Positions 1 through 64,000 of a stretch of DNA of 64,000 nt are shown one piece after another (positions within the stretch are counted from its first letter, which is position 1; each line of letters opens with the position of its first letter). Where the stretch lies: positions 1-64,000 of the forward strand of contig NZ_SLZU01000019.1 in NCBI RefSeq assembly GCF_004342065.1, read 5' to 3'. This DNA is from Primorskyibacter sedentarius (GTDB lineage: Bacteria; Pseudomonadota; Alphaproteobacteria; Rhodobacterales; Rhodobacteraceae). The notes beneath the pieces were generated by a model. It did no database searches. It saw only the letters and a list, made by a program, of their open reading frames with translations, and had not been told where the DNA came from. The position numbers and the translations under genes were made by a program.

Positions 1-828
1 TTCGTCAACCCCGACGACCTCGCTTCCCGCGTCGCCACGTCGCTCGCCAATGTCGAGCCCACCCGCCGCTTCCGCGACGCCCTGCGCCCGCCGGTGATGA
101 TGGGCGACATGGAGCGGATCTTCGCCAAGGACGAACTTGAAGACACCAGCCTCGCCACAATCAAGGCAGGGCTCGTGAGCATGGCCACGGAGTCCGCGCG
201 CGGGATCCCGGCCCCGGCGCTGCATGTCGACCTCTCGCACGATTGGTGGTCCACCCGTCTGTTGCTCTACACCGCACTGGCCCGGAAATATGTTGGCGTC
301 TCATGCCTTCTTATCACCGAAAGCCTCGAGGATCCGGATCCGAAGGAACACTTCGTTGGCCTCATCAGCGTCGAGACCGCGATGGAGCGCCTGCTTGAAC
401 TTCACAAGGACCTCGAAGGCAAGATCGACGAGATCGAGGCCCGCAACGACATGTTCCCTGACGCTCCCACGGAACTCGAGGAAGAGATCGACCAGGACGT
501 CACCACCTTCAAGGCTGCCTTCTCGGCAGCGAAGATGAAACCGGAGAACCAGCGCAAGCTCGACGTCACCGCCTACCAGCTTCAGCGCTGGATGGGCGAC
601 GCCATGCTGACCCGCCCTGTCTCCATCAAGGACATCGAAAGCCCCACCCGGATCGACCTCGCCCTAGTCAGCCGCTTCCCGCACCGCTTCGTGCCGATCC
701 ACGCCGAAAGCGGCCTGGCGCCAAAGGGTCGTAACCCGAACACGGGCGGCAAATGCTGGGTGATCGACCAGTCCGACCTCGCAACAACGCTTTCCGAATT
801 TTTCCTCTCCGACCAGTTTGGCAGCTGA
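1..828 (+). CDS. Hypothetical protein, 5' end outside the window
   Basis: The frame is open from base 1 to a TGA at 826-828 with no stop, so the gene begins upstream; the ATG cluster at 94-108 is probably internal. The 275 visible residues are soluble-looking, acidic in the middle (a Glu/Asp-rich helical stretch that could be coiled coil) and show no signal peptide or membrane segment. I do not recognise the family. The codon use is high-GC and coherent. The gene ends just before the IS scar and converges on the minus-strand fragment at 878-1168, so it may belong to a different ancestral region than the catabolic block that follows. Confidence 0.75.
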   Translation, partial: FVNPDDLASRVATSLANVEPTRRFRDALRPPVMMGDMERIFAKDELEDTSLATIKAGLVSMATESARGIPAPALHVDLSHDWWSTRLLLYTALARKYVGVSCLLITESLEDPDPKEHFVGLISVETAMERLLELHKDLEGKIDEIEARNDMFPDAPTELEEEIDQDVTTFKAAFSAAKMKPENQRKLDVTAYQLQRWMGDAMLTRPVSIKDIESPTRIDLALVSRFPHRFVPIHAESGLAPKGRNPNTGGKCWVIDQSDLATTLSEFFLSDQFGS

Positions 829-877
829 CCCACCGCATTAGGTGGATCGGAATGGGAAAACAGCTCGCTACAGCGAG

Positions 878-1168
878 TTAGGTGCCGACAACCAGCATCG
901 TAAAACCGCCGATTGGATCGTTTGGATCAAAGGCCACATCGATCCCTTGAAGTTGCACGCCCGCAACCTGACCCTTGCGTAGACCCAGATCCGGGATCTT
1001 GATGTGCACTCGGGTGGCCACTGTCTCGGCGTTCATTTTTCGGAACTCGGCTACAATGTTTTTGTGGCGCGCGAGCTTGGTTTTGCCGCTTGCGACTGCA
1101 CCAAGAATTTTGCGCATTTCGCCTTTGAGGCGACTTTGCAGATCGAGCCCGGAACGGCTCTGTTGCAA
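878..1168 (-). pseudogene. Truncated unknown ORF abutting an IS-end palindrome
   Basis: This minus-strand frame encodes about 96 residues ending at 878. The only start is a TTG (1166-1168) inside the 20-bp palindrome at 1156-1175, and the frame upstream of it holds no sensible protein, so I read it as the C-terminal remnant of a longer gene cut at the IS end. The composition is protein-like ([20 protein letters not shown]), but I cannot name a family. It could also be a chance ORF in debris. Confidence 0.35.
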
Positions 1169-1175
1169 CAGAGCC
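1156..1175. repeat. Perfect 20-bp palindrome resembling two fused IS6-type ends
   Basis: GGCTCTGTTGCAACAGAGCC is fully self-complementary. Each half, GGCTCTGTTGC, resembles the outer end of IS6100/IS26-type inverted repeats. It sits exactly at the junction between the unknown fragment (minus strand) and the truncated ABC ATPase (plus strand), as expected for a rearrangement scar where two IS ends met or an element was lost. The same ten bases recur at 17972-17981. Confidence 0.6.
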
Positions 1176-1681
1176 TAACCCATGACCAGATCGAGGCCAT
1201 GACCCTTGCCGACCGGATCGTCGTGCTGCGCGACGGGCACATCGAACAGGTCGGCACGCCGCTAGAGCTATACGACAACCCCGCCAACGCCTTTGTCGGC
1301 ACCTTCCTTGGCTCTCCGTCAATGAGTCTCTTTGCAGCAAACGTGATGCCAAATGACCCAATGCGCTTGCGCCTTCCCGACGGGGATGAAATCAGGCTGC
1401 CCCACCCGGCGAACCGACAGGGCGCGGTGTCCATGGGAATCCGCCCCGAAAGCTTTCGCCTCGTAGAAGCGGGCGCAGAAAACGCACTGGCCGCCGACGT
1501 GGTTGTCGTGGAACCGACCGGATCCATGACCGAGATCGTGTTGCGCAAGGGTGGGCTGGACTTCGTAGCAACCTTCCCCGAAAGGGTGGATCTCCGCCCC
1601 GGTCAGCCGGTCCACCTATCGGTCGCCTCCAAAGACGTGCGGATATTCGAAGCCGAGGCGGCAGCCCGCCCCGCGCCTTAA
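1176..1681 (+). pseudogene. C-terminal fragment of a UgpC/MalK-type ABC transporter ATPase
   Basis: The in-frame sequence begins at [14 protein letters not shown], the H-loop of a carbohydrate-type ABC ATPase, and runs through the regulatory beta-barrel (TOBE/OB) domain to a TAA at 1679-1681. Walker A, the Q-loop, the signature motif and Walker B are all missing, cut away at the palindrome 1156-1175. The remaining 165 or so residues closely resemble the same part of the intact ATPase at 32670-33728 (both have [24 protein letters not shown]), so a third sugar-ABC importer once stood here. The fragment cannot hydrolyse ATP. It is on the plus strand and converges on the RidA gene. Confidence 0.85.
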
Positions 1682-1687
1682 CATCAG

Positions 1688-2149
1688 TCAGGTCAGTTCC
1701 AGCACGGCCTCGACCTCGACCAGCGCATTGGCGGGCAATGACGCGACATTGACCGCCGTGCGCGCATGGCGCCCCGCCTCGCCCAAGAGGTCGGTGAACA
1801 GTTGCGAAGCGCCGTTCACAATGAACGGTCCCTCGCCATAGTCGGGATCGGCGGCGACATATCCGTTGACCTTGACCACTCCGACGATCCGATCAAGCGA
1901 CCCGGCCACCTGACGCGCACAGAACAGCAGGTTCAGCGCGCACATCCGCGCGGCCTCCTGCCCGATCGAGACGTCAAAGCCCTTGGAAATCGGGCCAAAG
2001 TGCTTCGGCACACCTTCCCATTCGCAAATCTGCCCCGACAGAAACAACAGGTTACCGCTGATCTTGCCGGGCAGAAACATCGCACGAGATGGGGCGGACG
2101 GCGGCAGTTCCAGCCCCAATTCGGCCAGCTTTTTTTCGATCTCGCTCAT
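1688..2149 (-). CDS. RidA/YjgF/YER057c/UK114-family protein
   Basis: A 153-residue protein of the RidA family, whose members hydrolyse reactive enamine/imine intermediates or act on related substrates in catabolic operons. Family features are the N-terminal strand with GNLLFLSGQI, the central FCARQVAGSLDRIVGVVKVNGYV stretch (quoted in part only by meaning) and the C-terminal NALVEVEAV. The ATG at 2147-2149 overlaps the stop of the upstream amidase by four bases (ATGA), so translation is coupled; a longer in-frame ORF upstream lies within the amidase and is not the gene. It is the last gene of the amidase/ABC operon, which suggests clean-up of an unstable nitrogen-containing intermediate. The exact substrate cannot be read from sequence. 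Confidence 0.9.
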   Translation of the reverse strand: MSEIEKKLAELGLELPPSAPSRAMFLPGKISGNLLFLSGQICEWEGVPKHFGPISKGFDVSIGQEAARMCALNLLFCARQVAGSLDRIVGVVKVNGYVAADPDYGEGPFIVNGASQLFTDLLGEAGRHARTAVNVASLPANALVEVEAVLELT

Positions 2150-3324
2150 GCCGGCTCCTTCACGCGGGTCAATTCGATTGCCAGCTGGATCAACGACAAA
2201 TCCGATCCGCGTGGCCCGATCAGCGACAGCCCGAAGGGTGCCCCGTCGACCTTGCCCGCCGGAAAGACCACCTGTGGCAATCCTGCCAGACCAGCCACGC
2301 AAAGCAGTTTCTGCGAGATGTGACGGTAGCCGTCGAACACCTCAACCGGCGCATCCAGCTTGAACGGCGCGTCATGCACCACCGGGGCCAAAATCACGCC
2401 ATCGCTGCCAAGCAGCGCCTGAACATGGGCGGTGAACGCGGCGCGGGCCTTTTGTGCCGGGGCAATCTCGGCCTCTGTCAGCGCCTCAGCGGTGGCGGCG
2501 CGACCATCGATGCCGCGCACCAGCGGCATACCGGATCGGCGGATATAAGGCACGATATGCTCTTTGGCGTCCGCGCCCATAGTTGTCAAAAAGACCTGAT
2601 ATGCCGCCTCAATCCCCTCGGGGTAAAGCCCCGTCAACGGCGCCGCATCTATGCCCGCGAATCCCGCCTCACATACTGCGCGCTGCTTCGCGCCAAGGTG
2701 ATCCATCATTTCGACCGGCCACAGCAGGCGCGGCTTGTCAGGCAACGGCGCAACGTCAACTTGCAGCGCAGAATGGGCCCGCAGCAGCGTCTGACCGTCG
2801 CGCGCAAAGATCCCGCAAGTGTCATAGCTGGGGGCAAGCGGCATGACGTCGTCTAGCGAAATCCGCCCGTGTGTCGGGCGCATCCCCCAGATCCCGCAAA
2901 AGCTGGCCGGGGCGCGCACCGATCCGCCGGTGTCCGACCCGATGGCGATATCCGCCAATCCACCCGCGACCGCCGCTGCCGATCCCGAAGACGACCCGCC
3001 GGGAATGCGATCGGGGGCCGCAGAGTTCACCGGCGTGCCGAAATGCGCGTTCATCCCGTACATCGACCAAGCCAGCTCATCCGTATGGGTCTTACCGACA
3101 AAGCGGGCACCGGCGTCCAGCAGCCCTTGCGCAGCAGGGCATGTGCGGTCCTTGACCGCACTCATAGCCAGCGCCAGCGGATTGCCGTTGCCGGTGCGAT
3201 AGCCCGCGACGTCGTAAATATCTTTGACCGCCAGAGTCAGGCTGCTCAGCGGACCCTCACCATTCGGCACCGCGACGGGCGGATAGGGCATGAAACAATG
3301 ATAGGGGTCTTTGTCGATCAGCAT
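2146..3324 (-). CDS. Amidase-signature family hydrolase (392 aa)
   Basis: Serine amidase of the amidase-signature (GatA/FAAH-like) family, cleaving a C-N amide bond. The catalytic Lys lies in LAVKDIYD (about residue 34), the cis-Ser in the GGSSSG glycine-serine stretch (about 110-115) and the nucleophile Ser in SDTGGSVR (about 135). There is no signal peptide, so it acts in the cytoplasm. At 392 residues it is on the short side for the family. It follows the DppD-type ATPase by only four bases and is ATGA-coupled to RidA, so its substrate is probably what the adjacent ABC transporter imports. The family is too broad to predict the amide. A second amidase of the same superfamily lies at 9681-11012. 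Confidence 0.9.
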   Translation of the reverse strand: MLIDKDPYHCFMPYPPVAVPNGEGPLSSLTLAVKDIYDVAGYRTGNGNPLALAMSAVKDRTCPAAQGLLDAGARFVGKTHTDELAWSMYGMNAHFGTPVNSAAPDRIPGGSSSGSAAAVAGGLADIAIGSDTGGSVRAPASFCGIWGMRPTHGRISLDDVMPLAPSYDTCGIFARDGQTLLRAHSALQVDVAPLPDKPRLLWPVEMMDHLGAKQRAVCEAGFAGIDAAPLTGLYPEGIEAAYQVFLTTMGADAKEHIVPYIRRSGMPLVRGIDGRAATAEALTEAEIAPAQKARAAFTAHVQALLGSDGVILAPVVHDAPFKLDAPVEVFDGYRHISQKLLCVAGLAGLPQVVFPAGKVDGAPFGLSLIGPRGSDLSLIQLAIELTRVKEPA

Positions 3325-3328
3325 CGGC

Positions 3329-4306
3329 TCACTCGGCAGCTAGGGGTTGGGCGGCGCGCAGACAGGCCACGCGGCGACGATCACTGGGTAAATGCAACGG
3401 CGGCAATCCGGCGGCGCATTCCGGCATCGCAACAGGGCAGCGCGGCGCAAAGGGACAACTGTCAGGCCGCACCTCCAGTGCAGGAGGCGCGCCGGGGATG
3501 GCGTTCAACCGTTCGCCCCGTGCGACGTCATGCAGGTTCGCGGCCAGCAATCCTTGGGTGTAAGGGTGGCGGGCGTCGCGGATGATCTCATGCGTGGTGC
3601 CCTCTTCGACAACCTGGCCTGCATACATCACGGCGATCCTCTCGGAGATTTCCACGGCCACGCCGATGTCATGGGTGACAAAGATCACACCCATGCCGAA
3701 TTCCTTTTGCAACTCTCGCAACAGCAGCAGGATCTGGATTTGCACCGTCGCATCCAGTGCCGTGGTCGGCTCATCCGCCAGCAACAGACGCGGTCGGCAG
3801 GCCAGCGCCAGCGCGATCATCACCCGCTGCCGCATCCCGCCGGACAGCTCATGCGGATAGTTGTGCAGGCGGCGATTGGCGGACGGGATGCGCACCCGGT
3901 CCAGCATGTCCAGCGCGGTCGACATGGCCTCTGCCTTGTTCACGCCCTTGTGCCGCATGACGGACTCCGCGATCTGGTGACCGACGGTATAGACCGGGTC
4001 CAGCGCCAGCGCCGGTTCCTGAAACACCATCGACACCTCACCGCCACGATACCGTTGCAGCGCCTTGCCGCGCAGGGACATGATGTCGGTACCGTTCACA
4101 TGGATCGAACCATCGATCTCTGACCGTTTCGGTGGCAAGAGCCCAAGAAGCGTCTTCAGCGTCACCGACTTTCCGGACCCGCTTTCCCCCAACAGCGCCA
4201 GCGTCTCACCTTGTTCCATCGACAGCGACACGTCGTTGATTGCATGAACAGTGCGCTTGCCCTTGAAGCGCACGTTGAGGTTCTTCATCTCCAGCAGTTT
4301 AGTCAT
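3329..4306 (-). CDS. Oligopeptide/dipeptide ABC transporter ATP-binding protein (DppD/OppD type)
   Basis: First of two ATPases that power the inner-membrane importer encoded just upstream. The 325-residue chain has Walker A GESGSGKS (about 40-47), the signature LSGGMRQR, Walker B LLLADEPT, the H-loop THD, and the C-terminal oligopeptide-transporter extension with the paired cysteines of CPFAPRCP that in this family bind an Fe-S cluster. The ATG overlaps the end of the DppF-type gene. Family members move peptides, nickel, glutathione or other amide-containing solutes; substrate is set by the binding protein. Confidence 0.93.
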   Translation of the reverse strand: MTKLLEMKNLNVRFKGKRTVHAINDVSLSMEQGETLALLGESGSGKSVTLKTLLGLLPPKRSEIDGSIHVNGTDIMSLRGKALQRYRGGEVSMVFQEPALALDPVYTVGHQIAESVMRHKGVNKAEAMSTALDMLDRVRIPSANRRLHNYPHELSGGMRQRVMIALALACRPRLLLADEPTTALDATVQIQILLLLRELQKEFGMGVIFVTHDIGVAVEISERIAVMYAGQVVEEGTTHEIIRDARHPYTQGLLAANLHDVARGERLNAIPGAPPALEVRPDSCPFAPRCPVAMPECAAGLPPLHLPSDRRRVACLRAAQPLAAE

Positions 4307-5352
4307 TCCGGCACCCCCTGCCCCGCCTTGGGATGGCCGGACTCTGCGTCGTGCAAGTGACAGGCGACCATGTGATCGCCGTTGCGCGCCAACCCCGAGA
4401 GTTTCGGCACGGCCTCCCTGCAGACCGCACTGGCAAAGCGGCAGCGGGTGTGGAACCGGCAGCCCGAAGGTGGATTGATCGGGTTAGGCGGGTCGCCCGC
4501 CAGTGGTGGTTCCTTGGTCCGGTTGTCCGGGTCCATCGACGGCATGGCCGAAAACAAGGAGCGCGTGTAGGGATGCGCCTGCTCATGCCAGATGCTCTCT
4601 ACCGGAGCGACCTCGACCACTTCGCCCAGATACATCACCAGAATGCGGTCCGAGATATAGCGCACCACGTTCAGGTCATGGCTGATGAAGACATAGGTCA
4701 GACCGAATTCTTCGCGCAGGTCGTTTAGCAGGTTCAGCACCTGCGCTTCGACCGATTTGTCCAGCGCCGATACCGCCTCATCCAGCACCACCAGACGCGG
4801 CGACATCGCCAGCGCGCGGGCGATGTTCACCCTCTGCCTCTGTCCGCCGGACAGTTCATGCGGATAACGATGGGCAAAACGGTCGGGGTCCAGCCCCACC
4901 CGGTCCATCATCTTGCGGGCCAGGTCCTCTGGGTTGTCCAGCCCCTGAACCTTGGCGCCAAAGGCCACGGAGTCGAGGATCGTCAAGCGCGGGTTTAGCG
5001 TGGCATAGCTGTCCTGAAACACCATCTGCACACCCCGGCGCAGATCCTTCAGCGACAGGCGTTCCCCCAGCGCGTGACCGTCAAAGACAATCTCGCCCTT
5101 GTCCTTTTCGACAAGCCCGATCAGCAGCTTGGCAGTGGTGGACTTGCCGCAGCCGGATTCGCCCACGATGCCCAAAGTCTCACCCTTTTTGACCTCAAAA
5201 GACACGCCGTCGACCGCCTGCACCTTGGCCTGCGTACGGCCAAGGATGCCGCCCCGGACGGGAAAGTACTTCTGCAATCCGCTCACACGGATCAGCGGTT
5301 GCGCCGGGCCGCCGGTGTCCGGCAATGGCTGGTAGGTGTCAGTCACGGACAT
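4303..5352 (-). CDS. Oligopeptide/dipeptide ABC transporter ATP-binding protein (DppF/OppF type)
   Basis: Second ATPase of the importer, 349 residues, with Walker A GESGCGKST (about 64-72), signature LSGGQRQR, Walker B VVLDEAVSALD and the C-terminal oligopeptide-transporter domain with the cysteines of GCRFHTRCRFA. It normally pairs with the DppD-type subunit as a heterodimer under the DppB/DppC permeases. The start at 5352 lies inside the end of the DppC gene (14-base overlap), and its own end overlaps dppD, so the operon is tightly packed. Confidence 0.93.
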   Translation of the reverse strand: MSVTDTYQPLPDTGGPAQPLIRVSGLQKYFPVRGGILGRTQAKVQAVDGVSFEVKKGETLGIVGESGCGKSTTAKLLIGLVEKDKGEIVFDGHALGERLSLKDLRRGVQMVFQDSYATLNPRLTILDSVAFGAKVQGLDNPEDLARKMMDRVGLDPDRFAHRYPHELSGGQRQRVNIARALAMSPRLVVLDEAVSALDKSVEAQVLNLLNDLREEFGLTYVFISHDLNVVRYISDRILVMYLGEVVEVAPVESIWHEQAHPYTRSLFSAMPSMDPDNRTKEPPLAGDPPNPINPPSGCRFHTRCRFASAVCREAVPKLSGLARNGDHMVACHLHDAESGHPKAGQGVPE

Positions 5353-6229
5353 TCATCGCACTCCTCAGACCGTCGCTCAGCAGGTTCAGACACAGCGAGG
5401 TGACAAAGATCATCACGCCGGGCAGCGCCGACAGCCACGGATTCACGTAGATGACGGACCGCAGCGTGTTCAGCATCAGCCCCCATTCGGGTTCCGGCGG
5501 GCGCACGCCGATGCCAAGAAAGGACAAACCGGCGGCAAGGATCATGCAGACCGATGTCAGCGAGGTGGCATAGACAAAGATCGGTGACAGCACGTTGCCG
5601 ATCACATGCACCCGGATCACCGTCCACGCGCTGGCACCGGAGGCGCGGGCGGCGTCGATGTAGTCCAGCTTGCGCACGCCGGACGTGACCGCCTCGGCCA
5701 CGCGGGTGATCGGTGGGATAAAGACGATGGTCAGCGACACAAGGCTGTTGACGATCCCCGCCCCCAGCGCGCCGGAAATGGCGATGGCCAGAAGGACCGA
5801 CGGAAAGGCAAAGAACACGTCCACTGTCCGCATGATGATGGTGTTGGTCAGCCCGCCGACGTAACCGGCAGTGATCCCAAGGATCGACCCCGCGAAAAAG
5901 GCGATGACCACCGGCATCAGCCCAATGAACAATGTCAGCCGCCCGCCATAGATCAGCCGGGCCAGCATATCGCGGCCCTGTTCATCAGTGCCCAGCGGAT
6001 AACCCGGCGCGCCGATGGGTTTCAGCCGGGCGATCATCGAGCCCTTGTAGGGATCGGCAAGGCCCAGATAGGGCGCAAAGACCGCGGACAGGATCAGCGC
6101 GGCGATCACCGCAAGACAGAACATCGTCAGCGGGTCGCGCACCAGCCGGTGGCCGACACCGGACCAATAGCCTTTGGATTTCTCGACCTTCTCGGGTGCG
6201 TGGATGGAAGTGGCTTCAGCCATGGCCAT
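5339..6229 (-). CDS. ABC transporter permease, DppC/OppC type
   Basis: Inner-membrane permease of 296 residues with an N-terminal cytoplasmic tail, a first membrane helix at about 35-55 and five further helices. The EAA-type coupling loop (DAARASGASAW, about 205-215) contacts the ATPases, and the OppC-type N-terminal domain (GTDEQGRDMLARLIYG) is present. It follows the DppB-type permease by three bases. An internal start six bases later (MAEA) is possible. Confidence 0.92.
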   Translation of the reverse strand: MAMAEATSIHAPEKVEKSKGYWSGVGHRLVRDPLTMFCLAVIAALILSAVFAPYLGLADPYKGSMIARLKPIGAPGYPLGTDEQGRDMLARLIYGGRLTLFIGLMPVVIAFFAGSILGITAGYVGGLTNTIIMRTVDVFFAFPSVLLAIAISGALGAGIVNSLVSLTIVFIPPITRVAEAVTSGVRKLDYIDAARASGASAWTVIRVHVIGNVLSPIFVYATSLTSVCMILAAGLSFLGIGVRPPEPEWGLMLNTLRSVIYVNPWLSALPGVMIFVTSLCLNLLSDGLRSAMNVRD

Positions 6230-6232
6230 ACG

Positions 6233-7186
6233 TCACGTCCTCTGGATACGGGGGTCGATGGCGGCCTGCACCACGTCGACAATCAGGTTCATCGCCACAA
6301 AAAACAGCGCAAGGATCAGGATGGTCCCCTGCAACAAGGGCAGGTCGCGCTGAAAGATGGCGTTCGACAGCAAAAAGCCAGAGCCGGGCCAGTTGAAAAC
6401 CGTCTCGATCAGGATCGAGCCGCCCAACAAGTAACCCAATTGCAGCCCCATGACCGACAGCGCGGTGGCGGCGGCGTTGCGGGCGACATGGCGCAGCACG
6501 TCGGCGCGGCTCATGCCTTTGGCGTACAGAGCGTCGACGAAATCCTGGCTCAGGATGTCGCCCGCCAGCGCCCGCACGGTGCGCGACACGATGCCGATGG
6601 GCACCACGGCCAAGGTCACGGCGGGCAGGAGGAGGTGGCGCATATGCGCCCAGTCCCATGCCCAGCTTTGCGACCCACCCGGACCTGCGCCCATAGATGG
6701 CAGCCAGCCAAGGTTGACGGAGAAGATGATGACCAGAACGATGCCGAGCCAGTAATTCGGCACCGACACTCCGGTGATAGACAGCGCCGTCACCGCGCGG
6801 TCGATCCAAGTGTCGCGGAAATAGCCCGCGAGAAAACCAAGGAAGATGCCGATGGGAAAGGCGATCACCGCCGCCGACACCGCCAGCAGCAACGAATTTT
6901 TTACCGCGCCAAAGACCTCGGCGGCGACGGGACGGCCAGAGGCGATGGACTTGCCCATGTCGCCCTGAAACAGGTTCCCGATCCAGATGGCGTATTGCAC
7001 GGGCAGCGGTTTATCGAGCCCGTAGGCGGCGCGCATGGCGGCCTGTTCCTCGGCTGTGGCGTCGATCGGCATGATGGCGGTCAACGGATCGCCGGGGGCG
7101 ATCTGGACCAGCAGGAAACAGATGACCGACACGCCAAAGGCGACGGGCAGGACCAGCAGGATGCGGCGGATGAGATAGCTGAGCAC
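6233..7186 (-). CDS. ABC transporter permease, DppB/OppB type
   Basis: Partner permease, about 317 residues, starting at a GTG (7184-7186) that begins VLSYLIRRILLVLPVAFG, the classic DppB N-terminal helix. A longer ORF to 7300 runs through the upstream hairpin and into the binding-protein gene and is unlikely to be used. Six membrane segments and the EAA loop (YAKGMSRADVLRHVARN) are visible. A strong stem-loop lies between it and the binding-protein gene, which would lower its expression relative to the binding protein. Confidence 0.88.
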   Translation of the reverse strand: MLSYLIRRILLVLPVAFGVSVICFLLVQIAPGDPLTAIMPIDATAEEQAAMRAAYGLDKPLPVQYAIWIGNLFQGDMGKSIASGRPVAAEVFGAVKNSLLLAVSAAVIAFPIGIFLGFLAGYFRDTWIDRAVTALSITGVSVPNYWLGIVLVIIFSVNLGWLPSMGAGPGGSQSWAWDWAHMRHLLLPAVTLAVVPIGIVSRTVRALAGDILSQDFVDALYAKGMSRADVLRHVARNAAATALSVMGLQLGYLLGGSILIETVFNWPGSGFLLSNAIFQRDLPLLQGTILILALFFVAMNLIVDVVQAAIDPRIQRT

Positions 7187-7210
7187 GGGGTTTGGCTTTC
7201 TGTTCCGGAT

Positions 7211-7237
7211 GCCCCCGCCACAGGTTGCTGCGGGGGC
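7211..7237 (-). terminator. Stem-loop between binding-protein and permease genes
   Basis: GCCCCCGC (7211-7218) pairs perfectly with GCGGGGGC (7230-7237) around an 11-base loop, directly after the binding-protein stop. No U-run follows, so it is better read as an RNA-stabilising or partial-attenuation hairpin than a full terminator. Confidence 0.6.
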
Positions 7238-7244
7238 GGTTGAC

Positions 7245-8846
7245 TTACTCGGCCATCGAGATGGAAGAGAAGTTCTGATACCAGTTCTGCGCCTGAACAA
7301 AGCCTTCGACCTTGGGGCTCAGGGCACGCGGGGCGACGTCATGGGTGACAAAGAGGAACAGCGCCTCGTTGACGTATTTCTCATGCGTCTTCTGCAGGAC
7401 GGCGGTCTGTTCCACGGGGTCAAAGGTGGTCTTGATCCCTTCGAACAGCGCTTGCATTTCCGGGTCTTTGTAGTGGCCCCAGTTGGTGCCGTTAGGCGCG
7501 ATCAGACCCTCGTCGAGGTGACGGATCAGGCCGGTGAACGGGTCCTGGATGAAGTAGGTAAAGTTGATTGACTGCGCGCCATCTACGGCCTCGTCCGCAG
7601 CACCTGCACGCCACAGGTTGATCATCTGGTTCCACTCGACGACCATGAATTCGACGTCGATCCAGACCTCTGCAAGGCTCTGCTGGATGTATTCGTTCAT
7701 CGGCAGCGGCAACATCTGGCCCGAACCTGACGGAGAGATCAGCGCCTTGACCGTCAGACGGTTGTCGGGGCCAAAACCTGCCTCTGTCATCAGCGCCTTG
7801 GCAGCGTCGAGGTCATAAGACGGATCAAACGTCGGGGTGCCGAACCACTGCGACGAAGGCGGCAGGAACCCTTTGGCCGGGACCATCAGACCACCCAGCA
7901 GCGGCATCATGCTTTCGCGGTCGATCGCCATGTTGGCGGCCTTGCGCACGCGGATGTCATTCCAGGGCGAGCCTTCCAGACGCGACAGGTGCCATGTCCA
8001 GTTGTGCGGATAGGCATTGGACGAGATAACAAAGCCATTGCCGGTCATCGCCGGGATGGTGTCGGGCGCGGGCGCTTCGATCCAGTCAACCTGCCCCGAC
8101 AGCAGTGCCGCGGCACGCGCGTTGGGTTCGGGCAGCGGGATCAGCACCATCTTGTCCAGCTTGGGGATGCGGGTTTCGTCCCAGTATTCGGCGTTCGGCA
8201 CCAGTTCGGCGCGCTCACGCGGGACAACGGATTCCAGCTTCCACGGACCGGTGCCAGAGGGCGCCATGGCGACCTGTTCCCAGTCCTTGTCCATAGCTTC
8301 CCAGTTGGCTTTGGACGACATCAGGATCCATGCCAGCTGATAAGGCAGCGTCGCGTCTGGCACCTTGGTGGTGATGGTCAGCGTCAGGTCGTCCACCGCC
8401 TCATAAGAGGCCACGGCGGGGATACGGCTTTTGCCCTGCGCCGACTGGCGCGGGTCGTATTGCTCGGCCGTGTCGTCCAGCAGTTTGTCAAAGTTCCAAA
8501 CGATCACCTCGGCGGTCAGCGGCGATCCGTCGTGGAACGTGACGCCTTCGCGCAGCGTGAAGGTCCACGTCAGTTCGTCCTCGCCCACAGACCATTCGGT
8601 CGCAAGGCCGGGGATCAGGACCGACGGTTTGTCAGCGCTGCTCAGGTCCCATTCGATAAGTGAATCATAGACCGTATAGCCCATGAAACGCATGCCTTCG
8701 CCGCCTTGGTCGGTCTGGCCGGTGGTCAGCGGAATATCCGCTGCCGTCATGCCGACGCGCAGAACGCCTTGGGCGTTGGCCATCGTGGCACAGGACAGCG
8801 CGACCGCTGTCGCAATGGCCACAGCCCCTTTTAGAAATTTAGGCAT
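7245..8846 (-). CDS. ABC transporter substrate-binding protein, peptide/nickel family (SBP_bac_5)
   Basis: Periplasmic binding protein of 533 residues for the Dpp-type importer. The ATG at 8844-8846 has a good AGGAGGT Shine-Dalgarno and starts MPKFLKGAVAIAT, a signal peptide cleaved near ANAQG; the longer ORF (to 9113) lacks these. The mature part shows the family 5 layout: VLIPGLATEWSV near residue 80, WTFTLREGVTFHDGSPLTAE, then the long second lobe. The 157-base gap to the racemase gene upstream may hold a separate promoter. Family 5 proteins bind peptides, opines, haem, nickel or other solutes, so the ligand is unknown; the amidase and RidA downstream hint at an amide. Confidence 0.93.
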   Translation of the reverse strand: MPKFLKGAVAIATAVALSCATMANAQGVLRVGMTAADIPLTTGQTDQGGEGMRFMGYTVYDSLIEWDLSSADKPSVLIPGLATEWSVGEDELTWTFTLREGVTFHDGSPLTAEVIVWNFDKLLDDTAEQYDPRQSAQGKSRIPAVASYEAVDDLTLTITTKVPDATLPYQLAWILMSSKANWEAMDKDWEQVAMAPSGTGPWKLESVVPRERAELVPNAEYWDETRIPKLDKMVLIPLPEPNARAAALLSGQVDWIEAPAPDTIPAMTGNGFVISSNAYPHNWTWHLSRLEGSPWNDIRVRKAANMAIDRESMMPLLGGLMVPAKGFLPPSSQWFGTPTFDPSYDLDAAKALMTEAGFGPDNRLTVKALISPSGSGQMLPLPMNEYIQQSLAEVWIDVEFMVVEWNQMINLWRAGAADEAVDGAQSINFTYFIQDPFTGLIRHLDEGLIAPNGTNWGHYKDPEMQALFEGIKTTFDPVEQTAVLQKTHEKYVNEALFLFVTHDVAPRALSPKVEGFVQAQNWYQNFSSISMAE

Positions 8847-9003
8847 TGATACCTCCTTGGGTTGCCAAGTCATTGTTATTCCTTTGTATTGTCGGTCTAT
8901 TTTGCGCCGGTTCAGTTTCGCAAAACTTTGACCGGGGCATTTCTGTCCAACCAGCAGAAACGTGAATTTTCCGATCATGAATTTCTGCGCTGCAGCGAAA
9001 TGC

Positions 9004-9684
9004 TTAATTTTTGGACTTACGGACAGTTGTTGACGCCTCTTTTCGCGGCACACGAATCGCGCCCGCCGAAGCGCCGGACAAAAGCGCATCGCGCAATTCA
9101 ACACAGGCCGCACGAATCGGCGAAATCAGGGGCACCGGGCTGGATGCTGACAAGCGTTCCGCCGCCTCTCCCAGAGGGCCGCCGCCGATGATGACCACCT
9201 CGGCACCGTCCTCGGTGGCGCGCGCCACAGCCCCGGCAAGCGCTGCATCCAACCGCGCGGGATGCGCCATCAAGGCCAGCGGATCATCCTGCGTCAGATA
9301 GCAGCCAAGGTAGCCAGCCACCGGCGTCATCAAGGCATCAATCGGACCGGACAGACTGGGTGTGGTCGTCGCCACGGCAAAGCGTCGCCCCCCCGCTGCC
9401 CGGGCCGAGGCCGCGCCAATCCCGATCACCGGGCAGACCATCCGCGCCGCCAGCTCCGCGCGCCCCGGATCGCCAAAGGCGGACACGATGATCCCCGCTA
9501 CCCGCGGCAATTGCGCCTCTGCCACCTGTCGCCCGGCCGCCGTCAAAGCCGCCTCATCAACAATCATCTGAGGCCCCTTGGGCGCGGTCCATCCGGTGAT
9601 GTCGGGCAGGATCTGGCGCGCAATCTGCAGCATTGCTTCGGTTGTCGCGACATTTGCGTTGGGGTTCATCAAAAGCGGGGTCAT
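9004..9684 (-). CDS. Asp/Glu/hydantoin racemase superfamily protein lacking both catalytic cysteines
   Basis: A 226-residue protein beginning MTPLLMNPNANVATT, the N-terminal signature of hydantoin-racemase-like members. In active hydantoin racemases the two catalytic Cys lie in a CFGDPG motif and in a late GC motif. Here the first motif reads VSAFGDPG and the second reads IIGGGPLG, so both positions carry Ala/Gly. It is therefore unlikely to be a two-base cofactor-independent racemase; a decarboxylase, isomerase or non-catalytic role is open. The ATG overlaps the amidase stop (ATGA), placing it last in the hydantoinase/TRAP operon. Confidence 0.85.
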   Translation of the reverse strand: MTPLLMNPNANVATTEAMLQIARQILPDITGWTAPKGPQMIVDEAALTAAGRQVAEAQLPRVAGIIVSAFGDPGRAELAARMVCPVIGIGAASARAAGGRRFAVATTTPSLSGPIDALMTPVAGYLGCYLTQDDPLALMAHPARLDAALAGAVARATEDGAEVVIIGGGPLGEAAERLSASSPVPLISPIRAACVELRDALLSGASAGAIRVPRKEASTTVRKSKN

Positions 9685-11012
9685 TTCCCCTGCCCCGCGT
9701 CCAACTGGGCGGCAACGCCCAAGAGCCACCCCTCACCGCCGTGATCGACGATCAGTTGCATACCCACTGGCATCTCTCCGGCCTGTGCCGCAGGAAAGGC
9801 CAGCGCTGGCACGCCAGCCGCATTGACCCAGCCTGTATAGATCGCGTGCCCCCGTGGCCCCACATCCTGCCCGTCGATCTGCGCAGGAAAGGCCTGATCC
9901 GCAGGCCAAGGCATCGCTGCCGCCGTCGGCATCAGCACGGCGTCATACCCCCACAGCCCCCGCACAGTCTCGCGCAGGGCAAAGATTCGGGTCAGCGCCT
10001 CATACAGATCCACTGCGCTGGCCCCCGCTCCGGCCCGTGCCATCGCGCGGTATTTCTCGGCGGCACAGTCCAGCACCGCTGGGTCGTTACGTCCCAGATG
10101 CGCCAGTCCGATCTCACCGATGCTGGACCAAACCGCGTTCAGCGGTGCCAGATCAACCGGCAGAGCGCCCACATCAACCTCATGCCCCAGCCCGCGCAAC
10201 TGCGTGACCGTTGCGTCAAAACGGGACCGGATAACCGGATCGCAAGGCGCGTCGCCCAGCAGACCCACCGCCAGAATGCGGCAGGTGCCTGGTGCCGTGG
10301 CCCCCTGCCCTGTCAGAACCCGGTGAAACAGCGCCAGATCACGCGCGGACCGAGTAATTGGCCCGACCACCTCCAGATCCAGCAACACTTGCGGCAGTCC
10401 GCCGCCGCGCGACACCGTACCGATCCCCGGCTTCAGCCCCCAAAGCCCGGTGTACCCCGCCGGACGCCGGATAGAGCCACCGCCATCGGTGGCCAGCCCC
10501 GCCACCGCCATGCCAGAGGCCACCGCCGTAACAACGCCGCCAGAGGATCCTCCGGGCGTCAGCGACGGATCCAAAGGATGGCCCGTGACTCCGAAACGGA
10601 GGTTCCCGGTATAGCCCTCAACCGCGAATTCGGGCGTGTTGCCCTTGCCAAGGATCACCGCACCCGCCGCGCGCAGCGCCGCCACCGGCATCTCATCCTG
10701 CTCGGCCACGCGCCGCGCCAGTTCAACGTTGCCCCAAGCGGCAGGCATCCCGCGCGCAACAAGGTTGTCCTTGACGATGATCGGCACGCCGCTCAATGCG
10801 CCGAGCGAGGCACCAGATCGACGGGCCTGCGACTGGGCCGCCGCCTCTGGCAATGCGGACCCTGACAGGGCGCTGTAGGCGTTCAGTGCCCCATCCTGAC
10901 GGTTAATTTCATCCAGATGCGCGCGCGTTACATCCAGTGGATCAACGCGCCCTTCGGCATAGGCCTGCAACAACGCGGTCGCATCCAAGGTTTTCAGCGA
11001 AAAATCTTTCAT
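9681..11012 (-). CDS. Amidase-signature family hydrolase (443 aa)
   Basis: Second amidase of the window. Start chosen at 11012 (MKDFSLKTLD), which overlaps the DctM stop by four bases; the ORF extends 24 bases further, inside dctM. Catalytic elements are the Lys of VPIIVKDN (about 90), the cis-Ser in TPGGSSGG and the nucleophile in DGGGSIRRP. Cytoplasmic, no signal peptide. It is translationally coupled to a TRAP transporter and the racemase homologue, and about 12 kb of coupled genes lead back to a hydantoinase, so it may cleave the ring-opened carbamoyl or amide product. Sequence alone does not give the substrate. Confidence 0.9.
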   Translation of the reverse strand: MKDFSLKTLDATALLQAYAEGRVDPLDVTRAHLDEINRQDGALNAYSALSGSALPEAAAQSQARRSGASLGALSGVPIIVKDNLVARGMPAAWGNVELARRVAEQDEMPVAALRAAGAVILGKGNTPEFAVEGYTGNLRFGVTGHPLDPSLTPGGSSGGVVTAVASGMAVAGLATDGGGSIRRPAGYTGLWGLKPGIGTVSRGGGLPQVLLDLEVVGPITRSARDLALFHRVLTGQGATAPGTCRILAVGLLGDAPCDPVIRSRFDATVTQLRGLGHEVDVGALPVDLAPLNAVWSSIGEIGLAHLGRNDPAVLDCAAEKYRAMARAGAGASAVDLYEALTRIFALRETVRGLWGYDAVLMPTAAAMPWPADQAFPAQIDGQDVGPRGHAIYTGWVNAAGVPALAFPAAQAGEMPVGMQLIVDHGGEGWLLGVAAQLDAGQGK

Positions 11013-12310
11013 CGGCCCACCGCCTGCGGCAGCCACGTCACCACCTGCGGCCAGAAGATCAGCGCCGAGGTGAACAGCAGCATCAGCCCCGCGTAAGGAA
11101 TAGCCCCCGCCACCACGTCCGAGAATGGCCCGCGATCCCCGCGCACGCCCTGCACTACGTACAGGTTCATGCCCACCGGCGGCGTGATCATCCCTAGTTC
11201 ACACATCAGCACCACGAAGATGCCAAACCAGATCGGGTCCACCCCCGCCTGCACAACGATCGGCACAAAGATCGGGATCGTCAGCACCTGCATCGACAGC
11301 ACGTCCATGAACATGCCAAGGATCAGGTAGAACAGCATCAGCGCGAACAGCAGTTCGACCATGGTCAGTCCCTGCGACGCCACCCAGGACGATATCACCG
11401 CGGTGATCCCGCCCAAGGCCAGCGTCAAGTTCAGGGTAAAGGCCGCGACGATGATCATCAGAATCATCCCCGTCGTTTTGGCCGTCTTGCGGAAACAGAT
11501 GTCGAGAAAGGCCAGCGACAGCTTGCCCTCGGCCGCGACAAACCCCAGCGCCACGACCACAGCCAAAGCGGCACTTTCCGTCGGAGTCGCAATCCCCAGA
11601 TAGATCGAGCCCATGACAATCAGGAACACCACCGCCGCAGGCACCAGATGCCTGAGTGCCGCGATTTTCACGGACCACGGGATCACCACGTCATCGCGCT
11701 TTTCGGTGTGGGTCAGGATGTCCTGCACGGCGATGAAAGCCATGAACAGCATGGTCAGCAGGATCCCCGGCACAACACCCGCGATGAACAACTGCCCCAC
11801 GGACACGCTGGCCAAGGACCCATAAACCAACAGGTTGACCGAAGGCGGAATGAGAATGCCCAAGGTGCCGCCCGCCGCCAATGATCCCAGCGACCGCGAG
11901 GGCCGATAGGCGCGTTCCTCCAGCGCGGGCAGCGCCACGGTGCCCACGGTGGCCGCCGTTGCCACGGAACTGCCGGATGTGGCCGCAAACAGCGCGCAAC
12001 AACCGATGTTGGTGTGCAATAGACCGCCCGGCAGCCGCCCCAGCCACAGCGCCAGCGCGCCATACATCCGGTCCGCCAGACCCGAACGCAGCAGCAGCTC
12101 GCCCAGCAGGATGAACAGCGGGATCGCGGTCAGGACCGGCTCATTCGAGGTGCCCCAGATCACTGGCCCCATGCTTTGCAACAGCACCGGACCATACAGG
12201 ACCATGCCCCCGGCCACGCCCATCATGACCATGACAGAGGCCACCGGCAGCCCCATCAACAACAGGCCCATCATGATCGTAAACCCGATGGCGACGTCAA
12301 AGATGCTCAT
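11009..12310 (-). CDS. dctM: TRAP transporter large permease (DctM)
   Basis: Large membrane subunit, 433 residues, of a tripartite ATP-independent periplasmic transporter, which uses the ion gradient to import organic acids and other carboxylated or amide solutes. It has the usual 12 or so hydrophobic segments and family motifs such as GCCALFAATSGSS and ALEERAYRPSRSLGSLAAGGTLGILIPPS (given here only as the landmark near residues 115-165). One base separates it from dctQ. The start is at 12310. Confidence 0.95.
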   Translation of the reverse strand: MSIFDVAIGFTIMMGLLLMGLPVASVMVMMGVAGGMVLYGPVLLQSMGPVIWGTSNEPVLTAIPLFILLGELLLRSGLADRMYGALALWLGRLPGGLLHTNIGCCALFAATSGSSVATAATVGTVALPALEERAYRPSRSLGSLAAGGTLGILIPPSVNLLVYGSLASVSVGQLFIAGVVPGILLTMLFMAFIAVQDILTHTEKRDDVVIPWSVKIAALRHLVPAAVVFLIVMGSIYLGIATPTESAALAVVVALGFVAAEGKLSLAFLDICFRKTAKTTGMILMIIVAAFTLNLTLALGGITAVISSWVASQGLTMVELLFALMLFYLILGMFMDVLSMQVLTIPIFVPIVVQAGVDPIWFGIFVVLMCELGMITPPVGMNLYVVQGVRGDRGPFSDVVAGAIPYAGLMLLFTSALIFWPQVVTWLPQAVGR

Positions 12311-12311
12311 C

Positions 12312-12866
12312 TCAGCGGCCTTTCATTTGGGTCAACTCTTCGCTCAATTCGTCCTCGGCAGAGGTCGGATTGAACGCCGCGGCTAGCGCCCGGTGCCGTC
12401 CGGTGAAAAACAGCAGGCTCGCCCGCGCCAGCAGCACAAAGGATAGCAGCGCAAAGCCCGCCAGCGCCGCGTACCAGGCCGATTGCGGCCAGATCAGTGG
12501 CGTCCGCCAGGGCGTCGCGGCGGTCGATCCATAGGCCAGCGTGTCAGAGATTACGAACCAGCCGACATAAAGGAAAAACAGCCCCAGTACCGCCAGCGAC
12601 AAGACTGCCAGCCAGTCCACCAGCGCCTGCGCCCAGACCGGCATCCGCGCGTGCAGAACATCGATACGGATATGCGCGCGGTCGATCAGCGCAACGGAAA
12701 AACTCAGCGCCGCGCCGAGGGCCAGCACATAGCCGCCCAGTTCATCCGCCCCCTGCAACGAGGTATTGAACAGCTTGCGCAGCAGCGTTTCTAGCGCGAC
12801 AAAACCGGACAGGAACAAAAGCGACCAACCGAACAATCGGCTGATCCATGTGGCGAGGCGTTCCAT
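12312..12866 (-). CDS. dctQ: TRAP transporter small permease (DctQ)
   Basis: Small membrane subunit of 184 residues with four hydrophobic segments and the family-typical ALVDWLAVLSLAVLGLFF region. It bridges the binding protein and DctM. The C-terminal tail is charged (DELSEELTQMKGR). It lies directly between dctP and dctM, preceded by a stem-loop at 12887-12920. Confidence 0.93.
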   Translation of the reverse strand: MERLATWISRLFGWSLLFLSGFVALETLLRKLFNTSLQGADELGGYVLALGAALSFSVALIDRAHIRIDVLHARMPVWAQALVDWLAVLSLAVLGLFFLYVGWFVISDTLAYGSTAATPWRTPLIWPQSAWYAALAGFALLSFVLLARASLLFFTGRHRALAAAFNPTSAEDELSEELTQMKGR

Positions 12867-12886
12867 AAGGGAATTCCTTGAAAATG

Positions 12887-12920
12887 GCGCCCGAACCGCA
12901 GGGAGGAACGGTCCGGGCGC
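12887..12920 (-). terminator. Stem-loop between dctP and dctQ
   Basis: GCGCCCGAACCG (12887-12898) and CGGTCCGGGCGC (12909-12920) form a 12-bp stem with one mismatch and a 10-base loop. No U-run follows. It probably reduces read-through or protects the dctP message. Confidence 0.6.
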
Positions 12921-12929
12921 AGGTCCGGC

Positions 12930-13958
12930 TTACATGCTGTCCTTGGCCGTCACGGCCTTGGTCCAGGCATCAGAGCAGCCGGGATTGGTAGCATCGCAGA
13001 CCTCGGCCCACGCCGGGAAGGACACGTTCGGCACAGCCGTGCCGACCAGTTCCTTGTCCGCATCGGTGGGTTCGACCAGCACGAGGTCATATTTCGTGCC
13101 TGTCTCGCAGGGTTCGGCGCCGGTGTTGCAGTTCACCGCATCGACGAACAACTCTTCGGAATAACTCCAGATCTTGTCAGTCAGCTTGTCGAACCCGGCC
13201 TGCAGTTTCTCCTGCTCATCGGGGCTCAGCTTGTTCCAGGTGTCGAGGTTGATGCCATAGCCGTTCATCGCCAGTTGGAAGGCGATCGGCAGGGTATAGG
13301 ACGTCACTTCGGGCCAGCCGGCGGAATTGGCCGAGGACGGGCCGGTGATGGCGCAATCCACCACGCCGCGCGCCAGCGATTGCTGAACCTCGGGGAAACC
13401 GATGGGGACCGGCGTTCCGCCGACCAGCGACACAAATTCCGCTAGGTTCTGGTCATAGACCCGCACTTTCAGCCCCTTGAGGTCGGCCAGCGACCCAATC
13501 TCCGGCTCGCAGAACAAGACCTGCGGACCAAAGGGCCAGACGCCCAGCAGTTTGGTGTTGAACCGCTCTTGCAGGCGTGCATCTACAATCGGGGCAAAGG
13601 CCTCGACCGTTTCGCGGCCCGTGGCGTAATCCGGATTCAGTCCCACAAGGTCGAGACCAAGGATCGTCGGCTCATCCCGCGACACCTGGCTCAGGCGCAG
13701 CGACACGATGTCGAACAAGCCGCCCTTGAGGATGCGCAACTGTTCGGTGTCCTTGATGCCGGTCACGTCGACCGGCTGGTAATCGGCGCTGAAGCCGTCC
13801 AGCCCGGTTTCGGCGGCGAAATTCTCAAAGAACGGCTGTTCGACGTTCTTCTGGATCAGGCCGGTGGCGACCGGCTGGCCCATGACGCGGAACGTCTCGG
13901 CCCCGGCAGGAATGGCAAGCGCGGTCAGCGTGGCGGCGCAGGCAAGTGTACGGATCAT
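12930..13958 (-). CDS. dctP: TRAP transporter solute-binding protein (DctP)
   Basis: Periplasmic binding protein, 342 residues. The ATG at 13956-13958 begins MIRTLACAATLTALAIPAGA, a clean signal peptide; the longer ORF upstream lies within the AMDase-like gene. The DctP fold is visible in the LKGLKVRVYDQN strand with the ligand-gating Arg region and the AITGPSS loop. The start overlaps the preceding stop (ATGA). Several cysteines near the C-terminus (VNCNTGAEPC, CDATNPGC) suggest disulfides, as seen in some TRAP proteins. Ligand unknown. Confidence 0.93.
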   Translation of the reverse strand: MIRTLACAATLTALAIPAGAETFRVMGQPVATGLIQKNVEQPFFENFAAETGLDGFSADYQPVDVTGIKDTEQLRILKGGLFDIVSLRLSQVSRDEPTILGLDLVGLNPDYATGRETVEAFAPIVDARLQERFNTKLLGVWPFGPQVLFCEPEIGSLADLKGLKVRVYDQNLAEFVSLVGGTPVPIGFPEVQQSLARGVVDCAITGPSSANSAGWPEVTSYTLPIAFQLAMNGYGINLDTWNKLSPDEQEKLQAGFDKLTDKIWSYSEELFVDAVNCNTGAEPCETGTKYDLVLVEPTDADKELVGTAVPNVSFPAWAEVCDATNPGCSDAWTKAVTAKDSM

Positions 13959-14749
13959 GTGGATGTTCCTTTGGTTTCGGAGAGTGTGAGTGGTGGCAGG
14001 CCAAGGGCGGCAACGGTTTGAAATACGCCCCCCCAATCGGTGACCTGCGCGGGATCAAGCCCGACCCGTGACAGGCAATGGGCCGCCGTGACGGCGACGG
14101 AATCGAGTACCGGGATGCCGGTGGCGTCCTCGATGCGCGCCGCCTCTGGCGCGCCGCGAAAATTGGTGCAGACAACGGCGATGGCGTCGGGCTTTGCCTC
14201 GGCCACGCGTTCGATCATCGCGCCCACCTGTGCGGGCGGATAGGTGGCGAAACTGTAATTTCCCCTGTCGTTCAGCCTATTGGAGCTGACGACCTCGATC
14301 CCCTGCCCGGCATAGTTTGCGATCATCCGGGTTTCGATCTCTTCGACATAGGGCGTCACCACACCCAGCCTTTTGACCCCCATGCCTTTCAGCAGCGCGT
14401 CATAGGCAAGGATGGTCGACGTCGCGGGCACGCCGGTCCGTTCAGTGATCGCCGCACAAAGCGCGCGGTCCTTGTCCAGCCCCAGCCAAGATGCAGACGT
14501 TCCGTTCCAGGCGATCAGGTGCGGGCGCGCCTCGGCCAGCCGCTCGGCGGCCTCAAGGATCGGCTCCAGCGTGAACTGCGCCTGACTGGCATCAGACATG
14601 GAAATCTCGACCACCCGGAAACGCCCGAAATGCGCGCTGGCCGCCTCACCAAAGGGGGCGAACATGGCGCTGGTATAGGGCTCCAACACCGTGTTGGAAC
14701 TGGGCGTCAGCATCCCGACGCGGCGGGGATCGACGGCGGGATACTTCAT
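13955..14749 (-). CDS. Arylmalonate decarboxylase / maleate isomerase-like protein (Asp/Glu racemase superfamily)
   Basis: A 264-residue enzyme beginning MKYPAVDPRRVGMLTPSSNT, the N-terminal signature of maleate cis-trans isomerase, EutA and arylmalonate decarboxylase relatives. At the first catalytic position, where racemases and maleate isomerases have Cys, it has the Gly of NGTSASWLG, as in arylmalonate decarboxylase. At the second position a Cys is kept (VVCTNFRG). A single late Cys is the pattern of decarboxylase-like members rather than true racemases. ATGA-coupled to the hydantoinase upstream and to dctP downstream. EutA-like function is the main alternative, but no ectoine genes are present here. 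Confidence 0.8.
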   Translation of the reverse strand: MKYPAVDPRRVGMLTPSSNTVLEPYTSAMFAPFGEAASAHFGRFRVVEISMSDASQAQFTLEPILEAAERLAEARPHLIAWNGTSASWLGLDKDRALCAAITERTGVPATSTILAYDALLKGMGVKRLGVVTPYVEEIETRMIANYAGQGIEVVSSNRLNDRGNYSFATYPPAQVGAMIERVAEAKPDAIAVVCTNFRGAPEAARIEDATGIPVLDSVAVTAAHCLSRVGLDPAQVTDWGGVFQTVAALGLPPLTLSETKGTST

Positions 14750-16149
14750 GCCGCCACCTTGTCGCGCGCGATATGCCGCCCAATGGCCGCGCCCACGGGC
14801 GCGCCGTTTTCCATAACGGTCTGGCCGCGCAAAAGGGTCCGCACCGGCCAGCCGGTGACCGCGAACCCTTCCCACGGGGTGTAGTCCGACCCGTGATGCA
14901 GGTCGCCTTGGGTGATCGCCTTTGTCAGCGTCGGGTCCCACAGCACGATATCGGCATCCTTGCCCACCATCAGCGCGCCCTTGTTCGTCAGGCCGTAGAT
15001 GCGCGCGTGGTTGGTGGCGGTCAGCGCGGCAAACGCCTCAAGGCTGATGCGCCCCTTGCTGACCCCTTCGGAGAACAAGATCGGCAGGCGCGTTTCGACC
15101 CCCGGAATTCCGTTGGGAATGTTGCGGAAAGAGTCCCGCGCACCGGGCGCGTCTTTGCCCTTTTCGTCGGCAAAGCGGAACGGGCAATGGTCCGAGGAAA
15201 ATACATCGAACGCCCCCTGCTCCAACCCCGCCCAGATCGCCGCCTGCTCATGCGTATCGCGCGGCGGCGGAGAGCATACGCATTTCGCGCCCTCAAAACC
15301 CGCGCGGTCCAGATCGTCCGCCGTCAGCGTGATGTATTGCGGACAGGTCTCGGCGTAGACCTTGACGCCGCGGTCCTTGGCGCGGCGGATTTCCTCCAGC
15401 GCGGCACCGTTCGACACGTGCACCACCATCAGCGGTACACCCGCCACTTCGGCCAGCGTGGTGGCTCGGTGTGTGGCTTCGCGTTCTACCGGCACCGGGC
15501 GAGAGCGGGCATGAAACACCGGCGCGGTGTCCCCTGCCCTTTCCGCCTTGTCGCGCAGGTATTCGATGGCGTCCTCGTTTTCGGCGTGAACCAGCGTCAA
15601 CGCGCCCTGCCCTTTCGCCACATCCATCACTTGCAGAATCTCGGAATCTTTCAGGCGCATCCCTTCGTAGGTCATGAAGACCTTAAAGCTGGTCAGCCCC
15701 TGCGCGATCAGCGCTGGCAGGTCCTGCCCCAGCGTGACGGGGTCGGCGCTCTTGACGATCAGGTGACAGGAGATGTCTGTCAGGCACTGGCCCTCTGCGC
15801 GCGCAAGATAGGCGACAGTTGCCTCGCGCAAGCTTTGATCCTCATCGGGCAGGACAAAGGGCATCACCAGCGTGTTGCCGCCACAGGCCGCAGCACGGGT
15901 GGCGCTGGCGAAATCATCCGCCATCTCGATCCCCGGTCCGGACGGCTGGGCGATATGCACATGACTGTCGATGCCGCCGGGCATAGCGATCAGACCGGTC
16001 GCGTCGATCATCTCATTGCCCGACAAATCGGTGCCCAGCGTCACGATGCGCCCGTCCCGGATACCGATATCGCACTGTGCCGCCCCGGCGGGTGTCACCA
16101 CCCGCGCGCCGGAAATCACCGTATCATGTGTTGAAAGTTGGCCTTGCAT
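14746..16149 (-). CDS. D-hydantoinase / dihydropyrimidinase family cyclic amidohydrolase
   Basis: Zinc amidohydrolase of about 467 residues that opens five- or six-membered cyclic ureides and imides. Metal ligands are visible: DSHVHI (HxH, about 60), the carboxylated Lys in SFKVFMTYEG, His in TLVHAENED and in VVHVSNG, and the late Asp in FSSDHCPF. Start taken at the ATG at 16147-16149; the ORF to 16248 crosses the LysR-side palindrome. It is the promoter-proximal gene of a long minus-strand operon, divergent from a LysR regulator. Allantoinase and dihydroorotase are excluded in part by the strong hydantoinase-type motif spacing; the natural ring substrate is not evident. Confidence 0.9.
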   Translation of the reverse strand: MQGQLSTHDTVISGARVVTPAGAAQCDIGIRDGRIVTLGTDLSGNEMIDATGLIAMPGGIDSHVHIAQPSGPGIEMADDFASATRAAACGGNTLVMPFVLPDEDQSLREATVAYLARAEGQCLTDISCHLIVKSADPVTLGQDLPALIAQGLTSFKVFMTYEGMRLKDSEILQVMDVAKGQGALTLVHAENEDAIEYLRDKAERAGDTAPVFHARSRPVPVEREATHRATTLAEVAGVPLMVVHVSNGAALEEIRRAKDRGVKVYAETCPQYITLTADDLDRAGFEGAKCVCSPPPRDTHEQAAIWAGLEQGAFDVFSSDHCPFRFADEKGKDAPGARDSFRNIPNGIPGVETRLPILFSEGVSKGRISLEAFAALTATNHARIYGLTNKGALMVGKDADIVLWDPTLTKAITQGDLHHGSDYTPWEGFAVTGWPVRTLLRGQTVMENGAPVGAAIGRHIARDKVAA

Positions 16150-16223
16150 ACCCACCGTTCCTGTCGCGTTCGACCAAACGCTAGCGAGGCTTTCGATTGC
16201 CAACCATGACAAAATAGGCAAGG

Positions 16224-16248
16224 TTGCATTCTCAAAATGAGAACGCAA
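16224..16248. promoter_or_regulatory. LysR-type palindromic operator between hydantoinase operon and regulator
   Basis: TTCTCA (16229-16234), a three-base centre and TGAGAA (16238-16243) form a perfect inverted repeat, extended by TTGC (16224-16227) and GCAA (16245-16248). It sits in the 116-base divergent intergenic region, 18 bases before the regulator start, where a LysR protein would both repress itself and control the catabolic operon. Confidence 0.6.
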
Positions 16249-16265
16249 TTCAGGGGCGTATTTGC

Positions 16266-17201
16266 ATGAAATTTCACCTCGTTCCGCGCCAGTTGCTGTA
16301 TCTTGAGGCGGTCGCAGAACACGGATCTATTCAGGCGGCGTCACGCGCGCTGGGAATCGCCGCTTCGGCCATCGACCGGCACATCAAGACGTTGGAAGAG
16401 GCCAATGGCGCACCCCTGTTCGAACGCCTGCCGCGCGGAATGCGACCCACGGCCGCCGGCGAGTCGGTGATTGTCATGGCGCGGCGCTGGCGCGCCGATG
16501 CCGACCGTCTGGAAACCGGCCTGCTGGAAATGCGGGGCAAGGAATACGGGTCGGTCCGGCTGGCGGGCATGGACAGTCTGTGCAACGGTGTGCTGCTGGA
16601 CCTGCACAAGGACCTGCGCGCCAACCAGCCCAACCTGCGCCTCTCGCTGGACATAATGACCCCGACAGATGCCCTGCGCGCGCTGGAAGAAGGCACGGTC
16701 GACGTCGCCATGACCTTTAACGCCCCGCCTATGCGACACCAGCATGTGCTGTGGCAGCGCAAGCTACGGCTGGGTTGCATCGTCGCCTCCAACCACCCAC
16801 TGGCCACGGCTGGAAAGCTGTCGCTTTCGGATGTGGACGGTCACGCACTGGTGTCGCAAAGCGCGCTGATGCCGACGCGGCAATACCTAGACAACCGCCA
16901 CGCGTGGTTCTTTGCCTCTAACCGGCCTGTGCTGACCTCGAATTCTATCCAACTGCTGAAACAGGCGTTGCTTCAGGGTGACGTGGCAATGATCACCTCG
17001 GAACTGGATATGCTGCCTGAATTGATGGACGGCAGGCTGCGGTTCCTGCCGTTGAAAGAGGCCGGGCTGGCCTCGCCCACCATCTCGACGGTGATCGACG
17101 CGCGCCGCCCGCTGTCCCGAGCCGCCCGCGTCGTCGCCGAATATCTTGGCACACAGACAGAGGAGCTGATCAGCGCGTTTGCGGCACCAACTGCGCCGTG
17201 A
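16266..17201 (+). CDS. LysR-family transcriptional regulator
   Basis: A 311-residue regulator. The N-terminal winged helix (LEAVAEHGSIQAASRALGIAASAI, about residues 13-36, here noted only as landmark) is followed by a LysR substrate-binding domain from about 90. The start MKFHLVPRQL at 16266 fits family length; the ORF 42 bases longer would run through the operator. Divergent from the hydantoinase operon, which it most likely controls in response to the transported compound or an intermediate. Its last 32 bases overlap the end of the convergent hydratase gene. Confidence 0.92.
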   Translation: MKFHLVPRQLLYLEAVAEHGSIQAASRALGIAASAIDRHIKTLEEANGAPLFERLPRGMRPTAAGESVIVMARRWRADADRLETGLLEMRGKEYGSVRLAGMDSLCNGVLLDLHKDLRANQPNLRLSLDIMTPTDALRALEEGTVDVAMTFNAPPMRHQHVLWQRKLRLGCIVASNHPLATAGKLSLSDVDGHALVSQSALMPTRQYLDNRHAWFFASNRPVLTSNSIQLLKQALLQGDVAMITSELDMLPELMDGRLRFLPLKEAGLASPTISTVIDARRPLSRAARVVAEYLGTQTEELISAFAAPTAP

Positions 17202-17895
17202 TCTCTCCGAACCCGGCAACCGTAGCCTGAACGGTGCTGCCCGCCTCAAACCATGGCAACCCGCAGAGCGATCCGGTGATGACGTGGTGTCCGACCTTTA
17301 GCCCGCCGCAGTGATCGCCGATCTTGTCGAGAAACAGCTGCAAATTGCCAAGCGCCGAACCGCCGGGCACCTCGGCCGCGCCGTCCAATAGAACCCGCCC
17401 TGCCCCGTTCATGGCCGCCTGCACGCTACCGAAATCAGCGCCATCCCAACCATCCAGCACCGGCCCCAGAACAAGCCCGTCATTCGACTGCATGTCGGCC
17501 AGCTTTTGCGTCGGCTCTAGGTCATCCCCCACAAGACGGCAATCGACCAGTTCCATCACAAGGCGCGGACGAAACACGCTATGCAGCGGCCCGTCGCCCA
17601 GAGGGCGCATCAGTTCAAAGGCAATTTCCAATTCGACGCCAGCCATATCCGGCGAGGGGATCGGCGCCCCGCTGTCAAACACCCGCGCGACAGGGATCGG
17701 CCCCAGCACAGGATTGCCATTCGGCCCCGGGCCCAGCTTGAACCCGGCGACCTCGCCCAGCGTTTCTTGCACCTGCGACTGGATGGCCAGCGCCTCTTGA
17801 TAGGTGGGGATGCCCTCAGGCGGGGCAACAGGTACACCGCTGGCCCGCGCGGTTGTCAGGCTTTTGAAATAGGCGGCAATCAGGTCAGGGCGCAT
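17170..17895 (-). CDS. 2-keto-4-pentenoate hydratase / FAH-family protein
   Basis: A 241-residue member of the MhpD-like branch of the fumarylacetoacetate hydrolase superfamily. Landmarks are GFKLGPG (about 50), the acidic metal-binding VELEIAFE (about 85) and the C-terminal VGHHVITGSLCG segment seen in 2-hydroxypenta-2,4-dienoate hydratases. Such enzymes hydrate or decarboxylate short keto-acids. It converges on and overlaps the LysR gene by 32 bases. The second half of a meta-cleavage pathway is absent, so it probably serves the neighbouring unknown pathway. Confidence 0.85.
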   Translation of the reverse strand: MRPDLIAAYFKSLTTARASGVPVAPPEGIPTYQEALAIQSQVQETLGEVAGFKLGPGPNGNPVLGPIPVARVFDSGAPIPSPDMAGVELEIAFELMRPLGDGPLHSVFRPRLVMELVDCRLVGDDLEPTQKLADMQSNDGLVLGPVLDGWDGADFGSVQAAMNGAGRVLLDGAAEVPGGSALGNLQLFLDKIGDHCGGLKVGHHVITGSLCGLPWFEAGSTVQATVAGFGEITAQLVPQTR

Positions 17896-17971
17896 GAAAA
17901 TATCCTTGTGTTCGCAGGCTTAATTCGCTGTGGTTTCTGAGTGTATAGGGCTGGGCTCAATTACCTGACAC

Positions 17972-17981
17972 GGCTCTGTTG
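17972..17981 (+). repeat. GGCTCTGTTG IS-end remnant
   Basis: The same ten bases as the outer end of the palindrome at 1156-1175 occur here, immediately before IS110-type DNA. Relative to the 1166-1175 copy (CAACAGAGCC) the orientation is inverted, so the two copies bracket the whole catabolic block. Confidence 0.5.
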
Positions 17982-18064
17982 ATGGCGTGGATGCTCCCTC
18001 CCGACGGCATCGCAATGTGCCAATGTGGTGAATGTTAAAGCCATCACAAAAGGAAGGAGCATCC

Positions 18065-18358
18065 ATGTCCGAAGTTACTCTCATAGGTATCGACTTGGCA
18101 AAGCGCGTTTTCCAGCTGCACGGCGCTCGCTGTGACGATTCGGTTGCGTTTCGTAAGAAGCTTTCACGGGGTCAGTTGCTGGCGTTCATGGCACAGTAGC
18201 CCAAATGCACGATCGCCATGGAGGCTTGTGCGACGGCGCATGGCTGGGGGCGGGAATGTGAGGGGCTGGGGCACGACGTGCGCCTGATGCCGCCAGTCTA
18301 TGTGAAGCCTTTCGTCAAACGCCAGAAGAACGATGTGGCCGATGCAGAGGCCATCGTA
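18065..18358 (+). pseudogene. IS110-family transposase, N-terminal part with nonsense codon, cut by an IS6 element
   Basis: The frame begins MSEVTLIGIDLAKRVFQLHG, the DEDD-type N-terminus with the first catalytic Asp of IS110 transposases. A TAG at 18197-18199 interrupts it, and the same frame continues as CTIAMEACATAHGWG and VYVKPFVKRQKNDVADAEAI before stopping at the IS6 inverted repeat at 18359. The catalytic C-terminal half is missing. Upstream, GGATGCTCC (from about 17989) and GGAGCATCC (ending about 18063) form an inverted pair flanking the leader. Confidence 0.88.
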
Positions 18359-19173
18359 GGGCACCGTCAAGTTGCGGGACATCTCAAAAGCAGGTACGTG
18401 GGCGCATGACCAAACCCAAGCAATCTGGTGCCTTTTCAGGCCACCGTTTTCCTCCTGAAATCATTGGATACGCTGTCGGGGCCTATCATCGATTTCCCAT
18501 GAGTTTGCGCGATGCCGAGGACCTGTTAGCCGCACGCGGTGTTGTGGTCAGCTACGAGACCATCCGCGCTTGGATTGCGAAGTTCGGGTTACAATATGCC
18601 AAGGCGATCCGCCGAAATCGACCCAAAGCGGCGGACAAATGGCACTTGGACGAAATCGTCCTTCCGATAAATGGTAAGAAGTATTGGCTGTGGCGCGCCG
18701 TCGACAGCAAAGGCGATGTACTGGACATCCTCGTACAATCTCGGCGCAATAAACGGGCCGCCATTCGGTTCTTTCGCAAACTATTCAAGGCGTTTGGCGA
18801 GCCACGGGTGATCGTCACCGATAAACTCCGAAGCTATGGCGCCGCCTTGAAGGAGCTTGCTCCGGGAATAGAGCACCGCAGTCACAAGGGCCTTAACAAT
18901 CGATCCGAAGGGTCACATCGCCCCAGACGACGGCGAGAAAAGATTATGGGAAGGTTCAAGTCGCCGAGACAGGCCCAGCGATTTCTTTCCGTTCATGATC
19001 AGGTCCAAACCATCTTCCGTCCGCGCCGCCATACACTTTCAGCCGCTGCCTATCGCCAAACCAGAGCCGATGCCCACTGGATTTGGGACGACATCACGCG
19101 TGAGCTGACGGCTGCCTGAGATCCAGTGCCACGGCTTTCGCCGACAGAAACTCCGATAACTTGACGATGCCCC
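18359..19173 (+). mobile_element. IS6-family insertion sequence, 815 bp
   Basis: Terminal repeats are GGGCACCGTCAAGTT (18359-18373) and, on the other strand, GGGCATCGTCAAGTT (19159-19173), one mismatch in 15. A single transposase fills the element. The flanking octamers (CCATCGTA, ACAGCTAT) do not match, so the copy is not a simple insertion: it marks a deletion or rearrangement joining IS110 DNA to a different transposase remnant. Confidence 0.88.
18406..19119 (+). CDS. IS6-family DDE transposase
   Basis: Intact 237-residue transposase. It has the family N-terminal helix-turn-helix (MSLRDAEDLLAARGVVVSYE) and the DDE triad in WHLDEIV (about 82), IVTDKLRSY (about 138) and NRSEGSH (about 173). 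Length is normal for IS6/IS26-type enzymes, which move by replicative cointegrate formation. It begins 47 bases inside the left end. Confidence 0.93.
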   Translation: MTKPKQSGAFSGHRFPPEIIGYAVGAYHRFPMSLRDAEDLLAARGVVVSYETIRAWIAKFGLQYAKAIRRNRPKAADKWHLDEIVLPINGKKYWLWRAVDSKGDVLDILVQSRRNKRAAIRFFRKLFKAFGEPRVIVTDKLRSYGAALKELAPGIEHRSHKGLNNRSEGSHRPRRRREKIMGRFKSPRQAQRFLSVHDQVQTIFRPRRHTLSAAAYRQTRADAHWIWDDITRELTAA

Positions 19174-19466
19174 ACAGCTATCTCACCAGCAACATGGGTT
19201 CGTTGGTCAACTATGGTTGGCGATATCGCAGCGGCTTGCTGATCTCGACCTCCCGTGCCGAAGGTTGTGGCGATGACATCGGAAACGCGCGCATGGGCAA
19301 ACGAAGACGCATGAGATGGTCACCACGCGGAGCTAACAATCTGGCCGTCACCAGAGCCGATGTTCTCGATGGTCGTCTGTCAGTCTCAAATGACACCATA
19401 GCGGCACAACCCCTCGCTTTTGCACACTCCCAATGGTTTCTGAACCTTGCGCGAACGGGAGAATAA
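19174..19466 (+). pseudogene. C-terminal remnant of an unrelated transposase
   Basis: The frame adjoining the right IS6 end encodes about 95 residues with SRAEGCGDDIGNARMG and KRRRMRWSPRGANNLAVTRA, which looks like the C-terminal tail found in some multi-domain transposases (ISKra4/ISNCY-like; assignment uncertain). It ends at 19464-19466. Everything N-terminal has been lost at the IS6 junction. The 41 bases to the Fic stop hold nothing recognisable. Confidence 0.5.
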
Positions 19467-19507
19467 GCCTCTAATGTCGTGTTCCCGCCGTCCCCGCCAG
19501 CGATACG

Positions 19508-20623
19508 CTACACATCCGGTCCTTCAAGATTCAGCCAGTACCGAGTGTATCGGCGTTCGCCAGTACGCGTGAAGGCATCAATTTCGACAAGTTCCTGAAG
19601 ATCCCTGGTGGCCGTTGCCCGTGATGTCCCGGAGATCGAAATATAGTTCTCCGCACTCAGACCACCTTTGAACCCGTCAGGCCCCTCTCGGAACATCCGC
19701 TCGATCACCTTGGCCTGCCTCTCATTCAACGCAATGCGATACCGGTCATAGAAATGCGCCTTGGAAATGAAGAAGCCCACACGTTCAAGAGTGGTTTGCT
19801 GCGCTGCGAGAACGACGTCGGCGAACCAGACCAGCCAAGGTGTGACATCCAGTGTCTTCTGGTGCTGTTCTAGCTGGTCGTAGTAGTCTTTCCGCTTTCG
19901 TTCGATGGTGAAGGCGAGGGCGATGAGGCTTGGCTGCCCAATGCTCTGAGCAAGGGACTTTTCGGCGAGGGCCCGACCCAAACGACCATTCCCGTCTTCG
20001 AATGGATGGATACTTTCGAAATAGAGATGACTCAGGCCCGCACGCGTCAGCGCCGGCAGAGCCTCTTCGGCACCCGGCCCGGTCTGGTTGAACCAGTTGA
20101 CGTATCGATCCATCTCATTCCGAACCTGAGCAGATGGCGGGGCCTCAAAATGCACGACCGGACGATCAAGACGCCCCGAGACGATCTGCATGGCTTCCTC
20201 GTGCTGCCGGTATGACCCGATGGCCTCCAGACGCTTGTCGAAGGCAAGAAGCATTTCGTGCCACCGAAACAACGTCTCATGCTCGAGGGTCTCGGCGTAG
20301 GTCGAATACACGTCGACCATCATCTCAGCCACGCCACGTTCCCGAGGCTTTGTCGGATAGCTGTCGGGCGACAATCCAAGCTGACGACGCAGCGAAGACT
20401 GCACACTGCGCCGGTCCAGCATCTCTCCTTCGATGGCACTGGTTTTCATGGCCTCATCGCTCAGCAGGTCGATGCGGAGTTGATCACGCTCTGACGGGCT
20501 GACATGGTGGACGGCACCCAGGACTTCGCCTGACGACATCAGGAAGCGCTGCTCGAACGGTGCCAGTGATGCTACGTCGTACCGGAAATCCGGCCAACCC
20601 GATATCTGCCAGTTCCAGGCCAT
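19508..20623 (-). CDS. Fic-domain protein with N-terminal DUF4172 and C-terminal winged helix
   Basis: A 371-residue Fic protein, an enzyme class that transfers AMP (or another nucleotide moiety) to target proteins. It starts MAWNWQISGWPDF, typical of the DUF4172 N-terminal domain. The inhibitory helix motif is TSAIEGE (about 61-67, class II arrangement) and the catalytic loop HPFEDGNGRLGR (206-217) is complete. Residues from about 325 (SGTSRATATRDLQELVE) form a winged helix-turn-helix, suggesting autoregulation through the palindromes upstream. It is flanked by IS6 elements on both sides, so it is probably cargo. A toxin or stress-control role is inferred only. Confidence 0.92.
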   Translation of the reverse strand: MAWNWQISGWPDFRYDVASLAPFEQRFLMSSGEVLGAVHHVSPSERDQLRIDLLSDEAMKTSAIEGEMLDRRSVQSSLRRQLGLSPDSYPTKPRERGVAEMMVDVYSTYAETLEHETLFRWHEMLLAFDKRLEAIGSYRQHEEAMQIVSGRLDRPVVHFEAPPSAQVRNEMDRYVNWFNQTGPGAEEALPALTRAGLSHLYFESIHPFEDGNGRLGRALAEKSLAQSIGQPSLIALAFTIERKRKDYYDQLEQHQKTLDVTPWLVWFADVVLAAQQTTLERVGFFISKAHFYDRYRIALNERQAKVIERMFREGPDGFKGGLSAENYISISGTSRATATRDLQELVEIDAFTRTGERRYTRYWLNLEGPDV

Positions 20624-20695
20624 GAGTTATAGAATTCCTTCCTATAACTCACAGAATGAGCATTTTTGAGTTATAGAAGTCAATCCTATACCTCA
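20623..20695. promoter_or_regulatory. Two palindromic operators at the fic start
   Basis: TGAGTTATAG (20623-20632), nine bases and CTATAACTCA (20642-20651) form a perfect 29-bp interrupted palindrome whose first bases overlap the ATG. A second copy, TGAGTTATAG (20667-20676), nine bases and CTATACCTCA (20686-20695), has one mismatch. The repeats are 44 bp apart, about four helical turns, so two dimers would sit on one DNA face. Confidence 0.8.
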
Positions 20696-20742
20696 AAATG
20701 TGCAAACCCACGTAAGCTCTGCTGTGCGTTTGCACTTAAAGC

Positions 20743-21557
20743 GGAGATGTCACGTTAATCGGGTAGCGATTGCCTGCTCGCTGTGTGCTACGTAGGTCAC
20801 AGCGATGCAGACACCTTCCATCAGCTATAGGCGGCACGGCTCCCGCCTTCGATCATTGCCCACACGGTCTGGCTGTACGTCCGGTTCAATCTGAGCGTGC
20901 GGGAGGTCGAGGAGATGCTGCTCGAACGTGGCATCGAAGTCTCCTATGAAACGGTTCGGCGCTGGACGGCCAAATTCGAGCCGCAGATCGCGAGGAACCT
21001 GCGGCGGTGCCAGCGCCGCTCCGGCGACATCTGGCATCTTGACGAAGTCGTGGTGACGATTTCGGGAAAGACGTTCTGGCTCTGGCGCGCCGTTTATCAG
21101 CGCGGCGTTGTTCTGGAGGAGATCCTCCAGTCCCAGCGGGACAAACAGGCCGCCAAACGGCTTCTGCGCAAGTTGATGAAGCGCGCGGGGTCTGTTCCCA
21201 AACGTATTATCACGGACATGCTCCGATCGTACGGCGCGGTCAAGCGCGAACTCCTGCTCCAACTGGATCACTTGTCGTATAAGGGGCTCAGCAATCGTGC
21301 CGAGAACAGCCATTTGCCGTTCCGAAAGCGGGAGCGCGTGATGCAGGGTCATCGCTCTCCGGACGGCCTGCAACGCTTCGTGTCCATCCATTCCGCCGTC
21401 CGCAATTATTTCTCCGTTCCAACTCGCCGACGCGCCGCCCTAACCATTCGCTACCACCGGATGGAAGCTCTCTGCGCGTGGAAAGTAGCAGCCAGTATCG
21501 CCTAAGGCCGTCATCTACGGCCTTGACCGCCAACCCTTCGGTTAACGTGACAGCACC
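20743..21557 (+). mobile_element. Second IS6-family element, 815 bp, different from the first
   Basis: Ends are GGAGATGTCACGTTAA (20743-20758) and, inverted, GGTGCTGTCACGTTAA (21542-21557), two mismatches in 16. The length equals that of the element at 18359, but the inverted repeats and transposase differ, so they are separate ISs. Flanking octamers do not match. The right end cuts a DUF2270 gene. Confidence 0.88.
20805..21505 (+). pseudogene. IS6-family transposase with a one-base frameshift near the N-terminus
   Basis: The ATG at 20805 reads MQTPSISYRRHG and then leaves frame; the frame one base back continues LPPSIIAHTVWLY and then the rest of an IS6 transposase to 21505. Restoring one C near 20837 gives YRRHRLPPSIIAH, the family pattern, so a single-base deletion is the likely cause. 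The DDE residues remain (WHLDEVV, IITDMLRSY, NRAENSH). An internal start at 20897 would give a 202-residue protein lacking part of the DNA-binding domain, probably inactive. Confidence 0.85.
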
Positions 21558-21948
21558 AATCCCGTCGGCCGCCCGGACCGCGCAGCATCGGTACGTAGAA
21601 ATCGGTTTCCATCAGCCGCGCCCGCGCCCTCCAGACGTTGAAGCAACGGTAGCGCCGCGCATCCTGCAACAGGAACACCGCGACCAGCAAACCGACCAGG
21701 ACCAGTGGCAGAGCGGTGGCGCTCGGGCTGCCGAAAGCGACCGTGAAGGAGACGCCGGTCACAACGACGGCCCAGTTGGTTGTTGTGTCCAGTCGGGTCC
21801 CCCAGATGGTGCTCCGATCGATCTTGCCTCGATAAAAACGCGCAAGCGCGCCCACTTCGGACAATGTGAATTCCTCGCGGATCGATACTGCGGCAGGTGC
21901 GACAGGCTCGACGGCCCGTAGTGTGGTTTCAATTGTGTTCATATTCAT
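21558..21948 (-). pseudogene. DUF2270 membrane protein truncated by an IS6 element
   Basis: The start at 21946-21948 has an AGGAGG site and reads MNMNTIETTLRAVEP. About 130 residues follow, including FYRGKIDRSTIWGTRLDTTT and the two hydrophobic segments of DUF2270 proteins, a family of predicted integral membrane proteins usually over 200 residues long. The frame runs straight into the IS right end at 21557, so the last part is missing. It lies downstream of the lyxose isomerase, on the same strand. Function of the family is unknown. Confidence 0.8.
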
Positions 21949-22043
21949 GGAGGCGTTTCCTCCTGGTTTTGAGCGAGACGGTTGCTGGGCGAGCCGGGGC
22001 GGAACCGGCCCCTTGACCAATGCGGAGGTAAATCCGGTCGGCG

Positions 22044-22709
22044 TTAGTAATCCGAGACTAAAAGATGGCTCGCCTGCACGTCTTCCGCGATGGTCGAAAA
22101 CCGGCCGATCGGCTCGCGGAACACGTTGTCGGTTTTGTCGTCGTTGACGGTCGAGACCTCGCCGATCAAGCAGTCCTTTCCTTCGGCCCAAAATGCGTGC
22201 CAGATGCCGGGCATCAGGGTGACGCTCTCGCCAGGCCGCAAGGCAATGCGCCCGCCGGCCTCGACCGTACGCAGTACGCCGTCGCAGGGCACCGTCACCT
22301 GAGCGGTTTGGTCGACGCCGCCGTCTGAACCCGGCGCGAACAGTTCGATCACAAGATCGCCGCCGCCGCGGTTGATGATGTCCTCGGCCTTCAGGTCGTG
22401 GCGGTGCATGGGCGACAGCTGGTTGCGCCGGGAGATCATGATCTTCTCGGCATAGAGCATGCCACGCCCGGTCTCGAGGTCAGCGGTAGTGCCGTTACGG
22501 GTGGTGAAAAGGAACAGGCCCATCTCGTCGAAACGACCGTCGCCGTAATCGGTGATGTCCCAGCCCAGCCCGCGTTCGCGGATCAGCGCAGCGTCGGCCG
22601 CACGCATTTGATCCGGCGACCAATAGGCGAAGGGAGGCAGGATGTGGCCGAAGCTGCGGATAAAGGCATCGCCTTCGGCCAAGATGGTATTGATGTCAGA
22701 GCGTTTCAT
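22044..22709 (-). CDS. D-lyxose/D-mannose isomerase family protein
   Basis: A cupin-fold ketol-isomerase of about 221 residues that interconverts D-lyxose/D-xylulose and often D-mannose/D-fructose. Metal-binding residues lie in SPMHRHDLKAEDI (His, His, Glu, about 105-115) and in PGIWHAFWAE (His, about 170). The start at 22709 (MKRSDINTIL) has GGAAA upstream; an alternative ATG lies 12 bases earlier. It overlaps the end of the LacI gene. With a beta-mannosidase in the same island, conversion of released mannose to fructose is the most reasonable job. Confidence 0.88.
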   Translation of the reverse strand: MKRSDINTILAEGDAFIRSFGHILPPFAYWSPDQMRAADAALIRERGLGWDITDYGDGRFDEMGLFLFTTRNGTTADLETGRGMLYAEKIMISRRNQLSPMHRHDLKAEDIINRGGGDLVIELFAPGSDGGVDQTAQVTVPCDGVLRTVEAGGRIALRPGESVTLMPGIWHAFWAEGKDCLIGEVSTVNDDKTDNVFREPIGRFSTIAEDVQASHLLVSDY

Positions 22710-23733
22710 GCGGTTTTCCATTGATGCGAAGGGTGGTCTTGGCCAGCTCCTGACAGGCTTCTGGCGCGGCGCCGTCGATCCGTTTCAGAAGCAGGTCGGC
22801 CAATTTGCGCCCGGCCTCCTGCCGGGAGAAATGCGAGGTATAGACCTTGGTGGCGACGTATTCTGCGATATTGGTGCCGGAACGCAGGGCAAAACCGATG
22901 CGCTGCACTTCCGCTCCCAGCAGGTCACGCACCCCGGCGCGAGTGCCGAGAAAGGTGAGTTCGTTTACGCAGACAAAACCATCGGCCCCGGCGTCGAGCA
23001 GGCGACGGGCGGACCTGCGGGCCCGGTTGGCGTCGAGCATGTCGTGATGGCGCAGCATCGGGTCCGGCTCGATCCCGTGTTCACGCAAGGCGGTCTCGTA
23101 GCCGCGCACGCGCTGGCGGACGTAGCTGTAGCGCAGGTCGCCATCGACAAGAGCTATCCGCCGGTGCCCGTCGCGCAAGAGCGCGTCGGTGCTTTGCCAT
23201 GCAGCATATTCGTTGTCGACGTCGAAGAAGGGATGCGGCGACAAAAGCTCGGTACGGCCGAAGGTGATAAAGGGGAAATCCGACTCCAGCAGGAACTTGA
23301 CGCGGTCGTCCTGAAGCTCGGTATGGTCGAGGATCAGCCCGTCGGCATTGCGCCCCCGTACCACCTCACGCACCTGGTCGAGGGCCAGGTCGCCCATCGC
23401 CACCGGCACCGCCCGCACCGAGTAATCGGTGCCGACGAAGCGCTTGTGGATGCCCTGCAACAGGCCGACAGAGCCGGAATCGCCGATCTCTTCTTCCTCG
23501 GTGAAGCTAAGGAATGCCATCGCCACGAGCGTCTTGCCGGTCCTCAGCTTGGCACCTTCGAGGTTGCGGACATAGCCCAGCCGGTCGGCGGTCTCACGCA
23601 CCTTAGTCACCATCTCGGGGCCGACTTTGTGGCCGTCCTTAAGCGCGCGGGCGACGGTGGTCACCGAAACGCCCAAGTGCTGTGCGATAGTCTTCATGGT
23701 GACGGGGTCGCCGCCGAAACCGGTCTGGGCCAT
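22696..23733 (-). CDS. LacI-family repressor
   Basis: A 345-residue regulator with an N-terminal LacI helix-turn-helix (MKTIAQHLGVSVTTVARALKDG region, about 13-34, hinge to about 65) and a periplasmic-binding-protein-like sugar domain. It lies between the beta-mannosidase (three bases away) and the isomerase (overlapping), so it is co-transcribed with the enzymes it likely controls. The palindromes GGTTTATCGATAAACC upstream of the solute-binding gene at 32368 are the expected target type (CG-centred, 16-18 bp). Confidence 0.92.
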   Translation of the reverse strand: MAQTGFGGDPVTMKTIAQHLGVSVTTVARALKDGHKVGPEMVTKVRETADRLGYVRNLEGAKLRTGKTLVAMAFLSFTEEEEIGDSGSVGLLQGIHKRFVGTDYSVRAVPVAMGDLALDQVREVVRGRNADGLILDHTELQDDRVKFLLESDFPFITFGRTELLSPHPFFDVDNEYAAWQSTDALLRDGHRRIALVDGDLRYSYVRQRVRGYETALREHGIEPDPMLRHHDMLDANRARRSARRLLDAGADGFVCVNELTFLGTRAGVRDLLGAEVQRIGFALRSGTNIAEYVATKVYTSHFSRQEAGRKLADLLLKRIDGAAPEACQELAKTTLRINGKPHETL

Positions 23734-23736
23734 GTG

Positions 23737-26187
23737 TTATCCTTTCACGGAACGCGCCTCGGGCGCCCGGTCCGGCAGGTGTGAGCGCCGCTGGCGCGCG
23801 GCGGTCAGCACCCGAGGCCGGCCGGGAAGCAGGGTGAGACAATTGTCGGACCATACCGTATCGCCGCCCAGATCCCATGTCACCCAGAGCGCAGGCCGGT
23901 CAGTGCTGAGCGTGACCTGCGGCGTGCCGTCGGCTGCGATGCCTGTCTCGGCGGTGATCCGCGGCGTGCCAATGTCATAGGCCTTGGGTCGCTTAGGCAG
24001 ATACTCGTTTTCGCCGACATGAGATCCTGCGGCGCCTGTCCAGTCGAGGTGCAGAAAGGCATCCTCGGCCAGGGTTCCGGGTGTCAGCCGCGCGACTTCC
24101 GCGGCCCGGTCCGGCGGGCAGACCGCCTGCCATGTACTGATCTCGGTCACCTCGCCCTCGAAACGCACTGCACGGGCGTTGACCCTCAGCGCCACATCGG
24201 CCCCGGTGTCGTTGACCGCCCAGAGCACGATCTCACCCGTCGCGTCGTCGGGCTGCGCCGTCACCATTACCGGGGCGTAGAAGCGCCGGGCAAGGTATTG
24301 CGTCGCCTTCCAGCCGCCGCCGTATTCGAGGCTCGCCCAAGAGGCCACCGGCCAGGTGTCGTTGAGCTGCCAATAGAGCGTGCCCATGCAGCGTGGCTTG
24401 TTCGACCGCCAGAACTCGATGGCGGTCTTCATAGCCAGCCCCTGTCCGATCTGGCTGAGCCAGCACATGTCCTCGAAGCTCTCGGGGAAGCGGAAATAGC
24501 GGCCAATGGTTTCGACGATACGGCTGTTGCCGCCCCGGCAGCGCTGGTGGACGTCCATGACCTTGGACGAGACGTTGCGGTCGTGTTCTTCGGTGAAGCT
24601 CTCGATCAGGCGGGTCGAGGGGAAGGACTGGAAGCCGAATTCCGAGCAGAAGCGCGGGCGCACCGTGCGGTAGTGTTCGAAATCCTTGGCCGAGTGCCAG
24701 ACATCCCAGAAATGCATGTCGCCCGAGGTGTCGTCGTGCCAGCCGTCGCCGAAGTTGAGCGGCCCGACGCTGGGCGACGACGGCCACCAAGGGATGCCCG
24801 GCGCCTCATCTGCGATCGCCTCTTCCAGCGCGTGGTTCAGCCGGTCGTAAAGCGCCAGATAACGGTCGCGGTCGGCCTTGGCCTCGTCGAACCAGCCCAG
24901 AGCGCCAACCAACTCATTGTCGCCGCACCAGAGCGCCATACAGGGATGCGCCGACAGGCGGCGGATCTGCTGGCGCGCCTCCCGGCGCACACCGTCCAGC
25001 CAATCCCGATCCTGCGCCGGGTAGAGGTTGCAGGCGAACATGAAGTCCTGCCAGACGAGCAGACCCTTTTCCGAGCACATCCGGTAAAACCAGTCCGGCT
25101 CATATGTGCCACCGCCCCAGATGCGCAACATATTCATGTTAGCCTCGAGCGCGCTGTCCAGAAGGTCGTCCACCGCCTCGGGCGTGGCGCGTTGCGGCAG
25201 GGCGTCGGCAGGGATCCAGTTGGCGCCGCGCATGAAAATCTCTTGCCCGTTGACGCGGAAAGCAAAGCGATGGCCGATGTCATCCTTGTCGGTGATCAAC
25301 TCAATCTCGCGTAGCCCGATAGGCAAGGAGCGGGTTTGACCGCCGATCTCGACGGTTAAATCATACATCTCCTGCGCGCCGTGTCCGGCGGGCCACCACA
25401 GACGCGGGCTTTCAATCTCTGCCATGAGCGTCACCCTACCCTGGCCCGGCCAGAGGTGCGCCACGGTGGTCACGGTCTGGCCGTCGATTACAAGGCGCGC
25501 CTCGGCCTCCACTGGAAGGGCGACATCAACATGCAGCTCGGCCTCGATGAGAACCTTTCCACCCTGATGATGCTGCCGCACCAGCACATCGTCCAGCCGC
25601 AGCGGATCGGTGCGATGCAGGCGGACCTCGCCGTAGACGCCCAAGGGCGAGAGCGCGATGCCCCAGTCCCAGCCAGCGTCGCACTGCGGTTTGCGCAGGA
25701 AGTTGTAATGCGGGATACGATTGTTCCAGAAGAGATGCGGAATCGGGAAGGGCGCCTCGTTGGCGCGGCGCTTGGCTTCAGCCGAGTTCGAGAGTAACCG
25801 GATCTCCAGCCGGTTCTGCCCCTCTCGCAGCGCCTCGGTGGCATCGAGGTCATGGCGAAGAAAACGGTTGCCAAGCTGGCCGATCACATGCCCGTTGAGG
25901 GCGACCTCGGCGTGACAATCCACACCGTCCAGCGTGAGCGTGTGGCGGCCTTCGACAGGCCCGTGGGTGAACGCGCACGCCACCAGCCAATCACTTTCAT
26001 GCACCCAGTCGGTTTCGGGTTCGTTGTCGCGCCAATACGGGTCTTCGATTCGAACGGCTTCCAGCAATGCCGAATGCACGTCGAAGGGCAGCGCGACCTC
26101 CTGCGCCTCGCCCCCGCCGATGCGACTGAGCTGCCAGCCGGTGTCAAGGATCAGTGGAGCGGTTTGCGGTTTAGTTTGAACGTTCAT
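23737..26187 (-). CDS. Beta-mannosidase, glycoside hydrolase family 2
   Basis: An 816-residue exo-beta-mannosidase-type GH2 enzyme, hydrolysing terminal beta-D-mannosyl residues by a retaining mechanism. N-terminal jelly roll with the family landmark RKPQCDAGWDWG (165-176), Ig-like domain, then the TIM barrel with the acid/base Glu in WCGDNE (E425) and nucleophile in CSEFGFQ (E516). No signal peptide, so it works on imported oligosaccharides in the cytoplasm. Its start overlaps the sulfatase stop (ATGA-type), tying mannoside cleavage to desulfation. Mannosylglycoprotein endo-beta-mannosidase is an alternative annotation within the same subfamily. Confidence 0.92.
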   Translation of the reverse strand: MNVQTKPQTAPLILDTGWQLSRIGGGEAQEVALPFDVHSALLEAVRIEDPYWRDNEPETDWVHESDWLVACAFTHGPVEGRHTLTLDGVDCHAEVALNGHVIGQLGNRFLRHDLDATEALREGQNRLEIRLLSNSAEAKRRANEAPFPIPHLFWNNRIPHYNFLRKPQCDAGWDWGIALSPLGVYGEVRLHRTDPLRLDDVLVRQHHQGGKVLIEAELHVDVALPVEAEARLVIDGQTVTTVAHLWPGQGRVTLMAEIESPRLWWPAGHGAQEMYDLTVEIGGQTRSLPIGLREIELITDKDDIGHRFAFRVNGQEIFMRGANWIPADALPQRATPEAVDDLLDSALEANMNMLRIWGGGTYEPDWFYRMCSEKGLLVWQDFMFACNLYPAQDRDWLDGVRREARQQIRRLSAHPCMALWCGDNELVGALGWFDEAKADRDRYLALYDRLNHALEEAIADEAPGIPWWPSSPSVGPLNFGDGWHDDTSGDMHFWDVWHSAKDFEHYRTVRPRFCSEFGFQSFPSTRLIESFTEEHDRNVSSKVMDVHQRCRGGNSRIVETIGRYFRFPESFEDMCWLSQIGQGLAMKTAIEFWRSNKPRCMGTLYWQLNDTWPVASWASLEYGGGWKATQYLARRFYAPVMVTAQPDDATGEIVLWAVNDTGADVALRVNARAVRFEGEVTEISTWQAVCPPDRAAEVARLTPGTLAEDAFLHLDWTGAAGSHVGENEYLPKRPKAYDIGTPRITAETGIAADGTPQVTLSTDRPALWVTWDLGGDTVWSDNCLTLLPGRPRVLTAARQRRSHLPDRAPEARSVKG

Positions 26188-27560
26188 TGCGGGTCGTCCT
26201 CCAGGTCGCGCCAGGGCAGGACCGCGTCCCGCCGGGCCAGCTCGGCCATGAGCGGGTGATCGGGCTGCGCGGTGGCAAGGTTGTTGTATTGAAAGGGGTC
26301 GTAAGCGTTATCGAAAAGCGTGGCGGGGGCCTCGGCCAGCGTCCGGGACGCGGTAAACTTGGCGTAGATCGTGGCGTCTGGACTGCGCAGACCTGCGCCG
26401 TTGCCGGTCTCGAAAAAAGCCGTACGCCCGTCGCCTTGACCGCCGGCGGCCTCGGCCATGAGCGAGGCGCCGTGCATATGGTCGGGCGCCCCCTGCCCCG
26501 CAGCGGCAAGGAAGGACGGTGCAAGATCGACCAGCGATCCGACAGAGCCTGCCACCCGATGGCCCGGCGTGACGCCCGGCCCGGCCATGACCAAGGGAAT
26601 GCAGATGCTTTCGTCGTTTTCGGTGCCCTTCTGAACCAGCCCGTGGCTGCCAAGGTTCTCGCCGTGATCGGCGGTGAAGACGATCAGCGTGTCCTCTGCC
26701 AGCCCGGCTGCGGCAACGGCATTGAGGATTCGGCCCACCGCCCGGTCCATCCAAGTCACCGCGCCGAAATACTCCGCCGCCAAGGCGCGCAGATCATAGC
26801 CCTCGGGCAGGTCCAGAGTGTGCGGCAGACGATGAGAATAGTAGCGGAAATCCCAGCGATAGACCTTGTACCAATAGTCCTTGTCCTTGATCGCCGCCTC
26901 ATCGGTGTTCTCGCGCAGGGTCAACCCGTCCGGGTCATAAAGCTGCAAGAACTCCTCGGGCACATCCGCCACCGGGCAATGGGGCGGCGAGATGTTGTAA
27001 TAGAGAAAGAACGGCTTTTCCGACCGGGCATTCTCGATCAGAAAGGTCTCGGCCTCGCCCGCCTCGAAATCAACGCTGTATCCCGGCGCGCAGAACTCCG
27101 GCCCGCCATCGCGGGTATAGGTCTGCGCACTGTGGGCGTGATGGACGCGCGGGATCAGGTAGCTGTCAAAGCCGATGTCATCTGGCCAGGAATGGATGTG
27201 CCATTTGCCGATTGCGGCGGTGTGATACCCTGCATCGCGCAGAAGCTCGGGCAGCGCCGGGTCCTTCAAATGAGGCCGCCCGGGATAAGGGTATTCCGGC
27301 ATGGTGAAATCGCCGGGGCGACCGCCGTGGCTGACGTTGGTCTTGCCCCCCGTGGCGGTGCGGTTCATCTGGCCCGACATCATGATCGACCGCGCGGGCA
27401 TGCAGACCGGGAAGTTACTGATCGCTGTTTCCCAGACCGCGCCGCGAGCCGCGAGCCGGTCGATGTTGGGCGTGGCAATTTCCTGACCGCCGTAGCAGCC
27501 CAACTCGTAGGGGCGCAACTGGTCCGAGGTTATGAGGATGATATTGGGCTGGCGCATCAC
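26184..27560 (-). CDS. Sulfatase, formylglycine-dependent (458 aa)
   Basis: Type I sulfatase cleaving a sulfate ester. The active-site motif is CMPAR (Cys53 to be converted to formylglycine), with metal-binding Asp in the N-terminal ITSDQLRPYELG and late DHGENLGSHGL. There is no signal peptide, in contrast to most polysaccharide-degrading sulfatases, so it must act on imported sugars and needs a cytoplasmic maturase, not seen in this window. It sits between the ABC ATPase and beta-mannosidase genes with overlapping ends. A phosphonate monoester hydrolase-type activity is possible in this superfamily. Confidence 0.9.
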   Translation of the reverse strand: MMRQPNIILITSDQLRPYELGCYGGQEIATPNIDRLAARGAVWETAISNFPVCMPARSIMMSGQMNRTATGGKTNVSHGGRPGDFTMPEYPYPGRPHLKDPALPELLRDAGYHTAAIGKWHIHSWPDDIGFDSYLIPRVHHAHSAQTYTRDGGPEFCAPGYSVDFEAGEAETFLIENARSEKPFFLYYNISPPHCPVADVPEEFLQLYDPDGLTLRENTDEAAIKDKDYWYKVYRWDFRYYSHRLPHTLDLPEGYDLRALAAEYFGAVTWMDRAVGRILNAVAAAGLAEDTLIVFTADHGENLGSHGLVQKGTENDESICIPLVMAGPGVTPGHRVAGSVGSLVDLAPSFLAAAGQGAPDHMHGASLMAEAAGGQGDGRTAFFETGNGAGLRSPDATIYAKFTASRTLAEAPATLFDNAYDPFQYNNLATAQPDHPLMAELARRDAVLPWRDLEDDPQ

Positions 27561-28642
27561 AGGTGCACCCCTGTTTCCGTATCAAAGAGATGTGCATTCG
27601 AGAAGTCCCAGGTGATGGCCTGCGTGCTGCCCGGCTCAAAGTGATGCAGTCCGGGCACCCGCAACCGCAGGCGCTGGCCCTCGAAGGAGAGCTCGACCGA
27701 GGTTTCCGACCCCATCGGCTCGCACATCTCGACCGCGTGGCCCTGCGTCACGATCCCCGCCTCGCTGGCACCGACCGAGATAAACTCGGGCCGGACGCCC
27801 AGCACGGCGCGGGTTTCGCCGGTGATCGGCCGACGCGCGACGCCCGCTGGCAGCGGCAGCACTGTCTTGCCAATTCGCGCGACAAAGCCGCCCTCGGCCG
27901 GGGTGACCGTTACATCAAGCGCGTTGATCTCGGGCGTGCCGATAAAGCGCGCGGCAAACAGAGTGTCGGGTTGGGTATAAAGCGCATCGGGCGAACCCAG
28001 CTGTTCGATCATGCCACCGTTCAGCAGCACGATCTTGTCGGCCAGTGTCATCGCCTCGATCTGGTCATGGGTGACATAGGCGATGGTGGCGCCGAGCACC
28101 TTGTGGATACGCTTGATCTCGGTCCGCATCTCGCCGCGCAGCTTGGCGTCAAGGTTCGACAAAGGCTCGTCAAACAGGAACAGATCGGGATGGCGCACCA
28201 TTGCGCGGCCAATCGCGACCCGCTGGCGCTGGCCACCGGAAAGCTGCCCAGGTTTGCGGTCGAGGTAATCGGTCAACTTGAGGATCTGCGCTACCCGGTC
28301 GACCTCGGCGCGGATTTCGGCGCATGGGGTTTTGCGGATCTTCATGCCGAAGGCGATATTGTCATAGACCGACATATGCGGGTAAAGCGCATAGCTTTGG
28401 AACACCATCGCGATATTGCGGTCCTTGGGATCAAGGTCGGACACACTCTGGCCATTGATCTCGATGTTGCCTTCGTGGTTCAGTTCAAGCCCCGAAATCA
28501 GCCGCAGCAGGGTGGATTTCCCGCAGCCCGACTCGCCCAGAAGCACGAGGAATTCGCCTTTCTCGATGCTCAGATCGATGTCACGGAGCACGCGCACGGC
28601 ACCGAAGGATTTGCCGACGTTTTGCAGGTTCAGGCCGGTCAT
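27557..28642 (-). CDS. Sugar ABC transporter ATPase (UgpC/MalK type), importer 1
   Basis: A 361-residue ATPase with Walker A GESGCGKST (36-44), signature LSGGQRQR, Walker B LFLFDEPLSNLD and the H-loop [10 protein letters not shown], then the C-terminal regulatory domain. The ATG at 28640-28642 has GGAG upstream; the ORF extends 276 bases further, antisense-free but inside the YesL gene in another frame, so I reject it. It powers the permeases at 29236-31007. Confidence 0.93.
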   Translation of the reverse strand: MTGLNLQNVGKSFGAVRVLRDIDLSIEKGEFLVLLGESGCGKSTLLRLISGLELNHEGNIEINGQSVSDLDPKDRNIAMVFQSYALYPHMSVYDNIAFGMKIRKTPCAEIRAEVDRVAQILKLTDYLDRKPGQLSGGQRQRVAIGRAMVRHPDLFLFDEPLSNLDAKLRGEMRTEIKRIHKVLGATIAYVTHDQIEAMTLADKIVLLNGGMIEQLGSPDALYTQPDTLFAARFIGTPEINALDVTVTPAEGGFVARIGKTVLPLPAGVARRPITGETRAVLGVRPEFISVGASEAGIVTQGHAVEMCEPMGSETSVELSFEGQRLRLRVPGLHHFEPGSTQAITWDFSNAHLFDTETGVHL

Positions 28643-29232
28643 TGGAGGATCTCCCGTTGGCTGGGCATCGCGGAGGCAAGGGCGCCTGCGAGCAAGGTGT
28701 TGATGAAAAAACAGGGGGCCGAGAGGCCGAAGTAGAGCGCGACCAGCGGTTGCCGTGACGCGATCCAGATCACGAGGGGCACAGCCAGAACCGGGATTAG
28801 GTGGCTCATCGGTGCCTGCGAAAACCCGGTGCGCGCATTGGCCAGCGCATCGGTGGCAGTGCCGCTGAGCCTCGAGATCGCAAAGAGCGCGGCCAGCGCG
28901 TAACCGGCGGCGATCCAAGCCAGTGGCAGGAGCACGATCAGCGCCAGCATTGGCAAGACGAGCGCAAGAGCAAGGCTGCCCAGTGCCACCAGCGCCAGCG
29001 GCAAGACCGCTAGGTTGGCGGTGACGAACTCAGCCCGGTATTCGCGCCACATGCCGCGCGACAATTGTCCAGCGGTCAGATCATCGGTGCGACCTGCAGC
29101 CCAAAGCGTGGCCGCCAGAGCCGGTGCAGCGCCCAGCAGGCCCAGGCCAAAAGCCATCAGGCCAAGTGCGACAAGATTGATCGCGGCCAACTGCCAGACG
29201 CGGGTGGTGAGGGAGAAGACGAATGGTCCCAT
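28639..29232 (-). CDS. YesL-family (DUF624) membrane protein
   Basis: A 197-residue protein with about five hydrophobic segments and the YesL layout. Members often sit in carbohydrate-transport operons of the MalFG type; their role is unknown. It is wedged between the permease (three bases) and the ATPase (four-base overlap), so it is an integral part of the transport operon. Confidence 0.78.
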   Translation of the reverse strand: MGPFVFSLTTRVWQLAAINLVALGLMAFGLGLLGAAPALAATLWAAGRTDDLTAGQLSRGMWREYRAEFVTANLAVLPLALVALGSLALALVLPMLALIVLLPLAWIAAGYALAALFAISRLSGTATDALANARTGFSQAPMSHLIPVLAVPLVIWIASRQPLVALYFGLSAPCFFINTLLAGALASAMPSQREILQ

Positions 29233-29235
29233 GAT

Positions 29236-30129
29236 CTATCCCTTCACCGCGCCACGCATCATGCCCGAGACGATCTGGCGTTGCAGTACCAGGAACACCA
29301 CCAGCGTCGGCGTGATGACGATGACGATACCAGCCATCAGGATCGCCTCGGTCGCCGAGGACATCAGGTCGGACGCCTTGAACAGCAGCATCGAGACCGT
29401 CGATTGCTCAACCCGGGGGGTGTAGAGGTAGGGCAGGATGAAGTCGTTGTAGATGTGGATCGTGCGCAGGATCACCACGGTCGAAATTGCCGGCGTCATC
29501 AGCGGCAGGATCACTTTCCAGTAAATCTGGAAATAGCTTGCCCCCTCGATCCGCGCGCTTTCGTCAATCTCGCGACTGATCGCGCCGAGGAAGGTGATGA
29601 AGATATAGAGCGAGACGATGTCGGCCCCGGAATAGAGCACGATCAGAGCCCATTTCGAGTTCACCAGCCCCAGACCCAGCATCACCTGATAGAGCGAGAC
29701 CTGCGTGGTGATCGCAGGCACCGCCATCACCACGACATAAGCCAGCAGGATCGCCTTGCGGCCAGGGAAGCGGAACCGGTCGATCACATAGGCCGCCATC
29801 GTGCCGATCAGCGTGATGATGATCAGCGAGGTCACGGTGACGAAGATCGTATTCCAGAAAGCGACGCCCACCGGCTGGCGCTCGAAAAACTCGACATAGT
29901 TCTGAAAGTGGGTGAAATCCGCAGGCAGGTCGGTCTTTTCGCCGCGCATCATCTCCAGCGGGGTCTTGAAAGAGGCGAAGAAGGCGATCAGCAGCGGGGC
30001 CACGACCAGCGCCGAGGCAAAGATCAGCATCGCGTAGTGAAAGGTGGTCCAGAACAGTTTGCCGGGCTTGATGCGGCGGCGACGACGGCGGACCGGACGA
30101 GTGGCAGGGATGTCGGCGGTTGCGGTCAT
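29236..30129 (-). CDS. Sugar ABC transporter permease (MalG type), importer 1
   Basis: Inner-membrane permease of 297 residues with a basic N-terminal tail (RRRRRRIKPGK), six hydrophobic segments and the EAA loop ESARIEGASYFQIYWKVILP (about 192-211). Pairs with the MalF-type permease, whose stop overlaps its start. Confidence 0.93.
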   Translation of the reverse strand: MTATADIPATRPVRRRRRRIKPGKLFWTTFHYAMLIFASALVVAPLLIAFFASFKTPLEMMRGEKTDLPADFTHFQNYVEFFERQPVGVAFWNTIFVTVTSLIIITLIGTMAAYVIDRFRFPGRKAILLAYVVVMAVPAITTQVSLYQVMLGLGLVNSKWALIVLYSGADIVSLYIFITFLGAISREIDESARIEGASYFQIYWKVILPLMTPAISTVVILRTIHIYNDFILPYLYTPRVEQSTVSMLLFKASDLMSSATEAILMAGIVIVITPTLVVFLVLQRQIVSGMMRGAVKG

Positions 30130-31007
30130 GCCCGGGCTCCTTTGTCAAACAGGGTGCGCTGGATCACAACGACCAACATCACGAAGACCAGCAGGATCAC
30201 GGCCATCGCAGCGGCAAGCCCGACCCGGCGGAATTCAAAAGCCTCTTCCAGCGTTGCCATGATGAACGTCTTGGTGCCATTGGCGCCGCCAGTGATCAGG
30301 AAGGGCACCTCGAACACCTCAAGCGAGCCGACGGTGGCGAGGATCAGTTGCAGCCCGAGGATCGGCGCAATGGTGGGCAGGGTGATATAGATAAACTGCT
30401 GAAACTCGCTGGCCCCTTCGATGCGCGCGGCCTCGTATTGATCGGTCGGCACCGCCTGAAGCGCGCCATAGGTGATCAGCAGTTGGAAGCCGAGGTAGCG
30501 CCAGATCGAGGCGAAAACGAGCGACCATTTGACCAGCTCAGGGTCTTGCACCCATTCGCGGGTATAGGCCCCCAGCCCGATAAGCTGCATCACAGCGTCC
30601 AGCCCGCCGTCGATCTGCAGAAAGTCACGGAACACAATCGAAACCGCCACCGCATTCAGCACGAAAGGCATGAACAGCATCATCCGGAACAGGTTCGACC
30701 CCGGCATTTTGCGGTTCAGGATCACCGCGAAATAGGTCGCGAGGGCCAGTTGGAGAACCGAGCCCGCGAAGTAATAGGCCGAGTTGATCAGCGGCTTCAG
30801 CAGCTCGCGGTCCTCGATCAGCAGGGTCCGGTAGTTCTGCAATCCGACAAAGGTCTTTTCGGCGGACAACCCGTTCCAGTCGGTCAACGAGAACCAGACA
30901 AGCTGGATCGCGGGCCAGATCGAGAAGAGAACCAGAAGGGTCAGCGGCGCGATTAGGAAGGATATGATCACCAACCGGCGCTGGGTATGGGCGTTCATCG
31001 TGGGCAT
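30126..31007 (-). CDS. Sugar ABC transporter permease (MalF type), importer 1
   Basis: Permease of 293 residues, six hydrophobic segments, EAA loop YEAARIEGASEFQQFIYITL (about 202-221). First permease after the binding protein and preceded by a strong stem-loop. A start at M4 is possible. Confidence 0.93.
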   Translation of the reverse strand: MPTMNAHTQRRLVIISFLIAPLTLLVLFSIWPAIQLVWFSLTDWNGLSAEKTFVGLQNYRTLLIEDRELLKPLINSAYYFAGSVLQLALATYFAVILNRKMPGSNLFRMMLFMPFVLNAVAVSIVFRDFLQIDGGLDAVMQLIGLGAYTREWVQDPELVKWSLVFASIWRYLGFQLLITYGALQAVPTDQYEAARIEGASEFQQFIYITLPTIAPILGLQLILATVGSLEVFEVPFLITGGANGTKTFIMATLEEAFEFRRVGLAAAMAVILLVFVMLVVVIQRTLFDKGARA

Positions 31008-31072
31008 AGCAGGCTCCTTCGAGGCGCAGGCGAACGCGCCACAAGCGGCTTTTGGTCAAATTCGGTGAAAGG

Positions 31073-31107
31073 GCCGGTCCGCGTGCGGGAGGGACACGCC
31101 GACCGGC
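31073..31107 (-). terminator. Stem-loop between solute-binding protein and permease genes, importer 1
   Basis: GCCGGTCCGCGTG (31073-31085) and CACGCCGACCGGC (31095-31107) form a 13-bp stem with one mismatch and a nine-base loop, eight bases after the stop of the binding-protein gene. No U-run follows. Confidence 0.6.
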
Positions 31108-31114
31108 GTGCGGG

Positions 31115-32368
31115 TCACTTCGCTATGGCGCGGGACCAGCGGTCGTTGACCTTCTCAATGGCGGCGTCGAAATCCTCGGCCAACACCAGGTCGCGGATGT
31201 AGGTGCCGGTCATGAAGTCGAGCCGCGCATCGGCCATCGCCTGCTTGAACTCAGACGAGGGCGTTCCAGCCTCGATGGTGCGGGGCTCCCGGGCAAAAAG
31301 CTCTTCGAGCTGCGGCATGACCGGGGCAATCCGCGGATCGCCGGGGATGAAGCCCGCGGCATTGGCGACATCGGTCTCGGTCAGCAGAAACTCGATCCAG
31401 GCCTTCGCGGTGTCGGGGTTCTGCGACTGCGACGAAACACCAAGCGCCCAGTCCGGCCAGAGAAGCACCGCCGGATCGCCGCTGTCATCCACCGGCAGCG
31501 GGAACATGCCAAGATCGTCGCTGACGTTTTCAAGGCCCAGAGATTCGCCGGCGATGATGGTCTGCGGGATCGACCAGTTGGCCAGAAACCACATCGCCGC
31601 CTCACCGGCACCCAGCATCATCTTGCTCTCGTCCCAATTGTTGGCGGTATAGTCGCGTTCGGTGCATCCGGCCTCGAACAGTTCACGGACGTATTGCATC
31701 GCCTCGCCGTAGGGCTTGCCATCGGCGAAAGGTGCCGGGTCTGTCGCCACGGCGTCAAAGTAGCTGCCGTCGTCGGCAAAAAGCAGCGCCGCCTTGTCCC
31801 ATTGCTGCATCGGCCAGCCTGCGCCCATGTTGATCTGGAACGGCACGATGCCCTCGGCCTTGAGCGCCTCGCAGGCTGCGAACAGCTCGGTCTTGGTGGT
31901 CGGGATGCTCTCAATTCCGGCGCGTTCGAATGCGGCCTTGTTGTAGACGACGGCCTCGGCGTTGGCGCCATAGACATAGCCATAGATATTGCCGTCCACA
32001 TCGTAGCGATCGACGAAGCTGTGGGTTTCGGCCAGGCTCATGTCATTAAGTGGCAAGTAGAATTCGCCGTATTCCGCGGGCGGAAGGTTGTCCATGACAT
32101 TCAGTACATCGCCGTAATCGCCGGATGCGATGCGGGTCGGCATCTCCTTGCGGAAGTTGGCGACATGCAGGATTTCGACTTCGGTGCCGGGGTACTTCTC
32201 TTCGAACGCGGTCGCCCAACGCACCCAGTCGCCGCTGTCCACGAATTGGCCGAAGTGAGTGTAGAACGTGATCTTGCCATTGATCCCCTCCGCGTGGGCA
32301 AACGATGCACCCGTCGCACATACGATCGCAGCGGCCATCAGTTTCGATATTGTTCCGTTGGTCATCAT
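31115..32368 (-). CDS. Sugar ABC transporter solute-binding protein, importer 1
   Basis: Family 1 extracellular binding protein of 417 residues. The N-terminus (MMTNGTISKLMAAAIVCATG) is a signal peptide cleaved near FAHAEG. The mature chain shows the family hallmarks ATAFEEKYPGTEVEIL (about 52-67) and GDYGDVLNVMDN. A GGAG-type site precedes the ATG. As the first gene after the LacI operators, it should be the most strongly induced. Ligand is probably an oligosaccharide of the mannoside processed by the downstream enzymes. Confidence 0.93.
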   Translation of the reverse strand: MMTNGTISKLMAAAIVCATGASFAHAEGINGKITFYTHFGQFVDSGDWVRWATAFEEKYPGTEVEILHVANFRKEMPTRIASGDYGDVLNVMDNLPPAEYGEFYLPLNDMSLAETHSFVDRYDVDGNIYGYVYGANAEAVVYNKAAFERAGIESIPTTKTELFAACEALKAEGIVPFQINMGAGWPMQQWDKAALLFADDGSYFDAVATDPAPFADGKPYGEAMQYVRELFEAGCTERDYTANNWDESKMMLGAGEAAMWFLANWSIPQTIIAGESLGLENVSDDLGMFPLPVDDSGDPAVLLWPDWALGVSSQSQNPDTAKAWIEFLLTETDVANAAGFIPGDPRIAPVMPQLEELFAREPRTIEAGTPSSEFKQAMADARLDFMTGTYIRDLVLAEDFDAAIEKVNDRWSRAIAK

Positions 32369-32408
32369 CAGGTTCTCCTCCCTGTGCTCGACCTCGAAAG
32401 AATCACGA

Positions 32409-32478
32409 GGTTTATCGATAACCCAACAAGTAACAGCTAGCTTGTGAACAGGTCAAGGAAAAGGTTTATCGATAAACC
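32409..32478. promoter_or_regulatory. Two LacI-type operators upstream of importer 1
   Basis: GGTTTATCGATAAACC (32463-32478) is a perfect 16-bp palindrome with central CG. GGTTTATCGATAACCC (32409-32424) is the same with one mismatch. They are 54 bp apart (about five helical turns), upstream of the binding-protein gene, an arrangement suited to looping repression by the LacI protein encoded at 22696-23733. Confidence 0.82.
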
Positions 32479-32669
32479 CTCCAAGAGAGCTGACCCGACA
32501 ATTGAAGAAGCGGAAAAGACTGTCGCAAAGAAGATCCGCCGCCTGGTCACGACCGCCAAGCGCAGGACAGAGGAATGTCGCTGACCGGCCTAAGCAGATC
32601 GACTCGTTGCTGCCACGTGCCTTCGAACTTGGCTAAGCCCGCTCGGGACGTCTCTCGGGGTTGACGGTT
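32479..32669. other. Intergenic debris, possible IS transposase tail
   Basis: Together with 32369-32478 this makes a gap of about 300 bases. The plus strand at about 32550-32637 reads VADRPKQIDSLLPRAFELG before a stop, which vaguely resembles the C-terminus of IS66-type transposases. No other feature is visible. It separates the two importer operons. Confidence 0.25.
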
Positions 32670-33728
<1,059 letters not shown>

Positions 33729-33729
33729 G

Positions 33730-34653
33730 TCATTCTCCCTTTGAAGCGGATGAAAAGGTATAGGTCAGCCGGGTCTGCCAACTGTCGCCAGGCTCCAGCC
33801 GGGTGCCCGGGCCGCTGGTGCCGTCATCGGCTCGGTCGCAATTGCTTGGCTCCAGCGCCAGCACGTTGCGGCGCGGGCGGGCATCCCGCCAAACCTGGAA
33901 ATACGACAGGTCGCTGTGGATCTCTGCGCTGACGCCGGGCCAATCGGCACAGGCCGGGCGGGTGATTTCCGCCGTCGCGCCACCCGGCGTTGGGTGGCAT
34001 CGCGACTCCCCGTCCTTCGCCGCAAGCGGCGCCGTATCAAGGGTTACTGTCGTGCCCGCATCCACCATCGGGAAGCCGAAATTGGTGTGATAGAGGACAT
34101 GCATCTCCGCCGGCTCAGGTCCGATGTTCTCGACCCGGTCGATCAGGGTCAGCGATGCCGCCCCGGCCGGCGCTTCGATGCGGCGGTGCAGCCTGAAACA
34201 GGCGCCGCGCAGATGTGCCGTGACGACGTCGCCCTCGACGTAAAGCAGCGGGTCGGGGCGGTCCCAATCCTCGCCCCAGGCCGTCACCCGGGCCGGTGTC
34301 ATCGGTAGGTTGCCATGCAGCGGCAGACCGTCCTTTGGCTGGCGCGCGTTGTCCAGCCCGCAGGTCACCAGGAACCCCGACAGGCTGCGCTGGATGCCGG
34401 TGCCACCGTCCGCCTGCGCGTCGTGCAGACCGGGCGCGATGAAACCGGCCGGGTGCTGCCAGGCCAGCGGCATGCCGCGAAAGCTGAGCGGTCCGATGTC
34501 GAGGCTGCGGTCGGCCAGCACCCAGAAGGCCAGCCCGCCGCCGGTGTCGAAACTGAGCGCCCGGACACCGCGTTCAGGGCCGTCGTCCAGCGTGATCCGA
34601 CGCACCGAGGCAAGCTGACGCAGATCGGCCACGTTTTCGGCCCAAGCGCGCAT
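33730..34653 (-). CDS. DUF4432 aldose-1-epimerase-like protein
   Basis: A 307-residue galactose-mutarotase-fold protein of the DUF4432 group. Candidate active-site residues are His in PLHGNLP (about 114), His in LYHTNFGFP (about 189) and Glu in LALEPSNCDR (about 272), placed as in aldose epimerases. It overlaps the sulfatase 2 start by one base. A mutarotase for a modified (formerly sulfated) sugar would fit. Confidence 0.85.
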   Translation of the reverse strand: MRAWAENVADLRQLASVRRITLDDGPERGVRALSFDTGGGLAFWVLADRSLDIGPLSFRGMPLAWQHPAGFIAPGLHDAQADGGTGIQRSLSGFLVTCGLDNARQPKDGLPLHGNLPMTPARVTAWGEDWDRPDPLLYVEGDVVTAHLRGACFRLHRRIEAPAGAASLTLIDRVENIGPEPAEMHVLYHTNFGFPMVDAGTTVTLDTAPLAAKDGESRCHPTPGGATAEITRPACADWPGVSAEIHSDLSYFQVWRDARPRRNVLALEPSNCDRADDGTSGPGTRLEPGDSWQTRLTYTFSSASKGE

Positions 34654-36185
34654 CAGGCCATCTCCGGTGTACGGGCCAGATCGAGCCGGGCAAAGGCCTC
34701 TGCCGGGGCGTCCAGTCCGCGCATCAGATCGGCCATCCGCGCCGCCAGACGGGCCTCCAGCGCCGGGTCGTCGAGCCTTTCCGCCTGCCCCGGATCGCGG
34801 GCCAGGTCATACAGCCGCGTGTCGTCTTCGATCAGGCAGCCGGGACCATAGGTCTTGTACATTGCCGATTTCGCACTGACCGGGACGCGCAACACCGGCA
34901 TGTCGCGGCTGAAGGCCGTGGGGGACGCCAGTTGCAATTGTGTCAGTTCTTCGGGATGGAAAAAATCAAAGATATGCGTCGGCATCAGCGTGTACTGATA
35001 GATCTCCTGCCCCGCGAGGTCGGCGGGATAACGATGGTAGCTGTAGCGCCCATCGGTCAGGTTCACCGCGCCGCCGAAATACCCATAGATCAGTGCGTCA
35101 TGCGGCGACCCCTGCCCCGCCAGCATGGGACGAAGCGACGGCGAGGCCATCTCTGCCGGGCGTGGCCCGTCGAACAGATCAAGGATTGTCGCGGCCAGAT
35201 CGGGGGTCTGGCTGAGACCGGCGATCCGTGTGCCATCGGCGGCGGGATGCGCCGGATCGTGGATGAACAGCGGGATCTGCGCGATCTCTTGGTACAAGGT
35301 CATTCGGTTCTTGGCCCAGAGGTCATGCTCGCCCAGAAGGAACCCGTGATCGGTAGTGACGATCAACGCGGTATCTTCCCACAGGTTGTCGCGGTCGAAC
35401 GTATCGAGCACCTGCCCCAGCAACTCGTCGCACATGGCGACCGCGGCATGATAGCTGGCGCGCAGTTCTTCCCTTTCCTCGAGCGGTCTCTCGCTGTGTC
35501 CGTACTCCGGCCAATCCAGCGCCGGGCCGTCCTCGCGCGCCCCGGCGATATCGCGGAAACGTTTGGGTGCAAAGAACGGCTCATGCGGGGCGAAAGTCTC
35601 GATCTGGAGAAACCAATCGTCCGCTGCCTTGTTGCGGTCGATAAATTCCAGCCCGGCGGCGAAGGTCTGAAAGCTGGGATGCGCGGCCTCGTCGTCAAGG
35701 TAATCCCGATTGACGACATTGTGGCGCTTGTAGCTTCGCGGTTCGCGCGACACCTGCGCCGGTTCAAAGCGTTTTTCGATCCCAGGCCAATCGGGGGCCA
35801 CGACGCCTTTCCACCGGTCGCCCTCCTGACCGCGAAAGAACTCGTGGCTGTCATAGCGGCTGTGATAGGTCGCGCCACCATCCTCCCAATAGTGGAAATG
35901 ATCAGTGACAAAATGACTGTACACCCCGTTTTCACGGCTCAGAACCTCGGGAAAGGTCACGTCAAACGGCTCGATCGGCCCCCAACTGCGGTGCAGGAAG
36001 GACATCCGCCCGGTCATAAGGTCGCGCCGCGCAGGCATGCACGGCATGGAGCCGACGTGATGGCCGTCGAAGCGAGCGCTGCGCTCTGCGAGACGGTCGA
36101 AGTTCGGCGTGGGCACTGCATTGCCGCCATAAGGCGAAATTGCACGTCGGTTGAGCGAGTCGAAGAGAACGAGAACGGTTTTCAT
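34653..36185 (-). CDS. Sulfatase, formylglycine-dependent (510 aa)
   Basis: Second sulfatase, with the CMPARR motif at Cys49 and N-terminal metal-binding Asp in LVLFDSLNRR, late TTDHGFLLGEHDLW. It lacks a signal peptide, so like the first it is cytoplasmic. It is clearly divergent in sequence and length from the first sulfatase, implying a different sulfate position or sugar. It lies nine bases after the MalG-type permease of importer 2. Confidence 0.92.
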   Translation of the reverse strand: MKTVLVLFDSLNRRAISPYGGNAVPTPNFDRLAERSARFDGHHVGSMPCMPARRDLMTGRMSFLHRSWGPIEPFDVTFPEVLSRENGVYSHFVTDHFHYWEDGGATYHSRYDSHEFFRGQEGDRWKGVVAPDWPGIEKRFEPAQVSREPRSYKRHNVVNRDYLDDEAAHPSFQTFAAGLEFIDRNKAADDWFLQIETFAPHEPFFAPKRFRDIAGAREDGPALDWPEYGHSERPLEEREELRASYHAAVAMCDELLGQVLDTFDRDNLWEDTALIVTTDHGFLLGEHDLWAKNRMTLYQEIAQIPLFIHDPAHPAADGTRIAGLSQTPDLAATILDLFDGPRPAEMASPSLRPMLAGQGSPHDALIYGYFGGAVNLTDGRYSYHRYPADLAGQEIYQYTLMPTHIFDFFHPEELTQLQLASPTAFSRDMPVLRVPVSAKSAMYKTYGPGCLIEDDTRLYDLARDPGQAERLDDPALEARLAARMADLMRGLDAPAEAFARLDLARTPEMA

Positions 36186-36194
36186 TGGGATATC

Positions 36195-37076
36195 CTATTT
36201 CACCGCACCAGAGGTCAGGCCGCGGACAATGAAACGCTGGGCGAAGAGCAGCAGCAGGAAGGCGGGCAGGATCGACAGCGTCGAGGCCGCGGCCATTTCC
36301 GTGAAGGCAATGGTGTTTTCCTGCGCGTACTTGCCGATACCCAGCGGCACGGTGGCGGTCTGCCGCTGGCTGAGAACCAGCACGACCGGGAATTCATTCC
36401 AGCTGAAGATGAAGGTCAGGATGCCGGTGGCTGCCAGCCCGGGCCGCACGATCGGCAGCACCACGTGCCAGAGAATGCGCGGCACCTTGGCGCCGTCGAT
36501 TTGTGCCGCTTCCACCAGTTCTTTGGGGACGTCGCGCACGAAGACGCCCATCATCCACAGCGCCATCGGCAGGTGCAGCGTCGTGTGAGCAAGGATGATG
36601 CCGGAATAGGTGTTGTCGAGGCCCACCGAGCGGAACATAGAGTACCACGCCCCCGCCAGCGTGATCGGCGGCACCATATGGAAGATGACCGACCAGCCCA
36701 GCAGCGAATGCAGCACCCAGCCCGGCCATTGCAGGCGATAGAGCGAGAAGGCCGCCAGCGTCGCGATCACCAGCACTAGGAAGGTGCTGACCGCGCCAAT
36801 CACCATGGAATTGCCGAAGTTGCGAAGAAAATCCGAGGTCTTGTCGAAGATGACGTTGATGAAACCATCGAGATTTGGCTCGAACAGGATATGTCCCATC
36901 AACAGGTCGATCTGGGTCTTGAAGGCCGCCGAGACGATCCAGAAGAACGGAAACAGCACGACCAGCGCAAAGCTCATCAGGACAAGGTGCCGGATCACCG
37001 AGACCTGTCCTTCGGACAGGGAGAAACGGCGGCGCGATGCGGCAAGCGGCGCCTGGGTGTCGGCTGCATGGGTCAT
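36195..37076 (-). CDS. Sugar ABC transporter permease (MalG type), importer 2
   Basis: A 293-residue permease with six hydrophobic segments and the EAA loop VEAAQIDGAKVPRILWHVVL (about 196-215). Its start overlaps the stop of the partner permease by four bases. Confidence 0.93.
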   Translation of the reverse strand: MTHAADTQAPLAASRRRFSLSEGQVSVIRHLVLMSFALVVLFPFFWIVSAAFKTQIDLLMGHILFEPNLDGFINVIFDKTSDFLRNFGNSMVIGAVSTFLVLVIATLAAFSLYRLQWPGWVLHSLLGWSVIFHMVPPITLAGAWYSMFRSVGLDNTYSGIILAHTTLHLPMALWMMGVFVRDVPKELVEAAQIDGAKVPRILWHVVLPIVRPGLAATGILTFIFSWNEFPVVLVLSQRQTATVPLGIGKYAQENTIAFTEMAAASTLSILPAFLLLLFAQRFIVRGLTSGAVK

Positions 37077-37948
37077 GCCTTGGCTCCTTTGCCGGCGGTG
37101 GCGCGGGTGGCGGCAATGATGCCGGCGGCGATCACCGCGATCACCGCGATGGACATGGCGGCGCCATAGCCGGTCTGGTCTTCGGTGAAGAAGCGGCGGT
37201 AGATGGTGAAGCTGATCACTTCGGTCGAGGTGCCCGGCCCACCGCCGGTCAGCAAATAGATCTCGTCGAACACCTTGAAGGCGAGGATCATGCGGAAGAC
37301 GAAGGTCACTGCGATGGTGGGCAGCATCAGCGGCAGAGTGATGTGGCGCAGCTGTTGCCAGCGGGTGGCGCCGTCGATTTTCGCGGCCTCGAAGATGTCA
37401 TCCGGCAGGCTCTCAAGCCCGGCCAGCAGCAGCAGGAAACAGAACGGGGTCCAGTGCCAGACGTCGACGATAATGACGGACAACAGGGCCAGGTCGGGAT
37501 CTCCGAGCCAGTCCTGCGGGGCGAGGCCAAGCCAGAGCAGCAGGCTGTTCAACACCCCGAAATCATAGGAATACATCAGTTTCCAGATCGCGCCGATGAT
37601 GATGCCGGGCACGAGGATCGGCAGGATGAATACCGTCCGGTAAAACACCCGCCCGCGCACGACACGCGTGGTCAGCAGCGCGAGGATGAACCCGATCAGC
37701 ATCTGCAGCGCCACCGCGACGACCGCAAAGATCAGCGTGTTCAGCGCGCCCGCCCGGAGCAGGTTGTCTTGCGGTAGCCGGGCGTAATTGGCCAGCCCGA
37801 CCCACTCCCAGACGGCCTCACGATTGACCCATTCGACGTCGTGGAAGCTGAGCGCGAGAAGCTTGAGCAACGGCAGGATGGTCAAAAGTGCAAAGAGGAC
37901 AAGCGCGGGCCAGAGTGTGGCGTGTCGCCAGAAGGTATCGGATTTCAT
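37073..37948 (-). CDS. Sugar ABC transporter permease (MalF type), importer 2
   Basis: A permease of about 291 residues. Start chosen at 37948 (MKSDTFWRHATLWPAL), just before the first membrane helix; the ORF to 38035 crosses the hairpin and binding-protein stop. EAA loop FEAAKIDGATRWQQLRHITL (about 205-224). Confidence 0.9.
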   Translation of the reverse strand: MKSDTFWRHATLWPALVLFALLTILPLLKLLALSFHDVEWVNREAVWEWVGLANYARLPQDNLLRAGALNTLIFAVVAVALQMLIGFILALLTTRVVRGRVFYRTVFILPILVPGIIIGAIWKLMYSYDFGVLNSLLLWLGLAPQDWLGDPDLALLSVIIVDVWHWTPFCFLLLLAGLESLPDDIFEAAKIDGATRWQQLRHITLPLMLPTIAVTFVFRMILAFKVFDEIYLLTGGGPGTSTEVISFTIYRRFFTEDQTGYGAAMSIAVIAVIAAGIIAATRATAGKGAKA

Positions 37949-37966
37949 GGGGGGCTCCGTTGATTT

Positions 37967-37996
37967 TGGTGGCCGCAAGCTGCCCTGCGACCACCA
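37967..37996 (-). terminator. Stem-loop between solute-binding protein and permease genes, importer 2
   Basis: TGGTGGCCGCA (37967-37977) and TGCGACCACCA (37986-37996) form an 11-bp stem with one mismatch and an eight-base loop, just after the binding-protein stop. No U-run follows. Confidence 0.6.
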
Positions 37997-38003
37997 GGGG
38001 AGG

Positions 38004-39344
38004 TTACTGGAGCGGGTCGAGCATGGGCGCGTCATAGCCCGCGTCCGAGAGCACCTTGGCGATCTCCTCGGCGGCCATGTTCAACGCCTCTTTCAGCTCA
38101 AGCTCCCCGCCGATGGCCTGGTTGAGGCGCAGTTCGGTCACGGCCAGCACCTGGCTTGCCTCGGGGATGGTAAAGGTCAGTTGCGCGGTGGGGATAGAGG
38201 CCGCCAGCGCACGCATGTAGCGATAAGGCTCTTCGTCGGCCATGTCCGAGGTCATCACGGCCTTGCTCACCGGGGGCGATCCCGCCTCGGCATAGGCGTG
38301 TTGTGCCTCGTCCGTCTGGAACCAAGTCAAGAAGGCCAGTGCCGCCTGCTTGTTCTCGTCCGAGACGTTCCTGGGAATGCCCGCCAGCCAATGACCCAGG
38401 CCCGGCGCCGGGCCATGTTCCTCGGTGCCCGGCACGACGGCGTAATCGACCTTGCCGACCACTGCCGACTGCTTGGGATCGTCGAACTGTGCCGGGGCCG
38501 GGACACCCTGGATATGGCCTGCGCGGCCCGTGGCCATGTTCTGGATCACGTTGGTCTGCGTCTGACCGGCGGTCGAGGGGTGGCCGACATCGTTTGCAAG
38601 CTTCAGGTAGGTCTCCATCCCGGCCAGCGTTTCGGGGCTGTTGATCGTGACCGTGTAATCGCCGCCCTTCTGATCGGCGATGACGCCGCCGCCGTGACTG
38701 AGGATATAGGGGAAGACGTCGAAGGTGACGTCGAAGGCGCCGCGCTGACCGCGCTGGGAAATGCCGTACATCCGCGGCGGATTGTGCATGACCTTGGCGT
38801 TTTCATAAAGCTGGTCCCAGGTGGTCGGCACCTCCAGCCCGTGCTCCTCGTAAAGGTCCGAGCGATAGTGTAGGAGCGGCAGGAACGGGTTAACCGGCAC
38901 GCTGACAAGCTGGCCGTCCCCGTCGCAGGTGATGGTCTTTGCGGTCGCGTCCCAGCAGACGCTGTCGTCGAAGGTGAAGATGTCTTCGCTCAGCGCGAAA
39001 TCCGCGTCGATCCCGGTCAGCGGCTGCATGAAGCCGCCGGTGTAGAATTCGACGAAAAAGCCCGCGTTCATGATCAGGATGTCGAACGGGCTTTCACCCG
39101 CACGCACCGCCGTGCGCTGCTTTTCGAGGCTGCCGGCAAAGGGATTGACGTCGAGGTTGACCGTGTTGCCGGTGTCCTCCTCGTATTTCTCGACCACCGC
39201 CTGGAAGCCGGGAAACCAGGGCGACTGGTTGATGACGATGGTGATCGGCACCTCAGCGGCCGTGGCCAGCGACGCGCAGAGCGCCAGCGCACTGGCCGCA
39301 AGGCCGGTGCGAAGGGGTTTCGTCTGTCGGGTGAAAAAAGCCAT
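38004..39344 (-). CDS. Sugar ABC transporter solute-binding protein, importer 2
   Basis: Family 1 binding protein of 446 residues. The ATG at 39342-39344 has a GGGAGGT site and starts MAFFTRQTKPLRTG, a signal peptide cleaved near ATAAEV. Mature landmarks are VVEKYEEDTGNTVNLDVNPF and PFDILIMNAGF. It heads the second importer/sulfatase operon. No copy of the GGTTTATCGATAAACC operator is seen upstream, so it is probably under different control, perhaps the LysR protein 120 bases upstream on the same strand. Confidence 0.92.
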   Translation of the reverse strand: MAFFTRQTKPLRTGLAASALALCASLATAAEVPITIVINQSPWFPGFQAVVEKYEEDTGNTVNLDVNPFAGSLEKQRTAVRAGESPFDILIMNAGFFVEFYTGGFMQPLTGIDADFALSEDIFTFDDSVCWDATAKTITCDGDGQLVSVPVNPFLPLLHYRSDLYEEHGLEVPTTWDQLYENAKVMHNPPRMYGISQRGQRGAFDVTFDVFPYILSHGGGVIADQKGGDYTVTINSPETLAGMETYLKLANDVGHPSTAGQTQTNVIQNMATGRAGHIQGVPAPAQFDDPKQSAVVGKVDYAVVPGTEEHGPAPGLGHWLAGIPRNVSDENKQAALAFLTWFQTDEAQHAYAEAGSPPVSKAVMTSDMADEEPYRYMRALAASIPTAQLTFTIPEASQVLAVTELRLNQAIGGELELKEALNMAAEEIAKVLSDAGYDAPMLDPLQ

Positions 39345-39464
39345 GTGACCTCCCATGAGTGGCGTTTGCGATACCTCCCGCATCGCTTGCCAACCGGTGT
39401 ACCGCAGGCACATGGCATTCCTGAAATGAAAAGAATTGGCCTCCCTATAGCCGCTGGCTATGGC

Positions 39465-40385
39465 TTAGTTGTAGGGATCGGCGGTGCATTCCTCGATCAG
39501 CGCGTCGGCTATGACCCGCGCCGCCGGGGTCAGAAGCCCCGGACTGCGAAAGATCAAACCGGCTTGCCGATTAGTCACCAGCTCCGGCACGTCGATCTCG
39601 ACCAGCTTGGCTCCCTCCGGCGTCAGCAGCTGCGAGCGGGTGGTGTAGATCAGCGTGTCGGTCAGGCTGGCGTGGGTCAGCAAAAATGTCAGCGACGTCG
39701 ACACCACATTGGCCTGCGGTGGCGAATGTCCAAGGCTGATGGCCCGACCGTCAAGCTTGCGCCGCGCCAGCGTGTCGCCCGGCGGCAGCGCCCAGGCCAG
39801 CGCCAAGGCCTCCAGAGTCGGCACGGACCTGCGTCCCGCCAACGGGTGGTTTGCCCGCCCCACGACGATCAGATCGTCCGAGGTCAGCAGGCGAAACTCC
39901 AGGTTTCCGCTCTCACCCTCCAACGGCCGCTCGGCCACCACGAAGTCAAGCGCCCCCTTGGCCAGCCGCACCAGCAGGGATTCGTCGAACCCAGTATGGA
40001 CTTCGATCATCATGTCGGGTCGCTGTACGGTGATCCGGCTGATCGCTTCGGGCAGCATCCGCCGCACCCACGAGGGGCCAGCCCCGATATGTACATGCCC
40101 GCCCTGCCCGGTTTGCAATTGCGCCATCTCGGCCGCCGCATCACTGACTTGCGCCACCACCACCGCCGCATGTTCTGCCAGTCGCGCACCGATCGGCGTC
40201 AGGGAAATTCCGTGCGCATGTCGCTCCAGCAGGGGCGTGCCCACCTGATCTTCCAACAGCTTGAGCGCTTTGGACAGGGTAGGTTGCGCCACATTGAGTT
40301 CCGCAGCCGCGCGCGTGATATTACCGGTCTGCGCGGTACGGTGGAAATAGCCCAACAGGCGAAGATCGAAAATACCGCGGTTCAA
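39465..40385 (-). CDS. LysR-family transcriptional regulator
   Basis: A 306-residue regulator with the LysR helix-turn-helix at about 8-60 (GNITRAAAELNVAQPTLSKA) and a substrate-binding domain similar to GbpR/CbbR-type members (GHVHIGAGPSWVRRMLPEAI). It precedes importer 2 on the same strand rather than divergently. The adjoining importer operon is its likely target, by position only. Confidence 0.92.
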   Translation of the reverse strand: MNRGIFDLRLLGYFHRTAQTGNITRAAAELNVAQPTLSKALKLLEDQVGTPLLERHAHGISLTPIGARLAEHAAVVVAQVSDAAAEMAQLQTGQGGHVHIGAGPSWVRRMLPEAISRITVQRPDMMIEVHTGFDESLLVRLAKGALDFVVAERPLEGESGNLEFRLLTSDDLIVVGRANHPLAGRRSVPTLEALALAWALPPGDTLARRKLDGRAISLGHSPPQANVVSTSLTFLLTHASLTDTLIYTTRSQLLTPEGAKLVEIDVPELVTNRQAGLIFRSPGLLTPAARVIADALIEECTADPYN

Positions 40386-41432
40386 GTCTTCGTTCCCACA
40401 AAGGTGTCAGGTCTGGATCTGAAGGTAGATTAGGTGGCCCAATCGGCAGCGTATAGAGCTAACTCAAAGACATTCCGGAACCGACATCGACCGCACGGGT
40501 GATCAAAGTGTTCATGAACGGAGTTCTGTTCGGACGAATTAAATCATTGTTCGTTTGGCCCCTCAGCTAAAAGGAGCTAGAATGTAATTCTCCATATCCG
40601 AAATCTCCCCAAACCGGTTCTTCCTCTAGCTGTGTGGTGGAAGAGCAGCAATCTGGCACTGAGAAGTTCCGGATCTGGACGACCGTACATCGCGCGATTG
40701 AGGGTCTGCAATTGGTTGACCTGTCCTTCGACCTGGCCGTTGTCTCAAGGTAGTTCGATGTAGGGACGTCCGGACGGCGCCACCCAGGCCTCCGCCGTGC
40801 AACGCCAGACGCTCCCGGGCAAAGGGTTGGGAACATTCGTTGGGCTTAATACAGGATGGAGATGTGTGTGCGCGGGCCCCGGCAAGAACGCCACACCTAA
40901 GGGGATTCGCACTGCGCTGAAGTGACTCAAGGCGGCGACCCAAGTAGGGTCTCAAAGTCGTCGCGTGTATATAACATGCCTCAAGGCATGCTTGTCGCGG
41001 CGGTTTTTGCGCCAATTTTAGTTACCAACCGCCCCGCTCTTTTGCGCCCATATATGTCCAATAAGTTTGCATTATCGGGCATGCATGGATGCCCATCTCC
41101 CCGCTGAGCTGTCGCTTTAGATTCATGGGCGGACTCAACCGAAATCAGCCCTCTCGCCCTCGAAGTTTCCATTCCATCGCTGGACTGGGTTCTTGCTCAA
41201 TCTCTGGACACGGTCACTCCCAGGGAAAATAGCGAACACCAACAACACCTCATAATTGGCGAATTTTCGATGTCGGAAAGCTGCAATTCGCATGTTTCTC
41301 GCACGCCTTGAATAACTGATCGGGGCGCATGAGACTGAACATACCGGCGGGAATGAAACCAGAGCACTAGAACCTTGACCGCGCACCCGCCTTACCTACA
41401 TTGTAAGACACTCGCATCTACACAACAAAATC
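40386..41432. other. Gene-poor IS debris before the toxin-antitoxin genes
   Basis: About 1 kb with no convincing gene apart from the ISL3 remnant at 40627-40741. Base composition becomes lower in GC than the flanking islands. The promoter region of the first antitoxin lies at the right end, with CTTAC (41391-41395) and GTAAG (41403-41407) as a possible operator over a TTGACC/TACATT promoter (41375-41402). Confidence 0.5.
40627..40741 (-). pseudogene. ISL3-family transposase C-terminal remnant
   Basis: The minus strand reads NGQVEGQVNQLQTLNRAMYG followed by RPDPELLSARLLLFHH. The NGxxEGQxNxLKxLKRxMYGR pattern is the conserved C-terminal end of ISL3 transposases. The rest of the gene is absent or too decayed to follow. 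Confidence 0.75.
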
Positions 41433-41705
41433 ATGAGCATCATGGCAACGACATCCTTCACCACCCGCATCGACAGCGAGCTCAAGATGCAGCTCGACCG
41501 TATCGCTCGGTTTGAGGACCGATCGGCGTCATACGTGGCCAATCAGGCAATCAGGGCTTATGTAGAAGAGCGCCTCGCAACTCGGAATCTCATTGAAACC
41601 GGACTCGCCCTTGTCGAACAGGGGGCCCCCACTCTGGCGCCGAATGCCGTCCATGACTGGCTGAAAGCGGATGACGACCGCCCCTTTCCGAAACACGACA
41701 GATAG
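41433..41705 (+). CDS. Ribbon-helix-helix antitoxin (CopG/ParD-like)
   Basis: A 90-residue protein with an N-terminal ribbon-helix-helix (SFTTRIDSELKMQLDRIARF, DRSASYVANQAIRAYVEE), the DNA-binding fold of ParD/RelB-type antitoxins. The C-terminal tail, which would wrap the toxin, is proline- and acid-rich. A start nine bases later (MATTSF) is equally plausible. Two bases separate it from the toxin gene. It likely represses its own promoter through the inverted repeat at 41391-41407. Confidence 0.88.
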   Translation: MSIMATTSFTTRIDSELKMQLDRIARFEDRSASYVANQAIRAYVEERLATRNLIETGLALVEQGAPTLAPNAVHDWLKADDDRPFPKHDR

Positions 41706-41707
41706 GA

Positions 41708-42052
41708 ATGGAAGTTCGCTATCTTGAAACCGCCGAACCTGGGCTGCGCTGGTTTCGGGCCTATTACCGACAGAACCCGCAGCTTGACCTGTCAAAAGCC
41801 ATCAACGCCTTGATCCGTTCGGAAGCCATTCTCGCTGAGTATCCCATGTCTGGCGCAAGCTACGAGGACTTCACCACCGTTCGCGAATTCAAGGTTCAGG
41901 GGACCGCCTTTTCACTGCTCTATACAGTGGCACAGGACGCTGTCTGGATCATCGACTTGCGTGATCAACGGGGGCAACGCAGCGCTGAGGCCCTGAGATT
42001 GTACGTGCGTGAACTGCGCGGCCGCTATGGCATCGACGACAACGCCCAATGA
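41708..42052 (+). CDS. ParE/RelE-superfamily toxin
   Basis: A 114-residue toxin of the RelE/ParE fold (VRYLETAEPGLRWFRAYY, then TVREFKVQGTAFSLLYTV and the late VWIIDLRDQRGQRS). ParE-type members poison DNA gyrase, RelE-type members cut mRNA; which applies cannot be told. Together with the antitoxin it would stabilise the plasmid. Confidence 0.85.
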   Translation: MEVRYLETAEPGLRWFRAYYRQNPQLDLSKAINALIRSEAILAEYPMSGASYEDFTTVREFKVQGTAFSLLYTVAQDAVWIIDLRDQRGQRSAEALRLYVRELRGRYGIDDNAQ

Positions 42053-42258
42053 GCGCACGCATCTGATCATCGACCTTCCCGATCCACAGGGTGCCACTTC
42101 GACCGAGCAAACAAGTCCGATTGCCCTGCCCACTCGATTGGCCTGCTCTGGCACGCTGGATCGGCTCCAAGACGACACCAGGAAGGCAACACGCTGGTGA
42201 CCCCGGTGGCCGTTTCCGCGTGGATCTCAACATGGATGCGGACACTAAGCCCCCTGCC

Positions 42259-42612
42259 CTACTTGAAAGAAGCGGACAACAACCGTGCCATCATGTGGCG
42301 GATGTGATCCTGAGATCCAAAGAACACCGCCAAAACCTGGACGACTTCTCGATCCTCCTGAGCAACGAACCAGAAGACGGCTTTGTCGTGCCTGACAAAT
42401 CTGATGCCTGGAAGAATGTCTGGACGCAGCGTTCCCTGAAACGGTATTTTCGCAAGGTCTATTGCCGAAGACTGAATATCAACGATACGCCGCTCGGCGC
42501 GATCAAACGCGGTCTCAGCGTCGTCACCGAACTCTTGGTAGGAATGCAAAAGGTGGTCAAAAATCAGTTCGAAATCTTGCTCTGCCGCTGCAGCGAATTC
42601 AACTGTCCACAC
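42259..42612 (-). CDS. parE: ParE-type toxin
   Basis: A 117-residue toxin with the ParE layout: VEFAAAAEQDFELIFDHL at the start, the central LAKIPFQGTLRPDILPGIRF and the late VLAVFFGSQDH strand. It overlaps the antitoxin gene by 14 bases and points toward the first toxin gene, so the two toxin-antitoxin pairs are tail to tail. Confidence 0.88.
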   Translation of the reverse strand: MWTVEFAAAAEQDFELIFDHLLHSYQEFGDDAETAFDRAERRIVDIQSSAIDLAKIPFQGTLRPDILPGIRFVRHDKAVFWFVAQEDREVVQVLAVFFGSQDHIRHMMARLLSASFK

Positions 42613-42874
42613 GCGCGTTTCGCCGTTTCTTGTCCATCATCGCCGCAACACGATCGTCCATCTCTGTTGCAGGTACAAAGTCACCCTGCAACCGGGCTTG
42701 CAGCAGTGCTTTCAGGGCAGCAGTCTCGACTTCTTCGGCTTCCGTTTTTTGACGCAAGAGATCGAGGCCATTCTGGATCACCGCGCTGACACTCGAAAAC
42801 CGGCCCTGTTCAACCAAACCGCGCGCAAAAGCGTCCTGTTGGTCAGACAATGAAATCGAAGATTTTACACTCAT
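42599..42874 (-). CDS. parD: ParD-type antitoxin
   Basis: A 91-residue antitoxin with a ribbon-helix-helix N-terminus (SSISLSDQQDAFARGLVEQG, FSSVSAVIQNGLDLLRQK) typical of ParD. The start has GGAG five to ten bases upstream. First gene of the second pair. Confidence 0.88.
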   Translation of the reverse strand: MSVKSSISLSDQQDAFARGLVEQGRFSSVSAVIQNGLDLLRQKTEAEEVETAALKALLQARLQGDFVPATEMDDRVAAMMDKKRRNARVDS

Positions 42875-43356
42875 GACGTCACTCCTTTATGCCAAAAGGT
42901 AACACTGAGTAGCACCCTATTCAAGTTGAGACTACCATCACGCCGTCATCGCTCTGTGACGCTCAAAGAAACTGCGGTTCAGGTGCAACTCCCCTGCCCC
43001 GGCCTTTTCCACCATGCCTCGCAGTCATTCACCCGGTGACGTTACTTCGAAAAAAGTCGAACAAGAATATTTCCAGAAGCGAGCTGGATAAGCCTCCTAC
43101 GAAATGTCACGTCGCCACTACCGCCGATGCGAGCGGTTCTAGGAGAACCTAACCTATCAGGCGGAGTTATGAAGGGCCGTTCCCAAATGCCGACAACGGA
43201 GTGAGACGGCGTGGGAGATCATTGCAGGAGTGCAGGATCGCCTAGCAGCAACTGAGCAATTCACTTTCCAAGTCCTCAGCTTGAAACTTCGAGTCGGCCA
43301 CCTGGTAATTTAGACCAAGCTAGCCTCTGCGCGGCGCGCACGCCGTCAGGGTCTGC

Positions 43357-43521
43357 TCATGAAGGTGAACACGCTTCTCGAAAGGCGCGCCGGATCTCGG
43401 CCTCTCCACTAGCAGTGACGAGCTCGCCGGTTACAGCTCGGACCGATCCCTCAAGCAGCCCCTTTCGAATCTTGGAAAATCGCGCGTCTTCCTGCTCCTG
43501 CAGCCTAAGTCTCGCGCGCAT
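43357..43521 (-). pseudogene. Possible antitoxin relic
   Basis: A 54-residue frame reading MRARLRLQEQEDARFSKIRK then GLLEGSVRAVTGELV. The Glu/Asp-rich helix RLQEQEDARF-KIRKGL resembles the C-terminal half of ParD-type antitoxins, and the DNA-binding N-terminus is absent, with a stop directly upstream. I infer a decayed third toxin-antitoxin locus. It may be chance. Confidence 0.3.
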
Positions 43522-43818
43522 CGCTTCGTTCGTGTTCTGTTAGCGCACGCAGCCCACCAAAGCCTGAACCAATTAGTTTTGATTGTAAGACAGAATGGCA
43601 CAGCGTTTCACCATGCGTCCTGTTTGCTTTGCGGCCAAACATACCTAAGAACTTTGTGGATCAAAATTTCATGCACTTGGCCAAGCGCTATGCCATCGCG
43701 GGTAACGGACCGATGAGGACTCCGTTGCGGCTTTGACAGCCAGCGAAAGCGGCACCGGCATAAACTGCTTTTCGAGTTGGGCTGGACGAAAGAAGGGTCC
43801 TAGAAACAGGCCTTGGTT

Positions 43819-44160
43819 TCATTCGCTAGCCGTGTAATAGCAAAAAACTTGGCGGGGGTCTCTTTGTTGTGCTTCCTCCCTGAAAGCTGGCAAGAAATTC
43901 GCGATGAGTGCAACGAGCGCGCGTACAGTATGATGCAGGTTTCCGTACAAATGCGACTGTGTCACCCCAAGGGACGACAGATCAAAGCGACGGTCTGAGG
44001 TTGAATCATCAAATGCTGTCTCAGTTCCAACGGCAGCCAAGATTTGCTGATCACAAGCATTCTGGAGGGTAACCCCACCGATGTGAAAATTCGGCTTCTT
44101 TAGGGGCTTTGGTTGCGGGAGCGTTTCTGTGGCGATGATTATAAGCCACTCTTCGAACAT
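43819..44160 (-). CDS. Uncharacterised ORF downstream of repC
   Basis: A 113-residue frame on the same strand as repABC. It continues 51 bases upstream without a stop (reading VEDRGIELFHNERQVK), and its N-terminal half looks protein-like, but no ribosome site stands out and I recognise no family. It lies just beyond the putative parS repeats. A decayed gene is equally possible. Confidence 0.3.
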   Translation of the reverse strand: MFEEWLIIIATETLPQPKPLKKPNFHIGGVTLQNACDQQILAAVGTETAFDDSTSDRRFDLSSLGVTQSHLYGNLHHTVRALVALIANFLPAFREEAQQRDPRQVFCYYTASE

Positions 44161-44222
44161 CTTGACCTGCCGCTCGTTGTGAAAAAGCTCAATTCCTCGA
44201 TCCTCGACGAGCTAGAAAATCT

Positions 44223-44297
44223 GACTTAACAGCTGTTAAGTCAATAATTCTAAACTGGTGAAAGGTCCTCAACGCCATAGACTTAACAGCTGTTAAG
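44223..44297. promoter_or_regulatory. Candidate parS: two copies of CTTAACAGCTGTTAAG
   Basis: A perfect 20-bp palindrome, GACTTAACAGCTGTTAAGTC (44223-44242), is followed 57 bp on by a second copy of its 16-bp core (44282-44297), which overlaps the repC stop codon. RepB-binding partition sites of repABC plasmids are 14-16 bp palindromes, in several plasmids located downstream of repC. The sequence is therefore the best candidate for the plasmid centromere. Confidence 0.78.
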
Positions 44298-45504
44298 CAG
44301 CTTTTCGTCTCCCTACCAAAGCCATGATCATAGGCCCGCAAGAGAACTCTCCCTCAGCTGCTTTCGACGTCAAAGCTCGCAAGTAAGCCCCGGGGCATCT
44401 AATATCAGAAAAACGTTCCAACATTGCGGCCACCACGATTGAAGCCTGTTCGGGCCCCATGCATCGTTGAGCCTCCTCCCATGCAGAAACTCCAATGCCC
44501 ATAGCAGGGCGAACATGGGACGCTGCATCGTATAGTTGGTGCCAGTGGTTAATATCACCCTCATAGTAGGTCTTTAGGGACGGGCAACTAGAGACTACCA
44601 AATGAAGTGGCATCTTTGGCAGATGTCGACGCTCCGGCTCTTCCAAGCTTTTGTCACGGGGTTGCGGGTCGTTACTGAAAGCTATCTCCGTCGCATCGGC
44701 TTTTTCCAAGCTTGGTTCAAGATCAATAGATTCTTTATTTGTATTAGAATGATGGCGCTCATTATCAGCGTCATTGGTGTTCATTTCTTGTGAATCAGGG
44801 CCGTCAAACGCCGTCCGAGCTGCATCGAGGAGCGCCTCAAGCTCCACCCGATATTGCGCCAAATCCTCCAAGGAAAGTTTGCGGCGAAGGGCCCGTGCCG
44901 TCAGAGCTGCGGCGTCTCGCATCCGATCCCAAAGGCCGCGTCCAGGTTGCATCTCATCGCCGAACTCCGCCAGTGCAGCCAGGTCTCGGCGCATGAGGCT
45001 CACGACCTCTCTGAGACGCCGTACGCGATCTTCAGCCACGCGGACAGCCTCTGCTGCGCGCGCTATTTCCTCTGATCGTCTGTAAAGTGAAATGAGATCA
45101 AAGCCAAATGCCACACGGTCGCCGCCGCGCTTGCGCACATAACGCTTCCCATTTGGGCTGTCGCGGCGAGTTAGCAGGCCAGCCTCGACCAGACGGGCAA
45201 GATGGCGCCGCATCGTCGAATTTGGCATGCCGTTGAGGCGCTCACAGATAGCCTTGTTGGAAGGAAAGACAATCATTTCCGCATTCTCGTCCAGCGAGTC
45301 ATTTGGGAAAAAGCTTAGAAGTCCTTGCAAGACGACCAAGTCTCGCGGTGTGATGCCAAATGCGGCCTGTGCTTTGGACAGTTCTCGAAGCAGTTCCCAT
45401 TTGTTGATGGGCTTGCCCGGGAGAGACGTGTCCGGTTTCTTGATCACTTGGAGATGGGCGCGCGAAATCGGCCGCTTAAACGGCGATATAGGTGTGTACT
45501 CCAT
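44293..45504 (-). CDS. repC: Plasmid replication initiator RepC
   Basis: Replication initiator of a repABC plasmid, about 403 residues from the ATG at 45504 (MEYTPISPFKRPIS, the family N-terminus); a GTG 12 bases earlier is also in frame. The N-terminal winged-helix domain is visible (KAICERLNGMPNSTMRRHLARLVEAG region), followed by the typical C-terminal domain ending GPMIMALVGRRKAA. In this family the origin lies inside repC; the AT-rich stretch near 44720-44790 is a good candidate. Translation is expected to be limited by the counter-transcribed RNA encoded upstream on the other strand. Confidence 0.95.
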   Translation of the reverse strand: MEYTPISPFKRPISRAHLQVIKKPDTSLPGKPINKWELLRELSKAQAAFGITPRDLVVLQGLLSFFPNDSLDENAEMIVFPSNKAICERLNGMPNSTMRRHLARLVEAGLLTRRDSPNGKRYVRKRGGDRVAFGFDLISLYRRSEEIARAAEAVRVAEDRVRRLREVVSLMRRDLAALAEFGDEMQPGRGLWDRMRDAAALTARALRRKLSLEDLAQYRVELEALLDAARTAFDGPDSQEMNTNDADNERHHSNTNKESIDLEPSLEKADATEIAFSNDPQPRDKSLEEPERRHLPKMPLHLVVSSCPSLKTYYEGDINHWHQLYDAASHVRPAMGIGVSAWEEAQRCMGPEQASIVVAAMLERFSDIRCPGAYLRALTSKAAEGEFSCGPMIMALVGRRKAA

Positions 45505-45554
45505 GAAAATGTTCACGAAGGCAAAAAATCTACGGCCCGCGAATCGCTTTGCGC

Positions 45555-45582
45555 TTGCGGGGTAGGGGCCAGATCGCTACAT
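45555..45582 (+). promoter_or_regulatory. Putative ctRNA promoter
   Basis: TTGCGG (45555-45560) and CTACAT (45577-45582) are separated by 16 bases, on the strand opposite repABC and upstream of the terminator hairpin. This is a modest match to a sigma70 promoter but is correctly placed. Confidence 0.5.
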
Positions 45583-45587
45583 TCAGA

Positions 45588-45682
45588 AGTGCGAAAACTG
45601 AGATTTTGTAGCGGGCTGGACCCGATGCGAAACCTTACAAAGGTCTCGTGAAGCTTGCTTCTCGGGGCCTTTTTCTTTTTTT
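45588..45682 (+). ncRNA. Counter-transcribed RNA (incompatibility RNA) of the repABC module
   Basis: In repABC plasmids a small antisense RNA made between repB and repC blocks repC expression and sets copy number. Here the plus strand has a promoter-like pair (45555-45582) and a very strong terminator. The 5' end is estimated; known ctRNAs are often shorter (about 60 nt), so the real start may lie nearer 45620. Confidence 0.75.
45639..45682 (+). terminator. Rho-independent terminator of the ctRNA
   Basis: AAAGGTCTCGTGAAGC (45639-45654) and GCTTCTCGGGGCCTTT (45657-45672) pair over 16 positions with one T-T mismatch and some G-U pairs, and a T-rich run continues to 45682. Confidence 0.88.
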
Positions 45683-45720
45683 GCCTGTATCGTGCCTCCT
45701 TCTTTTTTGGTTGCTCTTCC

Positions 45721-46650
45721 TCAGTCTTCTGAGCGCCTCCAGCGCTCATGAAGCTCGGTAATCAACTGTGGGGCATTGCCCTTCAACCAGCTGACAAAAT
45801 CAGGGTCGTCTACTGTCAGGTCTAGTTTGAGTTGCTTGCCTCGGCGACCGGCCTTGACTGTCGCAGCTCCGACACCAGGGATCGATAAGACCGGTTCGCT
45901 TTTTCGCGTTGGCTTTGCCACATCTCCTGTCTCTTTCGCAGCGGAGAGTACAGAAAGGAATGCCCTGTCTGAAACGTCGCCAACTGGGCCGGAATGTTCA
46001 GTTTTGCTTGCGTGCGCGATAGCGACGAGGGACGCATAATGGATCTTTGACGTTTCCAATACTTTCTTGAGGTCTTCCCATCGAGGCCGTCCGATGCCAG
46101 GTGCCGCGCCGATGGCTTGGATGAGATCGTCACCAACCTTTCGAACGACACTCAACATCTGCGAGACGCCCGCCTCGTGCAGATTGAGAACTTCAGCGAC
46201 GCCCCTATTGGTACGTTCAGCACCGTGCAGATGATCGCCTTGAAGAAGCGCTCGTGCGACTAGCGCGCGCTCTATAAAGCTAAGATCACGACGCTCCTGG
46301 TTTTCGAGAAGTTGATCACGGAGCGCTTGATCTCCCTCTAAATCAGTGACGATAGCGCGAACCTTGATGCCGAGCTCACGACATGCTTCGAGACGCCTAC
46401 GCCCGTAGATCAGACTGTATCGATCGCCTTCCAAGGGCCGAACCAGAACCGGTACGCGCTGGCCGTTCTTTGATATTGAATCTCTAAGGCCCTCTACGTC
46501 GATTTCTAACCTGTCTTCCAGACGTCCTTCGGTTTCGATCTGCCCGGGGTCTATCTCGAAAATGCCACCGCGCAGTCGACGCCCTTCCAAGGCATCAGGA
46601 GCGTTGCGAAGTGTCTGCAACGGCAGGCCCAGTTTAGGTTTTCTCGCCAT
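45721..46650 (-). CDS. repB: Plasmid partitioning protein RepB (ParB family)
   Basis: Centromere-binding protein of 309 residues. The ATG at 46648-46650 (MARKPKLGLP) follows GGGGGCGGA and lies inside repA by 17 bases. ParB N-terminal domain at about 45-130 (QRVPVLVRPLEGDRYSLIYG, RRRLEACRELGIKVRAIV, LLENQERRDLSFIERA), then a helix-turn-helix (NRGVAEVLNLHEAGVSQML) and the RepB C-terminal domain. It would bind the palindromes at 44223-44297 and recruit RepA. Confidence 0.94.
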   Translation of the reverse strand: MARKPKLGLPLQTLRNAPDALEGRRLRGGIFEIDPGQIETEGRLEDRLEIDVEGLRDSISKNGQRVPVLVRPLEGDRYSLIYGRRRLEACRELGIKVRAIVTDLEGDQALRDQLLENQERRDLSFIERALVARALLQGDHLHGAERTNRGVAEVLNLHEAGVSQMLSVVRKVGDDLIQAIGAAPGIGRPRWEDLKKVLETSKIHYASLVAIAHASKTEHSGPVGDVSDRAFLSVLSAAKETGDVAKPTRKSEPVLSIPGVGAATVKAGRRGKQLKLDLTVDDPDFVSWLKGNAPQLITELHERWRRSED

Positions 46651-47827
46651 TCCGCCCCCAAGTGTCCTGAATAATTTCAGAGATCTCATCATTAACAGCG
46701 TTCATGGACTCGATCGCGCGGTCAAAGGTTTGCCGCGTGAAGTCCCTCTTGTCGGCCTCATAGAGCGTCTGCTTCGTCAAGCCGGCATCAGAGATCGCAG
46801 TCGACTCAACCATGTGATTGGTGAGAACTGAGCGACCAAATAGGCCACGAATAAAGGCAATAACCTCGGTTTGAGGGGCATCCCCAACCTTGTAGCGGGT
46901 CGGCAGAAAGCGCAGCCAGTCGAAACGCAGATTTGCACCAGCATCCCGGATCACACCAAGAAGATCCGCTGTCATGCGCAGGAACTGTGACATGGACATG
47001 AGGTCCAACATTTGTGGGTGGACGGTTACGAGTACACCGGATGAGGCGGATAGTGCTGACATTGTTAGAAAGCCGAGCTGTGGCGGGCAGTCGATTACAA
47101 CGACGTCGTAGTCATTTTCAACGCTATCGAGCGCGTCACGAACCCGTGCAAAGAACGCTTTTGCACCGCCACTTTGAATTGCTGCAGGCGTTTCATGCTC
47201 GAATTCCATGAGCTCGAGGTTGCCGGGGATCAGATCGAGGCCACGAATATATGTCTTGCGGATAACATCGGAGATCGGAACAGGATCTTCGTAACGGACT
47301 GCGTCGTAGAGCGTTCCACCTTCCATAAGGTCGAGTTCGGGTTGGATTCCGTGAAGAGCAGAGAGCGAAGCCTGGGGGTCGAGATCGATCGCGAGTACCC
47401 GGTATCCCTTAAGCGCAAGGCGTTGCGCCAGATGCGCAGAAGTCGTGGTTTTGCCGGACCCGCCCTTAAAGTTGACGACCGATACAACCTGCAGCTCATC
47501 GCCTTCGCGACGGCCAGGCAAATAGGTTCCTAGTTTTTTTGCATTTCTTTCAAGCGTTTGGCGAATTTCCCAGATGTCATCAAGAGTGTAGCGGCGGTGA
47601 CTGCCGGCGGTCGTCTCAACGTCAGCAATTTTGCCTTCTCGATGAAGCTTCCGAAGGTATGTATGGTCAACGCCTAGCAACTCAGCGGCTTCACCGCTGG
47701 TCAACGTACGCATCGCTTTCTTTGCATCCGGTGGGAAGTGGGCAGCCCGCTGGGCGTGAAGGTTCGATGCGAGAAGTTCCGCGTAGTGCCCGATGGCGAT
47801 ATCGAGATCCTGGTCTGCTTCGCTCAT
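46634..47827 (-). CDS. repA: Plasmid partitioning protein RepA (ParA family)
   Basis: ParA-type ATPase of 397 residues. An N-terminal MerR-like helix-turn-helix (TSGEAAELLGVDHTYLRKLH, 43-62) precedes the deviant Walker A KGGSGKTTT (121-129) and the Walker A' and B motifs (VLAIDLDPQASLS, VVVIDCPPQ). RepA segregates the plasmid with RepB and represses the operon. The order repA-repB-repC and overlaps are canonical. Confidence 0.95.
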   Translation of the reverse strand: MSEADQDLDIAIGHYAELLASNLHAQRAAHFPPDAKKAMRTLTSGEAAELLGVDHTYLRKLHREGKIADVETTAGSHRRYTLDDIWEIRQTLERNAKKLGTYLPGRREGDELQVVSVVNFKGGSGKTTTSAHLAQRLALKGYRVLAIDLDPQASLSALHGIQPELDLMEGGTLYDAVRYEDPVPISDVIRKTYIRGLDLIPGNLELMEFEHETPAAIQSGGAKAFFARVRDALDSVENDYDVVVIDCPPQLGFLTMSALSASSGVLVTVHPQMLDLMSMSQFLRMTADLLGVIRDAGANLRFDWLRFLPTRYKVGDAPQTEVIAFIRGLFGRSVLTNHMVESTAISDAGLTKQTLYEADKRDFTRQTFDRAIESMNAVNDEISEIIQDTWGRNGEKT

Positions 47828-48308
47828 GTCTGCCCCGATCCGTGGGCGCGTTTTTTATGTGTCCGCGCGTTATTTTTCGAGACTATTGCCCGAGCAGCTG
47901 GATTCGTGCAAGTACTTTCTAGATTTGGTACTCGGAAAGGCCACAAACACAAGAGCGATCAAGTCACGTTCCAGCGCTTGGCAAGGTATAACTCTTGCCA
48001 TCCGTTTGCCTGCTAAGTTTGTACTGAAACTCGGCGTAAGGGGGGGGAGGTCAAATGGTCTTTGCTTGTTCGACGTCCGCCCCTAGCCGATGAAATTCCG
48101 CGAGAGCTATGCCGGTTCCGAAGACAAATGCGCTTAGAGCAGCATCTGAGGCCCGACGCCGCGCATGTGATCAAGTGTGATTTGGTGAGGCGCCGGATTG
48201 CGCAACGGCATTTCTTAGTACCTTCGCGCCAACCCGTTCCAGAATGGTGGGGGGCCTTGCTCTTAGGTATTTGTGCGATCCTTCTTGTCTTGAACGAAAT
48301 GTTACATT
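47828..48308. other. repABC upstream region
   Basis: About 480 bases between repA and the convergent-side end of oxyR. The repABC promoter and RepA operator should lie in the first 150 bases; the GCGCG-flanked T-rich stretch near 47847-47872 is a possible site. ORFs in the rest (48062-48457 plus strand, 48013-48408 minus strand) look non-coding and overlap oxyR. Confidence 0.4.
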
Positions 48309-49220
48309 TCATGCGTCGTGAATTGAAGCATTTTGCAATTGCCGGGTTTGACAAAGCACGTCTGAAAGTTTCACAAACAAATCCTTCCGCGCAGAATTGG
48401 TGCGCCATGCGAGCACGATTTGTCGCGGGCAGGCGTCAGGAAGAGGGGTCAGGCTGACTTCGGCTTTTGACACAATGCCAGCATCAATCGCCAGATTTGG
48501 AAGCAACGTGACACCCAAACCTTCGGATACCATTGCAACCAGAGTCGTCAGGCTGGTTGCCGCAAAGGTCTCGTCCTGCTCAAGGGGTCGATCCGGATAC
48601 GCCTGCAATGCGTGCCGCTGAAGGCAGTGACCTTTTTCCAAAAGCATCAGTTGTCCGACATCCTTAAGAGCAGAATGACCAGTCTGACGGGGCTGCGACG
48701 CATTTGGCGGCGTTGCCAGTTGATAGCCGTCTTCAAACAAATGCCTGATTTCAAGCGATCCGGTGTCAAAGGGAAGGGCGATCAGTATTACGTCCAAACG
48801 CCCCTTGTTCAGCCCTTCGATCAACGACTCGGTCATTTCTTCGCGCAGATACAGCCGCAGACCGGGAAACCGCGCGCGTATCAGCGGCAGGGCCTGCGGG
48901 ATCAGATAGGGTCCTATCGTGGGGATCGCGCCCAACCGCAAATCGCCAATTTCAGGGTCCTGGTGCGCGTGCGCCAATTCCTCGATCTCTTTGGCGTCTA
49001 GCAGCAGGGCGCGGGCACGCTCGACGATCTGATCCCCCAGCGGTGTCAACATCACGCTACGCCGGGTGCGTTCGATCAACCGCACGCCCAGGCGGTCTTC
49101 AAGTTCCTTGATGCCGGCGCTGAGCGTCGGCTGCGTGACAAAGCTGATCTCGGCGGCGCGTGAGAAATTCGACGTGTCAGCCACGGCAATCAGGAACTGA
49201 AGATGGCGCAGAGTAAACAT
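48309..49220 (-). CDS. oxyR: OxyR-type LysR regulator with only the peroxidatic Cys199 kept
   Basis: A 303-residue LysR protein, start at MFTLRHLQFL (49220). The region around the sensing site reads LLEKGHCLQRHALQAY: Cys199 of OxyR is kept at exactly residue 199, but residue 208 is Tyr instead of the resolving Cys. Downstream FAATSLTTLVAMVSEGLGVTLLP matches OxyR. It is divergent from a peroxiredoxin and Dps gene, classic OxyR targets. It may sense peroxide through sulfenic acid or a different partner Cys (two more occur near the C-terminus). Confidence 0.88.
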   Translation of the reverse strand: MFTLRHLQFLIAVADTSNFSRAAEISFVTQPTLSAGIKELEDRLGVRLIERTRRSVMLTPLGDQIVERARALLLDAKEIEELAHAHQDPEIGDLRLGAIPTIGPYLIPQALPLIRARFPGLRLYLREEMTESLIEGLNKGRLDVILIALPFDTGSLEIRHLFEDGYQLATPPNASQPRQTGHSALKDVGQLMLLEKGHCLQRHALQAYPDRPLEQDETFAATSLTTLVAMVSEGLGVTLLPNLAIDAGIVSKAEVSLTPLPDACPRQIVLAWRTNSARKDLFVKLSDVLCQTRQLQNASIHDA

Positions 49221-49223
49221 ATA

Positions 49224-49262
49224 GAGAAATCCAATCACTATTAGAAATATATTCGATTTCTC
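49224..49262. promoter_or_regulatory. Inverted repeat in the oxyR-peroxiredoxin divergent region
   Basis: GAGAAATC (49224-49231) and GATTTCTC (49255-49262) form a perfect 8-bp inverted repeat centred about 31 bp apart, directly upstream of oxyR in a lower-GC segment. A LysR-type tetramer site is plausible; it does not match the classical OxyR half-site spacing. Confidence 0.45.
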
Positions 49263-49322
49263 TTATAAGTGGCAAGTCGCTATCTCAAGGTTGTCGAAAT
49301 GATCGCTTGAAGGAATATAGAC

Positions 49323-49967
49323 ATGAATGAAGCTGTAAAGCCCGCCGGTCCGCGCTTGAACGAAGCTGCCCCGGCGTTTGATGCGCCCACCACCGATGGC
49401 CGCAAGACGCTTGAAGATTACCGTGGCAAATGGCTGATCCTTTTCTCGCACCCTGCGGATTTCACACCTGTATGCACAACCGAATTCATCGCCTTCGCGA
49501 AAAAACATGATGAGTTCACCGCAATGAACACCGAACTGTTAGGCCTGTCGATTGACAGCCATTACAGCCACATCGCGTGGATGCTGAACATCAAGGAAAA
49601 GTTTGGCGTGGAAATTCGCTTTCCGATCATCGCAGATCTGAACATGGCCGTTGCTCAATTCTATGGGATGATTCAACCGGGAGCTTCGGACACAGCTGCC
49701 GTTCGCGCCACCTTCATCATTGATCCCGAGGGCGTTTTGCGCGCGATGGTCTATTATCCCATGAACGCGGGCCGGTCCGTGGACGAAATTCACCGCCTGC
49801 TGGTCGCCTTACAGACCGCCGACGAAAATCAGTGTGCCATGCCTGAAAACTGGAAACCAGGTGATGAGGTGATCGTACCGACACCTGCCACACCGAATTC
49901 GGCGATGGCCCGTGCGGGCGAAGGCTATAACACCGTGGATTGGTATTTTTCGACCCGCGCCCTCTGA
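49323..49967 (+). CDS. Peroxiredoxin, Prx6/1-Cys type
   Basis: A 214-residue peroxide reductase. The peroxidatic Cys is in PADFTPVCTTEF (about 51), with the conserved Arg in VRATFIIDPEG and the long C-terminal domain characteristic of the Prx6 group. A second Cys (NQCAMPENWKPG, about 168) could resolve the disulfide, as in some archaeal relatives. GGAA-type ribosome site at about 49311. The first gene activated from the oxyR side. Confidence 0.93.
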   Translation: MNEAVKPAGPRLNEAAPAFDAPTTDGRKTLEDYRGKWLILFSHPADFTPVCTTEFIAFAKKHDEFTAMNTELLGLSIDSHYSHIAWMLNIKEKFGVEIRFPIIADLNMAVAQFYGMIQPGASDTAAVRATFIIDPEGVLRAMVYYPMNAGRSVDEIHRLLVALQTADENQCAMPENWKPGDEVIVPTPATPNSAMARAGEGYNTVDWYFSTRAL

Positions 49968-50020
49968 CAAATTCAGAGTGGGCCAGATGGCACGCCCCCT
50001 CAAAGAAAAGGAACAGTCTT

Positions 50021-50464
50021 ATGACATCTGTATCGCAATCAAACATCGACTCTCTCAACGCCGTTCTGGGCCAGACTTTCAGGCTCTATGTCCAAACGCA
50101 TGGGTACCACTGGAATGTTGAAGGTCCGAACTTTCGCCAGTTGCATGTCGTTTTTGAGGAGCAGTACCAGAATCTTTGGGCGGCGCTGGACGTCATCGCG
50201 GAACGTATCCGCACCCAAGGGGCTTATGCTCCAGCCAGCGTAGCGGCGCTGGTGGCACTGGCTGGTCCTGAAGAGGAGCCTGCCCAATCGGCTGAAGATA
50301 TGGTGGCAAGACTTATCACCGGGCACGAAGCGCTTGCCAACGCCATACGCGACGCCATCAAGACGGCTGCGGAGGCAGAAGATGAAGTGTCCGTCGGCGT
50401 GCTGTCCGATCGTCTTGAATGGCATGAAAAAGAGCTTTGGATGATGAAGGCGAGCACGCGTTAG
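50021..50464 (+). CDS. dps: Dps/ferritin-like DNA-protecting protein
   Basis: A 147-residue Dps-family protein, forming 12-mers that oxidise and store iron using peroxide. Start MTSVSQSNIDSLN at 50021, preceded by AAAAGGAA. The ferroxidase motif is HGYHWNVEGPNFRQLHVVFEE (about 28-48). It follows the peroxiredoxin by 53 bases and is probably co-transcribed. Confidence 0.92.
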   Translation: MTSVSQSNIDSLNAVLGQTFRLYVQTHGYHWNVEGPNFRQLHVVFEEQYQNLWAALDVIAERIRTQGAYAPASVAALVALAGPEEEPAQSAEDMVARLITGHEALANAIRDAIKTAAEAEDEVSVGVLSDRLEWHEKELWMMKASTR

Positions 50465-50934
50465 ATCCGTTACCACGTCACGACCACAGTGTTTGCCTCT
50501 CTAAACGGGGGCAAGCACTGATACAGGATACACCTCAGGACCAAGCCCATCTTCAAAGCCTTCTTGGACGCGACTACGGGAAGTTGGGCGTCGCTGTATG
50601 GCGACCCAACGGGATGGAGGGAGCGAGCGTCGATCCGGTGCTGAATCTAGATCCGTCTTAAGGGGTCTATCTCTTAGCACGAGATGCCAAAAATCGGACC
50701 TTGCCAATGCCCAGACTCTTGTCGGCGCCGCAGTAGGCAAACATCCGAGGAGGGCATCTGCGAGCTTAGGAAGACAACGCTCGTTCGGACCTGAAGATTC
50801 CGGTGAAGTGCCTTTCCTCACGTTGATCCGGTTGGGTGCCTACGTCCGGCGCACAAGGATTGATCTGAGTCAAAGACATATTCTTAAGACTGAATATATT
50901 TTGGCCGCGAACACCGATTGTTGGAGCAAATGCA
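50465..50934. other. Intergenic region with FNR-type box near its right end
   Basis: About 470 bases. Antisense and sense ORFs of about 100 residues here lack start signals and similarity. The right end contains the FNR-like box and an inverted repeat described separately; a terminator for dps was not clearly seen. Confidence 0.4.
50860..50873. promoter_or_regulatory. FNR/DNR-type box
   Basis: TTGATCTGAGTCAA matches TTGAT-N4-ATCAA except for one base (GTCAA). It lies 62 bases before the start at 50935. Followed at 50878-50897 by ATATTC-N8-GAATAT, another inverted repeat. Activation under oxygen limitation or NO is inferred. Confidence 0.6.
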
Positions 50935-52152
50935 ATGACCCGAAGCCAAAAGCACGTCGCCGAAGCATATTCGCCGCTCTACTTTCTGGCCTCTCTTGGG
51001 GCAGGGGGGCTGACCGTCACATTCTTCATGTACCTGATGTTCTGGGTCCCGCACGCAGGTCGGACCGTGCCAATCTTCGAAGATCTGATGGCTGTCTTTG
51101 CCAATGGTCCGATCCTGCTTCAGGCAGCTGTCGTGGTGGCAATGGCAGGCATTGCGATCTTCGCCTTCCTTAACGTGAAGTCGTTGATCTGGAACTTGTC
51201 TTCCCTGTCACGCTTTCGAAAGACAAAAAGCTACGAAGCACTGCGCTCTTCGAATGGTGAAACCACTTTGTTGGCTGGACCTTTGGCTGCAGCAATGACA
51301 GTCAACGCCATGTTCATACTCGGACTCGTCTTTGTTCCCGGGCTTTGGCGGGTGGTGGAATACCTGTTTCCTTTGGCACTGATAGCGTTCCTCGCGATTG
51401 GCGTTTGGGCGTTTCTGCTGATCGGCGACTTTCTGGGCCGTGTGCTAACCAAAGGCGGCGTGTTCGATGTAACCGCCCACAATTCCTTTGCGCAGCTTAT
51501 GCCAGCCTTTGCACTGGCGATGGTGTCCGTCGGTCTGGCTGCCCCCTCTGCGATGAGTGGCAATGCGCTGGTTGTTGGCGCGTCGCTCGTCTTGTCGACC
51601 TTCTTTGGTACCGCCGCGATCCTCTACACGGTTGTCGTCGGCGTCACTGCATTCAGTTCGATGTTGCACTATGGCACCGCACGCGAAGCGGGTCCGACAC
51701 TGATGGTGATCGTTCCGATTATGACCGTGTTGGGCATCATGTCCTTGCGCCAAAGCCACGGATTGCATGTGGGGTTTGAGCTTCATCAAACCGCAGGCGA
51801 AACCATGATCTTTCTTGCCCGCCTTCTGACCGTGCAGGTTCTGTTTCTGATGCTTGGGCTGCTGGTGCTGCGCCGTCAGGATTACTTTGCTGATTTCGTG
51901 TTTGGCCATAAGAAATCGCCCGGTTCATATGCGCTCGTCTGTCCCGGGGTTGCCCTTTCGGTGATGCTGCATTTCTTCATCAACAAAGGTCTGGAGGCTG
52001 CGGGACTGATCGGCAAGTTCGGCATCGCATACTGGAGCCTGACCGCCATTGCCTTGCTGGCTCAGATCATGATGATCGCACTCGTTTTTCGGCTGAACCG
52101 GCAGCATTTTTCGGCCAAGGGGACGCCGGACAACATGGTGCCAGCCGAATAA
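50935..52152 (+). CDS. Multi-pass membrane protein of unknown function (405 aa)
   Basis: About ten hydrophobic segments, no soluble domain. The start MTRSQKHVAEAYSPLYFL at 50935 is followed by GAGGLTVTFFMYLMFWVPH. I do not recognise a characterised family; it may belong to the membrane-protein group annotated TsoY in some databases, which I cannot confirm. The size and helix count recall TDT/SLAC1 transporters but the sequence motifs differ. It is preceded by an FNR-type box and stands next to nsrR/cyd, so a role in low-oxygen or nitrosative conditions is likely. Confidence 0.75.
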   Translation: MTRSQKHVAEAYSPLYFLASLGAGGLTVTFFMYLMFWVPHAGRTVPIFEDLMAVFANGPILLQAAVVVAMAGIAIFAFLNVKSLIWNLSSLSRFRKTKSYEALRSSNGETTLLAGPLAAAMTVNAMFILGLVFVPGLWRVVEYLFPLALIAFLAIGVWAFLLIGDFLGRVLTKGGVFDVTAHNSFAQLMPAFALAMVSVGLAAPSAMSGNALVVGASLVLSTFFGTAAILYTVVVGVTAFSSMLHYGTAREAGPTLMVIVPIMTVLGIMSLRQSHGLHVGFELHQTAGETMIFLARLLTVQVLFLMLGLLVLRRQDYFADFVFGHKKSPGSYALVCPGVALSVMLHFFINKGLEAAGLIGKFGIAYWSLTAIALLAQIMMIALVFRLNRQHFSAKGTPDNMVPAE

Positions 52153-52300
52153 GGCTGTACCGAACTGAACACGGTTCCGGCCTTCTTCCAGCAAGGCCGG
52201 GATTAACTTGGAATATAGACCGTCCCATTTGGCCGGGTAACCCAGAATACCGCAGCGTGCGATATCGTCGCAAAGTGCAGACACGCGCGGTTATTTGGAC

Positions 52301-52780
52301 CTAGACGACCGGTTTCGAGCTTTCGTTGCAGGAAAGGGCGCCTCTGGGCGACATTTCCAAAAGGGACGCGAGTCCGCAGTTGCCTTTTACAAGATCAGCC
52401 AGCGTAACCATATCAAGCTCGTGATAGAAGGCTTCGAGCGCCCGCGAAATGTAGGTGCGCAGACGACAGGTGGCTGAAAGCGGACAAGAGTTCGTCTCCT
52501 GATCAAAACATTCCGCGAAAGGAACACCAGCTTCGAAGACGCGAAAGACAGCGCCGATCGATATCTGTTCCATAGGACGCGCAAGGCGAAGCCCGCCGCT
52601 GCGTCCACGGATGGTTTCAACAAATCCGCTTCCGTGCAAAAGGTTGACGACCTGCAGCAGGTGATGGGTCGAGGCATTGCATTTCTCGGCAATTTCAGAC
52701 GTACGAACAGTGACGCCTTCGTTGACAGCGCAGGCCATCAGAATGCGGGCAGCCAGGTTTGTCCGTATGGTCAGGCGCAT
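52301..52780 (-). CDS. nsrR: NsrR-type Rrf2 repressor
   Basis: A 159-residue Rrf2-family regulator. The winged helix (TVRTSEIAEKCNASTHHLLQ, about 24-43) is followed by three cysteines in ECFDQETNSCPLSATC, the Fe-S ligands of NsrR, which senses nitric oxide. The C-terminal ALEAFYHELDMVTLADLV is also NsrR-like. Start MRLTIRTNLAAR at 52780. Divergent from cydDC, which it probably represses. IscR or RirA are less likely given the Cys spacing and context. Confidence 0.85.
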   Translation of the reverse strand: MRLTIRTNLAARILMACAVNEGVTVRTSEIAEKCNASTHHLLQVVNLLHGSGFVETIRGRSGGLRLARPMEQISIGAVFRVFEAGVPFAECFDQETNSCPLSATCRLRTYISRALEAFYHELDMVTLADLVKGNCGLASLLEMSPRGALSCNESSKPVV

Positions 52781-52838
52781 ATAAGTCCTATCAGGATTGC
52801 GAGTTTTAGTATTCTTGCTTGCCAGTCTGGCGATGTAT

Positions 52839-52852
52839 TTGATCCAGATCAC
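52839..52852. promoter_or_regulatory. FNR-type box between nsrR and cydD
   Basis: TTGATCCAGATCAC matches TTGAT-N4-ATCAA at nine of ten positions. It sits 58 bases before cydD and 59 before nsrR, so it could control both directions. Confidence 0.6.
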
Positions 52853-52909
52853 ATAAACGCATTGCAAACTAGGATAACTGACATTTAAAACTCAAGTTAA
52901 GAGGGCTGT

Positions 52910-54577
52910 GTGGCGCATCAACAAAGCAGTGGTGAAGTCAAACCCTATGCGATTTCATCAAGCGATTGGCTTACTCCGGGCCGTAAATGCCAGAAGGGGG
53001 CCGCGGTTTTCGCAGTTTTGGCCAGCCTGGTCTGGCCGGTGCAAGCGGCGTTGGTCGCGTTCGCGCTCGGGGGGCTGCTGACGGGGGCCGATGTGTCGCC
53101 CGTTTGGGTCGCTTGCGGCTTTATCATCTTGGGTGTGGTGCGGGCCGTCCTTGGGATCAAATCCGAATCTTTGGCCGAAACCGCCGCAGACCGCGTTGTC
53201 CACACGGCGCGCGCGCATATTGTTGCGTCTGAGGCTAAACGCGCCTCGGACAGCCCCTTTGGCGGTGCGGGCGGTATTTCAGCTTTGGCGAGCGAAAAAC
53301 TGGATCATCTGACCGCCTATATCACCCGCTATGCTTCGGCGCGGGCGCGCGTGATGGTCGTACCAATTGTCATCTTCGTGCTCGCCCTGTGGTCTTCTTG
53401 GGCCGTCGCGCTGATCCTTCTTGTTTCCGGTCCTCTCATTCCCGTGTTCATGGCACTGGTCGGGATGGCCGCAAAAGAGGCAAGCCAACGCCAGATGGCC
53501 GAGATCGGGACATTGAATGATCTTCTTGTCGAGCGATTGTCGGCGCTCGTTGATATTCGGCTGCTGGGGGCGAACGAAACAGTCCTTGACGGCTTCTCGG
53601 CACAGGCAGGCGACTTGCGCAAACGCACGATGGCCGTTTTGCGGGTGGCGTTCCTGTCGTCCACCGTGTTGGAGCTTTTTGCCGCCATCGGTGTGGCGAT
53701 GGTGGCGGTCTATGTCGGCTTTTCGCTTCTGGGTGCCCTTGAATTCGGCACTTGGGGTGGTCCGTTGTCCCCGCATACGGGCATATTTCTTTTGCTACTT
53801 GCGCCTGAGTTCTATCAACCGATGCGCGATCTGGCGGCAGCCTGGCATGACAAAGCCTCTGCCGATGCCGTCTTTACCGAGCTTTCCGAGTGGAGTGGGA
53901 TCGAAACTCCGAGCTTGCTGGGGCAGGGCGGCTCCGCAAGCCCGCTTGCCGGTCCCGCCAGCGTAACGTTGCGGGGATGTGCCTTGCCGGGCGGCGGTGT
54001 CCTGGATGACATTGACGTATTGCCCGGCGAAAAAGTTGCTCTGATGGGGGCAAGCGGGACCGGCAAGACGTCCGTTTTGCGGATGATCGCAGGGCTACTT
54101 TCGCCGGTTTCGGGCAGCGTTCTGGTGGCCGGTCGACCGCTGGACACGACGACGGCGGATGCCTGGCGCACGCGGATCGGTTGGATGCCGCAGGCGCCCC
54201 GCTTTCTGAATGCCAGCTTGCGCCACAACCTGACGCTTGGCCGGGGCAAAGACCCGTCACAGGCACTGGACCTGGCCGCAGTGGGGCAGGTTGTTGCAGC
54301 CCTTCCGCAGGGCTTGAATACACGCCTTGGCGAAACCGGTGGCGGTCTTTCTGGCGGCGAGGCGCGGCGCATTACACTGGCCCGTGCAATTCACGGCGAT
54401 CCGGACGTGATTCTGGCGGATGAGCCGACCGCTGATCTGGATGCGGACACGGCAGCGGCTGTGACCAGCGGGCTTCTTGCGCACGCGGATCGCGGCGCAA
54501 CGCTGATCGTGGCGACACATGACAGCATTCTGGCTGCAAAGATGGACCGGGTCATCTGGATCGGACGCAGGTCATGA
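52910..54577 (+). CDS. cydD: Thiol reductant ABC exporter subunit CydD
   Basis: A 555-residue fused membrane/ATPase half-transporter; CydDC exports glutathione or cysteine (or haem-linked substrates) and is needed to assemble cytochrome bd. Six membrane segments fill the first half; the ATPase has GASGTGKTS Walker A (about 381), LSGGEARR signature and VILADEPTADLD. The start is a GTG (52910) with GAGGG upstream. It overlaps cydC by four bases. Confidence 0.93.
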   Translation: MAHQQSSGEVKPYAISSSDWLTPGRKCQKGAAVFAVLASLVWPVQAALVAFALGGLLTGADVSPVWVACGFIILGVVRAVLGIKSESLAETAADRVVHTARAHIVASEAKRASDSPFGGAGGISALASEKLDHLTAYITRYASARARVMVVPIVIFVLALWSSWAVALILLVSGPLIPVFMALVGMAAKEASQRQMAEIGTLNDLLVERLSALVDIRLLGANETVLDGFSAQAGDLRKRTMAVLRVAFLSSTVLELFAAIGVAMVAVYVGFSLLGALEFGTWGGPLSPHTGIFLLLLAPEFYQPMRDLAAAWHDKASADAVFTELSEWSGIETPSLLGQGGSASPLAGPASVTLRGCALPGGGVLDDIDVLPGEKVALMGASGTGKTSVLRMIAGLLSPVSGSVLVAGRPLDTTTADAWRTRIGWMPQAPRFLNASLRHNLTLGRGKDPSQALDLAAVGQVVAALPQGLNTRLGETGGGLSGGEARRITLARAIHGDPDVILADEPTADLDADTAAAVTSGLLAHADRGATLIVATHDSILAAKMDRVIWIGRRS

Positions 54578-56214
54578 CAGCTTTGTGGCGCATCTTCCGA
54601 TTGATCCTGCGTGAACAACCAACCGCCCTGTGGCGTGGCGCCGTTCTCAGCTGTGTTGTCCTGTTGATGGGCGCTGCATTGCTGGGGCTGTCGGGGTGGT
54701 TTATCACCGCTGCCGCCGCTGCGGGGCTGGCGGGTATGGGCGCAGTGTTCGACGTCTTTCGCCCCTCTGCGACGGTGCGGCTTTTAGCACTTGGCCGCGC
54801 CGCCGCGCGCTACGGTGAGCGAATCCTGACCCACGACGCCACCTTGAGGGCCTTGGAATCCCTCCGCGTTCGGCTGCTTGCCGGGCTTGTTACGGCTCCT
54901 TATCCCCGGATGATCCGCATCAGGGGGGCTCAGGCACTGAACCGTTTGACGGCGGATATCGATGTCTTGGATGGCGTGGCGCTGCGGCTCGTCTTGCCCG
55001 TAATGGCCGGGGTGATGGCGCAAGTGGTTGTGTTTGCGGTGCTCTGGGCCTTGGTCGGGCTGCCGGTCGCGCTGTGGATTTTGGCGGGCTATGTCTTCGG
55101 CGGATCAGCGATCTTTGTGCTGGCTACCCGCAAGACGGCGCGCCTGTCACGCCGGGCCGAGGCGGCAGCTCAAGCATTCAGATCGCGCCTGATTGACCTG
55201 ATACGCGGCCGACGCGACCTAGCTGTTCAGGGGCAATTGGTCGCGCAGGCCGATTTTGCATTGGCGGCTGATCGTCGACGCCGCGCATTGCAGACGCAGC
55301 AAGACCACGCTGAACGCCTTGCTGGGGCGGCCCTGCACATGCTGGGTACTGTGATCGCCGGGGGCACGTTGTGGTTGGGGATCAAGATGGTGCAGGCGGG
55401 CGATCTGGCACCATCGTTTGCCGCTCTTGGATTCTTTACAGCCCTCGCGCTGGCGGAAACCATTGCGCCCCTGCGTCGGGCGGCCAGCGATCTGGGGCGC
55501 ATGGCCGAAGCTGCCAGACGCGTATCGCGCGATATCGCGGTGCCATTGCCAACATCCGCACCCTCCGCCGCGACAGGCGGGCGGTTGCAGATCCAGTCAG
55601 TGGCTCTGCTTCGCGCGCTCTCAAAGGTCCCTGTCCTCAAGGATCTGAGCTTTGATGTTCGATCTGGCGAAACCGTTGCGCTGACCGGGCCAAGCGGGTC
55701 TGGAAAATCTACGCTGCTTTTGTCGATTGCGGGTCTGCATCCGGTTACGACCGGGCGGATCACACTGGGCGGTTTGTCGATTTCCGATTGGGATGAGAAG
55801 TCACTTCGCGCAGCCGTCGCGCTGTTGCCGCAACGCAGCGTCCTGATGAGCGGAACGGTCGCGGACGCGCTTCGACTTGCCGCTCCGCACAGCGACGATG
55901 ACACGTTGTTGCAGGTTCTTGAGGCCGTTCAGCTTAATGGCGTTTTGCAGGCAAGAGACGGTTTGAACACCATTATCGGTGCAGGTGGTGACGGATTGTC
56001 CGGCGGCGAAGCGCGCCGATTGGTCTTGGCGCGTGTCTTGCTTCGCCGTCCGAAGGTACTGCTTTTGGACGAGCCGACCGAAGGGCTGGACGAACCCACT
56101 GCTCAGGCCGTGCTTGCAGGGGTGCGCCGGTTCTTGCCGGGCGCGGCTGTTGTGATCGCAGCACACCGCCGTGTTGAAACAAGATTTGCTGATCGAACCG
56201 TCAGTGTAAATTAA
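54574..56214 (+). CDS. cydC: Thiol reductant ABC exporter subunit CydC
   Basis: A 546-residue partner of CydD. The N-terminal membrane domain contains the CydC stretch LGLSGWFITAAAAAGLAG (about 37-54), and the ATPase has GPSGSGKST, LSGGEARR and LLLDEPTEGLDEPT. ATGA overlap with cydD shows coupling. An FNR box separates it from cydA. Confidence 0.94.
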   Translation: MTALWRIFRLILREQPTALWRGAVLSCVVLLMGAALLGLSGWFITAAAAAGLAGMGAVFDVFRPSATVRLLALGRAAARYGERILTHDATLRALESLRVRLLAGLVTAPYPRMIRIRGAQALNRLTADIDVLDGVALRLVLPVMAGVMAQVVVFAVLWALVGLPVALWILAGYVFGGSAIFVLATRKTARLSRRAEAAAQAFRSRLIDLIRGRRDLAVQGQLVAQADFALAADRRRRALQTQQDHAERLAGAALHMLGTVIAGGTLWLGIKMVQAGDLAPSFAALGFFTALALAETIAPLRRAASDLGRMAEAARRVSRDIAVPLPTSAPSAATGGRLQIQSVALLRALSKVPVLKDLSFDVRSGETVALTGPSGSGKSTLLLSIAGLHPVTTGRITLGGLSISDWDEKSLRAAVALLPQRSVLMSGTVADALRLAAPHSDDDTLLQVLEAVQLNGVLQARDGLNTIIGAGGDGLSGGEARRLVLARVLLRRPKVLLLDEPTEGLDEPTAQAVLAGVRRFLPGAAVVIAAHRRVETRFADRTVSVN

Positions 56215-56236
56215 CCTGCATCACAGATACGACTTA

Positions 56237-56250
56237 TTGATTTAGATCAA
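56237..56250. promoter_or_regulatory. Perfect FNR-type box upstream of cydA
   Basis: TTGATTTAGATCAA is an exact TTGAT-N4-ATCAA palindrome, 89 bases before the cydA start. It suggests that cydAB has its own promoter activated by FNR/FnrL at low oxygen. Confidence 0.75.
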
Positions 56251-56338
56251 AGTCACACAACGCTCTTCTCTAGATACATTCCAAACAGAGAATTTGAAGT
56301 CGGGGGGGATTCGGTCCCCGATATCTGGAGCAAGAGAT

Positions 56339-57949
56339 ATGGAATTTGGGATCGTCGAGCTGTCACGCCTGCAATTTGCGGTGACGGTCATGTATCACTT
56401 TCTCTTCGTGCCGCTGACACTGGGTCTGTCGATCCTCGTGGCGATCATGGAGACGGTTTACGTAATGACCAACCGCCCGATCTGGCGGCAAATGACAAAA
56501 TTCTGGGGCATGCTGTTCGGGATCAACTTTGTTCTCGGGGTGGCGACAGGCATCACCATGGAATTCCAGTTCGGAATGAACTGGAGCTACTACAGCCACT
56601 ATGTCGGCGACATCTTCGGGGCCCCCCTGGCCATCGAAGGGCTGATGGCCTTCTTTCTTGAAGCAACCTTTGTGGGGCTGTTCTTCTTCGGATGGGACAA
56701 GCTTAGCAAAGTGGCTCACCTGACGGTGGCTTGGCTCGTGGCCATCGGGTCAAACTTTTCGGCCCTCTGGATCCTGATCGCGAATGGCTGGATGCAGAAC
56801 CCTGTGGGGGCCGAATTCAATCCCATGACCATGCGCATGGAGATGACCGATTTTTTTGAGGTTCTCTTCAACGAGGTCGCGCAAGCGAAATTCGTGCATA
56901 CGGTATCGGCGGGATATGTCACGGCATCGGTCTTCGTGATCGGTGTGTCGGCTTGGTATCTGCTGCGCGATCGCCACGTTGAACTGGCCCGTCGGTCCAT
57001 TACGGTCGGTGCCGCTTTTGGTTTGGCCGCGGCGTTCTCTGTCGTCCTCTTGGGGGATGAATCTGGTTACTCTGCGACACACAGTCAAAAGATGAAGCTC
57101 GCCGCGATTGAAGCCATGTGGGAAACCCACGAGGCCCCCGCGCCCTTCAATCTGGTTGGTTTTCCGGATCAGGAAGCGCGCGAAACGCACTATGCGATAG
57201 AAATTCCATGGGCGATGGGCCTAATCGGCACCCGTTCGCTGACCACCGAAATTCCCGGGATCAACGATCTGGTGGCGCAGGCCGAGGACCGCATCCGCTC
57301 TGGTCTGATTGCATATGAGGCGCTGTTAGAAGTGCGGGAAAATCGCGACGCGACGGACCCGACGGTGATGGCCACCTTTGAAGAGCATTCGGCCGATCTG
57401 GGCTTTGCCTTTCTGCTCAAGAAATATGTCGACAATCCGCTGGACGCGACCGAAGCGCAGATCCTCGCCGCCTCAAACGACACCGTCCCGATGGTCTGGC
57501 CGTTGTTCTGGGCGTTCCGCCTGATGGTCGGCCTTGGCTTCGGTTTCATCGCGACGATGCTGTATTTCTTCTATCGCGCATCCTTCAAGGGCATGAACTT
57601 CCCCCGACCGGCCTTGCACCTTGCCGTCTGGATGATCCCCGCGCCCTGGATCGCGGCAGAGCTGGGCTGGTTCGTGGCCGAGTTCGGACGCCAGCCCTGG
57701 ACCGTGGACGGCGTACTGCCGACGGCGATGTCCGTCAGCGCGCTTTCGATGACCGAAGTGGCGCTGACGCTCGCAGGCTTTGTGATCTTCTACACGATCC
57801 TCTTCATTGTCGAGATGGGCCTGATGCTGAAATACATTCGCAAGGGGCCGTTTCAGGATGTCGAAGAAACCGAGGCCTGGAACACCCGTCACAATGATCG
57901 CCTGGCAGGTCGGAAGAATCCCGACTCCATCGCCATGCCTGCGGAGTAA
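56339..57949 (+). CDS. cydA: Cytochrome bd ubiquinol oxidase subunit I
   Basis: A 536-residue haem-bearing subunit that oxidises quinol and reduces oxygen. Start MEFGIVELSRLQF at 56339, with GAGCAAGAG upstream; an earlier ATG at 56294 lacks conservation. Haem ligands match E. coli with a shift of one: His20 (b595), His187 (b558, FVHTVSAGYV) and Met396 (b558, FRLMVGLG). The proton-channel Glu pair E100/E108 is present. The KLAAIEAMW stretch of the quinol loop (about 253-261) is kept. Confidence 0.95.
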   Translation: MEFGIVELSRLQFAVTVMYHFLFVPLTLGLSILVAIMETVYVMTNRPIWRQMTKFWGMLFGINFVLGVATGITMEFQFGMNWSYYSHYVGDIFGAPLAIEGLMAFFLEATFVGLFFFGWDKLSKVAHLTVAWLVAIGSNFSALWILIANGWMQNPVGAEFNPMTMRMEMTDFFEVLFNEVAQAKFVHTVSAGYVTASVFVIGVSAWYLLRDRHVELARRSITVGAAFGLAAAFSVVLLGDESGYSATHSQKMKLAAIEAMWETHEAPAPFNLVGFPDQEARETHYAIEIPWAMGLIGTRSLTTEIPGINDLVAQAEDRIRSGLIAYEALLEVRENRDATDPTVMATFEEHSADLGFAFLLKKYVDNPLDATEAQILAASNDTVPMVWPLFWAFRLMVGLGFGFIATMLYFFYRASFKGMNFPRPALHLAVWMIPAPWIAAELGWFVAEFGRQPWTVDGVLPTAMSVSALSMTEVALTLAGFVIFYTILFIVEMGLMLKYIRKGPFQDVEETEAWNTRHNDRLAGRKNPDSIAMPAE

Positions 57950-57954
57950 GAACA

Positions 57955-59118
57955 ATGATCCTGCATGAGCTTATGAGCTACGAACTGCTTCGCGTGATCT
58001 GGTGGAGCCTTCTGGGGGTGCTGCTGATCGGGTTTGCCCTGACAGACGGGTTCGACATGGGGGTCGGCGCTTTGCTGCCCTTCGTCGCAAAGACGGATAT
58101 TGAACGCCGCATTGCGATCAATACGGTCGGCCCGGTCTGGGAAGGCAACCAGGTCTGGTTCATCCTCGGGGGTGGTGCGATCTTCGCCGCATGGCCACCG
58201 CTTTACGCGGTCAGTTTCTCTGGCTTCTATCTTGCGATGTTCGTGATCCTGGCGGCCTTCATCGTGCGGCCAGTGGCGTTCAAATACCGATCAAAGCGGG
58301 ATGACCCGCGCTGGCGAAGCGTTTGGGATTGGTCCCTGTTTGCCAGCGGTGCCATCCCCGCGCTCTTGTTTGGTGTGGCTGTCGGCAACGTGATCCAGGG
58401 GGTTCCGTTCCACTTTACCGATGATCTGCACACCATCTACGAGGGTGCATGGTACATGAAGTTCATCGGCCTGCTTGATCCGTTCTCGATCCTTGCCGGT
58501 GTGGTGTCTTTCGCAATGCTGGTGATGCACGGCGGCGCGTGGTTGACCCTGAAAGCACAAGGTGTGGTCCAGTTGCGGGCCCGTATGATCGGATCCATTG
58601 CGGCACTGGTGGCCGTCGGCGCGTACGTTCTGGCGGGCCTGTGGATGGCCGTCGGTATCGAAGGCTACCGGATCGTTGGGGATTACGTCACCAACGGCCC
58701 GTCAAATCCATTGCACTTCGAGGTCGAGCGCACATCCACGTGGCTGAGCGCCTATGCGGATCGTCCGTGGATCACTGTCGCGCCGCTTATCGGGATCGTG
58801 GGCGGATTGCTGACCTTCCTCGGTCTGAGGGCAGGGCGCGAAGTTTCAACACTGCTATTTTCCAAGATGGCAATCCTTGGCGTGATCTCTTCGGTGGGCT
58901 TGACCATGTTCCCCTTCATCATGCCCAGCTCAAGTGATCCTCAGTCCTCCTTGACTGTCTGGAACAGCTCATCCTCGCATCTGACCCTGTTCATCATGCT
59001 GGTGGCCACGGCGATCTTCATGCCGCTGATCCTGATGTACACAGCCTGGGTCTACAAGGTGCTCTGGGGCAAGGTCACCGAGGCCGATGTCTCTGAAAAC
59101 TCTCACTCCGTTTACTGA
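57955..59118 (+). CDS. cydB: Cytochrome bd ubiquinol oxidase subunit II
   Basis: A 387-residue partner of CydA with eight or nine membrane segments and the family landmarks GFALTDGFDMGVGALLPF (about 22-39) and GPVWEGNQVWFILGGG (about 60-75). Five bases after cydA. Normal length. Confidence 0.95.
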   Translation: MILHELMSYELLRVIWWSLLGVLLIGFALTDGFDMGVGALLPFVAKTDIERRIAINTVGPVWEGNQVWFILGGGAIFAAWPPLYAVSFSGFYLAMFVILAAFIVRPVAFKYRSKRDDPRWRSVWDWSLFASGAIPALLFGVAVGNVIQGVPFHFTDDLHTIYEGAWYMKFIGLLDPFSILAGVVSFAMLVMHGGAWLTLKAQGVVQLRARMIGSIAALVAVGAYVLAGLWMAVGIEGYRIVGDYVTNGPSNPLHFEVERTSTWLSAYADRPWITVAPLIGIVGGLLTFLGLRAGREVSTLLFSKMAILGVISSVGLTMFPFIMPSSSDPQSSLTVWNSSSSHLTLFIMLVATAIFMPLILMYTAWVYKVLWGKVTEADVSENSHSVY

Positions 59119-59132
59119 AGAAAGGAAATTCG

Positions 59133-59273
59133 ATGTGGTATTTCGCCTGGATTTTGGGCCTTCCACTGGCCGCTATCTTTGCCGTCATGAACGCGATGTG
59201 GCTGGAGCTGAAAGAAGACGAACGCAAGATGGCCGGAGGCGCAAGCGCTTCTGCTCAGGCCCCACGGTCCTGA
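59133..59273 (+). CDS. cydX: Small cytochrome bd subunit CydX
   Basis: A 46-residue gene too small for most ORF lists. It starts MWYFAWILGLPLAAIFAVMN, the CydX hallmark (short N-terminus, Tyr, Trp-containing membrane helix), and continues AMWLELKEDE, ending in an Ala-rich tail. AAAGGAAA lies eight bases upstream of the ATG at 59133, which is 14 bases after the cydB stop. CydX stabilises the CydAB haems. Confidence 0.93.
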   Translation: MWYFAWILGLPLAAIFAVMNAMWLELKEDERKMAGGASASAQAPRS

Positions 59274-59355
59274 CCGAGGGGCTGGTCCGGCGGCGGTTTT
59301 CTTTCCCCGCTGCCGTGCCGCGAACCCAAAACCTCACAGACAGAAAGTCAGTCTA

Positions 59356-60333
59356 ATGTCAGCTTCAGAAGCAGATCAGGCAGTCGGTTCGCGGCTTGCG
59401 AACCTGCCCATCACGTTCTTTGCCGTCGGTATGGGCATGATGGGGCTGACGTTGGCGTTGCGTGCGGGCGAAACCAGTTTTTCCGTCGGGCATGGCGTAT
59501 CGGTGATCGTGCTTGTGGTGTCTGTGGGAATGCTCGCCGCTGTCGCGATGGGGTACGCGGCCAAGGCACTCTACTATCCTGACAAGGTGACCGAGGATTG
59601 GCACCATCCCGTCAAGATCGCTTTCTTTCCCGCGATCTCGATTTCCTTGCTGCTGCTTTCCACCGCGTTGATGAAGACAAGCCCGACAATTGCCGAACCG
59701 TTGTGGCTGTTTGCGACAGCGTTGCAGGGTGTTCTGGCGCTGTCTGTGATCTCGGCATGGATCGGGCACCGGCCGTTCCAAACTCAGATGATGACGCCCG
59801 CCTGGTTTATCCCGGCCGTGGGTAATGTCATCGTCCCGCTGGCGGGCACCCGCCTTGGCTATTTCGAACTGTCGTGGCTGTTCTTTTCTGGCGGGCTGAT
59901 CTTCTGGATTGTGCTGCTGACACTAGTGATGAACCGCTTGATGTTCCACGACCCGATGCCCGGCAAGATGATCCCGACGCTGATGATACTGGTAGCACCT
60001 CCTGCCGTCTCGTTCAGTTCCTGGCTGCGCTTGAACGGCGAAGTGGACGCCTTTGGGCACCTCCTGCTTAGTGCAGCGTATGTCTTTGCGCTGCTTGTCA
60101 CAACGCAGACGGCGAAGCTGCGCAAGTTGCCGTTCGCGCTGTCATGGTGGGCGTTGTCCTTTCCGATCGCAGCACTGGCGATTGCCAGCTTCGGCTATGC
60201 GCATCAGGCGAGTTCGGTTGCGCATCAGATGATTGGCGCAGGGCTGCTTGCGCTCCTGATCGCGGTTGTGGGCCTGCTGATTGTCCGCACCGGGATGGCC
60301 ATCCGCGCAGGCACCATTTGTGTCCCTGAATAA
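59356..60333 (+). CDS. SLAC1/TehA-family (TDT) transporter
   Basis: A 325-residue protein with about ten membrane helices of the TDT/SLAC1 fold, which includes anion channels and tellurite-resistance protein TehA. N-terminal LANLPITFFAVGMGMMGLTL (about 14-33) and central TPAWFIPAVGNVIVPLAG (about 144-161) are family landmarks. Located between cydX and the sulfur genes, it could export an anion such as sulfite or a C4-dicarboxylate. That is context inference. Confidence 0.87.
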   Translation: MSASEADQAVGSRLANLPITFFAVGMGMMGLTLALRAGETSFSVGHGVSVIVLVVSVGMLAAVAMGYAAKALYYPDKVTEDWHHPVKIAFFPAISISLLLLSTALMKTSPTIAEPLWLFATALQGVLALSVISAWIGHRPFQTQMMTPAWFIPAVGNVIVPLAGTRLGYFELSWLFFSGGLIFWIVLLTLVMNRLMFHDPMPGKMIPTLMILVAPPAVSFSSWLRLNGEVDAFGHLLLSAAYVFALLVTTQTAKLRKLPFALSWWALSFPIAALAIASFGYAHQASSVAHQMIGAGLLALLIAVVGLLIVRTGMAIRAGTICVPE

Positions 60334-60364
60334 ACGTTCCAAATCGCATCAAAGGAGTTCAAGA

Positions 60365-60805
60365 ATGCGTCTTTCCAAAATCCTCTCTGCTTCCGCTCTG
60401 GCCATTGGTCTTGCCACCACTGCGCAGGCCGAAGACCCCAACAAGCTGATCACCATTCTGACCGCACCAGAGCCGCAGACACAGTTGATGGCAATGGTAC
60501 TGACCATGAATGCGATCGCCGCCGGTGCTCAGGCCGAGATGCTGCTGTGCGGGCCGGCCGGTGACATCGCCTTGAAGGACGCGCCTGCATCGGCAACTGT
60601 CGGCCAACCGCCCATGGATGCCAGCCCTCAGGGGTTGATGAAGATGATGATGGCTCAAAAGGGCCTGAAGGTTCAGGTCTGCGCGATCTATCTGCCCGGT
60701 AAAGGGGCGGATGCCTCCGTGCTTTTGGACGGCGTTACAGCTGCTGCACCCGATGCGATGGGGTCCGCGATCGTCGCAGAAGATACGACAGTCATGAGCT
60801 TCTGA
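60365..60805 (+). CDS. Secreted DsrE-like protein
   Basis: A 146-residue protein with a signal peptide (MRLSKILSASALAIGLATTA, cleavage near AQAED). The mature part has the DsrE/DsrF-like alpha/beta pattern with two cysteines, LLCGPAGD (about 61) and VQVCAIYLPG (about 103). DsrE-family proteins trap and transfer persulfide sulfur. A periplasmic member next to a sulfide:quinone-oxidoreductase-like enzyme suggests it accepts the sulfur produced. GGAG at 60353-60356. Confidence 0.8.
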   Translation: MRLSKILSASALAIGLATTAQAEDPNKLITILTAPEPQTQLMAMVLTMNAIAAGAQAEMLLCGPAGDIALKDAPASATVGQPPMDASPQGLMKMMMAQKGLKVQVCAIYLPGKGADASVLLDGVTAAAPDAMGSAIVAEDTTVMSF

Positions 60806-60957
60806 ACGTTCGATGAAACCGCTGTTTCGCGTCACGCAGGGGCGCTTTCATCGAAGACATGGCTGAAACTTTGCTGCGCCTGCGCCGTTTCGGCGGTGCG
60901 GGTGTGGGCAAGACCCCCAAAGCCGGATTAGCAAGGCCTACTGAAAGGAACTGCAGA

Positions 60958-62274
60958 ATGAAGAATATCAATGGCATCCAGGCATCGCGGCGCGCCTTTC
61001 TGGGATTTGCACTCGGTGGGCTTGCGACCGCTGCCGCTGTGCCGCCTGCCGCAGGGCAACAGGTTCAGACGAATGCGCGTATCGTAATCATCGGGGCAGG
61101 GGCGGCCGGTACCTCCCTAGTGAACCGCCTCTGGCGGCGGCTGGAGGGGGCCGATATTACCATTCTCGACCCAAGCGCGGAGCATCTTTATCAACCGGGC
61201 CTGTCGCTGGTGGCCGCCGGTTTGAAGCCAGCCTCCTATACGCAATCCGAAACTGCAGAGTGGCTTCCGAAAGGCATCACTCTGATCCCCGAGGCCGCCG
61301 CTGCCATTGACCCTGTCGCCAAGACGGTCAGCACAAGTGGCGCGCATACTCTTGCGTATGATTTCCTTATCGTTGCACCGGGTCTTGTTCTGGATCACGA
61401 CGCGATAGAGGGATTTTCGCTCGATCTGGTTGGATCAAATGGCATTGGTGCGCTTTATGCCGGTCCGCAATATGCGGCCAAGACATGGGAGGCCGCATCC
61501 AAATTCACCCAAGAGGGTGGCGTTGGTATCTTCACGCGCCCCGCAACAGAGATGAAATGTGCTGGCGCCCCACTCAAGCATACCTTTCTGATCGAAGATA
61601 TCGCCACACGTACTGCCGGGGCGGGCAAACATGAAATGCACTACGCGTCGAACAATGACAGTCTCTTTGGTGTTCCGATCGTTTCAGAAAAGGTGCGAAT
61701 GCTGTTCGAGGATCGCGGCATTACCCCCCAGTACAACCATGTGCTCAAAGCGATGGACCCCGGCCGCAAGATCGCGACATTTGCCACGCCCGATGGAGAT
61801 GCGGAGATGGGGTACGACTACCTCCATGTCATCCCCCCGCAGCGCGCCCCCGATGTGATCCGGCAATCGGGTTTAAGCTGGGCCGACAAATGGACGGATC
61901 AGGGCTGGGTCGAGGTGGATATGAAAACCCTTCGCCATCTGCGATATCCGGATATTTTCGCGCTTGGCGATGTGGCAGGCGTACCCAAAGGCAAAACGGC
62001 GGCTTCGGTGAAATGGCAAGTCCCTGTCGTCGAGGATCATCTGATCGCCGCCATTGAAGGGCGTGAGGGATCTACGATTTATGATGGGTATACGTCATGC
62101 CCGCTCATCACCCGTGTTGGTCGGGCGATGCTGATCGAATTCGACTACCACAACAACCTGACCCCGTCCTTCCCCGGCGTGATCGCGCCGCTGGAGGAGC
62201 TGTGGATCAGCTGGTTGATGAAGGAAGTGGCGCTGAAGGCCACCTATAACGCAATGCTGCGCGGCAAAGCCTGA
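60958..62274 (+). CDS. Sulfide:quinone oxidoreductase / flavocytochrome c-like FAD protein, Tat-exported
   Basis: A 438-residue FAD protein. Start MKNINGIQASRRAFLGFALG at 60958 gives a Tat signal with twin Arg at 11-12. Rossmann motif VIIGAGAAGTS (43-53) binds FAD. Two cysteines remain at the redox site, Cys201 (EMKCAGAPLKH) and Cys381 (YTSCPLITR); the third Cys of some SQRs is absent. The C-terminal amphipathic end (EELWISWLMKEVALKATYNA) may dock to the membrane. Sulfide oxidation feeding quinol to the bd oxidase upstream is the likely role. Flavocytochrome c flavin subunit is the alternative, but no cytochrome partner is seen. Confidence 0.85.
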   Translation: MKNINGIQASRRAFLGFALGGLATAAAVPPAAGQQVQTNARIVIIGAGAAGTSLVNRLWRRLEGADITILDPSAEHLYQPGLSLVAAGLKPASYTQSETAEWLPKGITLIPEAAAAIDPVAKTVSTSGAHTLAYDFLIVAPGLVLDHDAIEGFSLDLVGSNGIGALYAGPQYAAKTWEAASKFTQEGGVGIFTRPATEMKCAGAPLKHTFLIEDIATRTAGAGKHEMHYASNNDSLFGVPIVSEKVRMLFEDRGITPQYNHVLKAMDPGRKIATFATPDGDAEMGYDYLHVIPPQRAPDVIRQSGLSWADKWTDQGWVEVDMKTLRHLRYPDIFALGDVAGVPKGKTAASVKWQVPVVEDHLIAAIEGREGSTIYDGYTSCPLITRVGRAMLIEFDYHNNLTPSFPGVIAPLEELWISWLMKEVALKATYNAMLRGKA

Positions 62275-62285
62275 GGAGAACCAAC

Positions 62286-62639
62286 ATGGAACAATTGACG
62301 CTCGAGACCCTGATCGCCGTATTCGAGGAAATTTTCGGCCGGCCGCTTTTCTGGGTCATGGTTGTTGCGGCGGCCGTCATTACGCTGGCCTACATTTATG
62401 TGCTGATCCGCGACCGTTCGGTATCCATGCGCAAGTTCCTTTTGGCCCAGCTGTCCATGCCGATCGGTGCAGTGGCTGCAGTTGTGTTTGTGCAGTCCGT
62501 GACGCATTCGCAGCTGCGTGACATTGGTGGACCGATCGACGTGATTGTTCTGCTGGGTGTCGCCGCGATGGGGGCCGTTGGGACCGCAATATTTGTCTAC
62601 ACCGCACAGTCGCTCCTGCGATGGAAACTATCGTCCTGA
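62286..62639 (+). CDS. DUF5368 membrane protein
   Basis: A 117-residue protein with three membrane segments, starting MEQLTLETLIAVFEEIFG, 11 bases after the SQR-like gene and preceded by GAGGAG. Members of this family commonly accompany SQR-type and sulfur-handling genes in roseobacters, to my knowledge; their function is not established. It could anchor the exported flavoprotein to the membrane. Confidence 0.82.
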   Translation: MEQLTLETLIAVFEEIFGRPLFWVMVVAAAVITLAYIYVLIRDRSVSMRKFLLAQLSMPIGAVAAVVFVQSVTHSQLRDIGGPIDVIVLLGVAAMGAVGTAIFVYTAQSLLRWKLSS

Positions 62640-62676
62640 TGGTCCAAATCCCAACCGAATACCATCAATCAAATTT

Positions 62677-62705
62677 GGCCCCTCGGGCGGGGCCTGTCAG
62701 TCTTT
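62677..62705 (+). terminator. Putative terminator of the SQR operon
   Basis: GGCCCC (from about 62677) and GGGGCC (about 62689-62694) with a four-to-six-base loop, followed by a T-containing stretch (TGTCAGTCTTTG), 40 bases after the last stop codon. Confidence 0.6.
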
Positions 62706-62813
62706 GATCCTCCGATTCCTAACTATAGAAGCGGACCACTCATTTTAGGGGGATCTGGTCGAGAAAACCAATACCGCCACGCGTTCAACTTCCTTGAGCG
62801 CATGCCCACAGCA

Positions 62814-62999
62814 TCAGGAAGTTAATGCCCTTGTATGGCTCGCCATTGTGGTGCAGTGGAAAACATGCGCCGGATGCACTGCCGCGCGGATCTGTAGCTC
62901 GGCGGTCTGACGATCAAAGTCGCGGGCCAAGACGCGCTGACCGAGCCCTTTCACGCAATTCATCCGCTGACCGGCAGGGTATCGCGCAGCGATGTCCAA
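62814..62999 (-). pseudogene. IS5-family transposase C-terminal remnant
   Basis: The minus strand reads ARYPAGQRMNCVKGLGQRVL then ARDFDRQTAELQIRAAV, the conserved C-terminal end of IS5-type transposases. The expected following residues are replaced, so the fragment is broken on both sides. Confidence 0.8.
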
Positions 63000-63268
63000 A
63001 GAGGATTTGTTTCGGCACGGCTTCGCCGGTGATATTCACTCCTGCGCCGCCAGAGCGCCCGACCGGGATATGTCAAGATGTGCAGCGCCTCGTTTCGTGC
63101 CCTGGCACCGGCGGTGGTTGGCTTCCTTGGTCTGGCGTTGCGGCGAGGCGGGAGGGTTGCGGCGTCGTGACAATTCCGTGCGTCAACGGCGCCGTCGGCC
63201 CACGCGAGATCGACCAACCTCCCTCCCTTCGGGGCTTCGCTCCCCGTCGGCCGAGGCGGAAATTCAGG

Positions 63269-63690
63269 TCAGACAACGGCCTCCTTTTTCCAAGTGAACT
63301 CTGTTTCTTTCTTCCACATCGTCAACTTGAGCACGGCGAGTTTTCGTGCGGCTGTCACGGCCGCCTTCGCGAAGCATCGTTGTCCTGCAAGGCGGACAGC
63401 CCAACTTTTCAAAGGCGTAAAGTTTTGGACCCGTGCGAGCAAGGTTGTCGCGGCCTCGAACAATAAGCTCCGCATGACGCCGTTGCCGCATTTCGGCACC
63501 CGGCCCGACCAATCCACTTCGCCGGACTGGTATCGTTTCGGCGTCTGCCCGAGATAGGCGCCCAGATCCGTCGTCCGGCTGAACCGACCGGGATCATCAA
63601 CCAAGGCGATGACGCTAAGCTCGGTGACCGGACCAACACCGGGAATGGTCCTCGGACGGCGCGCGACAGGATGGGCCTTCTTCTTCTTGG
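63269..63690 (-). pseudogene. IS110-family transposase C-terminal half
   Basis: The frame reads TIPGVGPVTELSVIALVDDP (helix-hairpin-helix of the transposase-20 domain), DLGAYLGQTPKRYQSGEVDW with the catalytic-Ser region SGRVPKCGNGVMRSLLFEAA, and ends at 63269. The N-terminal DEDD domain is missing: upstream in-frame sequence is not transposase-like. It is a different subtype from the N-terminal fragment at 18065. Confidence 0.88.
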
Positions 63691-63826
63691 CAGCATCGCT
63701 GTAGTTCTGTTGGAGTCCATGTTTCCCGGATGGCGCAGCCTCCCACACTGGATCCACACAGTGAATCCCAGACGCGCTTTGTGCAGTAAGGCCGGTCGAA
63801 CGTCCAAAGCAATTGACGACATGCAG

Positions 63827-64000
63827 TCAGGCGTTCTCGTCGCAATCGGCCTTTAGCGTGGCAAGCCGGTCAAACAAGCCAAGCGCCATCGGCCCCCATG
63901 TCGCGGCAAGCTCTTCGCGGGTGCGGCCTGCGCTAAAAGCTTGCCAGAAGGTGGCGGCGGGGATCTTGTCGAACCAACCGATGCCTTCGGGTTCCTGCGG
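63827..64000 (-). CDS. Partial gene at the right edge, unknown
   Basis: The minus frame is open from the window edge to a TGA at 63827-63829, giving 57 residues with EGIGWFDKIPAATFWQAFSA and REELAATWGPMALGLFDRLA. Composition is protein-like and helical. I do not recognise the family; the rest lies outside the window. Confidence 0.6.
   Translation of the reverse strand, partial: PQEPEGIGWFDKIPAATFWQAFSAGRTREELAATWGPMALGLFDRLATLKADCDENA

Follow-up and report, generated by a model that had tools for sequence, protein, structure and literature searches.

A widespread, hydantoinase-linked clade of the racemase/decarboxylase fold with one apparent catalytic cysteine

Introduction

Arylmalonate decarboxylase (AMDase) is, to our knowledge, the only characterised enzyme in its branch of the racemase/decarboxylase fold that has glycine at the first and cysteine at the second catalytic position (Gly/Cys). 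According to PMC12576825, a hydrophobic pocket of the enzyme takes up a carboxylate group, whose expulsion gives an enolate. A set of 12 criteria for AMDases was drawn up by Maimanakos et al. 2016 (PMC4996985). That paper treats the natural substrate of AMDases as unknown, considers arylmalonate activity highly unlikely for proteins that lack, for instance, the hydrophobic pocket, and reports a test of one protein of this sort.

Other members of the superfamily have cysteine at both positions (Cys/Cys). In maleate cis-trans isomerase (PDB 2xec, 4fq7), residues of a PSSN motif, an Arg, a Tyr and an Asn bind C4 dicarboxylates, and we take the PSSN, Tyr and Asn to be the carboxylate ligands. The title of PDB entry 2xed names a covalent succinyl-cysteine in this enzyme. 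EutA of ectoine utilisation (TIGR02990) has Cys at the first site and Cys-Thr at the second. Hydantoin and allantoin racemases (PDB 3qvj, 5lfd, 2eq5) belong to the same superfamily and are found next to hydantoinases. The allantoin racemase of Pseudomonas fluorescens is annotated as a racemase but has Gly/Cys in its printed sequence. Cendron et al. 2016 are reported to have found the role of the missing cysteine taken over by a Glu three positions further along.

Here we describe a Gly/Cys protein from Primorskyibacter sedentarius, encoded in a 64,000-nucleotide stretch of DNA (contig NZ_SLZU01000019.1; "the window"), and the clade to which it belongs.

Sequences analysed

Homologues of the 264-residue protein, here called the core protein, were taken from four sources. 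Within the family, 394 genomes were searched and 139 gave a match at E <= 1e-10; 22 copies with at least 36% identity were used (window included). Within the class, 14 of 289 genomes gave a match at E <= 1e-20. A single named genome (L003) was added. Among plasmids, 45 records match; these hits include Alpha-, Beta- and Gammaproteobacteria, Arthrobacter and the cyanobacterium Leptolyngbya, and 24 of the records were opened, picked to avoid near-copies. EutA is represented in the tree set by a single sequence above the TIGR02990 cut-off (L104). Gene neighbourhoods of 57 clade loci were compared with those of 27 control loci encoding other Amdase-family proteins (a small third clade described below, AMDase, EutA and EutA-like proteins).

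Results

The core gene lies in a minus-strand operon, in the order hydantoinase, core, TRAP DctP, DctQ, DctM, amidase and Asp/Glu-racemase homologue. Upstream are a divergent LysR gene and a hydratase-like gene. The features are:

9004..9729, minus strand: homologue of the hydantoin/allantoin racemases in which Ala and Gly replace the two catalytic cysteines (Pfam PF01177, 89 bits; motif columns)
9681..11036, minus strand: amidase-signature hydrolase (Pfam PF01425, 241 bits; no NCBIfam equivalog reached)
11009..12310, minus strand: TRAP large permease DctM (TIGR00786, 315 bits, cut-off 268)
12312..12866, minus strand: TRAP small permease DctQ (Pfam PF04290)
12930..13961, minus strand: TRAP substrate-binding protein DctP (NF037995, 80 bits, cut-off 50; Pfam DctP)
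13955..14749, minus strand: core protein, 264 residues, predicted single-cysteine (Gly83/Cys194) member of the AMDase/maleate isomerase branch (Pfam, tree and fold match)
14153..14176, minus strand: second catalytic motif VVCTNFRG, residues 192-199 (Cys194 codon at 14168-14170)
14480..14506, minus strand: first catalytic motif NGTSASWLG, residues 82-90 (Gly83 codon at 14501-14503)
14746..16158, minus strand: hydantoinase of the "QP" subtype, 470 residues (PRK13404, 682 bits, cut-off 647; loop motif)
16224..17201, plus strand: divergent LysR-type regulator (Pfam HTH_1, LysR_substrate)
17170..17895, minus strand: hydratase-like protein (2-keto-4-pentenoate hydratase/FAH type), operon membership uncertain (similarity to a protein of locus L129)

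A first-pass annotation, made from the sequence alone, had placed the core gene in a hydantoinase operon, and this holds: the product of 14746-16158 passes the D-hydantoinase model TIGR02033 (474.8 bits, cut-off 393.25) and its gene overlaps that of the core by 4 bp, an overlap also seen on a Salipiger plasmid. All the metal-binding motifs given for 1nfg and 1yny (His-x-His, Lys, His, His and Asp) are present in the hydantoinase. The product of 17170-17895 gave no match in Pfam and NCBIfam searches, but is 39% identical to the L129 protein, which is annotated as a 2-keto-4-pentenoate hydratase.

In Pfam the core protein matches Amdase (64.1 bits), with a second, weak match to Asp_Glu_race (32.6 bits, cut-off 31). 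The same annotation had read its two motifs as Gly first and Cys second, unlike the Cys/Cys pair of maleate isomerase. Translation and alignment bear this out: Gly83 aligns with Gly74 of Bordetella AMDase and with the first cysteine of Nocardia maleate isomerase, and Cys194 with AMDase Cys188 and the second cysteine of the isomerase. Across the clade the first site is Gly in 57/58 rows and the second Cys in 57/58, so that the feature is real and well conserved.

In a tree of 108 rows, the 58 clade rows lie behind a 99% branch; 57 are Gly/Cys and one is Val/Asn. The exception (7989-8732 of L161, on Ensifer adhaerens plasmid pC) adjoins dihydroxy-acid dehydratase and tricarboxylate-transporter genes. 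In a more careful tree of 51 rows, from which the two site columns were omitted, the 25 clade rows form one side of a 100/100 branch. The clade is thus a long-branched group of its own, apart from EutA, maleate isomerase and true AMDases, and its sequences place the core protein in a widespread branch of the racemase/decarboxylase fold that has one of the two usual catalytic cysteines. Literature searches, in a library without most subscription journals, turned up no description of this clade.

Gly/Cys itself is found in three separate clades of the trees: that of the core, the AMDases, and a small third clade (L078, L079 and L095), while the EutA-like rows and maleate isomerase are Cys/Cys. 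The third clade has the motifs FGGTSASF and SCTNFR, is about 30% identical to the core protein, and stands apart from both it and the AMDases. Forcing the core clade and the AMDases together is modestly rejected (AU p 0.037, in a test chosen after the tree was seen). At least two changes to or from Gly/Cys are required by the careful tree; the root is not fixed, and repeated gain is therefore indistinguishable from an ancestral Gly with losses. It is worth adding that L067 carries two core-family genes in tandem (9562-10302 and 10303-11043, plus strand), whose products share 51% and 36% identity with the core protein of the window; in the tree the second sits on a long branch.

An AlphaFold model built from three sequences (pLDDT 77.4, pTM 0.80) resembles maleate isomerase, AMDase and an uncharacterised protein of Rhodococcus (4ix1) to much the same degree, with Z of 24-26, whereas Asp, hydantoin and allantoin racemases and OpaE give Z of 14-16. 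The fold is thus tied between AMDase and maleate isomerase, and that of the hydantoin and allantoin racemases, at Z 14.1-15.6, is more distant.

The active site was compared with that of AMDase, which has the same fold but belongs to a different clade (EC 4.1.1.76; PDB 3dg9/3ip8, 2vlb; the AMDase of L084 is about 24% identical to the core). In 33 aligned members 23 columns are invariant, including N19, H40, R43, Q58, W81, G83, T84, W88, Y134, C194, T195, N196 and D216. The Thr-Ser-Tyr residues of AMDase (T75, S76 and Y126, criteria 2 and 3) correspond to oxyanion-type residues Thr84 (56/58 rows), Ser85 (53/58) and Tyr134 (58/58), and Gly74 and Cys188 (criterion 10) to G83 and C194. Criteria 5-9 concern the hydrophobic pocket, of which L40, V43 and M159 become V46, I49 and F167, which are still hydrophobic or similar. 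Elsewhere the two differ. AMDase P14-P15 and G189 (criteria 1 and 4) are P16-S17 and T195 in all 58 clade rows; Y48 becomes Q56, in a gappy region; V156 becomes N164, with Asn in 52/58 rows; and an Arg stands at the G37 position in 58/58. Motif LMGTSLSF agrees with WNGTSASW at 4 of 8 positions (criterion 11, partial agreement) and ILLSCGGL with IAVVCTNF at only 2 of 8 (criterion 12). Of the criteria of PMC4996985, the core protein departs from numbers 1, 4, 7, 8 and 12 and agrees in part with number 11. At least 5 of the 12 are thus missed, with Asn in the place of V156, and the arylmalonate decarboxylase model NF052327 scores 57.5 bits, far below its cut-off of 225. By the published criteria and this score the core is therefore not a true AMDase, and that label would be wrong.

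Of these changes, P15 to Ser, G189 to Thr, V156 to Asn and G37 to Arg are ones that the clade has in common with maleate isomerase or EutA. Maleate isomerase shares PSSN, Arg43, Tyr134 and Asn164 with the core, whose N19, Y134 and N164 fall at its PSSN, Tyr and Asn positions, and among solved structures it is the best match to the clade profile (90 bits, against 81 for AMDase).

In 26/57 clade loci a hydantoinase gene is found no more than 8.5 kb from the core gene, and in 18 of the clade loci it adjoins the core (centres within 1.3 kb). The corresponding count at the control loci is 0/27 (Fisher p 6e-6), where some clade loci are close kin of one another, and contig ends cut four loci on the clade side (L050, L060, L066, L075) and four among the controls (L139, L141, L144, L147). 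Three of the 26 hydantoinases are themselves distant homologues, at 31-33% identity (L056, L133, L164), and one is truncated (L048). The link between clade and hydantoinase is real. In L048 the hydantoinase next to the core (10368-11075, minus strand) has only 235 residues, from the C-terminal part, and the core is intact.

In the other 31/57 clade loci there is no hydantoinase within 8.5 kb, and some further clade loci have a different amidohydrolase, of TRZ/ATZ type, as the neighbour. The TRAP DctM query found a match in 19/57 and that for the amidase in 10/57, so that neither is a constant part of the clade loci. A deep subclade (e.g. L059-L066) is accompanied by dehydrogenase genes instead of a hydantoinase, and the substrate may therefore differ among members.

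The AMDases have other neighbours. Of 15 AMDase or AMDase-like loci, six have an IlvD/reductase setting, six a mandelate-racemase-family gene and three neither; a hydantoinase is found at only one, L179. True AMDases at L179, L209-L212 and L216 sit with genes of the IlvD-type dehydratase and tartronate-semialdehyde-reductase types, which is possibly a clue to the natural substrate of AMDase. At L179 the hydantoinase cohort is present and the core is missing; a true AMDase (294 bits against a cut-off of 225) is encoded there, its centre about 9.1 kb from that of the hydantoinase. The idea that AMDase takes the place of the core at this locus was considered and dropped as evidence, the AMDase lying within its own TRAP-IlvD-reductase arrangement.

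The hydantoinases linked to the core are of a particular kind. Their first substrate loop reads H-x-H-x-x-Q-P, and most of them also have P-N-G-[IV]-P-G, where most core-less relatives have Q-E and A-N-G-M-P-G. Among 69 hydantoinases above cut-off in the 394 genomes, a core gene is found within 10 kb for 8/31 of the QP type and 0/38 of the others (p 0.0009); these tallies were compiled by hand from several searches, and L242, counted as non-QP for its QE motif, has the PNGIPG of the QP clade and would change them to 8/32 and 0/37. In the QP clade of the hydantoinase tree the count is 22/25, a figure inflated because those loci were sampled via the core. The idea that QP hydantoinases always pair with the core was rejected on the count of 8/31, which makes the core one partner of this hydantoinase and not its only one. 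Many core-less QP hydantoinases lie near ABC-transporter and aminotransferase-like genes (identities judged by eye). Draft contigs may hide some links: in G360 a core-less QP hydantoinase, 71% identical to that of the window, is on a 3-kb contig, and the core on one of 10.9 kb.

The enzymes that usually accompany the sister subtype of the QP hydantoinase, a carbamoylase and a two-Cys hydantoin racemase, were then counted. Twenty core-less hydantoinase loci have a CN-hydrolase carbamoylase in 13 cases and a hydantoin racemase in 15, all 15 racemases being Cys/Cys. At the same thresholds, neither a CN-hydrolase carbamoylase nor a hydantoin racemase was found beside the hydantoinase in any of the 26 core-plus-hydantoinase loci. 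L055 is a counter-example, with a two-Cys racemase homologue (from a motif scan) more than 8.5 kb from the hydantoinase. A gene of the M20 carbamoylase family lies within 10 kb of the core in 1/48 genomes or records (G231; counted by hand). With the usual carbamoylase and two-Cys racemase missing, these operons probably do not rely on their customary enzymes to decarbamoylate the ring-opened product.

A Cys-less homologue of the hydantoin/allantoin racemases is present in 17/57 clade loci, 15 of them among the 26 with a hydantoinase. Its two cysteine sites are Ala (Ser in L052) and Gly, and its nearest solved relatives are allantoin racemases. Besides the gene in the window it was seen in 16 further clade loci, e.g. 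L124 (5757-6500) and L157 (10152-10904).

Some neighbours recall purine breakdown. UraD is matched near the core in 3/57 loci, above the curated cut-off in L046 and L055 and above that of Pfam in these and L129. At these loci at least, the core is thus no simple stand-in for UraD, the OHCU decarboxylase, a role that had been considered for it and was rejected. Similarity to HIUase is found in L055, L068 and L129; in L068 it is the C-terminal HIUase/transthyretin domain of a 532-residue protein (10452-12050, minus strand) which adjoins the core and has no Pfam match in its N-terminal part. Other clade loci have PuuE-like proteins below cut-off and a xanthine-dehydrogenase-like subunit. Queries for UraD, HIUase and PuuE-like proteins found no match at any of the 27 control loci. 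Taken together, these neighbours point to cyclic ureides, with no single compound named.

Possible functions

We suggest, at rather less than even confidence, that the core is an enolate enzyme with a single cysteine, acting on a cyclic ureide or on its ring-opened acid, with decarboxylation as the first reading. That it is cofactor-free and works in series with the specialised hydantoinase is put forward equally tentatively. The TRAP system would import an acidic cyclic ureide, and the hydantoinase would open the ring, unless the core acts on it first. The core would then hold a carbonyl or carboxylate in the GTS-Tyr oxyanion site, and loss of CO2 would give an enolate, protonated on one face by Cys194, Gly83 leaving the other face free. 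Where a locus has one, the amidase would release urea or ammonia, a last step that cannot be general given that the amidase query matched only 10/57 loci. A fitting substrate, at a guess, would be the ureidomalonate R-CH(COOH)-CO-NH-CO-NH2 from a 5-substituted barbiturate-like ring.

The Gly/Cys pair and GTS-Tyr site fit an enolate protonated from one side. Decarboxylation is supported by Gly/Cys with T84, S85 and Y134 as in AMDase, by the hydrophobic V46, I49 and F167, by the hydantoinase link (26/57 against 0/27), by the carbamoylase counts (0/26 against 13/20) and by the fold tie between AMDase and maleate isomerase. Against it, Asn164, S17, T195 and the conserved Arg could stabilise a carboxylate instead of expelling it. 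The low score of the AMDase model and the 31/57 clade loci that have no hydantoinase nearby also weigh against it. The first-pass annotation had read Gly/Cys as pointing to malonate decarboxylation. As a specific pointer this is not supported: the pair occurs in three separate clades and, outside the branch, in an enzyme annotated as a racemase, and the Asn that mostly replaces V156 of the CO2-expelling pocket weakens the pointer further. Since the Pseudomonas racemase is also Gly/Cys, the pair alone does not demonstrate decarboxylation. It is possible, on these residues and neighbours, that the core is a decarboxylase.

That same racemase is the precedent for another reading, in which the core racemises or epimerises the cyclic ureide or the ring-opened N-carbamoyl acid, with Cys194 on one face and a base other than cysteine on the other. 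In core-less loci the two-Cys hydantoin racemase (15/20) lies about 1.1 kb from the hydantoinase, centre to centre, and the core has the same spacing in 18 clade loci. Opposite Cys194 there is no Cys, and the third position after Gly83 is occupied by Ala, Gly or Ser in 58/58 rows and never by an acidic residue, so the Pseudomonas-type Glu has no counterpart; His40 and Asp216, invariant in 33/33 members, could be the second acid/base. With its sequence and fold nearer AMDase and maleate isomerase, and the near-invariant Gly left unexplained, we consider a racemase unlikely, though it is the strongest of the alternatives. The core might instead be a lyase that takes urea or amide off a ring-opened ureido acid (e.g. 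ureidosuccinate to fumarate and urea), with Cys194 as base. A carbamoylase would then not be needed, in keeping with the lack of a CN-hydrolase carbamoylase in all 26 loci, and PSSN, Arg43, Tyr134 and Asn164, whose counterparts bind C4 dicarboxylates in maleate isomerase, also speak for it. We know of no enzyme of this fold that eliminates urea or amide from ureido acids, and regard the lyase as improbable.

Cis-trans isomerisation of a maleate-like product would agree with the profile match and the shared PSSN, Arg, Tyr and Asn, but requires a first cysteine that is Gly in 57/58 rows, the modified cysteine of the isomerase presumably being that one; the core was rejected as maleate isomerase for this reason, and the reading is very improbable. 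EutA is the top-scoring NCBIfam model for the core, yet its 68.6 bits are far below the cut-off of 318, the EutA-like rows are Cys/Cys and lie across the 100/100 branch, and none of the gene names in the 18 annotated plasmid stretches refers to ectoine (6 further stretches are unannotated). The clustering with EutA that the annotation had named as grounds against its proposal is thus absent, and we give EutA almost no weight.

On this sequence evidence the core may be a cofactor-free decarboxylase of a new kind, or else a racemase of an unusual one. A bolder proposal, which we regard as doubtful, is that the racemase fold contains, apart from AMDase, another family of decarboxylases that need no cofactor, and that this is the natural partner of the QP hydantoinase. 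With the Cys-less homologue, and in some loci the amidase, it would form an undescribed route for acidic cyclic ureides that bypasses carbamoylase. A natural Gly/Cys clade of this size, next to an enzyme partner that recurs, is a tractable way to learn the cellular role of a single-cysteine site, and with the missing carbamoylase and the Cys-less homologue it makes a good experimental target. It could supply new scaffolds for stereoselective decarboxylation or deracemisation. An annotation of "Asp/Glu racemase" beside a hydantoinase can hide proteins incapable of the classical two-cysteine mechanism.

Finally, beyond the hydratase-like gene the window contains two plus-strand open reading frames, at 18406-19119 and 20897-21505, that by eye have the look of IS6-type transposases.
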